Source: Aestuariivirga litoralis
Lineage (GTDB): Bacteria; Pseudomonadota; Alphaproteobacteria; Rhizobiales; Aestuariivirgaceae
Reading direction: 5' to 3'
Assembly (NCBI RefSeq): GCF_015714715.1
Contig: NZ_WAHS01000002.1
Coordinates: 124,001-188,000, forward strand
DNA length: 64,000 nt
This document shows, piece after piece, positions 1 through 64,000 of the stretch (positions are counted from its first letter, which is position 1; each line of letters starts with the position of its first letter). The notes under the pieces are model-generated. The model was not told the DNA's origin. It saw nothing but the letters and a program-made list of their open reading frames with translations, and did not search any database. A program made the position numbers and the translations under genes.

Positions 1-306
1 GGAAGGCCGTTCTGGGAAGTCAAAGCTTCACCCATCTATCCCGCCGATCTGGAAGGCCGCTTCTACTGGCGGCCTGAAGGTGGAGAATCCTACGAAGACG
101 GCGTGGCTCGGGTACAAAGTTTTCTGGCCGATCTGACCGGCCCTGCCCTCGTCGTCTCGCATGGTGCAGTCGGCCGCTGCCTGATGGGGATCATCGCCGG
201 CCTTCCGCCTGAGCGCATTTTGGAATTGCCCACGCTGCAGGGCCATTATTGTAAAATGGAAAACGGCGCGATCCAGTGGTTTGACTGCATGCATGAGGCG
301 GTTTAG
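1..306 (+). CDS. Histidine phosphatase family protein (3' part only)
   Basis: The reading frame is open from the first base of the window and ends at TAG 304-306, so only the last 101 codons are present. The residues VSHGAVGR carry the second conserved histidine of the phosphoglycerate-mutase-like histidine phosphatase fold, followed by a short helix and the closing strand. The N-terminal RHG motif with the phospho-accepting histidine lies upstream of the window. The substrate cannot be told from this part. The gene ends 9 bases before aroC on the same strand, so the two may be cotranscribed. The family call rests on one motif and general layout. Confidence 0.75.
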   Translation, partial: GRPFWEVKASPIYPADLEGRFYWRPEGGESYEDGVARVQSFLADLTGPALVVSHGAVGRCLMGIIAGLPPERILELPTLQGHYCKMENGAIQWFDCMHEAV

Positions 307-315
307 ACCGTTTAT

Positions 316-1401
316 ATGTCACATAATACCTTTGGCCATCTGTTCCGCGTCACCACCTTTGGCGAAAGCCACGGCGTAGCGATTGGCGCTGTCGTTGATG
401 GCTGCCCGCCCAATCTGAAAATCTCGGCCGAAGAAATCCAGGGGTTCCTCGACAAGCGCAAGCCCGGCCAGAACCGCTTCACCACCCAGCGCCAGGAAGC
501 TGATCAGGTGAAAATCCTGTCGGGCGTTTTCGAGGATGAACGCACCGACGGTCTGCGCACCACCGGCACGCCGATTGCGCTGCTGATCGAAAACACTGAC
601 CAGCGCTCGAAAGACTATACCGAAATCCGCGACAAATTCCGCCCCGGCCATGCGGATTTTTCCTATCAGGAAAAATACGGCATCCGCGATTATCGCGGCG
701 GCGGCCGTTCATCAGCGCGCGAGACCGCTTGCCGGGTGGCCGCCGGTGCCATTGCCCGCCTGGTCATCCCGCAGGTGAAAATTCGTGGCGCGCTGGTGCA
801 GATCGGCCCGCACAAGATCGACCGCAAGAATTGGAACTGGGGCACGGTGAATGAAAACCCGTTCTTCTGCCCCGATGCCAAAGCCGCCGCGGAATGGGAA
901 ACCTATCTCGATGGCGTGCGCAAGGCGGGTTCATCGGTAGGCGCCATCATCGAAGTCACCGCGTCGGGCGTGCCCGCCGGCTGGGGCGCGCCTTTGTATG
1001 GCAAGCTCGATGCCGAACTGGCCGCCGCCATGATGAGCATCAATGCGGTCAAGGGCGTGGAGATCGGCGACGGTTTCGCCGCCGCTGCGCTTTCCGGCGA
1101 AGAAAATGCCGACGAAATCCGCATGCGCCGCAATGTGCCTGAATTCCAGGCCAACCATGCCGGCGGCGTGCTCGGGGGCATATCTTCAGGCCAGGATGTG
1201 GTGGTGCGCTTCGCAGTAAAGCCCACATCCTCAATCCTGAAATCCCGCCAGACCGTGACCAAGGAAGGCGAAGACGCCGACATCATCACCAAAGGCCGCC
1301 ACGATCCCTGCGTAGGCATCCGCGCGGTACCAGTAGGCGAAGCCATGATGGCCTGCGTCCTGGCCGACGCCTTCCTGCGCCATCGCGGCCAAGTGGGTTA
1401 A
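316..1401 (+). CDS. aroC: Chorismate synthase
   Basis: Converts 5-enolpyruvylshikimate-3-phosphate to chorismate, the last step of the shikimate pathway, using reduced FMN in the cytoplasm. The 361-residue length is normal. Family signatures are intact: FGESHG near residue 17, the RPGHAD block, [10 protein letters not shown], and near the C-terminus the [16 protein letters not shown] block. The start ATG lies 9 bases after the upstream phosphatase stop. The gene abuts the sortase gene end to end on the opposite strand with no space for a separate terminator. Identification is secure. Confidence 0.98.
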
Positions 1402-2016
1402 TCATTTCACCAGCACCGCCTCTACCAGATACCGCTGCTTCCCATGCGTCAGCGCATCGAACGGATAGCACGTCGAAAGCACCAGATTGAATCCCGCCGC
1501 ATGGCGATCTATGCCTGACGCATCAGCATCCGCAATGCGCGTGCCTGTCACGCGGTAATCAAAGCGCAAGCCGTCATTGCGGGTGATGGCGATCACATCG
1601 CCCACAACGACATCCTTCAAAAAAGCAAAATGCGTATCGCGATGCGCCGCGATCACACTCGTGCCGCGCTCGCCCGGCTTGGCCGTTTCATCGAGCAGCG
1701 AAGGACCAAACGCCAACGCCTCACCGGATGCGCCTTTCAGCACAATCGCCTCAGCACCGATGCGGTTGATCTCCAGCTTTGCCACCGGCCAGGTATCAGC
1801 CCAGCTCCACGCCTTGACCGGTTTGCCCGTGATGACCGATTGCGCAAAGGCGCGCTCCAGCAACACTTGCGCCAGAGCAGCCTTGGCATAGATGTATCCC
1901 GCCTGACCCCCAAGCGCCAAAGCCGCTGCGATCAGCAGCAGCCCCAGCATTTTGCGAAGATCAAAGCTCCCTCCCCGTTTCCGGGGAGGGAGCACTGCGC
2001 TGCAGGTCACGCTCAT
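1402..2016 (-). CDS. Class GN (proteobacterial) sortase
   Basis: A membrane-anchored cysteine transpeptidase, 204 residues, of the small sortase class found in Gram-negatives beside a single dedicated substrate. One N-terminal membrane segment (roughly residues 23-45) is followed by the sortase domain with the catalytic histidine in AAHRDTHF, the cysteine in STCYPF and the arginine in GKQRY. The ATG overlaps the stop of the upstream substrate gene (ATGA) and has an AAGGAAA ribosome site, so I keep this start. The N-terminal dozen residues (LPPRKRGGSF region) are encoded by a palindromic repeat. An alternative start at 1950, just before the membrane segment, would leave the repeat untranslated. 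Likely translationally coupled to its substrate. Confidence 0.9.
   Translation of the reverse strand: MSVTCSAVLPPRKRGGSFDLRKMLGLLLIAAALALGGQAGYIYAKAALAQVLLERAFAQSVITGKPVKAWSWADTWPVAKLEINRIGAEAIVLKGASGEALAFGPSLLDETAKPGERGTSVIAAHRDTHFAFLKDVVVGDVIAITRNDGLRFDYRVTGTRIADADASGIDRHAAGFNLVLSTCYPFDALTHGKQRYLVEAVLVK
1966..1993. repeat. Palindrome of the CCCTC/GAGGG repeat family, inside the sortase N-terminus
   Basis: A perfect 12-bp inverted repeat, GCTCCCTCCCCG with CGGGGAGGGAGC, around a four-base loop (TTTC). It resembles the first hairpin of the repeats that flank the DUF559 gene at 62.4-62.8 kb. It lies within the first codons of the sortase gene, before the membrane segment. Read as RNA it would form a strong hairpin just after the start codon. 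Confidence 0.7.
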
Positions 2017-4151
2017 GCCGTTTCCTTTTTGCGCAGGAGCACAACGCCGCCGAGGGCGAGCAGCATTGCGAGCAGGGTGAGCAGCCGTGCATCCGTTGCC
2101 GTCTGCGGCAGGGCCACAGGGGCAGCGGCTTCGCTCATCTTGGCCTTGATGGGCTGCAGTAGGTCAGCCTCAGTCTTCTGCATCTTGGGCGCATCTTCGA
2201 CAGCTTTCGGACCGAAGACACTTTCCCAAACCCAGCCGGCCGGCAGGTTGAGCGGCACATCCGCACGCGTCAGCACATAGCCGGGCGGGCGCTTGGGCGA
2301 CTTGTCGATGGCGATCAGCGAAGTCTGGCTCGACACCAATTGATGTTCCAGAGCAACACTCAGCACCGCCTTGTCGGCAGAGGCCTGGTCCATCTGGCCC
2401 AAAGTGGTTGCCACTTCGATCTCGGCGATCTTGCGGCGCGCCCACAGCTTGGCAATGCCATCACCTGCGGCGGCCTTGTCCACCGGGAGCGAAACTTCCC
2501 ATGGCTGGTCTCCGATCTTGCCAGTCAGTTTAACCGTGCCAGACAGTGCCTTGTCGTCGGCAAAGAACATCACCGGTTCACCGCGATAAACATCCGGAAG
2601 ATTCTCCGGCGTGATCTTGGCATTGGAACCTGCGATCTCGGCCTTCAAGTCCGTGATCACCGGATGGCCGATCTTGCCGAACAGCTCGGTCATGCGCGCC
2701 GTCAGCTGGTTTGGCTCGCCGATCTGGGTGAAACTGCCACGGCCCAGTTCAGCCGCGCGCGTCATCAGATAGGTGTTGGGTGCAGAACCGATGCCCACCA
2801 TGAACACGCGGCTGCGGCCGCGGCCCTTGGCAATGGCGTCGAACAATTCCTGCTCGTTGCTGATCTCACCATCGGTGATGAACACCACCTGGCGCAGATG
2901 GCCCTTGTCGCTTGGCGTGGCATCATTCAGCGCGTCCTTCATCGGGGCCACCATTTCGGTGCCGCCATTGGCGGTGAGCGCATCAACGAAATCCTTCGCC
3001 TTCTGCACATTGCCTTCCGAAGCCGGAATGCTGCCGCCGAACACATTGGTCATCGTGTCGTCAAAGCGGATCACGTTGAACAGGTCATCCGGCTTCAGCT
3101 GGGCGAGACCATAAAGCAGGCTTGCCTTGGCTTGCGGCATTGAAGCGCCATCCATCGAACCGGAATTGTCGATCACAAAAGTGATGTCGCGCGGCACGTT
3201 GGTGCCCGGTCCGTTAACGTCAGGAGGTGTAATGAAACCAAGGAGATAGTCGTGACCGTTCACATTCTGCTTGAACAGGCCGGCCTGCGGTGCATCACCC
3301 TTGGCCTTCCAGGTCAATTCAAAATCACGGTCAGCCGGCACGATGCCCGCAAGCTTCACGACTTTCGACTGCGCATCCTTGTCGGTCACATCCACGGCAT
3401 GGAAGGAGCTCTTCACATCACCCAGATCAAAGCCGGCATTGAGATTGACGGTGATCGAAACCGGATTCGTCACGCCATCGGTGGCGGGATAAAGAACCGG
3501 AGGCTGCGGCACTTGGGTTGTGGTAGTGCCCAAGCCCTTGTTGTTGAAATCCACCGACTGCACGATGGGGGCCGGCTCGTAGCGCGGCGCCACCACCAGC
3601 GGCAGTCGCAGGGAATAAGTGCCGCTGCTTTGCGCCACGGTTTCCTGATATTCGATCTGCACCAGAATTTTTTCATGCGGTCCGATATTGGCCACGCTGT
3701 TGGTGAACAGATTGGGGCGCACTTGTTCCAGCAGGGCTGCCGACTTTCCATCGGCCTTGGCCTTTTCATATTCCTGCTTGGCCTCAACCTTTTCCTTCAC
3801 CTCGCCAACAATGACGCGCGTGCCAGACACGATCTTCAGCGTGTCCACCGCCGAATTGTCGGGCAGCGGAAAAACATAAACGCCTTCGATCCATGAATCT
3901 GACGGGTTGTAAAATTGTTGCGTCACCACGGTGCGCGCCGTGGGTCCCGAAACAGTGGTCGTGTAATCGGTCGCCACTTTGGGCGCTTCGACAAATTTGT
4001 TCGCATCCTTGGTGTTGAACAGCAGCGATCCGGACTGCATGTCATTGATGCCAACCACGGCGAAGGCCGCCTTGGCCAAAATCAAAAAGCTAGAGAGAAA
4101 GATGAAAGCGGCCGCCCATATGGGCCGGCGCGGATTTAGTGAAGTAAGCAT
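2013..4151 (-). CDS. Sortase target protein with VIT and vWA domains
   Basis: Matches the architecture of the marine proteobacterial sortase target proteins, 712 residues. It has an N-terminal signal segment, a VIT (vault inter-alpha-trypsin) domain over about residues 40-170, then a von Willebrand A domain with an intact metal site (DNSGSMDG, later GGTEM). The C-terminus is a sorting signal: LPQTA, a hydrophobic stretch of about 18 residues, and a short RKKETA tail. The gene overlaps the sortase gene by four bases. I chose the ATG at 4151 because GGAGGA lies five bases upstream of it; the ATG at 4163 lacks a site. Expected product: a surface- or envelope-anchored adhesive protein. The ligand is unknown. 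Confidence 0.9.
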   Translation of the reverse strand: MLTSLNPRRPIWAAAFIFLSSFLILAKAAFAVVGINDMQSGSLLFNTKDANKFVEAPKVATDYTTTVSGPTARTVVTQQFYNPSDSWIEGVYVFPLPDNSAVDTLKIVSGTRVIVGEVKEKVEAKQEYEKAKADGKSAALLEQVRPNLFTNSVANIGPHEKILVQIEYQETVAQSSGTYSLRLPLVVAPRYEPAPIVQSVDFNNKGLGTTTTQVPQPPVLYPATDGVTNPVSITVNLNAGFDLGDVKSSFHAVDVTDKDAQSKVVKLAGIVPADRDFELTWKAKGDAPQAGLFKQNVNGHDYLLGFITPPDVNGPGTNVPRDITFVIDNSGSMDGASMPQAKASLLYGLAQLKPDDLFNVIRFDDTMTNVFGGSIPASEGNVQKAKDFVDALTANGGTEMVAPMKDALNDATPSDKGHLRQVVFITDGEISNEQELFDAIAKGRGRSRVFMVGIGSAPNTYLMTRAAELGRGSFTQIGEPNQLTARMTELFGKIGHPVITDLKAEIAGSNAKITPENLPDVYRGEPVMFFADDKALSGTVKLTGKIGDQPWEVSLPVDKAAAGDGIAKLWARRKIAEIEVATTLGQMDQASADKAVLSVALEHQLVSSQTSLIAIDKSPKRPPGYVLTRADVPLNLPAGWVWESVFGPKAVEDAPKMQKTEADLLQPIKAKMSEAAAPVALPQTATDARLLTLLAMLLALGGVVLLRKKETA

Positions 4152-4321
4152 GAGTTCCTCCATGGGTTAAGTTTTGCAACCCTCCCCTCCGTGATAGGCG
4201 TGCACGCCGATGCGCCGCCAATGTGAACATCTGGAAAGATTCCCCAGCCACCGCATTGATCCGTAAGGGCCGATGTGGAAATGTGCGGTTTGTTACGGAT
4301 TTGTCCGTGAGCTGGGGATTG

Positions 4322-5080
4322 ATGAGCGACGACGACCTTTCAGAAGCCGAGAGCAAGGCCATCGGCCAATCCATCCGCGAGGAACTGGCGCGCAAACGGC
4401 TGACAAGGCAGCATCTGGCCGACCTCGCCAAGATCAGCCTCTCAACGCTGGAAAAGGCCCTCTCAGGCCAGCGGCCTTTCACTTTGGCCAGCGTGGTCCG
4501 CATCGAAGAAGCGCTGAAATTGCCGCTGCGCAAAGCGCGCCATGCGCAGACCGCGATGGGCCCCAGCATTGCGCCGCCTGAAATGGGCTCCTATTCGCAT
4601 GGCGCCGTGTCATGGCTGGAGGGTGATTATCTCACCTTGCGCGCCTCATTTTCCACAGCAGAAGCGATTTACGCTTACTCAACTTCGATCAAATGGGATC
4701 AGGCGCTGTCGCATCTCTGCTTCCACGAATCCGAACGGCAGGACCCGCAATACAAGCAGGATGGCTTCGTCTCGGTGCCGCACCAGTCGGGCTATATCTA
4801 TCTGGTCACCAACAAGCTGGGCCAATATCGCATGGTGATGCTGACACGCCCGATTATCAGCGGCGAAATGTATGGCTTGCTCAGCACGCTACAATCCGGC
4901 CGCGCCTCGCAGCTCACGCCGATTTCAACCCCGGTAGTGCTGGCCCCCGCAAAGCAATTCGGTACAGAAATCGAATTCGGCGTGATCGAAGCCAGCTCGA
5001 AAGTCTATGAACGTTACCGCAAGCTGCTGAAGCGCGCCCATGACGAGCCCTTCGTGCTGTTCGGCAAGCAGCTAAGCTAA
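4322..5080 (+). CDS. Helix-turn-helix protein with unknown C-terminal domain
   Basis: A 252-residue protein with an N-terminal Cro/CI-type helix-turn-helix (about residues 15-65; RKRLTRQHLADLAKISLSTL holds the recognition region). A C-terminal domain of about 160 residues follows that I do not recognise. That part may sense a ligand, as in other one-component regulators, but no motif shows it. The frame is open upstream to 4223. I prefer ATG 4322 because it precedes the first conserved-looking residues and follows GGGGA. Transcribed divergently from the sortase locus, so regulation of that locus is possible but unproven. The 3' end overlaps ispE by 9 bases, tail to tail. Confidence 0.8.
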   Translation: MSDDDLSEAESKAIGQSIREELARKRLTRQHLADLAKISLSTLEKALSGQRPFTLASVVRIEEALKLPLRKARHAQTAMGPSIAPPEMGSYSHGAVSWLEGDYLTLRASFSTAEAIYAYSTSIKWDQALSHLCFHESERQDPQYKQDGFVSVPHQSGYIYLVTNKLGQYRMVMLTRPIISGEMYGLLSTLQSGRASQLTPISTPVVLAPAKQFGTEIEFGVIEASSKVYERYRKLLKRAHDEPFVLFGKQLS

Positions 5081-5884
5081 CCGCGCCGCCTTGATCCACC
5101 AGCCGGGATAAGCTTGGCGCAACCGCTCGGCCTCTTCTTCCGCCTGCGCAAAACTCTGCGCCAGACCAAAGCAGGTCGCCCCCGAACCAGACATCAGGCA
5201 GGGCGTGAGCTTGGTGTTTTTCAACTCACTCAGAACAGCGGCAATGGCGGGTTGCACTGTAAGCGCTGCTTGCGTCATGTCATTGCGCCACAGGCCACGG
5301 CCGCCGCGATGCACGGCACCTGGCGCAATCCCCATCGCCTTGAACACCGCCGCCGTCGCGCAAGGCAGCAGCGGATTGGCCAGCACGATCGCCGGCGGAA
5401 GTTCTTTCTTGAGCGGCTCCAGCTGATCGCCAATGCCCTGCATCAGACACGGTTGCCCTTGAAAACACACCGGCACATCCGCACCGATAGCACTCAAGCC
5501 CGCAATCTGCGCCGCATCGAGCGATTGTCCTGAAAGCTTGAGCAGCCCGCGCAGCATTGCCGCCGCATCGGCAGAACCACCACCAATGCCGGACGCCACC
5601 GGCAGGTTCTTTTCCAGCTGCACCGAAACAAACGGCACATCCATCAGTGTGCCCAGATGTGCCCAGGCTTTCCAGATGATGTTGTCGTCACCGCTCGGCA
5701 CGTCTGCTGCAAATGGCCCGCTCACAACCAGAGCATTCGCCGCCGCAGGTTCAAGCACCAGCTTGTCCGCCACATCGGCAAAGGCCACGATGGATGATAG
5801 CTCATGATAGCCATCCGCCCTGCGGCCCTTCACATGCAGCGTGAGATTGACCTTGGCGCGCGCAGATTCAACGATGGAAGACAT
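5072..5884 (-). CDS. ispE: 4-diphosphocytidyl-2-C-methyl-D-erythritol kinase
   Basis: ATP-dependent phosphorylation of CDP-methylerythritol in the non-mevalonate isoprenoid pathway. The GHMP-kinase signatures are present: the N-terminal AKVNLTLHV strand, the ATP-binding loop PVASGIGGGSADAAA near residue 95, and the C-terminal MSGSGATCFGL loop. The 270-residue length is slightly short of the usual 280-300. The ATG shares one base with the stop of the upstream TPR gene (TGATG), indicating coupling. The TPR gene preceding ispE is a common arrangement in alphaproteobacteria. Confidence 0.97.
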   Translation of the reverse strand: MSSIVESARAKVNLTLHVKGRRADGYHELSSIVAFADVADKLVLEPAAANALVVSGPFAADVPSGDDNIIWKAWAHLGTLMDVPFVSVQLEKNLPVASGIGGGSADAAAMLRGLLKLSGQSLDAAQIAGLSAIGADVPVCFQGQPCLMQGIGDQLEPLKKELPPAIVLANPLLPCATAAVFKAMGIAPGAVHRGGRGLWRNDMTQAALTVQPAIAAVLSELKNTKLTPCLMSGSGATCFGLAQSFAQAEEEAERLRQAYPGWWIKAARLA

Positions 5885-7599
5885 CAACCGTTGGTGGGCT
5901 TGGTGTCGGGCGTTGCGTTGACGGCAGGCTTCGCAGGATCAGCGTCCGGCAAGCCGTCTTTCAGCTTGGCCTGAATGCGTGGGATCTCCACATCATCGGG
6001 ATGATTGTCGAGCGCGTGCTGCCACTGGAATTTGGCTTCCAGCTTGCGGCCCACTTTCCAATACACATCGCCCAGATGGTCCGCGATGATCGCATCAGAC
6101 GGAATGAGATCAACCGCGCGTTCACAGTATGTCACCGCCTGGTCATAGTCGCGCAGCACATAATAAGCCCAGCCCAGACTGTCGGTGATATAGCCATCAT
6201 TGGGTTTCAGGCTCACCGCCTTCTTCACCATGGCGATGGCCTCATCAAGGTTCACACCACGGTCAATCATCGAATAACCGAGATAATTGAGCACTGAAGC
6301 ATCATCATTGGAAAGCTTCAGCGCCTTGCGGAAATCCACTTCGGCTTTGTCATACTGCTTCAGGCGGTCGTAATCGATGCCGCGGTTATAATAGATGCGC
6401 CAGAGATTGGGGGCATCTTCCGGCAGCAGCGTGATGGCCTGGGAATAGGCTTCGGCGGCCAGTTCATGCTTGTCAGTGGCGCGGTAAATGCCAGCCAGCG
6501 TTATCCATGCAGCATCATCCTTCGGGTCGGCGGCTACTACAGCTTTCAGCTTGGTGATGGCATCATCGCTTTTCTCAAGCCGGTGCAGGTTGAGAGCCAT
6601 TTCCGTTTCGGCATTGCTGCGCAGAAGTGAATCCTTGGGCACCAGATCAAATGCCGCGTTAGAGCGTTCATAGAGCTTCATGTCGCCCAGAATGCCACCC
6701 AGCGTGGTCAGCACGAATGGCTTGTCGGCCGCAACCGAAAGTGCCAACTGCGAATAGATCAAGGCCGCATCAGAAGTCTGGTCGCCGGTGAGCGAGGCCG
6801 AAATCGAATAGAGCACTTCGCCCGCACCCGCCGACACGCTGGGCACGAACAGGCCGGGCTTGGTGCCGCTGGCCAAATTATCAAGCGCCTTCTGCACAAA
6901 GGCATTGCCTTGCCCACCTTCAAGATATTTCTTGTACACTGCGGAGGCATCATCCTTGCGGGCCTGGCGCTCGAGGAAATTGCCATAAGCCAGCGTCACG
7001 CGCAGCGCATTGGGCGAAAGCGCAATGGCCTTTTTATAGAAGCTCTCAGCGCGCATGCCGGAATTGAGAAGATCACAGATCAGCGCCGCATGAAACGCCT
7101 TGGACCCGGCAAAAGCGTCCTGCGTGTCCAGCTTGTCGAGTTCGCGCAGCGCGGCATTCAACTGGTTCTCGCCCGCATAGCTCCAGGCATTGAGCAGCAC
7201 GGAGGTCAGCGTGCCAAACGGCGTGTAGGCCGCCTCGTTGAAGTTTTCGCGCGCATCGGCGTAACGCTTGGCCTTGAAATTCTTCAGGCCCAGAACCAGC
7301 CGCGCTGTGCGTTGCTGGCTGTTGGTTTTGACCACCTGCGCCGCCAGTGGCTCGGCCGAGGCAATGTCGCCCTGCATGACTTTCACTACAAACAGGCGCT
7401 CAAGCAAAATCCCATTGCCGGGATCCTGCTTCAGCGCCGCACTGGTGAATTGCTCAGTGGCAGAAAGGTCCATCAACCGGCTGGCGGTGCGCGAAGCCAG
7501 GTAATCGCCGGAGAAAGTGTCTTCGTTGGGCGTGCCGGCGGAGGCCGAAACGGATGCAAAAAGCGAGAGGGAGAAAAGCGAAAGAGCCAGAAGCCGCAT
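5884..7599 (-). CDS. Tetratricopeptide repeat protein, exported
   Basis: A 571-residue protein with a signal peptide (MRLLALSLFSLSLFASVSASA) and a long array of TPR-like helical pairs over most of its length. The clearest are in the C-terminal half (for example DDASVLNYLGYSMIDRGVNLDEA and the unit after it). TPR arrays act as protein-binding scaffolds; the partner is not evident. The longer frame reaches 7668, but ATG 7599 begins a proper signal peptide, so I take that start. It is translationally coupled to ispE. It probably works in the periplasm or at the outer membrane. Confidence 0.85.
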   Translation of the reverse strand: MRLLALSLFSLSLFASVSASAGTPNEDTFSGDYLASRTASRLMDLSATEQFTSAALKQDPGNGILLERLFVVKVMQGDIASAEPLAAQVVKTNSQQRTARLVLGLKNFKAKRYADARENFNEAAYTPFGTLTSVLLNAWSYAGENQLNAALRELDKLDTQDAFAGSKAFHAALICDLLNSGMRAESFYKKAIALSPNALRVTLAYGNFLERQARKDDASAVYKKYLEGGQGNAFVQKALDNLASGTKPGLFVPSVSAGAGEVLYSISASLTGDQTSDAALIYSQLALSVAADKPFVLTTLGGILGDMKLYERSNAAFDLVPKDSLLRSNAETEMALNLHRLEKSDDAITKLKAVVAADPKDDAAWITLAGIYRATDKHELAAEAYSQAITLLPEDAPNLWRIYYNRGIDYDRLKQYDKAEVDFRKALKLSNDDASVLNYLGYSMIDRGVNLDEAIAMVKKAVSLKPNDGYITDSLGWAYYVLRDYDQAVTYCERAVDLIPSDAIIADHLGDVYWKVGRKLEAKFQWQHALDNHPDDVEIPRIQAKLKDGLPDADPAKPAVNATPDTKPTNG

Positions 7600-7687
7600 G
7601 GAAAATCCCGAAATAAACAAATCGCAGTGGATTGAGGCTAAAATTGCGGTTTTTCTGGGCCGGGGCAAGTGAAAAGGGCGACAGGCT

Positions 7688-8944
7688 CTAGGACTTCAGA
7701 CAAGCTTCCAAAGCGCGCGCCACTTGCAACAGACGAACGTCATCGCCACGCAAACCATTGGCCATCAGCCCGATCGCACGGCCCGGACTTCGCAGCGGCA
7801 GGCTGATGCTGGGCACGTTGATGCGGTTGGCGAATTCAGTGAATTTCATCGCTTGCAGATTGAGCGCCAGATAGCGCTCATCTTCCGCAATGGCAGAAAT
7901 AAGCGGCGGCTCGATGGGAATCGTCGGCATCAGCAAAGCGGCATAGCCGTCGATGTCGCGCGCATAAGCCTCAGCCAGCAAAGCCAGCTTTTCTCGCGCG
8001 CGGATATAATCATGCGCGCGGATATTTTCACCGGCAGCGATCCGCGGTCCCACGCGGGGATCATAGAGCGCTGCACGCTGCGCCAGCAGGTGTTGATGCC
8101 AGACAAAGGATTCCGCCGCGACAATACCACCCTCGCGCGCCAGCCGCCCGGCATCAGCGAGATAGGCCATGTTCTTGTCTTCAACCACCGCACCCTGCGC
8201 CACCAGCGCAGCCAGTGCCGCGTTGAAGGCAGACAGAACCGCAGGCTCAGTATGTGCCTCGACAAAGTCGCGCGGCACAACAAAGCGCAATCCCTTGATA
8301 GACGGCAAAGCCGCCTCAACCATGCGCCCCGTTGCTGCGGCGTCGAGCCGGTCGCAAAGCACAACCGACGACGCGAGGAAACCCGCCGTATCCAGACTCA
8401 GCGCTAAGGGCACGATTCCCTTATCGCTATAGCGGCCCTGCGTGGGTTTGAATCCAGCCACACCGCACCAGGCCGCCGGAATGCGCACCGATCCGCTCGT
8501 GTCGGTTCCCACTGCCGCATCCACCACGCCCAGAGCGACAGTCACCCCCGCGCCAGAAGAAGAACCACCCGTCAGACGCGCTTCACCGGGATAGACCGGC
8601 GTGGAGGGCGTGCCGAAATTGCTATTCTGCCCTAGCGCGCCATAGGCGAATTCCACCATATTGGTCTGCGCCAGGAAGATCGCACCTGCTGCCCGCAAGC
8701 TGGCAATCAGCGGTGCATCCAGTGCAGCCACAGGCTCATCCCGCAAAACGCGCGAGCCCGCACTGGTGACCCAGCCTTCCACATCAACATTCGCCTTGAT
8801 GCTCATCACCAGCCCGGCCAGTGGGCCAGACGATGCGCCACGGGCCTGATCATCCCAATGCAACACCGCATGGGCAAGACGATCACTTTCGGTCTCACGC
8901 AGCGCCAAACGCGCCCGCACATCAGCGTCGAACCCAGTGCTCAA
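7688..8944 (-). CDS. Amidase signature family protein, paired with ectC
   Basis: A 418-residue amidase of the Ser-cisSer-Lys type. Lys50 lies in MSIKANVD, the cis-serine in the GGSSSGAG loop (about residue 129) and the nucleophile in GTDTSGSVRIP (about residue 152). It is shorter than GatA and has no GatB/C neighbours, so it is a free-standing amidase of unknown substrate. The apparent start is TTG, overlapping the ectC stop by four bases (TTGA), which points to translational coupling with ectC. A role on an N-acylated or cyclic-amide compound related to ectoine is an inference from this pairing only. Confidence 0.85.
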   Translation of the reverse strand: MSTGFDADVRARLALRETESDRLAHAVLHWDDQARGASSGPLAGLVMSIKANVDVEGWVTSAGSRVLRDEPVAALDAPLIASLRAAGAIFLAQTNMVEFAYGALGQNSNFGTPSTPVYPGEARLTGGSSSGAGVTVALGVVDAAVGTDTSGSVRIPAAWCGVAGFKPTQGRYSDKGIVPLALSLDTAGFLASSVVLCDRLDAAATGRMVEAALPSIKGLRFVVPRDFVEAHTEPAVLSAFNAALAALVAQGAVVEDKNMAYLADAGRLAREGGIVAAESFVWHQHLLAQRAALYDPRVGPRIAAGENIRAHDYIRAREKLALLAEAYARDIDGYAALLMPTIPIEPPLISAIAEDERYLALNLQAMKFTEFANRINVPSISLPLRSPGRAIGLMANGLRGDDVRLLQVARALEACLKS

Positions 8945-9345
8945 GCTTTGGTGTCCAATTCTTCCGCTGGGGCATAGCTCCCATCAGGCCGGTGCACTTC
9001 CGTGCCGGTCAAAGGCGGATAGAACACACAGACCAGGCGCAGATCACCCTTCGTCGCGCGCAATATGTGGCGGTCATTCTTGTCCAGCGCATAAAGCGTG
9101 CCGGGCTTGATCGGATAGGTTTTGCCGGTGGCCACAACCACCACTTCGCCCTCGCCGGCGATGCAGTAATTGGCCTCGAAGTGATGCTTGTATTCGAGCG
9201 TTTGCTCGGTGCCTTCAGTGATCACCGTGTCATGCAGCGAAAAGCCCATTCCGTCAGAGCGCAGCAACATGCGCCGGCTGCGCCAGACATCGCCCCTCAC
9301 ATCGCGTTCACTACCCTGGATTTCTTCAAGCGTCCGGACGATCAT
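8941..9345 (-). CDS. ectC: Ectoine synthase, solitary
   Basis: A cupin enzyme that cyclises N-gamma-acetyl-diaminobutyrate to the osmolyte ectoine. The 134 residues match the family along the whole length (MIVRTLEEI start, WRSRRMLLRSDGMGFS, PGTLYALDKNDRHILRA, CVFYPPLTGTEVH). The three iron ligands described for the family, Glu57, Tyr85 and His93, are all in place, so the enzyme looks functional. No ectA, ectB, ectD or ask_ect lies in the window; upstream is a TadG-like gene and downstream the coupled amidase. It is therefore an orphan ectC here, although ectAB could sit elsewhere in the genome. Confidence 0.95.
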   Translation of the reverse strand: MIVRTLEEIQGSERDVRGDVWRSRRMLLRSDGMGFSLHDTVITEGTEQTLEYKHHFEANYCIAGEGEVVVVATGKTYPIKPGTLYALDKNDRHILRATKGDLRLVCVFYPPLTGTEVHRPDGSYAPAEELDTKA

Positions 9346-9419
9346 GCAGCCTCGCTGTCCCTTTGAACTGATTGCACATCAGCTTGCAGGGAGAGCGGGC
9401 AGATGACAACGGATTTCGC

Positions 9420-10928
9420 CTAGCTGGAAATACGCATCGCCAGGATCTGGTTGGCCAGCGACGAGAAGGCGGCATCCAGCGAGGTCGAGTCAGCATCGAT
9501 AATATGGCTGGAATCGGTGGCGCAGTTGTTCACCAGGTCCACGCGCTTCTGATAGGACTTGTTGAGCTGGAAAGTGATGACATAGATTTCAATCCCGGCG
9601 TCTTGCGCGGCGCCACACATAGCAGCCGATTGTGTGTAGGAATCGCCGTTTGTCGGGGCGCAGCCGATATGCTGGGACGGATCGCCACTGCCGACTACCG
9701 ACCAGTAATAGGGATTTCCCGAACTGCCATTGGTCGTGTCATAGCCGGTGATCACACCCTTGCAGTAGGCACTATTATATTCACCGTCGGTCATGATCAC
9801 CATGACCTTGCGCACTTTGGTGGCGGGATCCGTGGTTGTCAGCTTGTCGTATCCGGCGGGAATACTGGAACCTGACCAGATGCCCACATTGGGTGATAGC
9901 GCATACCAACCCCAGGCCAAACCTACCTGTCCTGCGGTTGAATTGCTGGCGGCCATGGTGGTGATCGCGGTATTCAAAATCGTTGCACTGGTGGACAAGG
10001 GTATAACGGGGGTCACCGTGCAACCGTTGGCGCTGCCCGCATAATTCCAGCCCACTGGATAGACGCTCATACTTGCATCGGTATAGGCCGTGGCCCCCGT
10101 GCGCTCGGTCACGCAATTGGTGACGGGCAACGTTTCCTGGCAAACGTTATTGGAATTGTTTGAATAGTTATCGCAGCTACTGGAATAGCTAGCTTTGTAG
10201 GTTGATGAGGTGTTGAACTGCTGGAAAGCCTTGCCCACGCCGTTATTGCTGGTGCCGGATTGCACAGCACCACGCGCCGCAGCCGCCATCACGGCCGTAC
10301 CCATATTCACGCTGTTGTTATACGGCACCAATGCGATCTTGGTGTAGTAAGTGCCCTGCGTGGCGGGCATCACCGTGGTGATGAATTTCTGCGCCGCCGC
10401 CTTGAGGTCGGTGATCGCCGAGTTGCCGGTTTTGGCATTGATGCTGTTCATCGAATTGGTGTTATCGAGCACCAAGGCCACTTCCAGATTGATGCCGGAC
10501 TTCAGCACTGTGCTGGAAGCGTTGAGATTCATCGTGGTATAGCCACCCACCGCCATGAAATAGGTGGTGAGCTTGATGGACGCAGTGGAGGTGATGCTGG
10601 TCGTGCCGTTCTTTACGCTGAAGGATGTGATTTGGGCATCGCCCGCATTCTCGTAATTCTGCGTGACATAGGCTTTGGAAATGGTGGTCAGCGAGGCGTC
10701 TGTGGCGCTTGCATTGTTAGCCGAATAAGCGGCTGCATAAAGTGTCGCGGTGTCGAGGGCTGCGATCAGCTGGGTGCGGGCATTCAGCGCGCGCACATAA
10801 TCCACTGCCACACCGGCACAGACCATCAGAGGTGCCAGGCAAAGCCCCAGGATCAGGCTCATATTGCCACGGTCATGCCGGATAAAGCGGCGCATCACCG
10901 TCAAAACGCAATTGATCACCAGATTCAT
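9420..10928 (-). CDS. TadG-like vWA protein, copy 1
   Basis: A 502-residue protein with an N-terminal TadE/G-type segment: RHDRGNMSLILGL followed by a membrane helix and the AVDYVRALNARTQLIAALD motif. A large extracytoplasmic von Willebrand A domain follows with a DNTNS metal-site variant. TadG proteins belong to Flp (Tad) pilus systems, but no other tad genes are present. ATG 10928 is preceded by GGGAGAGG at good spacing and matches the paralog's start better than the open frame to 10973. It is highly similar throughout to the protein at 11800-13320, including the cysteine-containing insertions. Confidence 0.85.
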   Translation of the reverse strand: MNLVINCVLTVMRRFIRHDRGNMSLILGLCLAPLMVCAGVAVDYVRALNARTQLIAALDTATLYAAAYSANNASATDASLTTISKAYVTQNYENAGDAQITSFSVKNGTTSITSTASIKLTTYFMAVGGYTTMNLNASSTVLKSGINLEVALVLDNTNSMNSINAKTGNSAITDLKAAAQKFITTVMPATQGTYYTKIALVPYNNSVNMGTAVMAAAARGAVQSGTSNNGVGKAFQQFNTSSTYKASYSSSCDNYSNNSNNVCQETLPVTNCVTERTGATAYTDASMSVYPVGWNYAGSANGCTVTPVIPLSTSATILNTAITTMAASNSTAGQVGLAWGWYALSPNVGIWSGSSIPAGYDKLTTTDPATKVRKVMVIMTDGEYNSAYCKGVITGYDTTNGSSGNPYYWSVVGSGDPSQHIGCAPTNGDSYTQSAAMCGAAQDAGIEIYVITFQLNKSYQKRVDLVNNCATDSSHIIDADSTSLDAAFSSLANQILAMRISS

Positions 10929-11092
10929 CACAAACCTCTCCCAAGCCAAGCCGAAGCGGCAAGTTAGAGACAATGTTTATAAATCTGCCCTCACTGCGCA
11001 TGGGGATGGGATGGGCGAGATGGGTAAAATCTCTCACATCCCTAATGAAAAATGAAGTTTAACAACTATAAATTGAATTACAGCCCAATGAC

Positions 11093-11734
11093 TCATTTCC
11101 GAGTGTTGAAAGCCAATTGAGCTTCATAAGCCCGCTTGTAGGCCGGCCGCGCTTCTGCGCGCGCCACATAATCCGCCAAGACAGAAAATTCATTCAGCAG
11201 GCCAGATGGCTTCAGACGCTGCAGCACCGAAACCATCATCAGGTCACCAGCACTGAAATCCCCATCAAGCCATTGCGCATCACCCAGCCGGACCTCCACT
11301 TGCCGCAAGGGCTTGCGCATCCGCTCCACGACCAGCGGCAGGCGCTCCTTGCTCCACGGCTTGTCGCTTTCCAGAAGCCTGGCATTCGCGAATTCCAGGA
11401 TCGGTGGTTCCACACTGTTGACGGCGGCGAACATCCAGCTGATCGCCCGCGCCCTTGCATCTGCAGCCTTGGGCAGCAAGCCCTCATGCTGCTCAGCGAT
11501 GTGAAGGATGATCCCTCCCGACTCGAACAGCACCAGGCCGCCTTCCTCATAGGTGGGAATCTGCCCAAAAGGCTGCAGCGCCAGATAGGCCGGCTCTTTC
11601 AACGCAGCGAAGGTCACGGGCCGCACTTCATAGGCCTGGCCCACTTCTTCCAGAGCCCAGCGCACGCGAGTATCACGCGCCAGCCCCTTGCCACCATCGG
11701 GCGATCGGTCAAAGGCGGAAATAGTGACGGTCAT
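11093..11734 (-). CDS. Glutathione S-transferase family protein
   Basis: A 213-residue protein with an N-terminal thioredoxin-like domain (the ESGGIILHIAE segment corresponds to the glutathione-binding ESxAI motif, PFGQIPTYEE to the cis-proline loop) and an all-helical C-terminal domain (about residues 90-205). It probably conjugates or reduces electrophiles in the cytoplasm; the substrate cannot be told. It lies between two TadG-like paralogs on the same strand, with about 65 bases before it and 165 after it, so it may have its own transcript. Confidence 0.9.
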   Translation of the reverse strand: MTVTISAFDRSPDGGKGLARDTRVRWALEEVGQAYEVRPVTFAALKEPAYLALQPFGQIPTYEEGGLVLFESGGIILHIAEQHEGLLPKAADARARAISWMFAAVNSVEPPILEFANARLLESDKPWSKERLPLVVERMRKPLRQVEVRLGDAQWLDGDFSAGDLMMVSVLQRLKPSGLLNEFSVLADYVARAEARPAYKRAYEAQLAFNTRK

Positions 11735-11799
11735 CGTGAAAATCCTCCGGCCGCAAAGGATCGGCTGGTGGCCGCCACACTGTCAAGCTGCCCGCGGCA

Positions 11800-13320
11800 T
11801 CATTGTGCGATGCGCATGCCCAGAATCTGATTGGCCAGACTTTTGAAGGCTGCATCCAGAGATGTGGAATCAGCGTCAACCACGTGCGACGCGTCAGTGG
11901 CGCAGTTGTTCACCAAGGCCACGCGCGCGGGATAGGTCTTGTCGAGCTGGAAGGTAATCACATAGACCTCTACGCCCGATGCTTTGATGGCCGAGCACAT
12001 CGCGTTGGACTGGGTGTAGGCGCCGCCATTGGTCGGCGCACAATTGATATGATCAATAGGGCTGCCGCTGCCTGTCACGGAGTAATAATAGGGGCTGCCC
12101 GATGACCCATTGGCCGTGTCATTGCCGGTGATCACTCCATTGCAATAGGCACTGTTATATTCGCCATCGGTCATCAGGATCATGACCTTGCGCACCCGCT
12201 TGGATGTATCCGACGTGGTAAGCTTGTCATAGCCTGACGGCACGCTGGAACCGCTCCAGATACCGACATTCGGCGAGAGCGCATACCAACCCCAGCCAAT
12301 ACCGACCTGCCCTCCGGTAGAATTCGAGGCCAACATACTATTGATCGAAAGGTTCAACGCAGTGGCGTCGGTTGACAATGGCACTATCGGCACCACTGTG
12401 CAGCCATTGCTGCTCGTTTGATAGGCACGGCCCACCGGTGCCGCGCTCATTGCCGCATCAGTGTAAGCTTGCGCGCCGGTGCGCTCCGTCACGCAATTGG
12501 TCACCGGAAATGTGCGCTTGCAGACGGCGGTGGATGGGTAGTTGTCGCACTTGGTCGAATAGTTTGTGAACACAAAATTGGCGCTCAACGACGAGCTGGT
12601 GCTGAATTGATAATTTGCGTATCCCGGATTGGTGCTGGTGCCCGCCTGCACGGTACCGCGGGCAGCCACGGCTTGGGCAGCGGTGCCCATATTCACCCCA
12701 TTATTATAGGGCACAACTGCAATCTTGGTGTAAAATTGCCCTTGGCTCGCCGGCATGACTGTGGTGACAAATTTCGCTGCTGCAGCTCTCAGGTCAGTGA
12801 TGGCTGTATTGCCTGTCTTTGAATTGACGCTGTTCATCGAGTTCGTGTTATCGAGCACCAACGCAACTTCGAGGTTGATCCCGGATTTTTGCACTGTTGA
12901 TGAAACATCCATGCTCATCGTCGTCTGGCCAACAACCGACAAGAAGTAAGTCGTAAGTTTTACCGAGGCCGAGCCCGTCACTGTCGCGCCGTTATCGACA
13001 GCCACATAATTGCTGACCACCGAATCGCCGGTGTTTTCGTAATTCTGCGTGATGTAAGGCTGAGAAATTTGCGTCAGCTTGGTGCTCGTCGAGCCGGGAT
13101 TGCTGACCGAATAGGACGCGGCATAAAGCGTGGCCGAATCCAGCGCGGCCGCGAGTTGCGTGCGGGCATTGATGGCACGCTCATAATCCACGGCCGCACC
13201 AGCACATACGATGAGCGGGATGATCGAAAGTCCGAGAATAATGGACATGTTGCCGCGCTCATTGCGTTTGAAGCGCAACAGTGAGCGTGCGAAATGGAAC
13301 AATGCGGACCTCAAGCCCAT
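11800..13320 (-). CDS. TadG-like vWA protein, copy 2
   Basis: Paralog of the 9420-10928 gene, 506 residues, with the same order: short cytoplasmic N-terminus, KRNERGNMSIILGL and membrane helix, AVDYERAINARTQLAAALD, and a vWA domain with DNTNS. It differs from copy 1 mainly in the mid-part after the QFSTSSS segment. The frame is open to 13356. ATG 13320 (MGLRSALFHFARS) aligns with the start of copy 1. The C-terminus ends similarly (LANQILGMRIAQ against LANQILAMRISS). It is probably a cell-surface or pilus-related protein, but function is unproven without a tad locus nearby. Confidence 0.83.
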   Translation of the reverse strand: MGLRSALFHFARSLLRFKRNERGNMSIILGLSIIPLIVCAGAAVDYERAINARTQLAAALDSATLYAASYSVSNPGSTSTKLTQISQPYITQNYENTGDSVVSNYVAVDNGATVTGSASVKLTTYFLSVVGQTTMSMDVSSTVQKSGINLEVALVLDNTNSMNSVNSKTGNTAITDLRAAAAKFVTTVMPASQGQFYTKIAVVPYNNGVNMGTAAQAVAARGTVQAGTSTNPGYANYQFSTSSSLSANFVFTNYSTKCDNYPSTAVCKRTFPVTNCVTERTGAQAYTDAAMSAAPVGRAYQTSSNGCTVVPIVPLSTDATALNLSINSMLASNSTGGQVGIGWGWYALSPNVGIWSGSSVPSGYDKLTTSDTSKRVRKVMILMTDGEYNSAYCNGVITGNDTANGSSGSPYYYSVTGSGSPIDHINCAPTNGGAYTQSNAMCSAIKASGVEVYVITFQLDKTYPARVALVNNCATDASHVVDADSTSLDAAFKSLANQILGMRIAQ

Positions 13321-13425
13321 GATGGAGTCTTCCCGGAATGTGTTTGGAAACGACATTCGGATAAACTTCCAAAGGGAGGCTTAGGCGAAACGCTAGATTT
13401 TAAAGCTCATTTTACAGAACCGAAA

Positions 13426-15075
13426 TTACATATTCGGGTAGTTCGGCCCTTCGCCACCCTGTGGCACGGTCCAGACAATGTTCTGCGACGGGTCCTTGAT
13501 GTCACAGGTTTTGCAATGAACGCAGTTCTGGTGGTTGATCTGGAAGCGCGGCTCCTTGCCCTCCTCCGCGATCACTTCGTAAACGCCTGCCGGGCAATAG
13601 CGCTGCGCGGGCTCATCCCAGATCGGCAGATTGACGGCGATCGGCACCGATTTGTCGATCAGCTTCAAATGCGCGGGTTCGTCTTCCTCATGCGCCGTGG
13701 CCGAGAAAGCCAGATCCGTCAGTCGGTCAAACGACAGCACGCCATCGGGCTTCGGATAATCAATCTTCGGCATGTCAGCCGCAGGCTTCAGCGTGGCATA
13801 GTCGCCCTTGCCATGTTTCCAGGTGCCCAGGCCAAAACCAAAAATGGTCTGCAGCCACATATCAAGGCCACCAAGGCCCATGCCGAACACCAGGCCCAGT
13901 TTCGACCACATGGGCTTTACATTCTTGACCTTCTTCAGGTCCTGATAGACCCATGAATTCTCGTAAGCGCCCTGATAGGCCACCAGCTCATCCGCCTCGC
14001 GGCCCGCTTGCAATGCCGCCACCGCAGCTTCCGCCGCCATCATGCCGGTCTTCATCGCGTTGTGGCTGCCCTTGATGCGCGGCACATTCACAAAACCTGC
14101 CGAGCAGCCGATCAACACCCCGCCGGGGAAAGTGAGCTTCGGCACCGATTGCAATCCGCCTTCAGTAATCGCACGCGCGCCATAAGCCACGCGCCGCCCA
14201 CCTTCCAGCACTTGCGCAATGATCGGGTGATGCTTGAAGCGCTGAAATTCCGCGAAGGGATAAAGATGCGGATTCTGGTAATTCAGATGCACGACGAAGC
14301 CCACCGAAACCAGATTGTCTTCGAGGTGATACATGAAGCTGCCGCCACCGGTCTTGGTGCCCAGCGGCCAGCCCATCGTGTGGGTCACCTGGCCTTGCTT
14401 GTGGTTCTCCGGCTTTACTTCCCAAAGCTCCTTCATGCCCAGGCCAAATTTCTGCGGCTCGCTGTCCTTCGACAGATCAAACTTGTTGATGATCTGCTTG
14501 GCCAGGCTGCCGCGCACGCCCTCAGCAATGAACACATACTTGCCGCGCAGTTCCATGCCCGGCTGGTAATCCGGCTTGTGGGTGCCGTCCTTGGCAATGC
14601 CCATCACGCCAGCGACAACGCCGGCCACCGATCCGTCCTCACGGTACAGAACTTCCGAAGCCGCAAAGCCCGGATAGATTTCCACGCCAAGCCCCTCGGC
14701 CTGTGTGGCCAGCCAGCGGCACACATTGCCCAGCGACACGGCATAATTGCCATGATTGTTCATCAAAGGCGGCATCAGGAAATTCGGGATGCGCAGCGCG
14801 CCAGCCTTGCCCAGAATATAGAACCGGTCTTCCTTCACTTGCGTCTTGAGCGGTGCGTCCTTTTCCTTCCAGTCGGGGATCAGCTCATTGAGCGCAATCG
14901 GATCAACCACAGCACCTGACAGAATGTGCGCGCCAACTTCTGAACCCTTTTCCAGGACGCAAACTGTTGTGTCCGGCGAGAGCTGCTTGACGCGGATGGC
15001 GGCGGCCAGGCCAGCAGGCCCAGCACCCACGATCACCACATCATATTCCATCGCATCGCGCTGCTGTTCACTCAC
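13426..15075 (-). CDS. Electron transfer flavoprotein-ubiquinone oxidoreductase
   Basis: An inner-membrane enzyme that passes electrons from reduced ETF (fatty acid and amino acid oxidation) to ubiquinone. 549 residues. The N-terminal FAD-binding GxGxxG motif is VGAGPAGLAAAIR. The C-terminal ferredoxin-like domain has the 4Fe-4S cysteines in CPAGVYE and NCVHCKTCDIKDP. Length and end (GGEGPNYPNM) match the family. It is transcribed divergently from the UDG-moaB pair, with a 74-base intergenic region. Etf subunits are not in the window. Confidence 0.97.
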   Translation of the reverse strand: MSEQQRDAMEYDVVIVGAGPAGLAAAIRVKQLSPDTTVCVLEKGSEVGAHILSGAVVDPIALNELIPDWKEKDAPLKTQVKEDRFYILGKAGALRIPNFLMPPLMNNHGNYAVSLGNVCRWLATQAEGLGVEIYPGFAASEVLYREDGSVAGVVAGVMGIAKDGTHKPDYQPGMELRGKYVFIAEGVRGSLAKQIINKFDLSKDSEPQKFGLGMKELWEVKPENHKQGQVTHTMGWPLGTKTGGGSFMYHLEDNLVSVGFVVHLNYQNPHLYPFAEFQRFKHHPIIAQVLEGGRRVAYGARAITEGGLQSVPKLTFPGGVLIGCSAGFVNVPRIKGSHNAMKTGMMAAEAAVAALQAGREADELVAYQGAYENSWVYQDLKKVKNVKPMWSKLGLVFGMGLGGLDMWLQTIFGFGLGTWKHGKGDYATLKPAADMPKIDYPKPDGVLSFDRLTDLAFSATAHEEDEPAHLKLIDKSVPIAVNLPIWDEPAQRYCPAGVYEVIAEEGKEPRFQINHQNCVHCKTCDIKDPSQNIVWTVPQGGEGPNYPNM

Positions 15076-15149
15076 GTCCGGTCTTCCTTGTTCTAACGTC
15101 TCAGCCTGTTATAGACTGGCTTAGAAGTGTTATAAAAGCCAATTGAGAC

Positions 15150-15935
15150 ATGGAAACCAGACCAGACGACGCATGGAGGAATGCAGGCTTTGCCAGCGCT
15201 GCCGATGCGCTCGGCTGGCTCATCGCTTCCGGTGCTGATGAGATCGTGCTTGATGCGGCAGTCGACCGCTTTGCCGACAGCGCCAAGGCCGAAAAACCGC
15301 GCCTCGCACCAGTGGTTCTGCAACCGCCACCGCAACGCCCCATTGCTGCCCCTTCGGCCATCACTGCAGCCACCTCGCCCGAAGCCTGCGCCACTCTGGC
15401 TGACATCGCGCAGGCCCTGAATTTCTTCGAGACGCATCCCCTGCGCAAAAACGCCATGAACCTGTCCTTCTTCGAAGGGCCGGAACGTGCGGAAATCCTG
15501 ATCGTCTCCGACCGCCCGCGCAGCGAGGAAGACAAATCCGGTTTGGTTTTCGCCGGCAAGGCGCGCATCCTGCTCGCCAACATGCTGACAGCCATCGGCC
15601 TCAAACTGGATGACGTGGCGCTGCTCAATCTCGTGCCCTGGCGCCCGGCAGGAAACGCCGCGCCGAAAGACCCGGAAATCACCGCCGTGCTGCCTTTCGT
15701 GCGCCGTGCTGTGGACCTGATCCAGCCGCGCCTGATCCTTGGCTTCTCGGCCCTGCCCGGCCAATATCTGGCGGCGGGCGATCCCTCCATCCAGCGCCAG
15801 CGCGGCAAGTGGCTGAATGCCGGCGGCCCGGCTTTCCTCTCAACGCTGCATCCGGATGAATTGCTCAAGCACCCGCTGCAGAAAAAACACGCCTGGCGCG
15901 ACCTGCTCACCTTCCGGGAAAAGCTGAATGGCTGA
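15150..15935 (+). CDS. Divergent family-4-type uracil-DNA glycosylase-like protein
   Basis: A 261-residue protein whose C-terminal 170 residues follow the family 4 uracil-DNA glycosylase pattern: EEDKSGLVFAGKARILLANMLTAIGL, then NLVPWRPAGNAAP, and a late LHPDELL. The first motif, normally GEAPG, is SDRPR (residues 120-124). The 4Fe-4S cysteines are missing: the whole protein has only Cys80, and the usual FxxCPL position reads FETHPL. It may still bind DNA or have lost activity. The N-terminal 75 residues are Ala/Pro-rich, probably a linker. It overlaps moaB by 8 bases, a pairing seen in related bacteria. Confidence 0.8.
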   Translation: METRPDDAWRNAGFASAADALGWLIASGADEIVLDAAVDRFADSAKAEKPRLAPVVLQPPPQRPIAAPSAITAATSPEACATLADIAQALNFFETHPLRKNAMNLSFFEGPERAEILIVSDRPRSEEDKSGLVFAGKARILLANMLTAIGLKLDDVALLNLVPWRPAGNAAPKDPEITAVLPFVRRAVDLIQPRLILGFSALPGQYLAAGDPSIQRQRGKWLNAGGPAFLSTLHPDELLKHPLQKKHAWRDLLTFREKLNG

Positions 15936-16458
15936 CCGCGCTTTTATGCCCATCGGCATCGCCGTGATGACCATCTCCGACACGCGCACCTTGGCCGATG
16001 ACAAGTCAGGGCAGACCTTGGCCGACCGCATCACCACCGCAGGCCACCGCCTCTCAGGCCGCTGTATCGTGACGGATGACATCGAGAAAATCCGCGCCGC
16101 CGCAGAAGCCTTCATTGCCGATGCCGCCGTCGATGTAATCATCACCACCGGCGGCACCGGCCTCACCGGCCGCGATGTCACCATCGAAGCCCTGCGCCCT
16201 CTGTTTGAAAAAGAAATCGAAGGCTTTGGCGTGGTCTTCCACATGATCTCGTTTGCTAAGATCAAAACCTCCACCATGCAAAGCCGCGCTACCGCTGGCG
16301 TGGTCAAAGGCAAATACATTTTCTGCCTCCCCGGCTCGCCCGGCGCCTGCAAGGACGGCTGGGATGAAATCCTCGTCCACCAGCTCGACTACCGCCACGG
16401 CCCCTGCAACTTCGTCGAGATCATGCCGCGCCTCGAAGAGGGTTTGCGGCGGAAATAG
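15928..16458 (+). CDS. moaB: Molybdenum cofactor biosynthesis protein B
   Basis: A 176-residue MoaB/MogA-fold protein that binds molybdopterin and may adenylylate it. The TTGGTGLTGRDVT loop (about residues 72-84) and the LPGSPGACKDGWDE segment are the substrate-binding signatures. The start overlaps the upstream UDG-like gene by 8 bases, so the two are cotranscribed. It converges with the EamA transporter gene 2 bases later, leaving no intergenic terminator. Confidence 0.95.
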   Translation: MADRAFMPIGIAVMTISDTRTLADDKSGQTLADRITTAGHRLSGRCIVTDDIEKIRAAAEAFIADAAVDVIITTGGTGLTGRDVTIEALRPLFEKEIEGFGVVFHMISFAKIKTSTMQSRATAGVVKGKYIFCLPGSPGACKDGWDEILVHQLDYRHGPCNFVEIMPRLEEGLRRK

Positions 16459-16460
16459 CT

Positions 16461-17339
16461 TCAGGCCGTATTCCAACGCGCAGGCAGCAGCGACTTGCCA
16501 ACCCCACTCACAATCGCCAACCCCACCATCAGCACGGCACCACCCAGAAGCTGGATATTGGTGATCGTCTCACCCAAGAACAGCACAGCCGATACCAGGC
16601 CGATCGGCGTCATCAATAGGATGAATGGCACCGCCTGGTCCACCCGCACGCTTTTCAGCAAAGTGAACCACACCATGTAGGCCACATAGAATCCGAACAC
16701 GCCGCAGAACACCAGCAGGAACCATTGATACGGCGTGGCCGTGACCAGCGAGTCAATCTGCCCACGCTCCAGCAGCAGCGTGGCCAGCAGCAATTGCGGC
16801 GTGCCGAACCAGGCATTGGCCTTCAACGTCTTCACGCCGGAATCCTGCGAGAGCATCCGCGCGCACACCTGACCCGCCGCCCATACAAATCCGCTGATGA
16901 TAATGAGCACCACCGGCACCAGTGGCGGGCGCTCTGCCGGCAGGCCGATCACGATCACCACCCCGGCCACCGCAATCAGCGTGCCGATGGCGCGCGTCAC
17001 ATCAAGCTTCTCGCCGGCAATCAGCCAGCCCATGATCACGCCGGCGGGCACTTGCGTTTGCAAAACCAGATTGGCAGTGCTCGCGGGCACACCGCGCATC
17101 CCGTAGAACAACAGCGCGCCCTGAACCGTCACCGACAGCGCCGCGATCAGTAACAGCTTCGGCCATGGCGTGAGAAACTTGCCGCGATGCGTGAACGCCA
17201 TCACCACGGCAATGCCGCTGTAAACCATCAGCATCATGAATAGCGGGGGGAAATGTTCCACCATCGGCTTGGCCAGAGTGAAGGTCACGCCCCAGCAAAG
17301 CGGTGCGAGAAGGGCAAGCATGATGTTGCGTGGAGTCAT
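16461..17339 (-). CDS. EamA/DMT family transporter
   Basis: A 292-residue inner-membrane protein with about ten hydrophobic helices forming two EamA repeats (about residues 5-135 and 150-285), the pattern of the drug/metabolite transporter superfamily. The substrate is not predictable. The start ATG has GGAGG nine bases upstream. It is divergent from the radical SAM gene, with about 70 bases between them. Confidence 0.9.
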   Translation of the reverse strand: MTPRNIMLALLAPLCWGVTFTLAKPMVEHFPPLFMMLMVYSGIAVVMAFTHRGKFLTPWPKLLLIAALSVTVQGALLFYGMRGVPASTANLVLQTQVPAGVIMGWLIAGEKLDVTRAIGTLIAVAGVVIVIGLPAERPPLVPVVLIIISGFVWAAGQVCARMLSQDSGVKTLKANAWFGTPQLLLATLLLERGQIDSLVTATPYQWFLLVFCGVFGFYVAYMVWFTLLKSVRVDQAVPFILLMTPIGLVSAVLFLGETITNIQLLGGAVLMVGLAIVSGVGKSLLPARWNTA

Positions 17340-17408
17340 GGCGCCTCCATGGCCGCGTGCCGGTCACAAATCAATATCGTTCTTGCTTTGTTCCAAAAGA
17401 ATGACTAT

Positions 17409-18551
17409 ATGATTCTGATGGCTACCATCTTGGAAATGCGCCCGGGCTCGGGCACCGGAATTGGCACAGGCGGCGCAAAGCTCACCTCCCTGCCGCAGCT
17501 GGAACGTGGGCGTGGCGCGCGCAGCAATCCCGCCCCGCGCTATGACCAGAACACAGCGGAATTCGTTGATGATGGCTGGCAGTCGTTGGCTGAAGTGCCA
17601 CGGCTGAAGACCGAGATTTTCACCGAACAGCCCAAGACCATCATTTCGCGCAACACCTCGCCTGATATTTCCTTTGATCGCTCCATCAACCCCTACCGCG
17701 GGTGTGAGCATGGCTGCGTTTATTGCTACGCGCGGCCCAGCCACGCCTATATGGGCCTGTCTCCCGGTCTCGATTTCGAGAGCAAGCTTTTCATCAAGCC
17801 GAACGCGGCGGCTCTTCTCCGGGAGGAATTAACCGCGACCAATTACAAGCCCGCCGTGATTGCGCTGGGCGCCAACACCGATCCCTATCAGCCCATCGAG
17901 CGTGATTACCGCATCACCCGGCAGGTGATCGAGGTGCTGCGCGAATTCAACCATCCCTTCGGCATCGTCACCAAATCGGCCAATGTATTGCGTGATCTCG
18001 ATTTGCTTCAGCCCATGGCTGAGAAGGGTCTTGTTAAAGTGGCGATCTCAGTGACCACGCTGGATCCCGCCCTGGCGCGCTCGATGGAGCCGCGTGCCTC
18101 CACCCCTATGAAGCGCATGGCGGCACTGGAGCTACTCTCCAAGGCTGGCATCCCCACCGTGGTGATGATCGGCCCAGTGATTCCTGGTCTCAATGACAGT
18201 GAGATTGAAAACATCCTCAAGGCCGCGCGCAATGCCGGCGTAAAGGAAGCGGGCTACACCATGCTGCGCCTGCCGCTGGAAGTGAAGGAAGTGTTCAAGG
18301 ACTGGCTTGAGAAGGATTATCCCGACCGTGCCGCCAAGGTGATGAGCCTGGTGCGCTCAGTGCGCGGCGGCAAGGAAAACGACCCCAATTTCGGCACCCG
18401 CATGGGCGGCCAGGGCCCCTATGCCTGGGCCATCGGCCGCCGGTTCCAGCTGGCCAGCGAACGCCTGGGCCTCAACACCGCCCGCGTAAAACTGCGGACC
18501 GACCTGTTCACCAAACCACCCCAAAAGGGCGAGCAGATGTCATTGATCTGA
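17409..18551 (+). CDS. PA0069-family radical SAM protein
   Basis: A radical S-adenosylmethionine protein with the cluster motif CEHGCVYC (C-x3-C-x2-C, about residue 99) in the RSINPYRGCEHGC context, typical of the PA0069/Rv2578c family related to SplB. The reaction is unknown. The N-terminus carries the MRPGSGTG..LPQLERGRG segment seen in this family. The open frame extends to 17253 inside the opposite gene. Realistic starts are ATG 17409 or 17418, and neither has a clear ribosome site. The protein is about 380 residues. Confidence 0.9.
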   Translation: MILMATILEMRPGSGTGIGTGGAKLTSLPQLERGRGARSNPAPRYDQNTAEFVDDGWQSLAEVPRLKTEIFTEQPKTIISRNTSPDISFDRSINPYRGCEHGCVYCYARPSHAYMGLSPGLDFESKLFIKPNAAALLREELTATNYKPAVIALGANTDPYQPIERDYRITRQVIEVLREFNHPFGIVTKSANVLRDLDLLQPMAEKGLVKVAISVTTLDPALARSMEPRASTPMKRMAALELLSKAGIPTVVMIGPVIPGLNDSEIENILKAARNAGVKEAGYTMLRLPLEVKEVFKDWLEKDYPDRAAKVMSLVRSVRGGKENDPNFGTRMGGQGPYAWAIGRRFQLASERLGLNTARVKLRTDLFTKPPQKGEQMSLI

Positions 18552-19151
18552 TTATTCGCAGCGAATGACCTGCCCTGTCACCGCGCCTTCGATGCTCTTG
18601 GCATAGGCATAGCCCACCCGGTCATTCGAAACCGGGATGTGCCCCGGGAAATAGCCGTCATAACGCTGCGCCGCTGCTTCCAGCAGGCCGGGGCTGACGG
18701 CATTGATGCGGATGCCGCGCGGCATTTCAATCGCCGCACCGATGGCGAAGCTATCAATTGCGCCATCGCAAGCCGCAGCGTTCGATCCCTGACGGATCGG
18801 CTCGTAAGAAAGAATGCCGCTGGTCAGCGTGAAGGAGCCGCCGTCATTCACATGCGCCATGCCCAGCAGAACCAGATTGATCTGGCCCATCACCTTGTCC
18901 TTCAACCCGTCGAGAAACTGCTTCGGGCCCATCTCAGCCACCGGGCCGAAATGCGAATGCCCGGTGCAGGCGACGACGGCGTCGAGCTTGCCCAGTTTGG
19001 CATACATGGCCGAAACCGAAGCCTCGTCCATCACATTCACCTGAATGTCACCGGATTTGCCGCCAGCCAGGATGATCTCATGGCCCTTGGATAGCTTCGA
19101 TACAGCCGCCTTGCCCACGGCACCGGTGCCGCCCACAACGAGGATGCGCAT
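18552..19151 (-). CDS. Short-chain dehydrogenase family protein without YxxxK
   Basis: A 199-residue Rossmann protein with a GGTGAVGKA nucleotide-binding loop near the N-terminus and a later INAVSPG segment, both typical of short-chain dehydrogenases. The catalytic YxxxK is absent: the corresponding stretch reads SNAAACDGAIDSF. This matches a known subfamily of short SDR-like proteins with NGA at that place, so loss of Tyr is a family trait rather than damage. Its reaction is unknown. It follows trcR by four bases on the same strand and may be cotranscribed. Confidence 0.88.
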   Translation of the reverse strand: MRILVVGGTGAVGKAAVSKLSKGHEIILAGGKSGDIQVNVMDEASVSAMYAKLGKLDAVVACTGHSHFGPVAEMGPKQFLDGLKDKVMGQINLVLLGMAHVNDGGSFTLTSGILSYEPIRQGSNAAACDGAIDSFAIGAAIEMPRGIRINAVSPGLLEAAAQRYDGYFPGHIPVSNDRVGYAYAKSIEGAVTGQVIRCE

Positions 19152-19155
19152 GACT

Positions 19156-19905
19156 TTACTCGTCGTCCTTCGGAGTGTTCAGGCCCTTGAGCTTGGCGAA
19201 CACGGAATCTGCATTATAGGTCTTGTCCTTGTCGGCATCGCTCATCGGCGCTGCGGCAGCGGCCACGTCGGCGACCTTCTGGCGCTCGGCTTCAGCAGCC
19301 GCATGCGCCGCCGTACCTGCCACTTCATGCGCCGGGATCAGCGTGCGCGGTGCGGCTTCATCGCCGGTGATTTTCTTGGCACCCTTGGCGGCGGCCTTCT
19401 GTACGGCAAGATCAAGCTCAAGCTGCGAGCAGATGCCAAGTGTCACAGGATCAACCGGCTTGATCGCCTGGATATTCCAGTGCGAACGCTCCTTCACCAA
19501 AGCAATCGTGTGCTTGGTGGTGCCGACGAGCTTCATGATGGCGGCATCGGGAAGTTCCGGGTGGTGGCGCAGCAGCCACATGATGGCATCCGGCCGGTCG
19601 CCACGGCGCGACACTGGTGTGTAGCGCGGGCCCGCCGTTGAACGCTTCACTTGCTCGTTCGCCTTCGAGGTAATGAGGGTAAGCGTGTAGCTCGCATTGG
19701 CTTCGCCCTTGCCGATTTCTTCGCGGGTCAGCTGGCCTGCAGTCACCGGGTCCATGCCCTTGATGCCGGCGGCCACGTCGCCATCGGCAATGCCCTTCAC
19801 TTCCAGCTCATGCAGGTTGCACAGATCGGCAATCTGTCTGAACGAAAGCGAGGTGTTTTCGACCAGCCAAACGGCGGTGGCCTTGGGCATCAGCGGTGCG
19901 GACAT
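19156..19905 (-). CDS. trcR: Cell-cycle transcriptional regulator TrcR (DUF1013)
   Basis: A 249-residue DUF1013 protein, an alphaproteobacterial regulator linked to the CtrA cell-cycle network. The N-terminal half is conserved (PKATAVWLVENTSLSFRQIADLCNLHELEV resembles a DNA-binding helix-turn-helix; the CLH segment and RPDAIMWLLRHHPELPDAAI follow). The C-terminus is Ala/Glu-rich and probably disordered. ATG 19905 has AGGAGA six bases upstream. The frame runs on to 20142, but that part overlaps the next gene and I exclude it. It lies 1.5 kb from rcdA, another CtrA-network gene. Confidence 0.93.
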   Translation of the reverse strand: MSAPLMPKATAVWLVENTSLSFRQIADLCNLHELEVKGIADGDVAAGIKGMDPVTAGQLTREEIGKGEANASYTLTLITSKANEQVKRSTAGPRYTPVSRRGDRPDAIMWLLRHHPELPDAAIMKLVGTTKHTIALVKERSHWNIQAIKPVDPVTLGICSQLELDLAVQKAAAKGAKKITGDEAAPRTLIPAHEVAGTAAHAAAEAERQKVADVAAAAAPMSDADKDKTYNADSVFAKLKGLNTPKDDE

Positions 19906-20012
19906 GACTTTTCTCCTTTTCGGAACCGGTTGCGGGCTCCGAGGCGCGATTGACATAACAGTGTCTGGAATGGGGGCTATATAGGCGGCGCCAAGAGGCT
20001 TGGCAATGGCGC

Positions 20013-20993
20013 TTACAACGTCAGCACAATCTTCCCCATATGAGCGTTGCTCTCCATCAGCCGGTGCGCCTCGGCCGCTTCCGACAATGGGAATGTCTTG
20101 AAAATCCGCGGCTTGCACTCGCCTCTTGAGAGCAGGGTCCAAACCTTCTTCTCAAGTGCCTGCGCAATCTCAGCCTTCTCAGCCACTGTACGCGGCCGCA
20201 GCGTGGAGCCCGTATAAATCAGGCGCTTCACCATCAGTGGTGTGAAATCGGCCTCCACCTTCGAGGATTCCTGAAAAGCAATCTGCACGATGCGCCCATG
20301 CAGTGCCGCCACCGCCATGTTGCGCGCCACATAGGAGCCGCCCACCATGTCGAGGATCACATCGCAGCGGATGTCCCTGGCCTTCAGCACTTCAACGAAA
20401 TCATCGATCTTGTAGTTGATCGCAATATCCGCACCGAGGCCCTCAACGTAACGGCACTTCTCGGCCGACCCCACCGTCGTGATCACCCGCGCCCCAAACG
20501 CCTTGGCCAGTTGGATGGCCGTGGTGCCTATACCCGAGGAGCCACCATGGATCAGCACCGTCTCGCCCTTGGCCAATCGCCCACGCTCAAACACATTGGT
20601 CCAGACGGTAAAGTAAGTCTCCGGCAGCGCCGCCGCTTCCACCAGCGAAAGTCCCGCAGGAATGGGCAGGCAATTATCCTCTGCCGCAACAGCAAAAGCA
20701 GCGTAGCCACCGCCGGGGATCAGTGCGCAAACATGGTCGCCTTTTTTGAAACGCTTGCATCCAGGCCCAACCTCGACCACTTCGCCCGCCACTTCCAAAC
20801 CCAGCGTATCGGGCGCACCGGCGGGCGGTGGATAGCCTCCCTTGCGCTGCAGGATATCGGGCCGATTCACCCCCGCTGCTGCAACCTTAATGAGGAGCTG
20901 TGCCTCTTTGGCCACCGGCATTGGCTTTTTTCCCAAAGTGAGAAGCTCCGGCCCGCCAAAGCCCGTCAGCACCACCGCATCCATCTGCATCAT
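20013..20993 (-). CDS. NAD(P)H-quinone oxidoreductase, PIG3 family
   Basis: A 326-residue zinc-free medium-chain dehydrogenase. GVNRPDILQRKGGYPPPAGAPDTLGLEVAGEV is the GroES-like substrate-domain core and GGSSGIGTTAIQLAKAFG the NADPH-binding loop. It ends with SNAHMGKIVLTL, typical of the PIG3 group. It likely reduces quinones or enones in the cytoplasm. Three in-frame ATGs (20993, 20990, 20984) are possible starts. Confidence 0.93.
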   Translation of the reverse strand: MMQMDAVVLTGFGGPELLTLGKKPMPVAKEAQLLIKVAAAGVNRPDILQRKGGYPPPAGAPDTLGLEVAGEVVEVGPGCKRFKKGDHVCALIPGGGYAAFAVAAEDNCLPIPAGLSLVEAAALPETYFTVWTNVFERGRLAKGETVLIHGGSSGIGTTAIQLAKAFGARVITTVGSAEKCRYVEGLGADIAINYKIDDFVEVLKARDIRCDVILDMVGGSYVARNMAVAALHGRIVQIAFQESSKVEADFTPLMVKRLIYTGSTLRPRTVAEKAEIAQALEKKVWTLLSRGECKPRIFKTFPLSEAAEAHRLMESNAHMGKIVLTL

Positions 20994-21060
20994 CCCGAGA
21001 TTCCCTTGAGGCCAAGTCCCTTCTGTAGCATCATTCCATCATATTTGATGAGGCCTTGCG

Positions 21061-21243
21061 ATGGACGCGGACGAACCGATCAAGAAGCCCGGCATGGTTA
21101 TCGGCGAAAACCTGGAAGCGATTTCGGTGGCCGAATTGGAACAGCGTCTTGTGGCTTTGGACTCCGAGTCTGCCCGGATTCGCGCTGAAATCACCAAGAA
21201 ACAGGCCAGCAAGGCCGCCGCCTCAGCCTTTTTCAAATCCTGA
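21061..21243 (+). CDS. DUF1192 family small protein
   Basis: A 60-residue protein of the short DUF1192 family, restricted largely to alphaproteobacteria: an N-terminal segment ending in PGMVIGENLEAISVAELEQRL, then a charged helix that may form a coiled coil. No function is known. It precedes the CtrA box and rcdA on the same strand and diverges from the quinone oxidoreductase gene. Confidence 0.88.
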   Translation: MDADEPIKKPGMVIGENLEAISVAELEQRLVALDSESARIRAEITKKQASKAAASAFFKS

Positions 21244-21263
21244 TGCTCAAATTTACTACAATT

Positions 21264-21278
21264 TTAACGATCGGTTAA
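21264..21278 (+). promoter_or_regulatory. CtrA-binding box
   Basis: TTAACGATCGGTTAA is a perfect match to the CtrA consensus TTAA-N7-TTAA. In alphaproteobacteria such boxes commonly overlap the -35 region of CtrA-activated promoters. Here that places the transcription start near 21300, at the first hairpin of the candidate small RNA. rcdA, downstream, is a CtrA target in Caulobacter. Occupancy is not proven by sequence. Confidence 0.7.
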
Positions 21279-21299
21279 TAATTAATCGTTACCTTAGGG

Positions 21300-21398
21300 T
21301 TCAACCCAGAGCTTCTGGGTTTCTCCGAGTGGTTTTCCACTCTGTTTGACGCCTCCCTGTTAGAAACTCAAAGCCGCGGATGACGCGGCTTTTTTTTG
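21300..21398 (+). ncRNA. Candidate CtrA-controlled small RNA
   Basis: A non-coding stretch of about 99 bases between the CtrA box and rcdA. It holds three hairpins: AACCCAGA/TCTGGGTT (21303-21321, 8 bp, three-base loop), GAGTGG/CCACTC around TTTT (21327-21342), and a terminator hairpin (21371-21398). The linker between the second and third hairpins holds GCCTCCC, complementary to Shine-Dalgarno sequences. A promoter-distance CtrA box in front, and a terminator about 60 bases before the rcdA start, make an independent short transcript the simplest reading. An attenuator leader for rcdA is the alternative. I cannot assign it to a named family. Confidence 0.5.
21371..21398 (+). terminator. Rho-independent terminator of the candidate small RNA
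   Basis: An 8-bp stem AAGCCGCG/CGCGGCTT with a five-base loop, followed directly by a run of T residues. It lies upstream of the rcdA start codon, so it would end transcripts starting at the CtrA box before rcdA. Confidence 0.85.
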
Positions 21399-21460
21399 GC
21401 CTCGATCTTGCTGAGCTTGACCCGAATCAATTTTCATTGACCGTGTAACGCAGGGCAGCC

Positions 21461-22045
21461 ATGATCGATCTGAAGTTAGTGAGTAATGTGGGTGGGGACG
21501 ACAAGATGGGCGGCACGCAGCCTGAAGCGGTAGCGATTGATTTTTTCGCGCGCTTCACCAATTCCGAGCAGTTTGACAAAACCTTCAAGGAAGGCATGGG
21601 CCTGGTTGAGGAAACCGCCAATTATCTCGATGGCCCCGGCCGCGTTGATGCCCGCACTTTGGACCGCACCGGCGCCATTGCCTATGCCACCGAAAGCATG
21701 CGCCTCACCACCCGCCTGATGCAAATGGCCTCCTGGCTGCTGCTGCAGCGCGCCGTGGCCGCCGGCGAACTCAAATCCAATGAAATTCAACGCGAAAAGC
21801 TGCGCATCAATCTGGGCGACATCGGCGAAGGCAACGTGATCAAGGGCGCGGAACAGCTGCCGCAAGGCCTGCTGGCGCTGGTCGAACATTCCCTGCGCCT
21901 GCTGGAACGCATTCGCACCTTGGACGCCATGCTGAAGGGCCGCGAAACCGCCACCCCAACCCCGGTCGCCAGCCCCGTAAGCGCGCAGATCTCAATGCTG
22001 GAACAGGCCTTCAACCAGAACGCCTTCAGCCTGGGCGGCCGCTAA
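21461..22045 (+). CDS. rcdA: Protease adaptor RcdA, regulator of CtrA degradation (DUF1465)
   Basis: A 194-residue DUF1465 protein; the Caulobacter member RcdA is an adaptor that helps ClpXP degrade CtrA at the G1-S transition. The conserved core runs from IDFFARFTNSEQFDKTFKEGM to IRTLDAML and is largely helical. The C-terminal tail after residue 160 is Pro/Ala-rich and likely flexible. A GANTC site (21424-21428) for CcrM methylation lies 33 bases before the start codon. A terminator separates rcdA from the CtrA box, so it may have its own promoter. Confidence 0.92.
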   Translation: MIDLKLVSNVGGDDKMGGTQPEAVAIDFFARFTNSEQFDKTFKEGMGLVEETANYLDGPGRVDARTLDRTGAIAYATESMRLTTRLMQMASWLLLQRAVAAGELKSNEIQREKLRINLGDIGEGNVIKGAEQLPQGLLALVEHSLRLLERIRTLDAMLKGRETATPTPVASPVSAQISMLEQAFNQNAFSLGGR

Positions 22046-22073
22046 GCCCAAGCCAATTCAAATTTTTCCAACA

Positions 22074-22101
22074 AAAAACCCGGCCTCGCGGCCGGGTTTT
22101 T
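22074..22101. terminator. Bidirectional terminator between rcdA and rpmE
   Basis: A 12-bp perfect stem AAAAACCCGGCC/GGCCGGGTTTTT with TCGC loop. A-rich and T-rich flanks serve both converging genes, rcdA on plus and rpmE on minus. Confidence 0.9.
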
Positions 22102-22120
22102 CATTTTAAATCGAAACGAC

Positions 22121-22345
22121 TTACTTCTTGTTGAGGAACGAGAACTTGTCGTTGAAGCGCGACACGCGGCCGCCGCGGTCCACCAGCGTCTGCTGGCCGC
22201 CGGTCCATGCCGGATGCGACTTCGGGTCGATGTCGAGCGAGAGCGTGTCGCCGGCAGCGCCATAGGTCGAGCGGGTCACGAACTTCGTGCCATCGGTCAT
22301 CACAACGGTGATGGGGTGATAGTCGGGGTGCACATCGGCTTTCAT
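22121..22345 (-). CDS. rpmE: 50S ribosomal protein L31
   Basis: A 74-residue L31 of the large ribosomal subunit. It starts [12 protein letters not shown] and holds the conserved [27 protein letters not shown] block. It lacks the CxxC zinc ribbon, as is usual for alphaproteobacterial L31. The open frame continues to 22435, but only ATG 22345 gives the family start. It is divergent from the ABC exporter gene with 133 bases between. Confidence 0.97.
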
Positions 22346-22478
22346 GGTCGAAACTCGCTTCTTGAAAATGAATGTGGCCAGAATTGCTTCCGGCCGGAAT
22401 GGCGGTCCTATAGCCAAATTGCCCCTGCGACACAAGTGCTGGAATAAGCCCCTGCCCCATACCTATATAAGCGCTGAT

Positions 22479-24242
22479 ATGACAGCACCTTCCGAGCCCG
22501 GCCGCCCGCATTTTCAGCCGCTTTTGCGTCTTCTGCCCTTCCTGCTGGCTTACCGGGCCCGCATCGCAGCGGCCCTGGTGGCGCTGGCTGTGGCCTCGGT
22601 TGCCACGCTGGTCATCCCGGTAGCCGCACGCCGGATCGTGGATCATGGTTTCACCGCTCAGAACGCCGCTTTGGTGAACCAGTATTTCATCTTCATGTTT
22701 TTGGTGGTCTTCGCGCTAGCCCTGGGCTCGGCCCTGCGCCAATATTATGTGACCTGGCTGGGTGAGCGCGTGGTGGCCGATATCCGCGATGCGCTGTTCC
22801 GCCACCTCACGACGCTCACGCCCGCATTCTTCGAAACCCAGAAAACCGGCAATGTGGTCTCGCGCCTTACCGCTGATACAACGCTGATCAAGTCGGCCTT
22901 CTCCTCCACCGCCTCGATCGCGCTGCGCAACATTGTCATGCTGGGCGGTGCCTTGGCCATGATGATTTATACGTCACCGGGCATGAGCGGCCTTGCGGCA
23001 TTGGCCATTCCGCTCATCGTGCTGCCGTTGCGCTTCTATGGCCGCAAGGTGCGCGGACTTTCGCGCCTGGCCCAGGACACACTGGCTGAAAGTGCGGCCT
23101 TCGCGCAGGAACGCCTGGCCGGCATTGCCGCCATCCAGTCCAACACCCAGGAACTCTCAACAGTCGCCAATTTCATGAAGGCGAATGAGGCGGTATTTAA
23201 CGCCGCCCGCACGCGTACTTTTGCGCGGTCCTTCCTCGTCTTCGGCGTGATCCTTGTCGGCTTCGGCGCCATCGTCTGCCTGTTGTGGTTCGGCGCGCAG
23301 CAAGTGCTGACCGGCCAGATGAGCGGCGGCACCCTAACGCAATTCCTGATCTACGCCATCCTCGGCGCAAGCTCGCTCAGCCAACTGTCCGAAGTCTGGA
23401 GCGAATTGCAGCAGGCTGCCGGTGCCGCCGAGCGCATCGGCGAATTGATGGCCGAAAAGCCAGAAATCGCATCACCCGCAGAGCCCACGCCCTTGCCGCC
23501 CGCCTTGCGCGGCGAGGTGGCTTTCGATCATGTCGACTTCACCTACGCCGCCAACGCCAAAACGCGCGTGCTGCACAATGTCAGCTTCGCTGCAAAACCG
23601 GGCGAAGTGGTCGCCGTTGTCGGCCCCTCGGGTGCTGGCAAGACCACGCTCTATGCGCTGCTGCAGCGCTTCCGCGAACCCGACAGCGGCAAGATCACGC
23701 TCGACGGAATCAACATTTCTGAATTCGCGCTCGAAGATTTGCGCGGTGCCATCGCAACCGTGCCGCAGGACGCAACGATTTTCTCCGGCACAATAGCCGA
23801 CAATATCCGCTTCGGCCGGCCCGAAGCCAGCGACGCGGAAGTGGAAGCAGCGGCCAAAGCCGCGCGCGTGGCTGAATTCGTCGAGAAGCTGCCGCTCAAA
23901 TACAATTCCATCCTGGGCGAGCGCGGCATCACTTTGTCCGGCGGCCAGCGCCAGCGCCTCGCCATCGCCCGCGCCATCTTGCGTGATGCACCGGTGCTGT
24001 TGCTGGATGAAGCCACATCAGCACTCGATGCCGAAAGCGAAGCCCTCATTCAGGAAGCGCTGGAAACGATTTCAAAGGGCCGCACCACACTGGTCATCGC
24101 GCATCGCCTGGCCACCGTGCGCCATGCCGACAAGATCATCGTTCTGGATCAAGGCAAGATCATCGCCCAAGGCACGCATGCGCAGTTACTGAAGAAAAGC
24201 CCGCTCTATGCGAGGTTGGCGAAGCTGCAGTTCAGCGCTTAA
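22479..24242 (+). CDS. ABC exporter, fused membrane and ATPase domains
   Basis: A 587-residue half-transporter of the MsbA/exporter type that would act as a homodimer in the inner membrane. The N-terminal membrane domain (about residues 15-310, six helices) is followed by the ATPase domain with Walker A GPSGAGKTT, signature LSGGQRQR, Walker B VLLLDEATSALD and the switch histidine in IAHRL. Lipid or drug export is typical of the family; the substrate is not clear. ATG 22479 gives a normal N-terminus, whereas the open frame from 22344 overlaps rpmE. Confidence 0.93.
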   Translation: MTAPSEPGRPHFQPLLRLLPFLLAYRARIAAALVALAVASVATLVIPVAARRIVDHGFTAQNAALVNQYFIFMFLVVFALALGSALRQYYVTWLGERVVADIRDALFRHLTTLTPAFFETQKTGNVVSRLTADTTLIKSAFSSTASIALRNIVMLGGALAMMIYTSPGMSGLAALAIPLIVLPLRFYGRKVRGLSRLAQDTLAESAAFAQERLAGIAAIQSNTQELSTVANFMKANEAVFNAARTRTFARSFLVFGVILVGFGAIVCLLWFGAQQVLTGQMSGGTLTQFLIYAILGASSLSQLSEVWSELQQAAGAAERIGELMAEKPEIASPAEPTPLPPALRGEVAFDHVDFTYAANAKTRVLHNVSFAAKPGEVVAVVGPSGAGKTTLYALLQRFREPDSGKITLDGINISEFALEDLRGAIATVPQDATIFSGTIADNIRFGRPEASDAEVEAAAKAARVAEFVEKLPLKYNSILGERGITLSGGQRQRLAIARAILRDAPVLLLDEATSALDAESEALIQEALETISKGRTTLVIAHRLATVRHADKIIVLDQGKIIAQGTHAQLLKKSPLYARLAKLQFSA

Positions 24243-24246
24243 GCGG

Positions 24247-25281
24247 CTACTTCTCCGTCAGCTTCAGCTCGATGCGCCTGTTCTGCGTCTTGGAATCTTC
24301 ACTGTCACCCTGGGCAATTGGCTGGAACTCGCCAAAGCCTGCAGCCGCGAGATGATTGGGCGAAACGCCCTGCGCCACCAGATATTTCACCACGGCCGTG
24401 GCGCGCGCTGACGAGAGCTCCCAGTTCGAGGCAAATTTGGCACCCACCACGATCGGGTCATTATCAGTGTGGCCATCCACACGCAGGATCCAGTTCAAGT
24501 CGCCGGGGATTTCCTTTTCCAGCTGCTTGATCGCATCGGCCAGCTTGCTCATCTCGGCATTGCCCGCCTCGTTCAGATCAGCGCTACCTTTCGGAAACAG
24601 CACTTCCGACTGGAACACGAAGCGATCACCCACCACCAGAATATCAGAGCGTTGCGACAGGATCTGCCGCAGCCGCCCGAAGAATTCCGAGCGGTATTTC
24701 GAAAGCTCTTCCACCTTCTGCGCCAGCGCCACATTGAGGCGCTTGCCCAGATCGGCGATCTGGCCTTCCGATGCGGTGTTGCGCGCTTCCGCATCATCGA
24801 GCAGTGAAGAAATCGTGGCCAGCTGGCGGCGCAGCGCCGCAATCTGCTGGTTCAGCAATTCCACCTTGGCCAATGCATCCGACGAAATTTTCTTCTCTCC
24901 ATCCAGTGCTGTTTGCAACCCGGCGATCGTGTTGCCTGCACCTTCACCCGCCGCACTCTGCGCATTGAGATTGGCCAAAAGATCAGCCGTCTTTGCTTTC
25001 TGCGAATTGAGATCATCGGCCAGCGCCAAAAGCTGCGCATCAGAATCCGCCTTGCCGGCTTTCTCCAAAGCCAGCAGCTGCGTGAGTTCAGAAATCTGCG
25101 ACTTCAATTGCCCCAGTGCTGAATCCTGCCCGGAAATCTGCCGCGCCAACAAAAACTGCGCGATCATGAAAACCGACAACAGGAATGTGATGACCAGCAA
25201 TAGCTGCGCCATGGCATCGACAAAGCCGGGCCAGTAAGGGGCCTCTTCACCACGCCCGCGGCGCGACAGACGCTGAGACAT
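24247..25281 (-). CDS. MotB/OmpA-like peptidoglycan-binding membrane protein
   Basis: A 344-residue protein with one N-terminal membrane helix in the MotB-like context PGFVDAMAQLLLVITFLLSVF. A long coiled coil follows (about residues 50-190), then a C-terminal OmpA-like peptidoglycan-binding domain with RVDGHTDNDPI and the SSARATAVVKYLVAQG helix. Together with the MotA/TolQ-like gene upstream it probably forms an envelope proton-channel complex, anchored to the wall rather than serving flagella, since no flagellar genes are near. The function of such pairs in this group is unclear. Confidence 0.85.
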   Translation of the reverse strand: MSQRLSRRGRGEEAPYWPGFVDAMAQLLLVITFLLSVFMIAQFLLARQISGQDSALGQLKSQISELTQLLALEKAGKADSDAQLLALADDLNSQKAKTADLLANLNAQSAAGEGAGNTIAGLQTALDGEKKISSDALAKVELLNQQIAALRRQLATISSLLDDAEARNTASEGQIADLGKRLNVALAQKVEELSKYRSEFFGRLRQILSQRSDILVVGDRFVFQSEVLFPKGSADLNEAGNAEMSKLADAIKQLEKEIPGDLNWILRVDGHTDNDPIVVGAKFASNWELSSARATAVVKYLVAQGVSPNHLAAAGFGEFQPIAQGDSEDSKTQNRRIELKLTEK

Positions 25282-25297
25282 TTGAGGACCCTCTACT

Positions 25298-26302
25298 TCA
25301 CTTGGTATTCGACGAGCGGATCAGCAGGCGCTGAATTTCGCTCTGCTGCACTTGCTGCGCCTGAATCCATTGCCGCACCATCTTTTGTTCTTCACGCATC
25401 TGCTGCACCAAATTGGCCACCGCATCGGCGAGTTCATCGGTGGCATTCTCGCCGCCGCTGCCATTGACGGCGGGAACGCCAGAACCATTGGTTTTCATCT
25501 GGTCAATATGCGTGCCCAGCCGGTCAATCGTGCGCTGCAGGTTCTGCATGTCGAGGTGGATGAAGGTGGGCACCGAAGCGCCGGCCCCTTCGCCGGTGGC
25601 CACGCCGGTGATGGTCGAAAGCCAGTCTTCCAGCCCATGATAGAACCGGTTCTGCGCTTGCGATGCCTTCAAGTCCAGAAAGCCCAGGATCAAAGACCCC
25701 GCCAAGCCGAACAGTGAAGACGAGAAAGAAAGGCCCATGCCTTGCAGCGGCTTCTGCAAACCACTTTTCAATTCTTCAAACACATCGGCAGATGCGGCGG
25801 AGGAAACATTCAGGCCCTTGATCGCATCACCCACCGAGGTCACCGTGGCCAGCAAGCCCCAGAACGTGCCGAGCAGGCCAAGGAAAATCAGCAGGCCAAC
25901 GAGATAGCGCAACAGATCGCGGCTTTCATCCAGGCGCGAGGCCAGCGAATCCAGCAGCGAGCGCATGGTTTGCGGCGACAACACTGTGCGGCCAGAGGCA
26001 TCGCCCAGAATGGTTGCCATCGGCGCCAGCAGCACCGGCGGCGCTTCGGTGGAGCCCTGCCCCAGCTTGAAACCATTGAGCCAATTCGCCTCCGGCACCA
26101 ACCGCCACACCATCCGGTAGGCGTAGAGCGTGCCCAGTACCAGCGCACCGATGATCAAGCCATTGAGCAGTGGGTTGGCCATGAAGGCATCTTTGATGTG
26201 GGGGAAAAGCACCGCCGAAATCACCACCACAATGATGGTAAAAACCACCATATGCATCAAATGCACGGTGGGTTTTTCCACGATGAATGCTTCTTGCGCC
26301 AT
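25298..26302 (-). CDS. MotA/TolQ/ExbB-type proton channel protein
   Basis: A 334-residue inner-membrane protein with two N-terminal helices (about 15-65) and a later pair around DLLRYLVGLLIFLGLLGTFWGLLATV and LSFSSSLFGLAGSLILGFLDL, the MotA/TolQ/ExbB core. The C-terminal third is soluble. It sits 16 bases before the OmpA/MotB-like gene, and the two are almost certainly cotranscribed and form a complex. The energising role is inferred from the family. Confidence 0.87.
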   Translation of the reverse strand: MAQEAFIVEKPTVHLMHMVVFTIIVVVISAVLFPHIKDAFMANPLLNGLIIGALVLGTLYAYRMVWRLVPEANWLNGFKLGQGSTEAPPVLLAPMATILGDASGRTVLSPQTMRSLLDSLASRLDESRDLLRYLVGLLIFLGLLGTFWGLLATVTSVGDAIKGLNVSSAASADVFEELKSGLQKPLQGMGLSFSSSLFGLAGSLILGFLDLKASQAQNRFYHGLEDWLSTITGVATGEGAGASVPTFIHLDMQNLQRTIDRLGTHIDQMKTNGSGVPAVNGSGGENATDELADAVANLVQQMREEQKMVRQWIQAQQVQQSEIQRLLIRSSNTK

Positions 26303-26397
26303 ATCTATCCCGCCTCTGCACGCCCCAGATGGCGGAACTTAGACGATTAAATGGCAAAGGGGGAGAGTCTATCTGTCAGCCCTGGCCGTAGCCCTCG

Positions 26398-27642
26398 TCA
26401 ATTCAACGTGTGGCGCAACTTTTCAGCCTGCTTGGACAGAAAGTTACGGATGGCAGGATCATGCTCCAGCGCCATGGCGCGGGCATAGGCCGCCAATGCT
26501 TCATCAATCTTGCCGCTGCGCGCCAAAAGATCGGCCCGCACCGCGTGATAGGGCTGATAGGGCTCAAGCTCCGGAAAGGCAGTGGCATTTGGCAAGGCCG
26601 CAAGCCCTGCCGCAACGCCGTCTTTCTCGGCAATGGCCGCAGCCCAGTTCAACTTCACCACGGCAGATTCCGTCAACTGATACAGCGCCTGGTACAGCAG
26701 GCACAAAGCTTGCCAATCGGTAATGCCCGATGCGCGCCGCGCTGCATGAACCGATTGGATGGCGGCTTCCAGTTGATAGCGCCCGATCTGGCCCATCGCA
26801 CCCGCCCGGCGCAGCAGGCTTTCAGCCGCATTGATATCGTCCAAGTCCCACAGCGTAATGTCCTGCTCCAGCAAAGGCACAAAGCCCCCATCAAAGCGCC
26901 TTGCCTTGCGCCGCGATTGCAGGAACAGCATTAGCGCCAGCAGCCCCAAACATTCTGGTTCGCCGGGCAGCAACTCCACCACCAGCCGCCCCAGCCACAG
27001 GGCCTCTTCGGTGAGAGCATTGTTGAGATGATCGGCCTCGTTCCAGCCTTGCGCGTAACAGGCATAGATCGCCTCCAGAACCGTCTCAAGCCTTTCGCCC
27101 AGCGCCTCGCGCTCGGGCACACGGAACGGAATGCCCGCCACTCTTATTTTAGCCTTGGCGCGCGACAGCCTCTGGCCCATCGTCGCCGGCGGCACGAGAA
27201 AAGCGGCAGCGATCTGCTCGGCATTCAAACCCAGAATGGTCTGCAGAATGAGTGGCGAACGGATACCGGGATCAAGTGCTGGATGCGCGCAGGCAAACAT
27301 CAGCGCCAGACGTTCATCTGGAATAGCAGGTGCGCTTTTGGCCATGTCCTCAAGCTCCTCAGCCAGCAGAAGCAGATGATCCGCAGCATCGGCGCGGCTC
27401 TTGTGTTTGCGCGTGCCATCAATGTGCTTGCGCTTGGCCACCGCGATCAGCCAGGCATCGGGATTTTGAGGAATGCCCGTCACCGGCCAATCCTGCAACG
27501 CAGCGACGAAGGCTTCGGCCAAGGCGTCCTCGGCCTGCGCCACGTCGCGCGTGCGTTTGGCCAGAAAGGCGACCAGCCGCCCATAACTCGCGCGCGCCAC
27601 CCGCTGCGCAGCATCATGGGCAAGCTGTTCACCACTGGGCAC
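26398..27642 (-). CDS. ECF42-type RNA polymerase sigma factor with C-terminal extension
   Basis: A 414-residue protein. Region 2 (RDVAQAEDALAEAFVAALQDWP) and region 4 (LNAEQIAAAFLVPPATMGQRLSRAKAKI) lie in the first 170 residues. A helical, TPR-like C-terminal extension of about 230 residues follows, as in the ECF42 group. The next gene upstream encodes a YciI/DGPF protein, the usual genetic partner of ECF42 factors. No anti-sigma factor is adjacent, which also fits that group. Start: GTG 27642 with AGGGA seven bases upstream; TTG 27645 is an alternative. Confidence 0.9.
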   Translation of the reverse strand: MPSGEQLAHDAAQRVARASYGRLVAFLAKRTRDVAQAEDALAEAFVAALQDWPVTGIPQNPDAWLIAVAKRKHIDGTRKHKSRADAADHLLLLAEELEDMAKSAPAIPDERLALMFACAHPALDPGIRSPLILQTILGLNAEQIAAAFLVPPATMGQRLSRAKAKIRVAGIPFRVPEREALGERLETVLEAIYACYAQGWNEADHLNNALTEEALWLGRLVVELLPGEPECLGLLALMLFLQSRRKARRFDGGFVPLLEQDITLWDLDDINAAESLLRRAGAMGQIGRYQLEAAIQSVHAARRASGITDWQALCLLYQALYQLTESAVVKLNWAAAIAEKDGVAAGLAALPNATAFPELEPYQPYHAVRADLLARSGKIDEALAAYARAMALEHDPAIRNFLSKQAEKLRHTLN

Positions 27643-27652
27643 CAATCAGTCC

Positions 27653-28006
27653 CTACATCGTCACTTTCCAGACGGGCCGCACTTCCATGGTTCCGGTTTG
27701 CGCGCCGGGGCACTTGGCGGCCCAGGCAATGGCCTCATCCAGATCCTTGGCTTCAATGATGTAATAGCCGCCCAGCTGTTCCTTGCTTTCGGAATAGGGG
27801 CCATTCAACACCTTGGTCTTGCCGCCGGAAACCCGCACCGTTGAGGCATCGGCTGAGGAATGCAGACGGTCACCGCCCACCATCGCGCCGGCCTTCAGCA
27901 AAGCTTGGGTATAGACGGCATAGGCAGCACTCATCTGCTCGCCATCCTTCTGCGTCATGTTGGCCATTCCGCTTTCGTCGCCGTAAATCATCAACATATA
28001 TTGCAT
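27653..28006 (-). CDS. YciI/DGPF family protein, partner of the sigma factor
   Basis: A 117-residue YCII-related protein (MQYMLMIYGDESG start, GGDRLHSS, NGPYSESKEQLGGYYIIEAKDLDEAI). This family accompanies ECF42 sigma factors; its biochemical role is not established. It precedes the sigma gene by about 10 bases on the same strand. ATG 28006 is preferred over the open frame to 28039. Confidence 0.9.
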   Translation of the reverse strand: MQYMLMIYGDESGMANMTQKDGEQMSAAYAVYTQALLKAGAMVGGDRLHSSADASTVRVSGGKTKVLNGPYSESKEQLGGYYIIEAKDLDEAIAWAAKCPGAQTGTMEVRPVWKVTM

Positions 28007-28114
28007 GGAACTCTCCCTGATCTGACAGCAGGCCACCACGGCCGCCTGCCATCATGACGGGCGAGTATTGGCGATTTCGACAGGGGGAGGAAGATTATTT
28101 GGCAGCGGGTAAAA

Positions 28115-29512
28115 TCAGCCCAGCGCCTTGTTGATCTCTTCCGTCATCTTCTTGGCATCGCCGAACAGCATCAGCGTGTTGTCGCGCCAAAAGAGGGGGT
28201 TATCGACCCCCGCGTAACCAGAAGCCATGCCGCGCTTGATGAACATCACGGTTTTGGCCTTCCACACTTCCAGAACCGGCATGCCGTAGATGGGCGAGGT
28301 CGGGTCATCCTTGGCCGAAGGATTGGTCACGTCATTGGCACCGATCACAAAGGCAATATCGGCCTGGGCGAATTCGGAATTGATGTCTTCCAGCTCGAAG
28401 ACTTCATCGTAAGGCACATTGGCCTCGGCCAGCAACACATTCATGTGGCCGGGCATGCGGCCCGCCACCGGATGGATGGCATATTTCACCGTCACACCGG
28501 CCGCCTTCAGATGATCCGCCATTTCGCGCAGCGCGTGCTGGGCCTGCGCCACCGCCATGCCGTAACCCGGCACGATGATCACGCTGGATGCGTTCTTCAT
28601 CATGAAGCCGGCATCTTCAGCCGAGCCCTGCTTGACGGGTTTCGCCTCAGCCGTGCCCTTGGGCCCGGCACTCTCGCCGCCGAAGCCACCGAGGATCACC
28701 GAGATGAAAGAGCGGTTCATGCCCTTGCACATGATGTAGGACAGGATCGCACCGGATGAACCGACCAGCGCGCCGGTAATGATCAGCGCCGTATTGTGCA
28801 GCGTGAAACCGATTCCCGCTGCCGCCCAGCCGGAATAGGAATTCAGCATCGAGACGACAACCGGCATGTCTGCCCCGCCGATCGGAATGATCAGCAGGAA
28901 GCCCAGCGCCAGGCTGATCAGCACGACGAGCCAGAAATCAATGGCACTCTGGCTGTCGAAGAAACCATAAATGAAAAACACCAGCGCCAGAGCCAGCACC
29001 GCATTGATCACATGCCGCGCCGGCAGCATGATCGGAGCACCCGACATGCGGCCATCAAGTTTCAGAAACGCAATGATCGAGCCGGTAAAGGTGACGGCAC
29101 CAATCGCCACGCCCAAAGCCATTTCGATCCGGCTTTGCGTGTGGATCAAGCCATCACTGGCAATTCCAAATTCAGTCGGCGCATAAAACGCCGCTGCTGC
29201 CACAAACACGGCAGCAAGGCCGACAAGCGAGTGAAAAGCCGCCACCAGCTGTGGCATCGCCGTCATCGCAATGCTGCGCGCCATGTAAGCGCCAATGCCG
29301 CCACCAATGGCAATGCCGGCAATGATGATGATCCACACCAGCGGGTTGGTGGGTGCGGCAATTGCCAGCGTGGTGAGGATGGCAATGCCCATGCCTACCA
29401 TGCCGTAAGTGTTGCCCTTGCGCGATGTGGCGGGCGACGAAAGTCCGCGCAACGCCATGATGAACAGCGCGCCGGAGACCAGATAAAGAAGAGCCGCGAG
29501 ATTGGCGCTCAT
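28115..29512 (-). CDS. pntB: NAD(P) transhydrogenase subunit beta
   Basis: A 465-residue subunit of the proton-translocating transhydrogenase. The N-terminal half carries about eight to nine membrane helices (domain II). The C-terminal 190 residues form the NADP(H)-binding domain III with VPGYGMAVAQAQHALREM and the late GANDVTNP segment. It uses the proton gradient to make NADPH from NADH. It starts one base after the end of pntAB (TGAGATG). Third gene of the pnt operon. Confidence 0.97.
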   Translation of the reverse strand: MSANLAALLYLVSGALFIMALRGLSSPATSRKGNTYGMVGMGIAILTTLAIAAPTNPLVWIIIIAGIAIGGGIGAYMARSIAMTAMPQLVAAFHSLVGLAAVFVAAAAFYAPTEFGIASDGLIHTQSRIEMALGVAIGAVTFTGSIIAFLKLDGRMSGAPIMLPARHVINAVLALALVFFIYGFFDSQSAIDFWLVVLISLALGFLLIIPIGGADMPVVVSMLNSYSGWAAAGIGFTLHNTALIITGALVGSSGAILSYIMCKGMNRSFISVILGGFGGESAGPKGTAEAKPVKQGSAEDAGFMMKNASSVIIVPGYGMAVAQAQHALREMADHLKAAGVTVKYAIHPVAGRMPGHMNVLLAEANVPYDEVFELEDINSEFAQADIAFVIGANDVTNPSAKDDPTSPIYGMPVLEVWKAKTVMFIKRGMASGYAGVDNPLFWRDNTLMLFGDAKKMTEEINKALG

Positions 29513-29513
29513 C

Positions 29514-29822
29514 TCACTTGTCCTTCTTCTTGTACATGGCGAGCATCCGGTTGGTGACCAGGAAGCCACCGAAGATATTCACCGAAGCCAGGATCAGCGC
29601 GAGAAAACCAAAGATCATCGCCAGCCAGGAGCCCGACGCCACGGCCCCTGCGCCCACCGCAAGAAGCGCACCCACCACGATCACCGAGGAGATCGCATTG
29701 GTCACGCTCATCAGCGGCGTATGCAAAGCCGGTGTCACGTTCCACACGACATAGTATCCAACAAAAACCGCCAGCACGAAGATCGAAAACAGATAGACAA
29801 ACGGGTCAACCAGCTGGTCCAT
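29514..29822 (-). CDS. pntAB: NAD(P) transhydrogenase subunit alpha, part 2
   Basis: A 102-residue membrane subunit with three hydrophobic helices ([57 protein letters not shown]). It corresponds to the membrane part of alpha that is fused in E. coli but separate in alphaproteobacteria. Its ATG overlaps the stop of pntAA (TGATG). Confidence 0.95.
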
Positions 29823-30943
29823 CACTTTGCTCCCTGAAACATCGGATGCACCAGCGCGCCATCCTTGGCGATCAGCGTGCCCTTGACCAGATCATCCTCG
29901 AAATTAATCGCAAGCGTGCCGTCCTTCGCGGTCATCGTCTCGATGAAATTGGAAAGGTTCTTGGCAAAAAGTGGCGTGGCATTGCCGGCCAGCCTGCCTG
30001 CGAGATTCAGCGTGCCGATGATCGACACGCCCTTATGCACCACAATCTCGTCGGGCTTTGACAGCGGGCAATTGCCGCCGCGTTCTACAGCCAGATCGAC
30101 GATCACCGAGCCAGGCTTCATGCTCTCCACCATTTCCTTGGTGATGAGCACCGGCGCAGGCCGCCCCGGAATGAGGGCGGTGGTGATGACAATGTCCTGG
30201 TTCTTCACATGGTCGGCCACCAGCTTGGCTTGCTTGGCTTTGTCTTCGGTGGAAAGTTCTTTGGCATAGCCGCCCGATGTCGCTGCATCCGCCACATCGG
30301 CAAACACGAATTTCGCACCCAGCGATTTCACCTGTTCTTCGGTGGCCTTGCGCACATCGGTGGCAGAGACAATGGCACCCAAACGCCGCGCGGTCGCGAT
30401 GGCCTGCAGTCCTGCCACACCCACCCCCATGATGAACACTTTCGCAGCAGCCACAGTGCCCGCCGCGGTCATCATCATCGGCAAAGCGCGTCCGAAATGC
30501 GCGGAGGCATCAATCACGGCTTTGTATCCAGCCAGATTGGCTTGCGAAGAGAGAATGTCCATGCTCTGCGCGCGCGAAATGCGCGGCATCAATTCCATGG
30601 CAAAAGCAGTGACACCGCTTTTGGCGATGGCTTCCAGCCCCGCCTTGTCACCATAAGGCTCCAGTCCCGCCGCGAGCACAGCGCCCTTTTTCATCGCTTT
30701 CAGAACAGCAGAGGAAGGCCGGCGCACCGAAAGAACGATGTCAGCATCCGTGACCACATCGGGCCCTTTGCCGATCACCGCACCGGCCGCCTGATAGTCC
30801 GCATCGGAAATGTTGGAGCCAGCGCCCGCCCCCGCCTGCACGGCAACAGCGAAGCCCTTTTTCACATAAGCTTTGACAGCTTCTGCCGAAGCCGCACAGC
30901 GGCTTTCTCCGGCAACGGATTCAGCAGGAACCGCAATCTTCAT
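29822..30943 (-). CDS. pntAA: NAD(P) transhydrogenase subunit alpha, part 1
   Basis: The soluble NAD(H)-binding domain I, 373 residues. An alanine-dehydrogenase-like N-terminus ([14 protein letters not shown]) is followed by the Rossmann loop [18 protein letters not shown] and the conserved [16 protein letters not shown] segment. It is the first of the three pnt genes, 7 bases after the aa3 oxidase subunit IV gene, the arrangement common in alphaproteobacteria. Confidence 0.97.
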
Positions 30944-30950
30944 GAATGGC

Positions 30951-31256
30951 TTAGGACATATGGGCGTTCATGGCGACAAACACGCCATAGATCACCAGCA
31001 CCACCACCGGCAGCGCCCATTTGCCACCGGCGCGCAGGCCGATCAGCGTGGCAATGATGCCCACGATCAGGCCACCAAAGCCCACCAGCAGATTGAACGG
31101 ATAGGCCACGAAGCGGAAATCCACCAGCGCCACCAGCGTGAAGAAGCTGATCAGGGCCACCACCACCGACCATTGCAGGAAGCCTTCATACGTGGCCCGA
31201 TGGGCATCCATGCCGGTCAGCACAGGTTGCGAAGAATTGGAGTGGTGGTCGGCCAT
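30951..31256 (-). CDS. aa3-type cytochrome c oxidase subunit IV-like protein
   Basis: A 101-residue protein with the bacterial COX IV signature (MDAHRATYEGFLQW) at about residues 16-29 and three hydrophobic segments after it. Classical members have a single helix and about 50-70 residues, so this one is extended at the C-terminus by two helices. It sits at the head of the pnt operon, as in many alphaproteobacteria. Catalytic oxidase subunits are not in the window. ATG 31256 (MADHHSNSS) is chosen; the frame to 31295 adds an unlikely leader. Confidence 0.88.
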   Translation of the reverse strand: MADHHSNSSQPVLTGMDAHRATYEGFLQWSVVVALISFFTLVALVDFRFVAYPFNLLVGFGGLIVGIIATLIGLRAGGKWALPVVVLVIYGVFVAMNAHMS

Positions 31257-31389
31257 GTTGTCCTCGAATTGTCGAATGCTGGTTGTTTCCAACATTATCT
31301 ATCGGAATGAAGTCCAAGCCGCAATTGTCATTGATTGTCGCAATGGGAAGTTTGGGCTATTCATCGCACTGCAGCATTTTGAGGGTTCC

Positions 31390-32166
31390 ATGGATTTGAA
31401 CGGCAAGACGGCCATCATAACCGGCGCGGCATCAGGCCTGGGCCGCGCCATCGCGAAGCGCTTTGTGGCGGCGGGCGCCAAAGTGGCCATCGCCGATCTG
31501 AACCTGGCCGCCGCCGAAACCACCGCAAAAGAGCTTTCCAGCACCGGCCAGACCATGGCGCTGGTCATGGATGTGACCAGTGAAGACGCCGTGAATGCCG
31601 GCGTGGCCAAAGTGGCGGAAGCTTGGGGCCGCATCGACATCCTGGTGTCCAACGCCGGCATCCAGATCGTGCACAAGCTGGAGGAGTTCCCCTTCGCCGA
31701 CTGGAAAAAGGTCATGGCCATCCATCTGGACGGCGCCTTCCTAACGTCAAAAGCCGTGCTGCCCATCATGTACAAACAGAATTCCGGCCAGATCATTTTC
31801 ATGGGCTCGGTCCATTCCAAACTGGCCTCGCCGTTGAAGTCGGCCTACGTCGCCGCCAAGCATGGCATCATGGGCCTGGCCCGCGTCATCGCCAAGGAAG
31901 GTGCCGCCCACGGCGTGCGCACCAATGTCATCTGCCCTGGCTTTGTCAAAACCCCACTGGTCGAAAAGCAAATCCCCGAGCAGGCCAAGACGCTGGGCAT
32001 CTCTGAGGAAGAGGTGGTCAAGAAAGTCATGCTGGGTGGCACGGTGGATGGTGAATTCACCACGCTGGAAGATGTGGCCGAAGTGGCCTTCACTTTCGCC
32101 AGCTTCCCGACCAACGCGCTCACCGGCCAGTCGCTGGTGGTGAGCCACGGCTGGTTTATGGAGTAG
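31390..32166 (+). CDS. bdhA: 3-Hydroxybutyrate dehydrogenase (SDR family)
   Basis: A 258-residue short-chain dehydrogenase that interconverts 3-hydroxybutyrate and acetoacetate with NAD, in polyhydroxybutyrate and ketone-body use. Cofactor loop TGAASGLGRAIA, NAG motif in LVSNAGIQ, catalytic Ser in MGSVHS and YVAAK as YxxxK. The family stretch ICPGFVKTPLVEKQIPEQAK supports hydroxybutyrate specificity. GAGGG four bases before ATG 31390 fixes the start; the frame upstream to 31138 overlaps the opposite gene. Confidence 0.92.
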   Translation: MDLNGKTAIITGAASGLGRAIAKRFVAAGAKVAIADLNLAAAETTAKELSSTGQTMALVMDVTSEDAVNAGVAKVAEAWGRIDILVSNAGIQIVHKLEEFPFADWKKVMAIHLDGAFLTSKAVLPIMYKQNSGQIIFMGSVHSKLASPLKSAYVAAKHGIMGLARVIAKEGAAHGVRTNVICPGFVKTPLVEKQIPEQAKTLGISEEEVVKKVMLGGTVDGEFTTLEDVAEVAFTFASFPTNALTGQSLVVSHGWFME

Positions 32167-32178
32167 CGAAGAAGAGCC

Positions 32179-33249
32179 CTACGGCGTCGCCGCAGTGAAA
32201 TCGTCAAACCGCCCCGTTGGCGGAGGCGGTGCGATGCCTTTGGTGAACAGCGCCTCGGCACTGCTGCCCTTGGCGGCGGCCACGCCGATAATGCTTTCAG
32301 ACGCAGCCTTCTTGATGGCTTTTTCTTTTTCAACCGCAGCGTTGATGTCCTTGCTGCCGGTAGAGGCCACAGCGTTGTCATCACCTTCCTGGCCGAAGAT
32401 CGGCCCCTGGTCATCCACCGGGGCGGCAGGAGGCGTGGGCACCGCAGCTGTCTGTGCGGGAGGAGTCTGCGCCGGAGCAGCCGGGGCGGTTACGTCAGGT
32501 GTTGCCACCACCGGGCTCGCAGGCGGAGCCGGACCGGATTTCAAAGCCTGCAACGCCGCCTGCCCCAGTCGGTTGTTGCCCACCTTCATGAAGGTCACGC
32601 CATCGCTCTCGCGCAATTGCCGGTCAGCACCCGTGTCATCGGGCCCGCGCTGCGCGTATCCACCATTGGGGCCGAGGAAGGGCGTGCGCAGATCGACAAA
32701 GCCAGCACCCTTGGCCTCCACCCGCTCCTTGATCAGCGCGGTCACGTTCTGCATGTCGGCATCCAGCGCCGGGTCGCCCATCGGCGGCTCTCCCATCCAG
32801 AGCACCTGAATGTTCTGACCGGCCAGTGCATCGATCACTGCGTCAATGCGCGTCTTGTACAACGTGTCCCATTCCGGCGTGCCAAACTTCAGCATGGCAC
32901 CGTTGGCATCGCGCATGTCGCGCCGGTCATTCAGGCCCATCAGCACCAGGGCCGAGGTGAAATTCTTGCCTTCGATCATCTTGGGGATGGCGGCCGCCCA
33001 ATCATAGATTTCGGGCCGCGCGAGGCCTGAGCTTTCATTGAAGCGGTTAGTCACCAGCACCGGCTCGCCCGCCCCTTGCGCCATGCGCGCCAGGCCCGAG
33101 CCCATGCCGCCCGCCAGCTGGTCACCAATGATCAGCACACGGCGCGTATCGTCGGGCGGCGCTTCAGTCGGCGGCGTTGCTGCCTGATCCTGCGCAAAGG
33201 CAAGCCCCGACCATAGCACCAGCAACAAACTGAAAAACGCAAGACGCAT
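32179..33249 (-). CDS. SGNH/DUF459-like exported protein lacking catalytic Ser and His
   Basis: A 356-residue protein with a signal peptide (MRLAFFSLLLVLWSGLAFAQ) and a DUF459-type SGNH fold over about residues 35-230. Block I, normally GDSL, reads GDQLA (Gln44). The block III asparagine remains in LMGLNDRRD. Block V, normally DxxH, reads DGVTF. Two of the three catalytic residues are therefore missing and hydrolysis is unlikely; a binding or scaffold role is more plausible. The C-terminal 120 residues are Pro/Ala-rich. It follows the lytic transglycosylase gene by 10 bases, suggesting a cell-wall context. Confidence 0.82.
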   Translation of the reverse strand: MRLAFFSLLLVLWSGLAFAQDQAATPPTEAPPDDTRRVLIIGDQLAGGMGSGLARMAQGAGEPVLVTNRFNESSGLARPEIYDWAAAIPKMIEGKNFTSALVLMGLNDRRDMRDANGAMLKFGTPEWDTLYKTRIDAVIDALAGQNIQVLWMGEPPMGDPALDADMQNVTALIKERVEAKGAGFVDLRTPFLGPNGGYAQRGPDDTGADRQLRESDGVTFMKVGNNRLGQAALQALKSGPAPPASPVVATPDVTAPAAPAQTPPAQTAAVPTPPAAPVDDQGPIFGQEGDDNAVASTGSKDINAAVEKEKAIKKAASESIIGVAAAKGSSAEALFTKGIAPPPPTGRFDDFTAATP

Positions 33250-33259
33250 GGCCTATGTC

Positions 33260-34450
33260 CTAACCGCCCTTGCGCAGGTGCTCAAGCACTTTGCGCGCCG
33301 GGAAACCGTCAAGCGCCAGCCCCAGCTTTTTCTGATAGCCCAGTACCGCCTCATAGGTTTGCGCGCCAAAACGGCCGTCGGCACCACCCGTGTCAAACCC
33401 GGCTCGCGTCAGCCGGTTCTGCAATTCAACGCGCTCGGGAAAGGTAAGGTCGGTTGTCTGTGGCGGCCATACCGCCTGGATTTTGGGGCCGCCGCCAATC
33501 CGGTCGCCCAGATGGCCCACCGCCAGCGCATAGGCATGACTGAAGTTATAAGCCAGCAGCGCCTTGAAATTCTGCGTCACCAAAAACACCGGGCCGTCCA
33601 TGCCTTGCGGGATCATCACAAAGGCCGGTGCAGCAGGGGCCGAGAATGTGGCGCCAATCGCCGGCGTGATGCCAAGCTTCACCCATTCTGAAACCGGCTT
33701 CCAGTGCCCACGCCCGATGAGCGAGCGATCAAATTTATCGGGCAACTTCACTTCCCAGCCCCAGGGCCGGTCGCCCTTCCAGCCGGAAAGCTTGAGGTAA
33801 TTGGCGGTGGAGGCCAGTGCGTCTTCCTTGGAGTTCCAGATATCCTTCTTGCCGTCACCCGTCCAATCGGCAGCGGAAGAAATATAAGTGGCGGGGATGA
33901 ATTGGGTGTGGCCCATGGCACCCGCCCACGAGCCCGTAAAATTATCGGGCGGGCGAATCCCGCTCTTCAGGATTTTGAAGGCCGGGATCAACTGGTCCTG
34001 CGCATAGTTCTTCTTGTTGCCGGTATAGATCAGCGTGGCCAGGCAGCGCATCACGCTCATCGAGCCCATGTCCTTGCCGAAATTGGATTCAACACCCCAG
34101 ATGCCCAGCAGCACATCCTTGTCCACGCCATATTTGGCCTGGATGGCGGAAAGCAGCTTGGCATTGTCGGCCAGCATCTGCTTGCCGGTATTGATGCGAA
34201 TGTCGGTGACCGCCTTGTCGAGATATTCCGAAGTGGTGGATTTGAATTCCGGCTGGTTCTTGGCCAGCTTGATCACGACGGGATCAGGATCGGTGATGCC
34301 CTTGAAGGCCGCATCGAACAGCTCGCGCGAGAAACCCGCCTTCTGCACGCGCGGCCACAGAGTCTGGATAAAGGCCTCAAATTTCGGGTCGGCCTTGGCG
34401 GGTGCCGCCAGTGCAACGCCCATCAACAAGGCCAAGATCAATTTCCGCAT
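33260..34450 (-). CDS. Lytic murein transglycosylase (MltB/SLT-2 type)
   Basis: A 396-residue exported enzyme that cleaves peptidoglycan glycan strands, leaving 1,6-anhydro ends. Signal peptide (RKLILALLMGVALAAPAKA), then the MltB-type domain with the catalytic glutamate in GIWGVESNFGKDMG and the GSWAGAMGHTQFIPATY segment. A C-terminal peptidoglycan-binding domain of about 60 residues follows (FPERVELQNRL to YEAVLGYQKKLGL). ATG 34450 with upstream GAGGGG is taken over TTG 34453. Confidence 0.95.
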   Translation of the reverse strand: MRKLILALLMGVALAAPAKADPKFEAFIQTLWPRVQKAGFSRELFDAAFKGITDPDPVVIKLAKNQPEFKSTTSEYLDKAVTDIRINTGKQMLADNAKLLSAIQAKYGVDKDVLLGIWGVESNFGKDMGSMSVMRCLATLIYTGNKKNYAQDQLIPAFKILKSGIRPPDNFTGSWAGAMGHTQFIPATYISSAADWTGDGKKDIWNSKEDALASTANYLKLSGWKGDRPWGWEVKLPDKFDRSLIGRGHWKPVSEWVKLGITPAIGATFSAPAAPAFVMIPQGMDGPVFLVTQNFKALLAYNFSHAYALAVGHLGDRIGGGPKIQAVWPPQTTDLTFPERVELQNRLTRAGFDTGGADGRFGAQTYEAVLGYQKKLGLALDGFPARKVLEHLRKGG

Positions 34451-34516
34451 CAATGTCCCCTCAAGATTCGAGCAGGACCTTAGCAGGCAATACGAATTTG
34501 ATGAAATAAGGGCGGT

Positions 34517-35134
34517 TTAGCCCTTGAGCGCGATGACGGCGGCAGCGCCGGCCATCAGCCCGGCGGAGCCCTGGTTGATGCGTTTGAGCGCTTTGGCCGA
34601 CTGGAACACCATGCGGGCCCGCTTGGCCAGATAGAGAATGCTGAAAGTGAGAAACGGCGCAAAGGGCGCCATCACCGAAAGCATCGCAAGATACGACCAG
34701 AAGGTCACATGCGTCACATCAACCACCAGCGGCATCACCGAGACGAAGAACACGATGACCTTGGGGTTGCCCAGACACAGCGTCAACGCGCCCATGAAAC
34801 TGGGCCAGGCGGCGGTGGCCACATGCGCTTCATGAATGTCGGTCACATGCGGAGGGGCGCGCCAGATCTTCCAGGCCAGATAAATCAAATAAGCGCAGCC
34901 CAGATATTTCACTGCCATGAAAGCCAGCGCAAACTGATGTGCCAAGGCCGAAAGGCCTGTGGCCGCAACGGTGAACCACACCATGTCGCCCAGCATGAAG
35001 CCCAGCGCGTATGGCCATGCACCCTTGAGGCCGGTGCCCAGCCCGCGCGCAATCATCGCGGCCACACCAGGCCCCGGCGTGATCACGAAGATGAAATAGA
35101 CAAGCGCAAAGAAGGCAAGACCGGTCACTGACAT
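34517..35134 (-). CDS. LysE family exporter, copy 1
   Basis: A 205-residue inner-membrane protein of the LysE/RhtB amino-acid exporter family. FVITPGPGVAAMIARGLG is the family PGP signature and about six hydrophobic helices follow. The substrate cannot be predicted. It follows another LysE-family gene 19 bases away on the same strand. ATG 35134 (MSVTGLAFF) is chosen; the frame to 35197 overlaps the neighbour. Confidence 0.92.
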   Translation of the reverse strand: MSVTGLAFFALVYFIFVITPGPGVAAMIARGLGTGLKGAWPYALGFMLGDMVWFTVAATGLSALAHQFALAFMAVKYLGCAYLIYLAWKIWRAPPHVTDIHEAHVATAAWPSFMGALTLCLGNPKVIVFFVSVMPLVVDVTHVTFWSYLAMLSVMAPFAPFLTFSILYLAKRARMVFQSAKALKRINQGSAGLMAGAAAVIALKG

Positions 35135-35153
35135 GGCGCGGCTTCTACGCTGC

Positions 35154-35786
35154 TCAACGCTGGCTTTCAACCGCCATGCGCAGCGCCAGCCCGGCAAGCA
35201 CCGTGCCCATCAGCCAGCGTTGCAGCCGCGCGAAAAGCGGCTTCTCACGCAGGAACAGCGCAATGGTTCCCGCCGCCATGGCGATGGCCGCATTCATGAT
35301 CATGCTGATGGTGATCTGCACCGCACCCAGCACCAGCGCTTGGCCCAGAACCGGGCCGGATGCAGGATCAATGAACTGCGGCAATAGGGAGAGATAGAGC
35401 AGCGCCGCTTTCGGATTGAGCAGATTGGTCAGCAGCCCCATCACGAACAGCTTGCGCGGCCCATCCACCGGCAAATCACGCACTTCAAACGGAGAGCGCC
35501 CACCCGGCTTTAACGCACCCCAGGCCAGCCACGCAAGATAGCATGCACCGGCGATGCGCAACGCGTCATAGGCATAAGGCACAGCCATCACGATGGCCGT
35601 AATGCCAAAAGCCGCGCAGAGCAGATAAAACACAAACCCGACAAACACCCCGCCTAGCGAAATCAAAGCCGCCACCCGCCCCTGCACGATAGAGCGAGAG
35701 ACGAGATACATCATGTTAGGCCCAGGCGTGAGCACCATGCCGAGGGCAACAAGGGCAAAGGCAAAGATGTGCAAGGTGGAGGGCAT
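35154..35786 (-). CDS. LysE family exporter, copy 2
   Basis: A 210-residue LysE/RhtB-type exporter with MVLTPGPNMMYLVSRS signature near residue 20 and six predicted helices. It is only distantly similar to the adjacent copy, so the pair looks like an old duplication or two independent family members in one transcript. The exported compound is unknown. Confidence 0.92.
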   Translation of the reverse strand: MPSTLHIFAFALVALGMVLTPGPNMMYLVSRSIVQGRVAALISLGGVFVGFVFYLLCAAFGITAIVMAVPYAYDALRIAGACYLAWLAWGALKPGGRSPFEVRDLPVDGPRKLFVMGLLTNLLNPKAALLYLSLLPQFIDPASGPVLGQALVLGAVQITISMIMNAAIAMAAGTIALFLREKPLFARLQRWLMGTVLAGLALRMAVESQR

Positions 35787-35850
35787 GGCGTGGGAAATTA
35801 GAGGCCCGGCTACAGCTTAACAAGCCGAAGCTTGTCCCTATTGTCCCAAA

Positions 35851-35886
35851 CTCTCCATGGGCGGGCTCGACCCGCCCACCCAGTCT
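35851..35886. repeat. 36-bp palindromic repeat, copy A
   Basis: The unit runs from CTCTCCATGGGCGGG through CTCGA to CCCGCCCACCCAGTCT, with a perfect 7-bp hairpin GGGCGGG/CCCGCCC. It is 35 of 36 bases identical to copy B at 35905-35940 in the same orientation, 18 bases away. It is related in inverted orientation to the copy at 36243-36278. Confidence 0.85.
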
Positions 35887-35904
35887 AAAGCTCCAACTTC
35901 ATTT

Positions 35905-35940
35905 CTCTCCATGGGCGGGCTCGACCCGCCCGCCCAGTCT
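35905..35940. repeat. 36-bp palindromic repeat, copy B, at the 3' end of the GIY-YIG gene
   Basis: Same unit as copy A with one A-to-G change. Its last base is also the last base of the GIY-YIG stop codon, so the repeat starts exactly where the coding region ends. Confidence 0.85.
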
Positions 35941-36227
35941 TAAGCCAAGGTCTCGTAGAGATCCGCCCAATCAGGATTGTCCTTTTCAATCAGATCAAGC
36001 TTCCAGCGCCTGGGCCAATGCTTGATATTTGACTCGCGCTGAATGGCGTCAGTCACCATGTCGTAGCTTTCGTACCAGACCAGCATTTTCAACCCGTATT
36101 TCTGGGTGAAGGCTGACCCTCTGCCCTCGCGATGGGCAAAAATGCGCGCGGCCAGATTGTTGGTCACCCCGCAATAAAGCGTGCCATTGCGCTTGTTGGT
36201 GACAATGTAGACATGGCCCTGCGGCAT
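35940..36227 (-). CDS. GIY-YIG single-domain nuclease, flanked by inverted palindromes
   Basis: A 95-residue protein consisting of only a GIY-YIG domain: VYIVTNKRNGTLYCGVTNN holds the degenerate GIY (VYI) and YIG (YCG) strands. Arg28 and Glu66 (in QRESNIKHW) stand for the catalytic arginine and metal-binding glutamate. Such UPF0213-like proteins are often multi-copy in alphaproteobacteria; their function is unknown. Inverted copies of one palindromic repeat lie at both ends (35905-35940 and 36243-36278). ATG 36227 is taken; the frame upstream to 36320 reads through the repeat and into galE. Confidence 0.85.
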   Translation of the reverse strand: MPQGHVYIVTNKRNGTLYCGVTNNLAARIFAHREGRGSAFTQKYGLKMLVWYESYDMVTDAIQRESNIKHWPRRWKLDLIEKDNPDWADLYETLA

Positions 36228-36242
36228 CTGGGCATGCTGCAA

Positions 36243-36278
36243 AGACTGGGTCGACGGGTCAAGCCCGCCGATGGAGAA
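36243..36278. repeat. 36-bp palindromic repeat, diverged inverted copy at the 5' side of the GIY-YIG gene
   Basis: 30 of 36 positions match the reverse complement of copy B. The hairpin survives: the outermost G-C pair has become C-G and another pair is G-T, so the changes preserve pairing. It lies between the galE stop and the GIY-YIG start. Confidence 0.75.
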
Positions 36279-36283
36279 TTTGC

Positions 36284-37273
36284 CTACTTCGCGTTTCGCC
36301 TTGCCAGATGCTTTTCCCAATCCAGCGCGGTCTTCACGATGAAATCGAGATTCTCATATTGCGGCTTCCAGCCCAGCACGTCGCGCACCTTCTGCGCACC
36401 AGCCACGATGCCAGCGGGATCACCCGGGCGGCGCGGCACCAGCTTGTGCGGCACTGGCTTGCCATTGGCCTTGCCCACCGCCTCAATCACTTCAAGAACA
36501 GAATAGCCCTTGCCATAGCCGCAATTGAAAATGCCGCTCGCCCCACCGGCACGCAGATGTTTCAGCGCCTGCATATGCGCCGCAATCAGATCGCTCACAT
36601 GGATATAGTCGCGCAAACAGGTGCCGTCCGGCGTCGGATAATCGGTGCCGAACACATCCATCGAGGCCCGCTGGCCCAGCGCCGTTTCACAGGCCACCTT
36701 GATCAGATGCGTGGCGCGCGGGGTGGATTGACCGGTGCGGCCTTTCGGGTCAGCACCCGCCACATTGAAATAGCGCAGCGCCACATAGTTGAAGTCATAA
36801 GCGAACTGCGAATCCTTCAACATATATTCGGTCATCAGCTTCGATGTACCGTAAGGCGAAATCGGTGCGGGCGTGGCATCTTCAAACACTGGCGTCGTGG
36901 TCGGGTTGCCATAGACAGCCGCCGTGGATGAGAAGATGAACTTCTTCACCCCACCCTTCACGGCGGCCGCCAGCAATGCCCGCGATTTCACCGTGTTGTT
37001 GTTGTAATAGGCCAATGGATCAGCCACCGATTCCGGCACAATGATCGAACCGGCAAAATGCACGATGGCTTCCACCTTGTGCTCGGCGATGATCTTGGCC
37101 AGTAGCTCCTCATCGCCGATATCGCCCTGAACAAGCTTGGCGCCGGGTGCGATCGCCCAGGCAAAACCGGTGGAGAGGTTATCCAGCACCACCACGTCTT
37201 CGCCCGCGTCGGTCAGCGCCAGTACCATGTGGCTGCCGATGTAACCTGCCCCGCCCGTCACCAAAACGCTCAT
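36284..37273 (-). CDS. galE: UDP-glucose 4-epimerase
   Basis: A 329-residue extended short-chain dehydrogenase that interconverts UDP-glucose and UDP-galactose with bound NAD. The N-terminus carries VTGGAGYIGSHM, the catalytic pair lies in SPYGTSKLMTE (YxxxK), and ALRYFNVAGADP is the substrate-binding segment. ATG 37273 has a GGAG ribosome site. It is divergent from galU, so the two UDP-sugar genes share one intergenic region. Supplies sugars for surface polysaccharide. Confidence 0.96.
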   Translation of the reverse strand: MSVLVTGGAGYIGSHMVLALTDAGEDVVVLDNLSTGFAWAIAPGAKLVQGDIGDEELLAKIIAEHKVEAIVHFAGSIIVPESVADPLAYYNNNTVKSRALLAAAVKGGVKKFIFSSTAAVYGNPTTTPVFEDATPAPISPYGTSKLMTEYMLKDSQFAYDFNYVALRYFNVAGADPKGRTGQSTPRATHLIKVACETALGQRASMDVFGTDYPTPDGTCLRDYIHVSDLIAAHMQALKHLRAGGASGIFNCGYGKGYSVLEVIEAVGKANGKPVPHKLVPRRPGDPAGIVAGAQKVRDVLGWKPQYENLDFIVKTALDWEKHLARRNAK

Positions 37274-37399
37274 GTCATACTCCTGAACAATCGGAACAAT
37301 ATGGCCCAATTGGCGTTTCAGAAATCGTTACGCCTGCGCTATGTAGTGACTCGCGCGGCAATGCTGGTAAACAAAGTCTGAACAGAGGGGCCTTTATCC

Positions 37400-38383
37400 A
37401 TGATACGTCCGATCCGCACGGCGGTGTTTCCTGTCGCAGGCCTAGGTACGCGCTTTTTGCCGGCCACCAAGGCCATGCCCAAGGAAATGCTCACCGTTGT
37501 TGACAAGCCCTTGATCCAGCATGTGGTCGAAGAGGCGGCGGGGGCCGGCGTTGAGCATTTCGTTTTCGTCACCGGCCGCAACAAGGCGGTGATCGAAGAC
37601 CATTTCGACAAGCAATATGAGCTTGAATCCACGCTTCGCAGGCGCGGCAAGTCATCCCAGCTCACCCTGCTGGAGGCCGATCTGCCCGGTGCCGGACAAA
37701 CCAGTTTCACCCGCCAGCAGGAACCGTTGGGCCTGGGCCACGCCGTCTGGTGCGCCCGCCATCTCGTCGGCCATGAGCCCTTCGCCGTGCTGCTGCCCGA
37801 TATGCTGATCAAGGCCAGCCCCGGCTGCCTGGCGCAGATGGTGGATGTCTATAACCAGCGCGGCGGCGGCAACATCATCGCCGTGGAACAAGCGCCCTGG
37901 GAACATGTGCATCGCTACGGCGTCGTCGCGCATGACCAGTGGAAGGACAATCACTTCTCGATTTCCGCGATGGTCGAAAAGCCCAAGCGCGAGGATGCGC
38001 CGTCAAACCTCATCATTTCCGGCCGCTATATTTTGCAGCCGGAAATTTTCTCCGAGATTGAAAAGGTGAAGCCAGGCTCCGGCGGCGAAATCCAGATCAC
38101 CGACGCGATGATCGCTCTATCGCATTACCAGCCTTTCCACGGCCTGCGCTTCCACGGCACCACTTATGACTGCGGCGACAAAGTCGGCTTCCTCGCCGCC
38201 AATGTAGCCTATGCGATGGAACACGAAGAGGTGGCGGAACCGTTCAAGGCGGCACTGCAGGAAATCATCGCCAAGAAAGGCGGCTTCCTGAGCTGGCACG
38301 CCAACAGCGAACTCGCCAAGGTACTGCAGGATATCAAGGCTGGCGATGCCAGTGATACCGGGCCGGTAAAGGCGAAGGCTTAA
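37400..38383 (+). CDS. galU: UTP-glucose-1-phosphate uridylyltransferase
   Basis: A 327-residue nucleotidyltransferase that makes UDP-glucose from UTP and glucose 1-phosphate. The N-terminal VFPVAGLGTRFLPATKAMPKEML signature, VVDKPLIQHVVEEA and the later VEKPKREDAPSNLIISGRY motif match GalU. AGAGGGG lies nine bases before the ATG. The C-terminus overlaps the SnoaL-like gene by four bases in convergent orientation. Confidence 0.97.
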   Translation: MIRPIRTAVFPVAGLGTRFLPATKAMPKEMLTVVDKPLIQHVVEEAAGAGVEHFVFVTGRNKAVIEDHFDKQYELESTLRRRGKSSQLTLLEADLPGAGQTSFTRQQEPLGLGHAVWCARHLVGHEPFAVLLPDMLIKASPGCLAQMVDVYNQRGGGNIIAVEQAPWEHVHRYGVVAHDQWKDNHFSISAMVEKPKREDAPSNLIISGRYILQPEIFSEIEKVKPGSGGEIQITDAMIALSHYQPFHGLRFHGTTYDCGDKVGFLAANVAYAMEHEEVAEPFKAALQEIIAKKGGFLSWHANSELAKVLQDIKAGDASDTGPVKAKA

Positions 38384-38763
38384 GGCGAGAGCTGCCGCAC
38401 GATCGCACCGGTATCGATCACCGACCAAACTTGCGCCACCTTGCCGTCGCGGAACTTGTAAATCACATGTTCCTGAAACGTCACCCGGCGGCCATTGATC
38501 GGCAAGCCGAAGAATTCGCCCTTCGGCGAACAGTCAAACACCAGTCGCGCCGAAACGTGATCCGCATCACAAACCAGCAGCTCGATATTGAACCGCAGAT
38601 CCGGAATTTCCCGGAAGTCGCGTTCCAGCATTCTGCGGTAACCCGCTAGGCCGAAACGGTCGCCATTATGCACCGCATCCTCATGCACAAAGTCGCCCAG
38701 CCGCGCCCAATCCTGTGCATTGAGGCAAGCGATGTATCCGCGATAGTTGGATTCTAAACTCAT
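38380..38763 (-). CDS. SnoaL-like/NTF2-fold protein
   Basis: A 127-residue NTF2-fold protein of the SnoaL polyketide-cyclase-like group (HEDAVHNGDRFGLAGYRRMLERDFREIPDLRF and VIYKFRDGKVAQVWSVID). Members bind small hydrophobic molecules or act as cyclases or isomerases; here the role is unknown. The start overlaps the upstream outer-membrane barrel gene by four bases (ATGA). Confidence 0.82.
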   Translation of the reverse strand: MSLESNYRGYIACLNAQDWARLGDFVHEDAVHNGDRFGLAGYRRMLERDFREIPDLRFNIELLVCDADHVSARLVFDCSPKGEFFGLPINGRRVTFQEHVIYKFRDGKVAQVWSVIDTGAIVRQLSP

Positions 38764-40121
38764 GGCCGGATCGTCACGCCCACAAAGGCGCGCTGCTCGT
38801 CGTAATTGGCTGTCTCGGTCGGCGTCATGTTCCATGTACTTTGCAGCGTGCCACTCAGCACAAGATGTGGATTGAGCTGCCAGTCGGCACCCAGCGAAAC
38901 GACGCTGTTCAGATCGTGGCCTACGCCGCTGTCATCCGACGAAACACTGAAGGACGCACCCGCGCGCAGATTGATATTGTCGCGCAGCGCATAGGTGGCG
39001 TTCAGGCCCCCGGTCCAGCCCGCACTTGAGGAAATTCCGGCCGCACTGGAATCGTTGATGGTGACCCCGGCATTGGCCACGATCGTCCACAATTCCGTGG
39101 GGCTCCAGGTCAGTGACGCGGTAACACCGGGCACCAGCGCATTGGCCAGCGATGAATCACTGTAGTGGCGGCCCAGCAGGACAGCGGCGATGTCGCCACT
39201 CCAGATCGGTCCGTCATCCAGCACCACGCCCAAAGCCGCGCCATAGCCCTGGCTGTTGCGATGGAAGCCGCCGGAATCCACTTCATGGTCATGCAGGCGC
39301 ATGTCGGTGGTCACTTGCGCATAGGGCTTGATGCGCGCACCCGGCTGGCCAAAGGTGGCGCGCAGGCTCAGGCTCGGTGCAACATAATCGCTGTCGGAAT
39401 TATTCTGAGTCGTGCCATCGGTCAGATCGACATTGCCAAAGGTGGAACGGTTGATCCCCAAAGTGGCCTTGCCGGCCCAGGAGCCGAAATCATGCGCGAT
39501 GGCCGTGTTGGCACCATAGCTGAAATCACGCCGCGGCCCCTTGGCGGTGGAAGGCACGCCGGAGGAGCCGGCATTGGCTTCGCTCATGTCAAAATCAGCG
39601 CCGAATTCCGCGTAGGTGTCGCGCCTGATATCCAGCTTGAAGGTCGTATCGCCGCTGCCGGTCAGGCGGTTGGCCGAAGTGACGGATGAGAAGCGCTGCC
39701 AATCCAGATTGAGATTGCCGCTCCATTGATGCACTGGCCATTTGGTGGTGAAGCTGAGCGACGGCTTGATTTCGATGCCCACATCGCTCTGCCGGTTGTC
39801 ATGCGTCAGCCCGGCATTGTTGGTGATCACGCTGCCGATCTGCAAAGTGGGCTTCAGCGCAAAGGCGCCATCATCGAACCCATACACGTCATAGGGGTTG
39901 TCTTGCGTTTTGCTCTTGTGGCGGTGCGGCTTTTCCGGCTCATCCGGCAGCACGGGCATTTGGGGCGCAACAACAGCCGTACCGTCAGCAGCCGAACCAT
40001 CATCAGCGATATCCGCTCCGGCAGCCGGCACATTGCCGTAAATATCCATGTCAGCCGCAAATGAAGCGGACGAGGCAAGCAGAACAAACAAACTGGCTGC
40101 AATAACGCGAGACGGGACCAT
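38760..40121 (-). CDS. Outer-membrane beta-barrel protein
   Basis: A 453-residue exported protein with a signal peptide ending ASFAA, an acidic Pro-rich segment (about residues 35-75), then a long pattern of amphipathic strands of alternating hydrophobic residues. It resembles the BBP2-type barrels associated with surface polysaccharide loci. The C-terminus ends in a strand with aromatic and hydrophobic residues (RAFVGVTIRP). It is cotranscribed with the SnoaL-like gene. galE and galU nearby fit a surface context, but the cargo is unknown. Confidence 0.75.
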   Translation of the reverse strand: MVPSRVIAASLFVLLASSASFAADMDIYGNVPAAGADIADDGSAADGTAVVAPQMPVLPDEPEKPHRHKSKTQDNPYDVYGFDDGAFALKPTLQIGSVITNNAGLTHDNRQSDVGIEIKPSLSFTTKWPVHQWSGNLNLDWQRFSSVTSANRLTGSGDTTFKLDIRRDTYAEFGADFDMSEANAGSSGVPSTAKGPRRDFSYGANTAIAHDFGSWAGKATLGINRSTFGNVDLTDGTTQNNSDSDYVAPSLSLRATFGQPGARIKPYAQVTTDMRLHDHEVDSGGFHRNSQGYGAALGVVLDDGPIWSGDIAAVLLGRHYSDSSLANALVPGVTASLTWSPTELWTIVANAGVTINDSSAAGISSSAGWTGGLNATYALRDNINLRAGASFSVSSDDSGVGHDLNSVVSLGADWQLNPHLVLSGTLQSTWNMTPTETANYDEQRAFVGVTIRP

Positions 40122-40185
40122 GCTTTCTCATAGCGAAAACATGGTTAACATCTGCTTTCCCGCAGGGAATTCCGCTTGGTGACAG

Positions 40186-40812
40186 TTACTTCCGCGCCAG
40201 TCCCTTGAGGAACAATTTCACCCCGGCAGCCACCGCTTCTTCGGTGTTCAGCGGGCTGGCAAAACGCGGGGTGGCAAACAGCTTGGGCTTCATCAGACCG
40301 CAATGGACAAGCTCGCCAAACTGCATGGCGGCATGAATGGGATTGGCCTGTTCCAGCGTGCCGTCATCCATCTTGCGCTGCAGATAGGGTGCGATCTTGC
40401 TGATCGAGTAAGCCGGCCCGGCCTCATAGAAGGCGCTGCCCACTTCCGGGAACTTGGCGGCCACCGCCAGCACCATGCGAATATAGGCGATGGATTCATC
40501 CGAGGTGATCAGGTTCGACATGCGCAGGCCGAGCTCGGTCAGCACTTCTTCGATGGGGCGCGATTCATCGCCGATCACAATGGCGCGCTCGGCCTGGCTG
40601 CGCCGGTCATCGAACACCAAAGCCTCGAACAGCTTCTCCTTGGAGGGGAAATAGGCATAGACCGTGCCCTTGGAGACCCCCGCCGCCTTCACGATGTCAT
40701 TCATGCTGGCGCCGTCAAAACCCTGCTCCAGGAAGCAGCGGCGGGCGCCATCCAGCACCTGGCTGCGCTTGGCGCTGTCGAATTGCTCATCGGTAACAAG
40801 GGCTTCGGTCAT
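40186..40812 (-). CDS. TetR family repressor of the adjacent EmrAB-type pump
   Basis: A 208-residue TetR/AcrR regulator. The helix-turn-helix lies in ASMNDIVKAAGVSKGTVYAYFPSKEKLFEAL (about residues 35-65), with a variable ligand-binding C-terminus. It is divergent from the HlyD/MFS pump genes. Two near-palindromic sites with the core GAACGGTTCG lie in the shared 174-base region (40845-40861, 40899-40914). These suggest it represses the pump and itself until a ligand binds. Confidence 0.92.
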   Translation of the reverse strand: MTEALVTDEQFDSAKRSQVLDGARRCFLEQGFDGASMNDIVKAAGVSKGTVYAYFPSKEKLFEALVFDDRRSQAERAIVIGDESRPIEEVLTELGLRMSNLITSDESIAYIRMVLAVAAKFPEVGSAFYEAGPAYSISKIAPYLQRKMDDGTLEQANPIHAAMQFGELVHCGLMKPKLFATPRFASPLNTEEAVAAGVKLFLKGLARK

Positions 40813-40844
40813 TTTTGGCTCACGGGCTCGAAATTATTTCACTA

Positions 40845-40861
40845 GACTGAACGGTTCGGTC
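40845..40861. promoter_or_regulatory. Putative TetR operator 1
   Basis: GACTGAACGGTTCGGTC is a palindrome around a central G with one wobble position. It lies 33 bases upstream of the TetR start. Confidence 0.6.
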
Positions 40862-40898
40862 TTGTAACTAACATCGGAAAATGCTAATTGCAAGCTGT

Positions 40899-40914
40899 AA
40901 CGAACCGTTCGGTT
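40899..40914. promoter_or_regulatory. Putative TetR operator 2
   Basis: AACGAACCGTTCGGTT holds the reverse complement of the same core (CGAACGGTTCG), a perfect 11-bp palindrome, on the pump side of the shared region. Confidence 0.6.
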
Positions 40915-40986
40915 CAAAATATTCATGCCCCGGCTGAGAAACAAGAGAGCGCCGGAGCCATTAAGTCCATAGGAAAGTTCAAAATC

Positions 40987-42195
40987 ATGTCGAGCCCGGC
41001 TCTGAAATCCACTGCTAATGAAGCCCCCAAGCCCGCTTTGGTGCCACCCCCGGCTGCTGCCGCGCCCGCTCCAGCTGCTGCACCTGCCGCCAAGAAGGCC
41101 TCGCCGGTGCGCCGCATCATCATGGGCACGATTGCCATCGCCGCTTTGGCCGCGGCTGTCTTTTACGGCCACGAATATTGGACCGTCGGCCGTTTCCAGG
41201 TGTCCACCGATGATGCTTATGTGAAGGCCGATACATCAGTCGTCAGCACCAAGGTCGCAGGCCTCGTCACCGCAACGCCGGTTCTCAACAACACCGCTGT
41301 CAAGGCTGGTGACGTGATCCTGAAGCTGGACGACACTGACTATAAGTTGGCGCTTGCCACCGCCAAGGCCAACATTGCTACGCAGACCGCAGCTCTCGCA
41401 GTATTCGGCAAGCAGAAGATCGCACAGGAAGCACAAATCAATTCGGTCGAAGCGCAAGTGAACGCCGCGCAGGCTTCTTTACAGTCAGCGCAAGCTATCC
41501 AAACCAACGCTCAGCAGAGCCAGGCCCGCGCCGCACAACTGCAGAAGTCATCCTATGGCACCCAGCAAGCCCTGGATGATGCCAACCGCGCGGTGAACAC
41601 CGCCAATGCCAGCGTGGCCCAGGCCCAGGCCGGTATTGCCCAGGCCACAGCCGGTGTGACCGCCGCCAAGGCCCAGCTCGATGTGCTTGATGCTAATGCC
41701 GCCCAGGCGCAAAGCGCGCTGGAAGGCATGAATATCGGCCTGCAGAAGGCCCAGCACGATCTGGACTCCGCTGAGATCAAGGCGCCCTTCGATGGCATCA
41801 TCGCTAACCGCTCAGTAGCACCCGGCGAATATGTCGGCCCCGGCACCAATCTGATGGCGCTGGTTCCCGTGCAGCTGTCCTTTATCACCGCCAATTTCAA
41901 GGAAACCCAGATCGGCGACATTCACGCCGGCCAGAAGGTTGAAATCGAAGTCGATGCCTTCAAGGGCGAGACCTTCGAAGGCAAGGTGCAGAGCGTGGCC
42001 CCGGCCTCCGGCTCCGAATTCTCATTGCTGCCGCCAGACAATGCCACCGGCAACTTCACCAAGATCACCCAGCGCATCCCGGTAAAGATCGTGCTGCCGG
42101 AAGATCTGTCGAAGAAGCTGAAGCCCGGCATGTCGGTCGCCGTTTCAGTCGACCTGCGCGACAAGGGCACTGATACCCAGTCTGCTTCCAACTAA
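40987..42195 (+). CDS. HlyD-family membrane fusion protein (EmrA-like)
   Basis: The 402-residue periplasmic adaptor of a multidrug efflux pump. After a Pro/Ala-rich leader comes one membrane helix (about residues 40-60), a biotinyl-lipoyl-like half (VDDAYVKADTSVVSTKVAGLV-type EmrA strand), a long coiled-coil hairpin rich in Ala/Gln (about 135-245), and a barrel end. Start ATG 40987 with AGGAAAG upstream. The MFS partner starts 12 bases later. Confidence 0.92.
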   Translation: MSSPALKSTANEAPKPALVPPPAAAAPAPAAAPAAKKASPVRRIIMGTIAIAALAAAVFYGHEYWTVGRFQVSTDDAYVKADTSVVSTKVAGLVTATPVLNNTAVKAGDVILKLDDTDYKLALATAKANIATQTAALAVFGKQKIAQEAQINSVEAQVNAAQASLQSAQAIQTNAQQSQARAAQLQKSSYGTQQALDDANRAVNTANASVAQAQAGIAQATAGVTAAKAQLDVLDANAAQAQSALEGMNIGLQKAQHDLDSAEIKAPFDGIIANRSVAPGEYVGPGTNLMALVPVQLSFITANFKETQIGDIHAGQKVEIEVDAFKGETFEGKVQSVAPASGSEFSLLPPDNATGNFTKITQRIPVKIVLPEDLSKKLKPGMSVAVSVDLRDKGTDTQSASN

Positions 42196-42207
42196 GGCGT
42201 AACGTAG

Positions 42208-43788
42208 ATGTCCGCCACCGCCACCATGCCCATCACCAAGGCGCAGGAACCAGCCGTTCCTGTGCGCACCATTGTGGCTTTCATCTTCATGGTGTTCGGC
42301 ATGTTCATGGCGATTCTGGACATCCAGATCGTCTCCTCCTCGCTGGCAGAAATCCAGGCCGGCATCTCGGCCTCGGCTGATGAAATCACCTGGGTACAAA
42401 CCAGTTATCTCATCGCCGAAGTCGTGATGATCCCGCTCTCCGGCACACTGACGCGTATCTTCTCCACACGCTGGCTGTTTGTCGCTTCTGCCGCAAGTTT
42501 CACTGTGATGAGCCTGATGTGCGCACTCTCCAGCTCCATCAATGAAATGATGGTTTGGCGCGCCCTGCAGGGCTTCCTCGGGGGTGCTATGATCCCGACT
42601 GTTTTCGCAACCTCCTTCACCGTGTTCCCGCCGCGCATGCGTACGGTGATTTCGCCGGTGATCGGCCTGATCGCAACACTGGCCCCGACCATCGGGCCGA
42701 CCGTTGGTGGTTATCTGACCGAGCTGTTCTCCTGGCACTGGCTGTTCCTCGTCAATATCATCCCCGGTATTGCCGTCACCATTGGTGCCTATCTGTTCAT
42801 CGATTTCGACAAGCCCAATTACAGCCTGATCAAATTCTTCGATTGGACCGGGTTGGCCCTGCTCGCCGTGTTCCTCGGCACGCTGGAATATGTGCTGGAA
42901 GAAGGCCCCGGCGATGACTGGCTGAATTCCGCAGTCATCCGAAATCTCGTGCTGCTTTGCGCTACGTCCGGCGGGCTGTTCTTCTACCGCATGTTCACCA
43001 AGAAGGACCCGCTGGTTGATTTCTCGGCCTTCAAGGACCGCAACTTCGCCTCCGGTTGCCTGTTCTCCTTCACCATGGGCATTGGCCTCTACGGCCTCAC
43101 CTATCTTTATCCGGTCTATCTCGCCCGCATCCAGAATTACTCATCTATGATGATCGGCGAGACGATGTTCGTCACCGGCGTGGCCATGTTCCTGACAGCA
43201 CCCATCGCCGGGCGTCTCTCGGCCAAGGTTGATCCGCGCATCATGATTGGCGGCGGTTTCGTGGGCTTTGCCATCGGCACCTGGCAGGCGCATTACATTA
43301 CGTCTGATTGGGCCTTCCACGAACTGCTCATCCCGCAGATCCTGCGCGGGGTGTCCTTGATGATGTGCATGGTCACCGTCACCAATATTTCGCTGGGCAC
43401 GCTCAGCCCTCAAATGCTGCGCGGCGCATCGGGCCTTTTCAACCTCACGCGTAATCTCGGTGGTGCCGTGGGCCTGGCGCTGATCAACACCACCATGAAC
43501 AACCGTTTCGATCTCCATCTCCAGCGCCTGCACGAAACCGTAAGCTGGAGTTCCGTTCAGGCCCAAACCACGCTGAACAACATGACGCATGCCTTCTCGC
43601 GCCTCGGCTCCAACGCCGATCTGGCCGCGCTGAAGCAGATGTCCCTGCTGGTGCGCCGCCAAGCCTTCACGCTGGCCATTGCCGATATTTTCTTCGTGCT
43701 GACAATTCTCTTTCTCGGCATCGTGCTGATGCTGCCGCTGCTCAAGAAGCCCACGCCTCCGCCCGCCTCAGCCGGCGGCGGGCACTAA
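42208..43788 (+). CDS. DHA2 family MFS efflux permease (EmrB-like)
   Basis: A 526-residue major facilitator protein with 14 predicted helices. The N-terminal motif LDIQIVSSSLAEIQAGISASADEITWVQTSYL is the EmrB/QacA D1 signature, and the motif C stretch IATLAPTIGPTVGGYL follows in the fifth helix. Works with the upstream HlyD protein and an unlisted outer-membrane channel to expel drugs or toxic compounds. Regulated by the divergent TetR. Confidence 0.95.
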   Translation: MSATATMPITKAQEPAVPVRTIVAFIFMVFGMFMAILDIQIVSSSLAEIQAGISASADEITWVQTSYLIAEVVMIPLSGTLTRIFSTRWLFVASAASFTVMSLMCALSSSINEMMVWRALQGFLGGAMIPTVFATSFTVFPPRMRTVISPVIGLIATLAPTIGPTVGGYLTELFSWHWLFLVNIIPGIAVTIGAYLFIDFDKPNYSLIKFFDWTGLALLAVFLGTLEYVLEEGPGDDWLNSAVIRNLVLLCATSGGLFFYRMFTKKDPLVDFSAFKDRNFASGCLFSFTMGIGLYGLTYLYPVYLARIQNYSSMMIGETMFVTGVAMFLTAPIAGRLSAKVDPRIMIGGGFVGFAIGTWQAHYITSDWAFHELLIPQILRGVSLMMCMVTVTNISLGTLSPQMLRGASGLFNLTRNLGGAVGLALINTTMNNRFDLHLQRLHETVSWSSVQAQTTLNNMTHAFSRLGSNADLAALKQMSLLVRRQAFTLAIADIFFVLTILFLGIVLMLPLLKKPTPPPASAGGGH

Positions 43789-43797
43789 GTTCGGCGT

Positions 43798-43820
43798 CCT
43801 CTCCCGCAAGCGGGCGAAGG
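43798..43820. repeat. Partial copy of the CCCTC/GAGGG palindromic repeat
   Basis: CCTCTCCCGCAAGCGGGCG followed by AAGG. It matches the first hairpin of the DUF559-flanking repeats but with one base pair removed from both arms (CCCGC/GCGGG), so the stem stays paired. It lies 10 bases after the MFS stop codon. Confidence 0.6.
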
Positions 43821-43868
43821 AAAACCCCGTCATCCAATCGTCACTCGAATCCTGTCTCAAGCGCAACT

Positions 43869-44939
43869 ATGCGCATTCTCATTGTCACTGACGCCTGGCC
43901 GCCACAGGTCAATGGCGTGGTCCGCACCCTGCAAACCGTGGGCGCCAAGTTGCGCCTGGCAGGCCACGATGTTCACTACATCACGCCGGAAGGCCGCAAA
44001 AGCTGGGGCGTTCCCAATTATCCTGAAATCCAGCTGGCCCTCGTCAGTGCCAAAACCATTGGCCGCGAAATCGATACGCTGGCCCCCGATGCGATCCATA
44101 TCGCCACTGAAGGCCCGCTGGGCTGGGCCGCCCGCAAGGCGTGCCTGAAGCGCGGCTTGCCCTACACGACCAGCTTCCACACCCGCTTCGCCGAATATCT
44201 CGACATGCGCAGCCCCATTCCCGGCACCGGCAAATTCATCTGGTCCGTCCTGCGCCGCTTCCACCAACACGCCCAAGCCGTGATGGTGCCCACCCAAACC
44301 ATCGCCACGCTGCTGGAAGACAAGGGCTTCCGCAATGTGAAGACCTGGACGCGCGGCGTGAATCATCAGAATTTCAAACCGCAAAAGACGCGCGACTATT
44401 TTGACCTGCCGCGTCCCATTCTGCTTCATGCCGGACGTTTGACACCGGAGAAGAACATCGAAGCGTTCCTCAAGCTTGATGTGCCGGGCTCAAAGGTGGT
44501 GGTCGGCGAAGGTCCGATCCGCCAAGACCTCGCCAACAAATATCCCAAGGCCTATTTCACCGGCTATCTGGCGGAACAAGACCTTGCCGCCGCCATGGCC
44601 AGCGCCGATTGCTTCATCTTCCCCAGCACCACCGATACATTCGGTCTGGTGATGATCGAAGCTATGGCCTGCGGCACGCCGGTTGCAGCCTTTCCTGTAC
44701 CCAGCCCCGTCGATGTGATCGAAGACGGTGTGACCGGCGTGATGAATGCCGATTTGGCCGAAGCCATCAAAACTGCTTTGAAGCTTGATCGCACCAAGGT
44801 CCAGAAGGCGGCCCAGAAATTTACCTGGGAAAGAGTGGCCGACATGTTTGCCGGCTGGCTGGTACAGATCGGCGCGCAAAAGTTTGGCAAGGCCCAGAGC
44901 GACGACGCGGTTCTGAAACCCGTTTACGAACCGAACTAA
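43869..44939 (+). CDS. Glycosyltransferase family 4 protein
   Basis: A 356-residue GT-B enzyme. N-terminal strand ILIVTDAWPPQVNGVVRTL, acceptor region HTRFAEYLDMRSP, and the C-terminal donor-binding block HAGRLTPEKNIEAFL with the E-x7-E motif in FGLVMIEAMACGTPVAAF. It resembles alpha-mannosyl- or glucuronosyl-type transferases acting on lipid acceptors in alphaproteobacteria, but donor and acceptor are not determined. The 3' end overlaps the next gene by four bases, convergent. Confidence 0.9.
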   Translation: MRILIVTDAWPPQVNGVVRTLQTVGAKLRLAGHDVHYITPEGRKSWGVPNYPEIQLALVSAKTIGREIDTLAPDAIHIATEGPLGWAARKACLKRGLPYTTSFHTRFAEYLDMRSPIPGTGKFIWSVLRRFHQHAQAVMVPTQTIATLLEDKGFRNVKTWTRGVNHQNFKPQKTRDYFDLPRPILLHAGRLTPEKNIEAFLKLDVPGSKVVVGEGPIRQDLANKYPKAYFTGYLAEQDLAAAMASADCFIFPSTTDTFGLVMIEAMACGTPVAAFPVPSPVDVIEDGVTGVMNADLAEAIKTALKLDRTKVQKAAQKFTWERVADMFAGWLVQIGAQKFGKAQSDDAVLKPVYEPN

Positions 44940-45721
44940 GCCGAGCGCTTGTTGCCGTAGAAAACCTGTTCGCGCTCGCGCAGATGCGCCCGCACGGCGT
45001 CGCCGAACGCGGTAAAAATCTTCACGGAATCCGGATTGCTGGCGGCCTTGTATTCGGGGTGCCACTGCATGCCGAGGTTAAATCCGCGCGCGCCTTTCAC
45101 CGACACAGCCTCGATAATGCCATCAGGTGCGGTCGCTTCCACCTGAAGGCCAGGCGCCAGGCTTTTCACACCCTGCCGGTGCACCGAATTGATCGTGGTC
45201 TCGCTCTTGCCAAGGATACGCGACAGAACACCATTCTTCTCAATGCTGATCTTGTGCGCCATCTTGTAGCGCTCGTCAGGGTCTTCACCATGGCCACGGT
45301 GATCGAGACGGCCGGGTTTGTCCTGCAACTCAGTCTCCAGTGTGCCGCCCATTGTCACATTGAGTTCCTGAAAACCACGGCAGATGCACAGCAGCGGAAT
45401 GCCCCGCGCGATGACAGCCTTGATCAGCTTCAGCGTGGTCGTGTCGCGCGCATGGTCATAGGGTTCATGCGCCTCAGTGGCCTCTTCGCCATAATGCGGC
45501 GGATGCACATTGGAAACAGCCCCCGTCATCAGCACGCCGTCAAAATGATCGAGCAGCGCGTCGATCCCGGCTTCATCCAGCAGCGATGGAATCATCACCG
45601 ATGCAACCTTCGACACATCCGTCAGTGCACGGACATATTTGTCGCCCAGCGAATGAAACAGGAAACCGGACTTTTCGTACGTATCGGCAGGAAGGCCGAC
45701 CAAGGGAAGTTTTGCGCTCAT
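44936..45721 (-). CDS. Class I glutamine amidotransferase-like gamma-glutamyl hydrolase (PuuD-like)
   Basis: A 261-residue peptidase C26 protein. The nucleophile is the cysteine in LLCICRGFQELNV; the histidine and glutamate are in GMQWHPEYKA. Family members hydrolyse gamma-glutamyl amides such as gamma-glutamyl-GABA in putrescine breakdown. The ureohydrolase two genes upstream on the same strand would fit polyamine metabolism, but the chromate transporter between them weakens that. Confidence 0.88.
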   Translation of the reverse strand: MSAKLPLVGLPADTYEKSGFLFHSLGDKYVRALTDVSKVASVMIPSLLDEAGIDALLDHFDGVLMTGAVSNVHPPHYGEEATEAHEPYDHARDTTTLKLIKAVIARGIPLLCICRGFQELNVTMGGTLETELQDKPGRLDHRGHGEDPDERYKMAHKISIEKNGVLSRILGKSETTINSVHRQGVKSLAPGLQVEATAPDGIIEAVSVKGARGFNLGMQWHPEYKAASNPDSVKIFTAFGDAVRAHLREREQVFYGNKRSA

Positions 45722-45725
45722 GTTC

Positions 45726-46982
45726 TCACAACAGAGGAATGACGGATTTCCAGATTATGCCTAGGGTTGCAGCGAAAGCCAAGGTCCGCGTCATGCCCCA
45801 TTTTGCATGGAGCAATGCAAGTGCAGCGAGGATGGTGAGGATCAAGGCAGGTGTATCGATTGTACTGAAATCCGGCCACCAGATGGGCACCGGGCCTTGG
45901 GCCCGCGCCACTGAACCGAAGATCACATGCAGTCCGAACCACAAGGAAAGATTCAAGATAACGCCCACCACGGCAGCCGTGACGCGTGACAAGGCCTTGG
46001 CCAGACGCGGATTGGACTGAATGTAAGCGAGATAGGGCGCACCGACGAAAACCCACAGGAAACAGGGTGCAAAGCTCATCCACAGGAAGATCAGGCCACC
46101 GAGCAACCCGGCCCAGATTGTCCCCTGCGCCTTCGCCGCAGCGAGAAAACCCACAAACTGCCCTACCAGGATCAACGGCCCCGGCGTGGTCTCAGCAAGC
46201 CCCAGCCCGTCAATCATTTGCCCCGCGGTGAGCCAGTGGTGCTGATCGACCACCGCCTGCCCCATGTAAGAAAGCATCGCATAAGCCCCACCGAATGTGA
46301 CCACAGCCAGCCGCGCAAAGAAATTGCCGAGCCCGGCAAACACGCCGTCCGCCGCAGCCAGGTTCAACACCGCAAGCGGAGCCAGCCACACGAATGTCCA
46401 GATCATCGCCTGCCGCGCGACGGGCCGTGGGTCCGGCAGCGCCACCTTCTTACCCGGAACCTCGTCCGCCATCAGGAAGCCTGAAGCGGCCGCGAGAATG
46501 ACCACCAGCGGAAATGGAACATTAAATCCAAAGATCGCCACGAAAGCCAATGCGGCCACCACATAGTCAGCATGGGATTTCAGCGCCCGCTTCGCCACCC
46601 GCACCAGCGCTTCCAGCACGATTGCCAGCACCGCCGCCTTGATGCCCCAGAACAGGGCATTGACCAGAGGCACATGGCCGAACAACGCATAAAGCGTGGC
46701 GAGCGCAAACATCACCACCGCCCCCGGCAGCACGAACAATAACCCCGCCGCCAACCCGCCCCACATGCCGTGGCTCCGCCAGCCCAGATAGATCGCCAGC
46801 TGCTGCGCCTCCGGCCCCGGAATAAACATGCAGAAATTCAGCGCGCTGAGAAATTCCTTTTCTGAAACCAGTTCGCGCTTTTCGATCACCTCGCGGTGCA
46901 TCAGTGCAATCTGTCCCGCCGGGCCACCGAAGGATAAGCAGCCGATGCGCAGCCACAGGCGCATCATTTCAGGAAATGTCAT
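45726..46982 (-). CDS. chrA: Chromate efflux transporter, long two-domain type
   Basis: A 418-residue membrane protein with two CHR domains. The first has LSFGGPAGQIALMHREVI and FIPGPEAQQLAIYLG, the second VTFGGAYAMLSYMGQAVVDQHHW and ETTPGPLILVGQFVGF. Proposed to export chromate. Start ATG 46982 shares a base with the stop of the upstream ureohydrolase gene (TGATG), so the two are coupled. Confidence 0.93.
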   Translation of the reverse strand: MTFPEMMRLWLRIGCLSFGGPAGQIALMHREVIEKRELVSEKEFLSALNFCMFIPGPEAQQLAIYLGWRSHGMWGGLAAGLLFVLPGAVVMFALATLYALFGHVPLVNALFWGIKAAVLAIVLEALVRVAKRALKSHADYVVAALAFVAIFGFNVPFPLVVILAAASGFLMADEVPGKKVALPDPRPVARQAMIWTFVWLAPLAVLNLAAADGVFAGLGNFFARLAVVTFGGAYAMLSYMGQAVVDQHHWLTAGQMIDGLGLAETTPGPLILVGQFVGFLAAAKAQGTIWAGLLGGLIFLWMSFAPCFLWVFVGAPYLAYIQSNPRLAKALSRVTAAVVGVILNLSLWFGLHVIFGSVARAQGPVPIWWPDFSTIDTPALILTILAALALLHAKWGMTRTLAFAATLGIIWKSVIPLL

Positions 46983-47902
46983 CACTTAAATTGACGGCAC
47001 ACATGCCCCAGAACATGGGCGGCGATGCGCCCGGCAGTGAAGGCGGCCGTCCCCGTCAAGTCGCGCTTGGGTACAAATTCCACCATCGAAAAACCGGCAA
47101 TCCGCGCCCGCGTCGCCACCCCGGCAATAAGGTCGATCACATGATTGAAGGAAAGCCCGCCTGGCGTCGGGTAGCCTACGGCCGGCATGATTGAGGAATC
47201 GAGCGCGTCGAGATCCAGCGCAATCACACAATGGCTGCCGGGCTCGATCTGACCCAGGATTTCATCCAGCCCGCGCTGCAAGACATGGCGCGAGGTGAAC
47301 AAATGTGCGCCCCATTCACGGGCAGCGTTCAGATCATCAACCGGGCCACTGCCAACGCCGCGCGCCCCCACCTGCACGATGCGCCACACATGGGTCATCT
47401 CGGACGCGCGCCGCATGGTGGAAGAATAACCGGATTTTTCTCCAAAACGCACATCGCACCAGTCAATATGTGCATCAATCTGCAGAACGATGACGGGCGG
47501 CCCGCCGGAAAAGGCTTCAATGAAAGGAATAGGCACCGAGTCATCGCCACCGATCATGATCGGCACGGCACCCGCCTCGAGAATCTTGGTGGTCGTCTGC
47601 TTGATCAGGCTGCGGTTGCCTTTGCCGTCGGCAGGCTTGGTGCCGAGATTGCCAAGATCAACTGCACTGAACGCAGGATTGGGCAGCAGCACGCCCTCGA
47701 AATCAAAATCCCAATGCGACAGCATTCCGGCCTCACGGCCGAGTGCCGTGCGGATCGCTTCGCCACTGTCCGCTGTGCCCCGGTTGTCGATGCCCTTATA
47801 GGGTGTGCCATGCGGCGCGGCGAAAACGGCAGCCTGCGCGCCCTTGGCCGATTTGGCGAAGCTGGTGCCCAGAAAGGGCGAAGGTTTGACGGATTTGGCC
47901 AT
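46982..47902 (-). CDS. Ureohydrolase (agmatinase/arginase family) with altered metal ligand
   Basis: A 306-residue arginase-fold enzyme that would release urea from a guanidino compound. The metal-binding motifs are DAHID (143-147) and LDLDALD (Asp230, Asp232). The first, normally GGDHS, reads GGDDS, with Asp121 in place of histidine. This occurs in a subgroup of Rhizobiales homologs, so the substrate may not be agmatine. It is coupled to chrA by TGATG. Confidence 0.85.
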   Translation of the reverse strand: MAKSVKPSPFLGTSFAKSAKGAQAAVFAAPHGTPYKGIDNRGTADSGEAIRTALGREAGMLSHWDFDFEGVLLPNPAFSAVDLGNLGTKPADGKGNRSLIKQTTTKILEAGAVPIMIGGDDSVPIPFIEAFSGGPPVIVLQIDAHIDWCDVRFGEKSGYSSTMRRASEMTHVWRIVQVGARGVGSGPVDDLNAAREWGAHLFTSRHVLQRGLDEILGQIEPGSHCVIALDLDALDSSIMPAVGYPTPGGLSFNHVIDLIAGVATRARIAGFSMVEFVPKRDLTGTAAFTAGRIAAHVLGHVCRQFK

Positions 47903-47927
47903 GGCGTCTTTCTAGCGCGCCACGCCC

Positions 47928-49745
47928 TCAGGCTGCAATATTCATCACTTTGAGCTGGCCATTGATCTCATGCCAGCGGATGCGCGCCGCCGGAAGCACC
48001 AGCAGAGCTTCTGTGCCGGCGTCCTTGCCGTCAGCGTCCTTCCGCGCGGCCAAAGTCAACTCGCCGCCATGCAGGCGTGCTACCCGCCGCGCGATGGCGA
48101 GGCCCAAACCAAGCCCGCCCATCCGCCGTGAGGCATTGGCCTCCAGCGCCGCAAAGGGCTCCAGCAGCCGGGCTGCATCCAGGGCCGCAATGGCAGGCCC
48201 CCTGTCACGCACCGCCAGGGCAAGATCGCCATTGGCCAGCCGTGTCATTTCCACCTGCACGGCCGTGCCCTGCGGCGCAAAGCTGATCGCATGGCCCAGC
48301 ATGCTGAGCGCAATGGCCTTCAGTCTTGCCAGATCACCTGCCACTTCCACATCCTCGAACAGTTTCGCCACCAGTGAAATGCCATTCCGGTTTGCTACCG
48401 GTGCTGCTGTTTTGATCGCGTCATTTATGATCGGGCTCAAATCATCCACCTGCTCATCCAGCTTCACGCCGCGCTCCAGCTGTGTGGCCTCCAGCACGTC
48501 ATTGATGAAGCTCTGCAACTGCCGCCCACTGTTCTGGATGGTCGCCATGTAATCACGCCGCACCACAACGGGCAGGCTTTCACTGCGCGCGGAGTTCAGC
48601 ATTTCACTGAAGCCCACAATGGCATTCACCGGCATGCGCAGTTCACGGACCATCAGGCTCAAAAACTGCGCCTTGGCGGCGGAAGATTTGCGCGCGTCAT
48701 CTTCGGCCCGCGCATTGGCCTGCAAATGCTGCTGCTCTGTCGTTACATCCTGCACAAAACCACGGTAGCCCGTGAATATGCCCGCGCCATCAAAACGCGG
48801 CTTGGCCGAAATCCGCCAGTGCTTCAGGCCCGATGCATCACGCGTGGTCAAAGGCTCCTCGCGCAAATCCTCATGCACCAGGAATTTCGACGTCATCAAA
48901 GGTGCATTCTGCGAAATGAAATCCTTGAGGAAATCCACGCCTTCAAGGTCATCTCCCTTGCGCCCCAGCATCTCAGCGAATTTGGGTGCATGGAATACAA
49001 GGCGGCCGGTTGCATCGGTTTCCCACATGAAGTCCCGCAACTCCGCCCCCGCATCCGCCAGCAGCATGTTGAGCACCTGCATGTCATGGCGCAGGGTTTT
49101 CTCCGACATGACACGGCGCTTGAAGGAATAGCTCAGCGCCAGCATCACGCTCAGGCCCGCCAATACAGCCATCGCCGCCACCAGAAGCCCGTAGAGATTG
49201 ACCGAGGTTTCCGTCAGAGTGGCACGCGTCACCAGAATGGCCACCGGCGTGAGGACGAATTGCAAAGCGGTGGCCGGCAGCCGCAATGTGCAGAGCAGCC
49301 CCACCGACATCGACAGCAGCGCCAGAAGATCAATATAGGCCGCCACCGGCGCATCGCTCACCGGCGAAAACACCAGCGCCGCCCAGCCCCAGACCAGGCA
49401 CAGCGCCAGCGCCGCAAACGGCCCATAGCGCAGCACCTGCTGGCCACGCGCGGTGGATGAGCCGATGTGATCCAGCGCAAAATAACCGATGATCAGCACG
49501 GCCTCTGCCACGAAGCTGGCAATGGTCCACACCAGCAAATGCCGGGTGGCAACGAAATCAAACGCCAGCCGGTAAACCGACAGAGTGGCGAAGAAATGAA
49601 ACCCCGCCAACACCGGTAAGGTGGTGCGGGTCTCCTCCAACTGGTGCGAAACCAGCTCGGCATCAGCGTCGGAAAACAGCAGGCGCAGACGCCCGAACAG
49701 GCCAAGCCGCTTTTCCTGGGCGTTCCCAGCCGGTGAAACACTCAT
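47928..49745 (-). CDS. Histidine-kinase-like membrane protein lacking the phospho-accepting histidine
   Basis: A 605-residue protein with about six N-terminal helices (45-206), a PAS domain (about 235-335), then a HisKA-like helix and an ATPase domain. The H-box reads FLSLMVRELRMP: Arg367 stands where histidine is expected. The N-box is altered too (SMLGHAISF; Ser481 and His485 instead of asparagines), and the G1 box reads DRGPA. G2 (GLGLGL) is intact. Autophosphorylation is unlikely; it may sense and relay by protein contact, as Caulobacter DivL does with a tyrosine. No response regulator is adjacent. This is the open frame's furthest start. Confidence 0.88.
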   Translation of the reverse strand: MSVSPAGNAQEKRLGLFGRLRLLFSDADAELVSHQLEETRTTLPVLAGFHFFATLSVYRLAFDFVATRHLLVWTIASFVAEAVLIIGYFALDHIGSSTARGQQVLRYGPFAALALCLVWGWAALVFSPVSDAPVAAYIDLLALLSMSVGLLCTLRLPATALQFVLTPVAILVTRATLTETSVNLYGLLVAAMAVLAGLSVMLALSYSFKRRVMSEKTLRHDMQVLNMLLADAGAELRDFMWETDATGRLVFHAPKFAEMLGRKGDDLEGVDFLKDFISQNAPLMTSKFLVHEDLREEPLTTRDASGLKHWRISAKPRFDGAGIFTGYRGFVQDVTTEQQHLQANARAEDDARKSSAAKAQFLSLMVRELRMPVNAIVGFSEMLNSARSESLPVVVRRDYMATIQNSGRQLQSFINDVLEATQLERGVKLDEQVDDLSPIINDAIKTAAPVANRNGISLVAKLFEDVEVAGDLARLKAIALSMLGHAISFAPQGTAVQVEMTRLANGDLALAVRDRGPAIAALDAARLLEPFAALEANASRRMGGLGLGLAIARRVARLHGGELTLAARKDADGKDAGTEALLVLPAARIRWHEINGQLKVMNIAA

Positions 49746-49850
49746 GGATCAAGGCCCCGAATCAATAAAATGCAATCATGTCCTTGTTGCCGCACCCACC
49801 CCTGTCCCGTCTAGACCTTGCACGGGCATTGCCTGCATAAGGGCGTCATC

Positions 49851-50876
49851 ATGAGTTTTTTGCCGCCGGGCCACCCGCCCATTCCCACCCCGAAGACAGG
49901 CTTGTTGCTGATCAACCTCGGCACACCCGAGGCCACCGATTTTTTTTCGGTTCGCACTTACCTTAAGGAATTTCTGAGTGACCGCCGCGTGATTGAAATC
50001 AATCCGCTGATCTGGTGGCCCATCCTCAATGGCATCATCCTGAATGTCAGGCCCAAAAAATCTGGCCACGCCTATGAAAAAATCTGGAACCGCGAACTGA
50101 ACGAATCTCCCCTGAAGACCTATACGCGTGAACAGGCCTTAAAACTCACTGCAGCGCTGGGCAAAAAGGATCAGTTGATCGTTGATTGGGCCATGCGCTA
50201 CGGCAAGCCGGCAATTGCAGACAAAATCCGTGCGCTGAAACAACAGGGTTGCGAGCGCATCGTGTTGTTCCCCCTCTATCCGCAATATTCGGCCGCCACC
50301 ACCGCAACAGCCCTCGACAAGGCCTACCAGGAACTGCAGTCCATGCGCTGGCAGCCTGCCATACGCACGGTTCCTCCCTACTATGATCACCCAGCTTATA
50401 TCGACGCTGTCGCCGTGTCCTTGGAACAGGCGATGAAGGATCTGCCGTGGAAGCCAGACCGTGTCTTGATCGCGTTCCATGGCTTGCCGCGCGAATACCT
50501 GAACAGGGGCGATCCCTATCATTGCCACTGCCAGAAGACGGCGCGCCTGGTGCGAGAGAAGCTGAAGCTGAGCAAGGATTTCCTGCAGGTGGTTTTCCAA
50601 TCGCGGTTCGGCAAAGCCGAATGGCTGAAGCCCTATGCGCAGGACACAGTGGAAGGGCTGCCGGCAGAAGGCGTCAAAAATCTCCTGATGATTTCACCTG
50701 GCTTCGCCTCCGACTGCGTGGAAACGCTGGAAGAACTCGCCATCGGCCTGAAGGAAACCTTCACCGAAAATGGCGGCGATAATTTCGCCGTAGTGCCGTG
50801 TCTGAATGACAGCACGGCGTCGATCGCCATGCTCGCTGAAATCGCCAGCAATGAACTTAAGGGCTGGCTGCGCTAA
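49851..50876 (+). CDS. hemH: Ferrochelatase
   Basis: A 341-residue terminal enzyme of heme synthesis that inserts iron into protoporphyrin. LLINLGTPEATDFFSVRTYLKEFLSDRRVI start region, the metal-site histidine in IAFHGLPREYL and the glutamate region in SPGFASDCVETLEEL. The conserved FPLYPQYSAATT lies between. ATG 49851 is taken; the frame from 49818 adds an unlikely leader. Confidence 0.97.
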   Translation: MSFLPPGHPPIPTPKTGLLLINLGTPEATDFFSVRTYLKEFLSDRRVIEINPLIWWPILNGIILNVRPKKSGHAYEKIWNRELNESPLKTYTREQALKLTAALGKKDQLIVDWAMRYGKPAIADKIRALKQQGCERIVLFPLYPQYSAATTATALDKAYQELQSMRWQPAIRTVPPYYDHPAYIDAVAVSLEQAMKDLPWKPDRVLIAFHGLPREYLNRGDPYHCHCQKTARLVREKLKLSKDFLQVVFQSRFGKAEWLKPYAQDTVEGLPAEGVKNLLMISPGFASDCVETLEELAIGLKETFTENGGDNFAVVPCLNDSTASIAMLAEIASNELKGWLR

Positions 50877-50940
50877 GCCCTGTCTGTCTTGTAATAATCA
50901 CATCCGCCCCCTAAGTTACTGGCAAAAGAGGGAGGCCTAA

Positions 50941-51921
<981 letters not shown>

Positions 51922-51927
51922 TTGCTC

Positions 51928-52374
51928 ATGGATCAAATCTTCCCCGGCCTCGGCCCCTATTTCTGGTGGATCATCGCGGGCCTGCTGCTGATCGCCGAAA
52001 TGCTCGCCCCCGGCTTCTTCATGATCTGGTTTGCAGCAGCGGCGGCTGTGACAGCGCTGGCCCACATCATCTATCCGCAAGGCTGGATCGGCGAAGTCGC
52101 CATCTTCGCGGTTCTCGCGGGCGTCGCTGTCGCCGTGTCATGGCGTTTCGTCACGGCAAGCTGGGCCACCAAATCCGACCAGCCCAACTTGAACCAGCGC
52201 CACAATGGCCTGATCGGCCAAACCTATCCACTGATGGAACCCATCATAAATGGCCGCGGCAAGATCGACGCCGGCGGCACCGTCTGGGACGTCGAAGGCC
52301 CTGACCTCGCCCAAGGTGCAAGAGTCAAAGTCGTCGGCACTGATGGGATGAAACTGAAAGTGATGGCGGCTTAA
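51928..52374 (+). CDS. NfeD-like membrane protein, partner of the SPFH protein
   Basis: A 148-residue protein with three or so N-terminal helices (about 10-80) and a C-terminal OB-fold domain (LIGQTYPLMEPIINGRGKI through GTDGMKLKVMAA). The NfeD OB-fold binds the SPFH partner. No protease domain is present, so it is the short form. Confidence 0.93.
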   Translation: MDQIFPGLGPYFWWIIAGLLLIAEMLAPGFFMIWFAAAAAVTALAHIIYPQGWIGEVAIFAVLAGVAVAVSWRFVTASWATKSDQPNLNQRHNGLIGQTYPLMEPIINGRGKIDAGGTVWDVEGPDLAQGARVKVVGTDGMKLKVMAA

Positions 52375-52377
52375 GCC

Positions 52378-53130
52378 CTAAGGCAGCCGCCCCTCAACCT
52401 TCAACTTCTCGATGAAACCATCCAGCTGCTTGTAAGTGGCATTGGCAATCGCCGCGCCCACGCTTACGCGGCGCACGCCCACGGATGCCATGTCGGCCAC
52501 TGAAAGCCCCGTGCCCGTCAGATTGGCATTCACCGGCTTGTTCACGCCGCCAGCCTTTTGCTTGATCTGCGCCAGCGTCTTCAGCCCCGGCGCATAGAGG
52601 CAATCCGCACCCGCCTCGCCATAGGCATTAAGCCGCGCCAGAACTGCATTCATATCGATGTTCTTCATCAGATAGGCTTCGCAGCGCCCGATCAGCATCA
52701 GATCCTGGCCGGAGGCATCAATCGCCTGACGCGCCGCCTTGATCCGCTCCACCGCCACATCCAGCGCGAAGAACTTATCGCCATCGCGGTCTTCAATCGA
52801 AATGCCCGCCACGCCCGTGTCGATGCAGCGCGTCACATTAGCGGCCACGCCCGCAGCCGTGTCAGAAAAGCCCGCTTCAAAATCGGCATTCACCGGCAAA
52901 TCTGTTACGCCGGAGAGAAAGCGCAAATGATCCAGCACTTCGTCAACCGTCATCTCGCCATCATCCTTGCCGATGGCCCAGGCCGCACCCGCGCTGGTGG
53001 AGGCAATCGCCTGAAAACCCGCCTTGGCGCAGCGAATGGCCGATCCGCCATCCCAGGGATTGGGCAGCACGAAGCACCCCTTTTCATGCAGAGCCCGAAA
53101 AGCAGCGCGGCGGTGTTGGACTGATGACAT
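52378..53130 (-). CDS. Isocitrate lyase/PEP mutase superfamily protein
   Basis: A 250-residue TIM-barrel protein with the superfamily's metal-binding ADFEAGF segment and SIEDRDGD strand, plus a C-terminal NANLTGTGLSVADMASVGVRRVS stretch. The group includes carboxyvinyl-phosphonate and oxaloacetate-processing enzymes; the exact substrate is unknown. Start ATG 53130 has AGGGA close upstream. It is coupled to the HAD gene, whose stop at 53139 precedes it by 8 bases. Confidence 0.88.
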   Translation of the reverse strand: MSSVQHRRAAFRALHEKGCFVLPNPWDGGSAIRCAKAGFQAIASTSAGAAWAIGKDDGEMTVDEVLDHLRFLSGVTDLPVNADFEAGFSDTAAGVAANVTRCIDTGVAGISIEDRDGDKFFALDVAVERIKAARQAIDASGQDLMLIGRCEAYLMKNIDMNAVLARLNAYGEAGADCLYAPGLKTLAQIKQKAGGVNKPVNANLTGTGLSVADMASVGVRRVSVGAAIANATYKQLDGFIEKLKVEGRLP

Positions 53131-53138
53131 TTGATCCC

Positions 53139-53831
53139 TCACAGAACTTCCAGAAGTTGCCCCAGGCTTTCAATCTCTACAGCAGGCTTCCCCGGTAATC
53201 TGTCAGCAGGCGTGGGGGCCCGCTTCACCCGCACCGCCTGAAAGCCGAACTGTGCAGCCGATTGCGCATCCCACCCGCTGGACGAGACAAAGCAGATCGA
53301 CGGCGCATCCTGAATGCCGAATTTCTGCATGGCCAGGCGGTAAGCGCGGCGGCTGGGCTTGTAGATGCCCACATCTTCCACCGAGATCGCATGTTCAAAC
53401 ATCTTGTCTATGCCTGCGTTACGCAACATCGCATCCAGCATCGAGGGGCTACCATTGGAGAGAAGCGCCAACCTGCGGCCCTTGGCCTTCAGCGCCTCAA
53501 GTGCTGCCACCACACCGTCATGCGGCTCCAGCTTCAACACGGCAGACATCACTTCATCAGCCAGCCCGGCCTCGGAAATGCCTAAACACTCCAGCGTGAA
53601 ATCCAGCGCCTCGCGCATCACTGTCCAGTAATCGGCATGCACGCCCGTGAGACTGCGCACCCAGGCATATTCATTCTGCTTCGCTGTCCACAGTGCATTG
53701 GCCGCATCAAGCTTGTCGCCAAAAGCAGAAGCCTGCTTGCGGATCGGGCCATCGGTGTCGAACAGCGTGCCATAGGCATCGAACACGATCGCCTGCACGC
53801 CTTCCAGTTTTTTGAAAAGAGTCTCCCCCAT
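53139..53831 (-). CDS. Haloacid dehalogenase type II-like hydrolase
   Basis: A 230-residue HAD protein with the nucleophile in VFDAYGTLFDT. The serine/asparagine motif is LLSNGSPSML, the lysine is in YKPSRRAY, and the last motif FVSSSGWDAQSAAQFGF matches L-2-haloacid dehalogenases. It may act on a haloacid or a related 2-substituted acid. It is cotranscribed with the isocitrate-lyase-like gene. Confidence 0.9.
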   Translation of the reverse strand: MGETLFKKLEGVQAIVFDAYGTLFDTDGPIRKQASAFGDKLDAANALWTAKQNEYAWVRSLTGVHADYWTVMREALDFTLECLGISEAGLADEVMSAVLKLEPHDGVVAALEALKAKGRRLALLSNGSPSMLDAMLRNAGIDKMFEHAISVEDVGIYKPSRRAYRLAMQKFGIQDAPSICFVSSSGWDAQSAAQFGFQAVRVKRAPTPADRLPGKPAVEIESLGQLLEVL

Positions 53832-53884
53832 GCCGGCAACATAGCGGCACGGGCATCACGCGAATAGATCGTGGTCGGAGGTTT

Positions 53885-54619
53885 TCAACCGATAGATTGC
53901 AAAACCGGGAATGTTTCCAGCAGCCAATATGAAACGGACTGCATTGTACCCGTGAGGAACATCAGCCCCGCCACAACCAGCAGCGCGCCCATGGTTTTCT
54001 CCACAAGTTCCAGCTTCGATTTGAACCGCCCGAAAAACTGCAGGAACCCATTGATCGCCGCCGCCGAAATCAGAAATGGAATCCCAAGCCCCAGAGAGTA
54101 GACGAACAGCAATTCAGCTCCCTTCGTCACGCTCTCAGTCGAAGCCGCAATCGAAAGAATGGCGGCCAGCACTGGCCCGATGCACGGCGTCCAGCCAAAG
54201 GCAAAAGCCAACCCCACCGCATAAGCACCGAGCAGCCCAACCGGGCGTTCGCTCTGCTGATAGCGTTTCTCGCGCGACAGAAAAGCGATCTTGAACACGC
54301 CCAGAAAATGCAAGCCCATGATGATGATGAATATGCCGGCGATCCGCGCCAGCAGGGGCAGCTGGTCACGCAGCATCTGGCCGACATAGGAAGCGGTCGC
54401 CCCCAGCGCCACAAACACCGTGGCAAAGCCCAGCACGAAAGCCAGAGCGGTGATCATCACCCGGCTGCTCGCCCGCGCGCTATCGTCGCGCTTCAGATCA
54501 TCCAGCGAAACGCCGCTGATGAACACCAGATAAGGCGGCACCAGCGGCAGCACACAAGGGCTGAGGAAAGAAAGGAGGCCGGCGAATGCCGCCGCCCCCC
54601 AAGACACGTCCAATGCCAT
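53885..54619 (-). CDS. ccdA: Cytochrome c biogenesis protein CcdA
   Basis: A 244-residue membrane protein with six helices that carries electrons from cytoplasmic thioredoxin to periplasmic thiol pathways. The paired cysteines lie in SPCVLPLVPP and TPCIGPVLAA. It is the short CcdA form without a thioredoxin domain. It starts 2 bases after the msrA stop; the two share a methionine/thiol-redox theme. Confidence 0.95.
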   Translation of the reverse strand: MALDVSWGAAAFAGLLSFLSPCVLPLVPPYLVFISGVSLDDLKRDDSARASSRVMITALAFVLGFATVFVALGATASYVGQMLRDQLPLLARIAGIFIIIMGLHFLGVFKIAFLSREKRYQQSERPVGLLGAYAVGLAFAFGWTPCIGPVLAAILSIAASTESVTKGAELLFVYSLGLGIPFLISAAAINGFLQFFGRFKSKLELVEKTMGALLVVAGLMFLTGTMQSVSYWLLETFPVLQSIG

Positions 54620-54621
54620 AT

Positions 54622-55131
54622 TTATTCGGCAGCCTTGCGCTTGGGAAGGACCCAACCCGGCCGCGCGAAGTGGCAGGTGTAGCCGTGCGGAATGCGCTCC
54701 AGGTAATCCTGGTGCTCAGGCTCGGCCAGCCAGAAATCACCCACCGGTTCAACCTCAGTCACCACCTTGCCAGGCCAGATGCCAGAGGCTTCCACATCGG
54801 CAATCGTATCCAGTGCCGTCTTCTTCTGCGCATCGCTGGTGAAATAGATGGCGGACCGATAGGCGGTGCCCACATCATTGCCCTGGCGGTTCTTGGTCGT
54901 CGGGTCATGGATCTGGAAGAAGAATTCCAGAATCTGCCGGTAGCTGATCTGGGCCGGATCGAAATTGATTTCGATGCCCTCGGCATGGCTGCCATGGTTG
55001 CGGTAAGTGGCGTTCTTTACATCGCCACCGGTATAGCCCACGCGGGTCGAAACAACGCCCGGCTTCTTGCGGATCAAATCCTGCATCCCCCAGAAACACC
55101 CTCCGGCGAGTACAGCGCGTTCAATTGTCAT
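54622..55131 (-). CDS. msrA: Peptide-methionine (S)-S-oxide reductase
   Basis: A 169-residue repair enzyme that reduces methionine sulfoxide in proteins. The catalytic GCFWG lies at residues 11-15, followed by [22 protein letters not shown] and the C-terminal [12 protein letters not shown]. It is adjacent to ccdA, which could supply reducing power if exported forms exist, but this protein has no signal peptide. Confidence 0.97.
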
Positions 55132-55230
55132 GATGAAACTCCTTTGCCACGCTGAAATAAGGCTTTGGGTGGCCGGTTTAAATGGGTGCGATGGTCACAA
55201 ACTATCACATTTTCTTGTGGGAGGCACCAC

Positions 55231-56067
55231 TCATCCTCCCCGGAGGCGGAGGACGAGAGGAGAGAGAAACTGAGCGACGTCGTTCGCTTCATCCCCAGCC
55301 AGCCCATGCGTCACCACATCCCCCTCAAACCCTGCCGCCTTCAGCGCTCGCACATAATGCCCGAAATCAATCACGCCCTTGCCCGGGGCACAGAAGCCGC
55401 CATCCGCCGTCCGGTCCTTGGCATGAGCCATCGCAATATGCGGCCCCAGCAAATGTACGGCCTCCTCGATCACTCGCCTCTGCTCATCCGCCGATGCCAA
55501 CTCGAATAGGTTCGCCGCATCCAGCACGATGCGCAGCCGGTCGGAGCGCATCTCGTCGAACAGCCGCCGCGCAGTGATCGCGTCACTCACCACATTGCCC
55601 AACTCAGGCTCGATGCCGAGCAGCACGCCAGTTTCCTCCGCCACCGGAATGATCGCTTCAAATTCCCTGATCAGATCAGCCCAGGCTTCCTTGCTCGCAT
55701 TCTGTGGATGATGGCGCCATGGGTCATCACGGTCGCGCGTGCCCGTACACAACGTAACCACCGGTGCCCCCATCGCCCTGGCCTGCGCCGCGATGGCGGT
55801 GAAACTCCGCCGTCCTTTCTCGCGCACCGCAAGATCAGGATGGATCATGTTGTAAGTGGCCGAAACCGCAGCCACCGCCACACCAGTCTCCACTGATCCC
55901 TGCGCCACCATGCGTGCCGCTGCATCACTAACAAATTCAGGCAGTGAACCCAGACCCGAACAGGCCATGTTATATTGCACGCAGGAATAACCTGCATTCG
56001 CTGCAGCCCGCATCACCGCAAGCGGATTATCACCCGTGAAGGTCTTGGCAAAAATCCCCAGCCGCAT
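55231..56067 (-). CDS. Sugar phosphate isomerase/epimerase-like TIM barrel
   Basis: A 278-residue xylose-isomerase-like barrel (AP endonuclease 2 family): SAYNMIHPD-like early strands, ETGVLLGIEPELGNVVSD with a metal-binding glutamate, RIVLDAANLFELAS and HIAMAHAKDRTADG. The substrate is unknown. Its ATG overlaps the rutR stop (TGATG), so it is part of the rutR transcript and may belong to the same pyrimidine-linked regulon. Confidence 0.85.
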   Translation of the reverse strand: MRLGIFAKTFTGDNPLAVMRAAANAGYSCVQYNMACSGLGSLPEFVSDAAARMVAQGSVETGVAVAAVSATYNMIHPDLAVREKGRRSFTAIAAQARAMGAPVVTLCTGTRDRDDPWRHHPQNASKEAWADLIREFEAIIPVAEETGVLLGIEPELGNVVSDAITARRLFDEMRSDRLRIVLDAANLFELASADEQRRVIEEAVHLLGPHIAMAHAKDRTADGGFCAPGKGVIDFGHYVRALKAAGFEGDVVTHGLAGDEANDVAQFLSPLVLRLRGG

Positions 56068-56687
56068 CAGGCCTTCAGGCCGCGCAGCAAAATATCTAGC
56101 ACCGATTGTTTGACCTTGGCCTTCTCCGGCTCTGCCCCCAGCACGCTTTCCACCTGCGATGAAAAATCGGCATAGTGCTGCGTCACCGCCCAGATGGCGA
56201 AGATGAAATGCTCCGGATCAACCGGCTTGATCCTGCCTTCGCTGATCCAACGGCGGATCACTGTGGACTTTTCCTCGACCAGCTTGCGCAGAGGCCCTTT
56301 CAGAAACGCCCCCACATGCGGCGCACCATGCAATATCTCATTGGCAAACAGCCGCGAGGCTTTTGACCCCGCGAAAGACATATCCAGCTTCTCGGATATA
56401 TAGCGCGTCAATTCCGCAATCGGCTCGCCATCGGCATTGAGCAGGCGCAGCGGTGCAAGCCATTCATCCAGCGTTTGCTCCAACAGCGCGACATAAATGT
56501 CTTCCTTGCGGCGGAAATAATAAAGCAGGTTCGGTTTGGACAATCCGGCCTTTTCGGCGATCTGGTCCACCGTGGCGCCGCGAAAGCCATAGGCCGAAAA
56601 CGCTTCAAGGGCCGCGCTCAAAATCACTGCCCGGTTTTGCGCCTGAATGCGCGTTTCCTGTTGCGGCTTTGCCTTGGATTTGGGCAT
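56067..56687 (-). CDS. rutR: TetR-family pyrimidine regulator RutR
   Basis: A 206-residue TetR regulator closely resembling E. coli RutR: AVILSAALEAFSAYGFRGATVDQIAEKAGLSKPNLLYYF at the DNA-binding end and FAIWAVTQHYADFSSQVESVLGA at the ligand-domain end, both at RutR positions. In E. coli RutR binds uracil or thymine and releases DNA. It is divergent from an ABC importer. A site matching the RutR consensus TTGACCAnnTGGTCAA lies between, and another precedes dihydropyrimidinase, which supports the assignment. Confidence 0.9.
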   Translation of the reverse strand: MPKSKAKPQQETRIQAQNRAVILSAALEAFSAYGFRGATVDQIAEKAGLSKPNLLYYFRRKEDIYVALLEQTLDEWLAPLRLLNADGEPIAELTRYISEKLDMSFAGSKASRLFANEILHGAPHVGAFLKGPLRKLVEEKSTVIRRWISEGRIKPVDPEHFIFAIWAVTQHYADFSSQVESVLGAEPEKAKVKQSVLDILLRGLKA

Positions 56688-56704
56688 GCGCCATCCTGTT
56701 ATTT

Positions 56705-56722
56705 CTTGATCAACTGGTCAAG
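56705..56722. promoter_or_regulatory. RutR operator 1
   Basis: CTTGATCAACTGGTCAAG matches the RutR consensus TTGACCAnnTGGTCAA with one mismatch (T for C in the left half). It lies between the divergent rutR and ABC-importer genes, placed to control both. Confidence 0.75.
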
Positions 56723-56757
56723 ACTTGTTAGCCTTTTGAAAAAGTAAGCGGGGAATC

Positions 56758-57534
56758 TTGTCAGCCAGCGTCATTTCCGCCAGCCAACTCGGACTCACTT
56801 TTCAAACGGGCGATGGCGCGGTTGAAGCCTTGTCCAATATCAATCTGGATGTGAGCCAAGGCGAATTCGTTTCGCTCATTGGCCCCTCCGGCTGCGGCAA
56901 GACCACTTTGCTGCGCACGATTGCCAATCTGGAATTCCCCACCTCAGGTACGCTCACTGTCAATGGCATGAGCGCCGAACAGGCCCGCCTCGCCCGTGCC
57001 TATGGTTATGTGTTCCAGGCCCCCGCGCTGCTGCCCTGGCGCACGGTAGAAAAGAATGTCGGCCTGCCGCTCGAAATCATGGGCCTTGATGACGTGCCGG
57101 GCCGCATCAAGCGCAATCTCGATCTGGTCAATCTGTCAGGCTTCGAAAAGAAGTTCCCCTGGCAACTCTCAGGCGGCATGCAGCAGCGCGTATCGATCGC
57201 CCGCGCACTGGCCTTTGATCCGCATTTGTTGCTGATGGATGAGCCCTTCGGCGCGCTGGATGAAATCGTCCGTGACAAGCTGAACCAGCAATTGCTCGAA
57301 CTGTGGGCACGAACGAAAAAGACGATTGTGTTCGTCACCCATTCGATCCCCGAAGCCGTGTTCCTCTCCAGCAAGATTGTGGTGATGAGCCCGCGGCCGG
57401 GGCGCATCATCGATGTGATCGATGTGGGCCTGCCCAAGAACCGCACGCTCGACATCCGCGAAACTCCAGACTTCCTGAAAATCGCCCACCGCGTGCGCGA
57501 AGGTCTGAAGGCGGGGCATTCCTATGAGGATTGA
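56758..57534 (+). CDS. ABC importer ATP-binding protein, RutR-linked
   Basis: A 258-residue ATPase of the nitrate/sulfonate/NMT1-type family. Walker A GPSGCGKTT (about residue 42), signature LSGGMQQR, Walker B LLLMDEPFGALD, and switch histidine in VTHSIPEAVFL. The apparent start is TTG with GGGGA upstream. It is the first gene of the importer operon and lies just after the RutR operator. Confidence 0.94.
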   Translation: MSASVISASQLGLTFQTGDGAVEALSNINLDVSQGEFVSLIGPSGCGKTTLLRTIANLEFPTSGTLTVNGMSAEQARLARAYGYVFQAPALLPWRTVEKNVGLPLEIMGLDDVPGRIKRNLDLVNLSGFEKKFPWQLSGGMQQRVSIARALAFDPHLLLMDEPFGALDEIVRDKLNQQLLELWARTKKTIVFVTHSIPEAVFLSSKIVVMSPRPGRIIDVIDVGLPKNRTLDIRETPDFLKIAHRVREGLKAGHSYED

Positions 57535-58387
57535 GCGCGGCCTGCCTTTGCTGACAGTCTGCCTCGTGATCTTCGTGATCTGGTATCTCGCCTGCATCCC
57601 CATGAACCACGTGCTCACTGCACCCAAGATCGCCAATGCCGGCGGCGGGCTTTCGAACTGGCTCTGGTTCTCCTGGAATGAAGGCCGCCCCGTGCTCCCC
57701 TCGCCGCATCAGGTCATCCGTGAAATCTGGAACACCGTTTTCGCCGTTGAACCCTGGTCGATCAAATCGCTGATCTTCCATCTTTGGATCACGCTTTCTT
57801 CCACACTGGTCGGCTTCATCATGGGCGGTCTGCTTGGCATCGCACTGGCCATCGGGATCGTGCATGTGGGCTCGCTGGAAAAAAGCCTGATGCCCTGGAT
57901 CATCGCCTCGCAAACCATACCCATCCTCGCCATCGCGCCAATGCTGATCGTCGTGCTGGGCAAAACCGGCTTGCCCGATATTTTCACCAAGGCTTCGATC
58001 TCGGCCTATCTCTGCTTCTTCCCCGTCACCATTGGCATGGTGAAAGGCCTGCGCTCGCCTGATGTGATGCAGCAGGATCTGATGCGCACTTATAATGCTT
58101 CGGCCACGCAAACCCTGTGGAAGCTGCGCCTGCCCGCCTCGCTGCCTTTCCTCTTTGCATCGCTGAAAGTCTCAGTCGCCATCGCACTCACGGGAGCCAT
58201 CGTCGCTGAACTGCCCACCGGTGCGGTGGCCGGCATTGGCGCGCGGCTTCTCAACGGCTCCTACTACGGCAACACGCTGCAAATCTGGGCCGCGCTTTTT
58301 GTCGCCGCCTTCGCCGCCGCCACGCTGGTCTGGATTTTGAGCGAGAGTGAGAAGCTCAGCCTCAAGCGCATGGGGGCCAAGCCATGA
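57524..58387 (+). CDS. ABC importer permease 1
   Basis: A 287-residue inner-membrane permease with about six helices and the EAA-like loop (MQQDLMRTYNASATQTLWKLRLPASLPFLFASLK) that contacts the ATPase. The start overlaps the ATPase gene by 11 bases. It has an N-terminal extension before the usual core. Confidence 0.93.
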   Translation: MRIERGLPLLTVCLVIFVIWYLACIPMNHVLTAPKIANAGGGLSNWLWFSWNEGRPVLPSPHQVIREIWNTVFAVEPWSIKSLIFHLWITLSSTLVGFIMGGLLGIALAIGIVHVGSLEKSLMPWIIASQTIPILAIAPMLIVVLGKTGLPDIFTKASISAYLCFFPVTIGMVKGLRSPDVMQQDLMRTYNASATQTLWKLRLPASLPFLFASLKVSVAIALTGAIVAELPTGAVAGIGARLLNGSYYGNTLQIWAALFVAAFAAATLVWILSESEKLSLKRMGAKP

Positions 58388-59322
58388 TTCGCGCAGCAGG
58401 CACTTTCATCGCGGCCCTCATCGCACTGGTGCTGATCTCCCAGGGCTTCGGCGCGGTTGAGCAATTCCAGGGCGCTTACTGGTTCCTCTCCCTGCTCTTC
58501 GTGATCGCCAGTTGGATTGCGGCATGGAGCCTCGGCTGGATTCTCGATCTCGTCACCTCCACCCGCATCAGCCGCTTCATCGTGCCTGCCAGCTTCGGCG
58601 TAGCGGTGATCGCGGGTTGGGAAGCCTATGTGCACACGTCCAGCATTCCCATCGTGCTGCTGCCCGCCCCCTCGCAAGTCTGGGCCAAGCTCATCGCATC
58701 ACTGCCAACACTTGCAGCGGATTTCCGGCAAACTTTTATCCGCGCAGTGATCCCCGGCTGGCTGATCGGCTGCGGTGCGGGCTTCCTCACCGCGCTGCTG
58801 TGTGACCGCAACGACTTCCTGCGCCGCGGCCTGCTGCCACTCGGCAATCTGGTCGCGGCCCTGCCCATCGTCGGCGTGGCCCCCATCCTCGTCATGTGGT
58901 TCGGCTTTGATTGGCCCTCGAAAGCCGCCATGGTGGTGGTGATGACCTTCTTCCCCATGCTCATCAACACGCTGGCCGGCCTCAACGCCACCTCCTACAT
59001 GGAGCGTGACCTGATGCGCTCCTATGCCTCGGGCTGGGGCCCAACCCTGATCAAGCTGCGCCTGCCCGCCGCCATGCCCTTCATTTTCAACGCCCTCAAA
59101 ATCAATTCGACATTGGCGCTGATTGGCGCAATCGTGGCGGAATTCTTTGGCACGCCCATCGTGGGCATGGGCTTTCGCATGTCCACCGAAGTGGGCCGCC
59201 AGGGCCTGGATATGGTCTGGGCGGAAGTTACCATGGCCGCTCTGGCCGGGTCTTTGTTTTATGGGTGCCTCGCGCTTCTCGAGCGTAAGGTCACCTTCTG
59301 GCATCCGTCTTACCGCAGGTGA
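58384..59322 (+). CDS. ABC importer permease 2
   Basis: A 312-residue permease paralogous to the preceding one, with the EAA-like loop MERDLMRSYASGWGPTLIKLRLPAAMPFIFNALK. It overlaps permease 1 by four bases (ATGA). Two different permeases imply a heterodimeric membrane channel. Confidence 0.93.
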   Translation: MIRAAGTFIAALIALVLISQGFGAVEQFQGAYWFLSLLFVIASWIAAWSLGWILDLVTSTRISRFIVPASFGVAVIAGWEAYVHTSSIPIVLLPAPSQVWAKLIASLPTLAADFRQTFIRAVIPGWLIGCGAGFLTALLCDRNDFLRRGLLPLGNLVAALPIVGVAPILVMWFGFDWPSKAAMVVVMTFFPMLINTLAGLNATSYMERDLMRSYASGWGPTLIKLRLPAAMPFIFNALKINSTLALIGAIVAEFFGTPIVGMGFRMSTEVGRQGLDMVWAEVTMAALAGSLFYGCLALLERKVTFWHPSYRR

Positions 59323-59363
59323 GCCGGCAAAATAGTAGAAGTACAACAACAGGAGAGTGTCGA

Positions 59364-60362
59364 ATGAAGAAGTATTTGATTGGCGCGGTGGCATTGGCCG
59401 CCCTCGCAGCCTCGGCCGTTTCGGCCAGCGCTGACGACAAGGTCACCATCCAGCTGAAATGGGTCGCCCAGGCCCAGTTCGCCGGTTACTACGTCGCCCA
59501 GGAAAAGGGCTTCTACAAAGCTGCTGGCCTTGACGTAACGATCAAGCCAGGCGGCCCGGACATTGCCCCTGAACAAGTCATCGCCGGCGGCGGCGCTGAC
59601 GTGATCGTCGACTGGATGCCATCGGCTCTGGCTTCGCGCGAAAAGGGCAACAAGCTGGTTAACATCGCCCAGCCCTTCAAGGCCTCGGGCCTGATGCTCA
59701 CTTGCCGCAAGGAAACCGGCATCACCAAGCCGGAAGATTTCAAGGGCAAGACCATCGGCGTGTGGTTCTTCGGCAATGAATATCCCTTCCTCAACTGGAT
59801 GGGCAAACTGAAGCTGCCGACCACCGGCGGCGCTGACGGCGTGACCGTGCTCAAGCAGGGCTTCAACGTGGACCCGCTGCTGCAGAAGCAGGCCGACTGC
59901 ATCTCGACCATGACCTACAATGAATATCACCAGGTTCTCGAAGCCGGCGTGAAGCCGGAGGATCTCGTGGTGTTCAAATATGAAGACCAGGGTGTCTCCA
60001 CCCTCGAAGACGGCCTCTATGTCGAGGAAGACAAACTGAAGGATCCGAAGTTCGTTGAGACCATGGCGAAATTCGTCAAGGCCTCGATGCAGGGCTGGGC
60101 TGAAGCTGCCAAGGACCCGAAGGGTGCCGTGGCTGCCGTGCTGAAGAACGATGCCTCTGGCTCGCAGACCGAAGCGCACCAGACCACCATGATCGAAGAA
60201 GTGAACAAGCTCACTGCAGGTTCTGACGGCACGCTCGACGTGGCCGCAGCCGACCGCACGGTGGCAACACTTCTCGGCGGTGGTTCTGATCCAGTCATCA
60301 GCAAGAAGCCGGAAGGCGCCTGGACTGACGTGGTCACCAAAGCCGCAATGGCATTGAAGTAA
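59364..60362 (+). CDS. NMT1/THI5-like substrate-binding protein of the RutR-linked importer
   Basis: A 332-residue periplasmic binding protein with signal peptide MKKYLIGAVALAALAASAVSA, followed by IQLKWVAQAQFAGYYVAQEKGFYKAAGLDV, the NMT1-type N-terminal pattern. The family binds pyrimidine-like and other small heterocyclic compounds, which fits control by RutR. The exact ligand is an inference. A CAGGAGAG ribosome site precedes ATG 59364. Confidence 0.93.
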   Translation: MKKYLIGAVALAALAASAVSASADDKVTIQLKWVAQAQFAGYYVAQEKGFYKAAGLDVTIKPGGPDIAPEQVIAGGGADVIVDWMPSALASREKGNKLVNIAQPFKASGLMLTCRKETGITKPEDFKGKTIGVWFFGNEYPFLNWMGKLKLPTTGGADGVTVLKQGFNVDPLLQKQADCISTMTYNEYHQVLEAGVKPEDLVVFKYEDQGVSTLEDGLYVEEDKLKDPKFVETMAKFVKASMQGWAEAAKDPKGAVAAVLKNDASGSQTEAHQTTMIEEVNKLTAGSDGTLDVAAADRTVATLLGGGSDPVISKKPEGAWTDVVTKAAMALK

Positions 60363-60392
60363 CACTGGCCTCCACGAGGAGGTCTGAAAAAG

Positions 60393-60424
60393 AAGGCGGA
60401 GGGGCATCACCCCTCCGCCTTTTT
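60393..60424 (+). terminator. Rho-independent terminator after the importer operon
   Basis: A perfect 12-bp stem, AAGGCGGAGGGG with CCCCTCCGCCTT, a five-base loop and a T run. It ends the importer transcript and may also serve the lipoprotein gene on the other strand. Confidence 0.92.
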
Positions 60425-60425
60425 A

Positions 60426-60770
60426 TTACCCCTTCACCACGTGCCACACGCCCTTCATGCCGTCGCCCTTCATGTCGCCCTTGGCGGTGTCATCCTTGAA
60501 GAAATAGACCGGGTGGCCATCATAAACCCATTGCATCGCGCCATCCTTGCGCTTGCTCATCGTCCATTCGCCGCTGGCCTTGTCGCTGGCTTCCGCCATG
60601 TAAGGCGGCCAGAACGTGGCACACTGGTCATAGCAGGCCGATTCCGTGCCCATGTCCTTGTCGAAGGTGTAAAGCGTCATGCCATTCTTGGCGGTCACCA
60701 TGCCATCGGCGAAAGCTGCCGTTGCGGCAAGCGAAAGCCCCGCGAGAGCGGTGATTGCAAATTTCTTCAT
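60426..60770 (-). CDS. Secreted repeat-family protein (lipoprotein_15, PF03640-like)
   Basis: A 114-residue exported protein with a signal peptide (MKKFAITALAGLSLAATAAFA) and the KNGMTLYTFDKDMGTESACYDQCATFWPP / DGHPVYFFKDDTAKGDM repeats of the family. Two cysteines (CYDQC) may form a disulfide. The function is unknown. It lies between the importer terminator and hydA, on the opposite strand. Confidence 0.9.
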   Translation of the reverse strand: MKKFAITALAGLSLAATAAFADGMVTAKNGMTLYTFDKDMGTESACYDQCATFWPPYMAEASDKASGEWTMSKRKDGAMQWVYDGHPVYFFKDDTAKGDMKGDGMKGVWHVVKG

Positions 60771-60865
60771 TGTGAACTCCTTGAAACCCGGCCCCCATGT
60801 GGAGCGGCAGAGATGTTACGCCGCCCAGCGCCGCCTATTCCCTTTGCGCTTTGCTTGGCATAGGA

Positions 60866-60883
60866 TTTGACCAACGGGTCAAA
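60866..60883. promoter_or_regulatory. RutR operator 2, before hydA
   Basis: TTTGACCAACGGGTCAAA has perfect 7-bp inverted arms and matches the RutR consensus TTGACCAnnTGGTCAA except one position. It lies 16 bases upstream of the hydA start codon. Confidence 0.78.
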
Positions 60884-60898
60884 CAAGGCAGGTGCACC

Positions 60899-62344
60899 AT
60901 GTCCACGCTCATCAAAGGCGGAACAGTCGTCAACGCAGATTACTCGGAGCGCGCCGATGTGCTGATCGAAGACGGCAAGATCACCGCTGTCGGCCATAAC
61001 CTGAAGGGCGACACGATCATTGATGCAACCGGCTGCTTCGTCATGCCGGGCGGCATTGACCCGCACACCCATCTGGAAATGCCCTTCATGGGCACAACCT
61101 CCGCCGATGATTTTGAATCCGGCACCAAGGCCGGCCTGGGCGGCGGCACCACGATGGTGGTGGATTTCATCCTGCCCGCGCCCGGCGAAAGCCTGCTCAA
61201 GGCCTATCAGGCCTGGCGCCACAAGGCGGAGAAAGCTGCGGCCGATTATTCCTTCCACATGGCCATCACCCAATGGTCGCCCATGGTCCATGACGAGATG
61301 GAAACCGTGGTGAAGACTTACGGCATCAACACCTTCAAGCATTTCATGGCCTACAAGGGCGCGCTGATGGTGAATGACGACGAGATGTATAACTCGTTCA
61401 AGCGCTGCGCTGAGCTGGGCGCGCTCCCCTTGGTCCACGCTGAAAATGGCGATGTGGTGGCCCGCATGCAGGCTGATCTTCTGGCCCGCGGCATCACCGG
61501 CCCGGAAGGCCACTCATACTCGCGCCCACCGGAAGTCGAAGGCGAAGCCGCAAACCGCGCGATCATGATCGCCGACATGGCCGGCTGCCCGCTTTACATC
61601 GTGCATGTGAGCTGCGAGCAAACCCATGATGCCATCCGCCGCGCCAAACAGGCCGGCCAGCGCGTCTATGGCGAGCCGCTCATTCAATTCCTCACGCTCG
61701 ATGACAGCGAATACCAGAACAAGGATTGGGACTACGCCGCCGGCCGCGTGATGAGCCCGCCCTTCCGCAACAAGAAACACCAGGACTCGCTGTGGGCCGG
61801 CTTGCAGTCTGGCACGCTCAGCGTGGTGGCCACTGACCACGCCACTTTCACCGTCGCGCAAAAGCGCATGGGTGCAAAAAACTTCACCCAAATCCCCAAC
61901 GGCACCGGCGGCCTGCAGGACCGCATGCCCGTTCTGTGGAACGCTGGCGTCAACACCGGCCGCCTGACCAAGGAAGAATTCGTCGCCGCCACCTCTGCCA
62001 ACATCGCCAAGATCCTCAACATCTATCCCCGCAAGGGTTGCGTGCGTGCGGGTGCTGATGCCGACCTGGTGATCTGGGACCCCAAGGCCACCAAAACCAT
62101 CACCGCCAAAACCCAACTCAGCAAGATCGAATACAACGTCTTTGAAGGCTATGAATGCGTAGGCCTGCCCCGCACAGTCATCTCACGCGGCAAAGTCGCC
62201 TACGAAGACGGCAAGGTGCTAGCGAAGGCCGGGGACGGCAAATACGTGGAACGCCCAGCCAACGCCCCCGTCCACCAAGCCAACGCCATCTGGAAAGGCA
62301 AAACCAAACCGCAGGGTGTGAAGCGCATCGAAGTCACTCCCTAA
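60899..62344 (+). CDS. hydA: Dihydropyrimidinase (hydantoinase)
   Basis: A 481-residue zinc amidohydrolase of the reductive pyrimidine pathway; it opens dihydrouracil to N-carbamoyl-beta-alanine. Metal ligands: HTH (56, 58) in GGIDPHTHLE, the carbamylated lysine (153) in HFMAYKGALM, histidine 180 in LVHAENGD, and histidine and aspartate in YIVHVSCEQ and VATDHATF. ATG 60899 is chosen over the frame from 60797, which crosses the operator. The pathway's dehydrogenase and beta-ureidopropionase are not in the window. Confidence 0.96.
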   Translation: MSTLIKGGTVVNADYSERADVLIEDGKITAVGHNLKGDTIIDATGCFVMPGGIDPHTHLEMPFMGTTSADDFESGTKAGLGGGTTMVVDFILPAPGESLLKAYQAWRHKAEKAAADYSFHMAITQWSPMVHDEMETVVKTYGINTFKHFMAYKGALMVNDDEMYNSFKRCAELGALPLVHAENGDVVARMQADLLARGITGPEGHSYSRPPEVEGEAANRAIMIADMAGCPLYIVHVSCEQTHDAIRRAKQAGQRVYGEPLIQFLTLDDSEYQNKDWDYAAGRVMSPPFRNKKHQDSLWAGLQSGTLSVVATDHATFTVAQKRMGAKNFTQIPNGTGGLQDRMPVLWNAGVNTGRLTKEEFVAATSANIAKILNIYPRKGCVRAGADADLVIWDPKATKTITAKTQLSKIEYNVFEGYECVGLPRTVISRGKVAYEDGKVLAKAGDGKYVERPANAPVHQANAIWKGKTKPQGVKRIEVTP

Positions 62345-62414
62345 CTCCCTCGCCCCGCTTGCGGGGAGAGGGTTGGGGCCCGCGCCGCAGGCGTGGGAGG
62401 GTGAGGGGTCTCAC
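62345..62414. repeat. Left inverted repeat of the DUF559 unit
   Basis: Two hairpins in order: CCCTCGCCCCGC/GCGGGGAGAGGG, then CCCGCGCC-GCA-GGCGTGGG, ending GAGGGTGAGGGG. It begins right after the hydA stop and reaches the DUF559 stop codon. Its reverse complement matches 62771-62838 except in the second hairpin. Confidence 0.85.
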
Positions 62415-62758
62415 CGCAAGTGAAGACTAATGGCTTCAAGCACTGGCGCCAGATCACCGAAAACATCTTCATTGCGAAATCGAATAACCCGGTAGCGGCG
62501 CTCCTGCAGAAACGCCGTTCGCTTCAAATCGTGCACAATCTCTTCCGGCGTCTCATGCGTGACGCCGTCAATCTCGATGACAAGCTTAGCCGACCTGCAG
62601 GCAAAATCTGCAATGTAAGGGCCGATAGGTTCCTGCCGCACGAACTTGGCGTTGTTCAATTGCCGGTTCCGCAGATGATCCCAGAGCTTGTTCTCAGCCG
62701 CAGTCGCTTCACGCCGCAATGACCTTGCGCGGTCGAGGAGTTTGACGGGCGGGCTCAT
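62411..62758 (-). CDS. DUF559 (PD-(D/E)XK-like) endonuclease-domain protein, flanked by inverted repeats
   Basis: A 115-residue single-domain protein: ATAAENKLWDHLRNRQLNNAKFVRQEPIGPYIADF and the LVIEIDGVTHE strand give the putative nuclease residues Asp51, Glu62 and Asp64. DUF559 proteins are related to very-short-patch-repair nucleases. The N-terminus is MSPPVKLLDRARSLRR. It has no companion methylase or toxin partner. The inverted repeats at both sides (62345-62414 and 62771-62838) bound it closely. Confidence 0.88.
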   Translation of the reverse strand: MSPPVKLLDRARSLRREATAAENKLWDHLRNRQLNNAKFVRQEPIGPYIADFACRSAKLVIEIDGVTHETPEEIVHDLKRTAFLQERRYRVIRFRNEDVFGDLAPVLEAISLHLR

Positions 62759-62770
62759 CGCGTGAGGCTA

Positions 62771-62838
62771 GGTCCCCTCACCCTCCCATTGCAAGGGCAA
62801 TGGGCCCCAACCCTCTCCCCGCAAGCGGGGCGAGGGAA
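62771..62838. repeat. Right inverted repeat of the DUF559 unit
   Basis: In reverse complement it gives the same first hairpin as the left copy. The second hairpin is CCCATTGC-CCTT-GCAATGGG, a perfect 8-bp stem of different sequence. The paired changes between left and right copies preserve the structure. Confidence 0.85.
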
Positions 62839-62879
62839 AGATAGATCTTGACTTTAATCCTATTATATGCTTTTGCTCT

Positions 62880-63215
62880 CCTCGCACTGTAACCTGAAAG
62901 GAGGGAACCATGTGCACAGCGTTCCCATATTGGTGGTTCAGTGTGCAGCGCCTGCAGGCGGAAGGAAATGACGCGCCTTCTGCTTCCGGGAGCTCCGTCC
63001 GTAGACCTTGGGCACTAAGACCCAAGCGCCTTCAATGGCTAACCAATATTGCTGCCGGATTTAAAATCGCTGCGTTCCTCACCCGGGCTTTGGCCCTCTG
63101 TCTTCCTCTACTCTCAGAATTCTGCACCGGGCCCAAGCTTGGGCGGAGCTTTACCCTCCGCTTAAACCTAAGACCGGAAAGCGGGGCCAGTTTGCGCTGA
63201 TCCCGCTTTCCACCT
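62880..63215 (+). other. Unassigned structured stretch with small open frame, possible RNA
   Basis: No recognised gene. It contains hairpins GGGAAC/GTTCCC (62903-62926), CTTGGG/CCCAAG (63007-63026), GCCCAAGCTTGGGC (63131-63144), GCGGAG/CTCCGC (63143-63161) and a 10-bp stem GGAAAGCGGG/CCCGCTTTCC (63176-63211). A long-range pair ATATTGGT/ACCAATAT (62927-62934, 63042-63049) is also possible. A 96-codon frame from ATG 62910 has an AGGAGGG site, but its codon use is unlike neighbouring genes. It could be a non-coding RNA or a leader with a short peptide. Some layout resembles 6S RNA, but I cannot confirm that. Confidence 0.3.
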
Positions 63216-63320
63216 CTCCCGCCGTGCACATCACGCGGCGAACAAGGGCAAAGCCGCGCCCTCTTGCACCTTTCAATGCGCTGAGTGACACTGCGCCCAA
63301 TCATAAAAAGGAAACCTCCC

Positions 63321-63644
63321 ATGATCCGCCATGTCGTGCTGTTCAAGCTGCGCAAGGATGTGCCTGCCTCCACTGTCACCGAAATCTTCACCAAGCTCGC
63401 TGCCCTCAAGGGCGTGATCCCGGGGATCCTCGCCACCTCCGCCGGCGCCGATGCCAGCCCCGAAGGCCTGCAGCGCGGCAACAGCCATGGCTTCACAGTG
63501 GACTTCACCGATGCTGCCGCGCGTGATGCCTATCTGCCGCATCCCGCGCATCAAGTGCTGGGCGGATTGATCGTCGCCAGCAGCGAAGGTGGCCTCTCCG
63601 GTATTACCGTGCTGGACTGGGAATACGAGTCGACCAAAGACTAA
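63321..63644 (+). CDS. Dabb family (stress-responsive A/B barrel) protein
   Basis: A 107-residue dimeric ferredoxin-like barrel protein: MIRHVVLFKLRKDVPASTVTEIFTKLAALKGVIPGI and the late RDAYLPHPAHQVLGG helix are typical Dabb features. The function in bacteria is uncertain. ATG 63321 follows AAAAGGA; the frame from 63285 is longer but starts with a non-family leader. Confidence 0.9.
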   Translation: MIRHVVLFKLRKDVPASTVTEIFTKLAALKGVIPGILATSAGADASPEGLQRGNSHGFTVDFTDAAARDAYLPHPAHQVLGGLIVASSEGGLSGITVLDWEYESTKD

Positions 63645-63705
63645 GTCAGGCCCTCTTGCGCCGATGGTTGCGTTGCGCGAGATTATCACCACTTGGAGGG
63701 TATCA

Positions 63706-64000
63706 ATGAAAAATATCTTCGTCGCGGCGTTGGTCGCTGCCAGCTTTCTGATTCCGGTTTCGTCTGCAACAGCAAAGCCTGCGAAATACAAAGCAGGTAG
63801 CTGCGCGCAGCGTGTGGCCGACGTTAAGCAGAGACCCGGACACTGGCAGGCTGTTGCGCAAAGCAACAAGGACAGCAAGGGTAATTTTTCATGTTCGGCA
63901 AAATGGGCTGCGTCAAGCAAAGCCGAAGCCATCGCAAAAGCGATCTCAGGCTGCGAACATGAAACCAGTATGCGGCCCACCTGGGGAATCCCCGGGACCT
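63706..64000 (+). CDS. Exported hypothetical protein (5' part only)
   Basis: ATG 63706 with a GGAGGG site seven bases upstream opens a frame that stays open to the end of the window (98 codons seen). The N-terminus is a signal peptide (MKNIFVAALVAASFLIPVSSATA). The mature part contains three cysteines so far (GSCAQR, FSCSAKW, SGCEHE), suggesting disulfides in the periplasm. I do not recognise the family. The 3' end lies outside the window. Confidence 0.7.
   Translation, partial: MKNIFVAALVAASFLIPVSSATAKPAKYKAGSCAQRVADVKQRPGHWQAVAQSNKDSKGNFSCSAKWAASSKAEAIAKAISGCEHETSMRPTWGIPGT

Follow-up and report, generated by a model that had tools for sequence, protein, structure and literature searches.

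Among the cell-cycle regulators of the Alphaproteobacteria, CtrA has been studied most. BjrC1505 (Rfam RF02356), a little-studied alphaproteobacterial small RNA (sRNA) family, is said to have been described originally by Madhugiri et al. 2012 (RNA Biol.), and is reportedly expressed in Bradyrhizobium. No link between this family and CtrA was found in the literature searched on BjrC1505/RF02356 and on sRNAs together with CtrA and rcdA, a search outside which the founding paper lay. CcnA of Caulobacter crescentus, compared here by description from the available part of its source, is an ncRNA with a predicted CtrA promoter site, and pairs with 5' UTRs through a C-rich loop; its own features are a gene at the replication origin, a CCCC loop A and action on ctrA and gcrA (PMC8959179). 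EcpR1 and GspR of Sinorhizobium are cell-cycle sRNAs of ~100-144 nt from the same order, and in the available sections of the sources they have their own loci (divK-pleD/rpmG; SMc03844/SMc03845), other pairing regions and, as targets, dnaA and gcrA or ctrA and cspA5 (PMC4414408, PMC5928217). According to the same partial sources and one more, GspR is restricted to Sinorhizobium, EcpR1 is stress-driven and CcnA is not clearly found in S. meliloti (PMC5928217, PMC4414408, PMC8959179, PMC7143759). Homology of the RNA described below to EcpR1 or GspR was considered and then dropped, since according to the available text both differ from it in locus and pairing region. Two further Rfam families, suhB/MmgR (RF00519) and SorX (RF02784), share with it a CU-rich anti-Shine-Dalgarno element just before the terminator, and give weak cross-matches to the covariance model built in this work.

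RcdA is established as a degradation adaptor of CtrA (PMC4433202). In S. meliloti, CtrA binding at the rcdA promoter was detected by ChIP-seq and depletion of CtrA leaves rcdA unchanged (PMC4433202), and a CtrA motif was noted upstream of the rcdA transcription start site (PMC3616915); three agrobacterial lineages show several transcription start sites for rcdA, with CtrA sites farther upstream than in Caulobacter (PMC10469942). The accessible portions of these three papers make no mention of an RNA at the rcdA promoter.

The window, by which we mean the whole 64-kb stretch of Aestuariivirga litoralis DNA that was analysed, holds a candidate RNA gene on the forward strand between a DUF1192 gene (21061..21243; an ORF matching PF06698 at 64 bits) and rcdA (21461..22045; PF07323/DUF1465, 177.6 bits), both on the same strand and both conserved neighbours. 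The CtrA-type box TTAACGATCGGTTAA (21264..21278), a putative activator site, is a TTAA-N7-TTAA that occurs once in the window, where 0.09 were expected and 8 of 100 shuffles contained at least one. It is followed by a probable -10 region, TACCTT (21290..21295), placed from a TA column 26-27 nt past the box start in 215 loci. The RNA itself (21301..21398) comprises hairpin 1 (21303..21321) and hairpin 2 (21327..21342; GAGTGG/CCACTC), both supported by folding and covariation, then a weak, G-U-rich third hairpin predicted by folding (21345..21364) with CCUCCC as its six-base loop, and a Rho-independent terminator (21370..21397) made of a stem at 21370-21392 (9 pairs, 6 of them G-C) and a T run. 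GCCTCCC lies at 21351..21357, and the anti-Shine-Dalgarno seed CCUCCCUG at 21352..21359, in the weak hexaloop. Folding of 21299-21398 gave -38.6 kcal/mol, compared with -23.4 (sd 3.4) for shuffled sequences (z -4.4; 0 of 200 as low). With its 5' end placed near 21301 (+/- 3 nt) from the family-wide -10 position, the RNA is probably ~97 nt long. The parts named by the original prediction (box, two hairpins, GCCTCCC, and a terminator before rcdA) are thus all present, although the CCUCCC of the GCCTCCC that it took for single-stranded is placed by the fold in the loop of a weak hairpin.

At 72.9 bits, above the curated cut-off of 50 bits, 21257-21398 aligns to the complete Rfam RF02356 model (positions 1-140 of 140), and this match is the only one in the whole A. 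litoralis genome. By this full-length match and the same hairpin-hairpin-CCUCCC-terminator order, the RNA is a further member of BjrC1505, an already-known Rfam family, from which it differs in sequence divergence only; what the present analysis adds to the family is its CtrA box and its place beside rcdA. The original prediction had located an RNA of roughly 100 nt to nearly exact coordinates from the letters alone and missed its family membership; the Rfam match bears out an sRNA gene there, and the length is refined to the ~97 nt given above. The window scored 16.6 bits with suhB/MmgR RF00519 (cut-off 41) and 15.2 bits with SorX RF02784 (cut-off 46.6), below the threshold in both cases.

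RF02356 was found in 166 of 199 genomes sampled from the order (E<=1e-3), with 139 above the curated cut-off, in 30 of 289 genomes sampled from the class (14 above cut-off), and in 0 of 14 control genomes, Caulobacter vibrioides among them. A covariance model (R2) was built from 37 sequences with the promoter box left out and the structure supplied by hand, and replaced an earlier model (R1) that held the terminator helix only. R2 matched 115 of 385 genomes sampled from the class, the weak matches being partly look-alikes related to suhB/MmgR and SorX, and 53 of 299 genomes in a phylum-wide sample, 52 of them within Alphaproteobacteria; the sole match outside the class in the latter sample came from a genome with 8% contamination (37.5 bits). 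Carriers among the matches listed include Mesorhizobium, Bosea, Devosia, Hyphomicrobium and Chelativorans, and Sneathiella, of the order Sneathiellales and so outside the order sampled, carries the RNA at 81.5 and 84.1 bits. R2 matches below ~45 bits are a mixture of relatives and look-alikes, and inspection covered 48 of the weak or borderline loci. Three distant box-bearing relatives (L182, L183, L154) lie under the BjrC1505 cut-off and have weak suhB or SorX matches as well. R2-type RNAs stand in tandem, no more than a few hundred bases apart, at L175 (1301-1405 and 1501-1606), L208, L214 and L225 and on contig C10 of genome G406 (22-127 and 228-327). In two genomes of one family (L208 in G461, L222 in G239), a second CCTCCCTG-type RNA lacking a box lies ~8.7 kb from the box-bearing copy.

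Covariation was scored in an alignment of 37 diverse sequences (A1), in which 85.2% of cells were paired compared with 40-57% when partners were slid, the scored structure having been read off the same alignment and hence favoured over the slid controls. Sixteen of the 20 modelled pairs changed on both sides, and 0 of 500 shuffles reached any of the five observed values. For hairpin 1, all five modelled pairs changed on both sides and 69% of cells were paired; for hairpin 2, these figures were four of six pairs and 87-91% of cells; and the terminator helix was paired in 92% of cells across the 37 sequences. Poor conservation of the hairpins beside a conserved rcdA, which would have spoken against the original prediction, is thus not what was found. 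Box, hairpins, seed and the place of the RNA between DUF1192 and rcdA are conserved among the relatives compared, in line with that prediction. The eight-base seed CCTCCCTG is exact in 143 of 154 loci, a fair figure, since its invariance in A1 arises by construction from the choice of rows for CCTCCCTG; one of the 11 remaining loci (L093) is cut by a contig end. Seed variants include CTCCCTG in S. meliloti and CCTCTG in Methylobacterium bullatum. Degenerate copies at L362 and L363, from one family of the order, keep the terminator and have CACCTCCAC in place of CCTCCCTG. A near-fixed CU-rich stretch carried on a covarying scaffold looks like a pairing seed, and the features expected of a trans-acting anti-Shine-Dalgarno sRNA, namely a conserved, accessible CU-rich seed, covarying helices and a Rho-independent terminator, occur together here.

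Conservation of the box was counted in loci obtained by reducing 159 loci to the 154 with a nucleotide-profile match and then to the 143 with exact CCTCCCTG, the window's own locus included. At least 7 of 8 box bases with 7-nt spacing were found within 120 nt upstream in 138 of these 143 loci (57 perfect) and fewer than 7 in the other five, counts that are not independent, as the loci are related by descent. The corresponding frequency was 13% in dinucleotide shuffles, 27-56 of 143 with other spacings and 18 of 143 in the 120 nt past the terminator. The RF02356 consensus spans the box region, and the test was therefore repeated with loci found by a core motif, independently of the Rfam model: among the core-motif matches listed (80 named loci of at least 119 stretches), all 80 had at least 7 of 8 box bases, 54 of them perfect, and after removal of the nine named loci that duplicate the first set the result was 71 of 71. 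The six additional genomes examined, four from the genus and two from the family, have a box with 7 of 8 bases as well. Of the 48 weak or borderline R2 matches, 12 were look-alike RNAs with a CGTCTCCC hairpin, none of which had the box (best 5 of 8) and four of which, compared with Rfam, all fell under the curated cut-offs; the other 36 divided into 23 with at least 7 box bases and 13 with fewer.

A logo of 215 loci, which counts duplicated loci twice, reads gTTAACc.tt.gTTAAgc.TT. Since its TA lies ~26 nt and hairpin 1 ~39 nt past the box start, the box overlaps the -35 region, where TTAA-N7-TTAA is conserved at a nearly fixed distance from the RNA; the promoter-distance box of the original prediction is thereby supported across relatives. 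Single box positions deviate in 14-20% of sites. The CtrA consensus of S. meliloti is given as TAA-N7-TTAAC in the portion of the source available (PMC3616915), and ctrA is present in the A. litoralis genome (94% identity over 67 N-terminal residues). Together these sequence comparisons point to this RNA as a widespread CtrA output.

In S. meliloti CP090106.1 (L378), a divergent copy of the RNA (38.7 bits) lies between DUF1192 and rcdA and is preceded by a perfect box (L378 1165-1179). Separately, the stretch from the terminator to rcdA holds another perfect TTAA-N7-TTAA, TTAACCCTTTCTTAA (L378 1339-1353), and the same arrangement occurs at L379, L382, L356 and L357; rcdA in those Rhizobiaceae-type loci may have a CtrA box of its own. 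CP090106.1 (3.72 Mb) is labelled as pSymB of S. meliloti Ak57 and carries DUF1192, rcdA and rpmE, and looks like a mislabelled chromosome; we take rcdA to be chromosomal in other S. meliloti strains. We infer that at least part of the CtrA binding reported at rcdA in S. meliloti serves the RNA, and the divergent copy there may explain why CtrA binds without a change in rcdA expression.

The reading that we consider likely is a stand-alone BjrC1505-family gene whose product is a CtrA-activated, trans-acting anti-Shine-Dalgarno sRNA of ~97 nt, through which the CtrA regulon would act post-transcriptionally, mostly by repression. CtrA would bind TTAA-N7-TTAA over the -35 region and switch the RNA on when CtrA is high, and transcription would stop at the RNA's own terminator ahead of rcdA. 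CCUCCCUG would then pair with purine-rich (AGGGAGG-type) ribosome-binding sites of several mRNAs and block their translation, probably assisted by a chaperone such as Hfq. For candidate targets, starts preceded by AGGGAGG were collected in this genome (32 sites, 30 taken, 17 ORFs of at least 90 aa, including four solute-binding proteins and one ABC permease) and, across nine genomes of the genus, starts preceded by ACAGGGAGG (36 matches, 30 taken, 20 ORFs, including five solute-binding proteins and one permease), the two sets overlapping by one gene (L383 in the latter is L463 in the former). The control ACAAGGAGG yielded 41 matches, 30 taken and 14 ORFs, with one solute-binding protein and two ABC ATPase fragments, and the excess of ABC-importer genes over this control was not significant (one-sided Fisher p 0.19-0.44). 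Apparently orthologous solute-binding protein genes, both after AGGGAGG, occur at L457 in this genome and at L385 in a second genome of this genus, and offer a target lead. Importer candidates of this kind, which stay a lead, recall the AbcR regulon as outlined in the available part of PMC7143759.

The box could alternatively be the promoter of rcdA, the RNA being its 5' leader with an attenuator-like terminator that acts in cis. Gene order fits such an arrangement, as 130 of 154 loci have rcdA downstream in the same orientation (and 106 of the 154 have DUF1192 upstream, contig ends truncating some loci), read-through could feed rcdA too, and CtrA sites have been published as rcdA promoter sites in the source text available (PMC3616915, PMC4433202). 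However, of the 19 loci in which the downstream sequence extends for at least 900 nt without rcdA, 16 retain the box; since the RNA keeps its box where rcdA is missing, a leader or attenuator was rejected as the main reading. The distance from box to seed is tight (85-90 nt in the middle half of loci) whereas the start of the rcdA profile varies (235-305 nt downstream); the box thus follows the RNA rather than rcdA. The strong terminator and the unchanged rcdA expression on CtrA depletion in S. meliloti, as far as the available text goes (PMC4433202), also count against a leader, which we regard as decidedly unlikely. Points against the preferred reading are the five loci and the 13 weak or borderline matches with fewer than 7 box bases, and the genomes in which rcdA occurs alone: among 23 genomes of the order, mostly chosen for absent or weak RNA matches, 16 had no R2 match, eight of them without and eight with rcdA, which shows that rcdA need not be accompanied by a recognisable RNA; of the eight with rcdA, two hold the degenerate copies of L362 and L363 (~21 bits), and in one of the eight the locus lies on a masked contig. 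Less probable still than a leader is a real sRNA whose TTAA-N7-TTAA is bound by a regulator other than CtrA or is simply a promoter element rich in A and T. The 14-20% deviation at single box positions would suit such an element, but the exact 7-nt spacing and position, the absence of the box from all 12 look-alike RNAs, the fit of the logo to the published CtrA consensus (PMC3616915) and the CtrA ChIP-seq signal (PMC4433202) at the S. meliloti rcdA promoter, where the RNA sits, argue for CtrA, with both papers cited from the parts available.

A narrower role was also weighed, in which the RNA, besides acting on other targets, directly represses translation of rcdA or ctrA in a feedback loop. 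Its gene position is consistent with this, as is complementarity to the seed at rcdA starts, where at least 7 contiguous complementary bases were found in 12 of 115 loci compared with 1.4 expected from coding windows, and the mean pairing z was -0.55 compared with 0.11 for coding windows. Any Shine-Dalgarno sequence raises such values, however, and could alone cause the excess; the complementarity is not conserved across loci, and in the window it extends to five contiguous bases for rcdA (z +0.41) and four for ctrA. Direct feedback therefore seems unlikely, and the feedback role that the original prediction had suggested from proximity to rcdA was not established, RNA and box persisting in the rcdA-less loci counted above.

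The trans-acting, CtrA-activated sRNA thus stays the preferred reading. While the RNA family was already known, its apparent, widely conserved link to a CtrA box was not found in the literature searched. If BjrC1505 is a direct target of CtrA, an RNA of the CtrA circuit would be present in the majority of genomes sampled from the order and in some sections of other orders, tractable species included. Such a target would also offer a testable answer to the puzzle posed by S. meliloti, in which CtrA occupies the rcdA promoter and rcdA is unaffected, as the intervening RNA gene may be the real target. We give about even chances to a broader proposal, that the Alphaproteobacteria have in BjrC1505 an ancient RNA output of CtrA, with the box kept in most carrier lineages, and that much of the CtrA binding at rcdA promoters drives the RNA and not rcdA. 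If this proposal is true, the CtrA regulon would gain a conserved arm of translational repression, perhaps with the binding proteins of ABC importers as targets.
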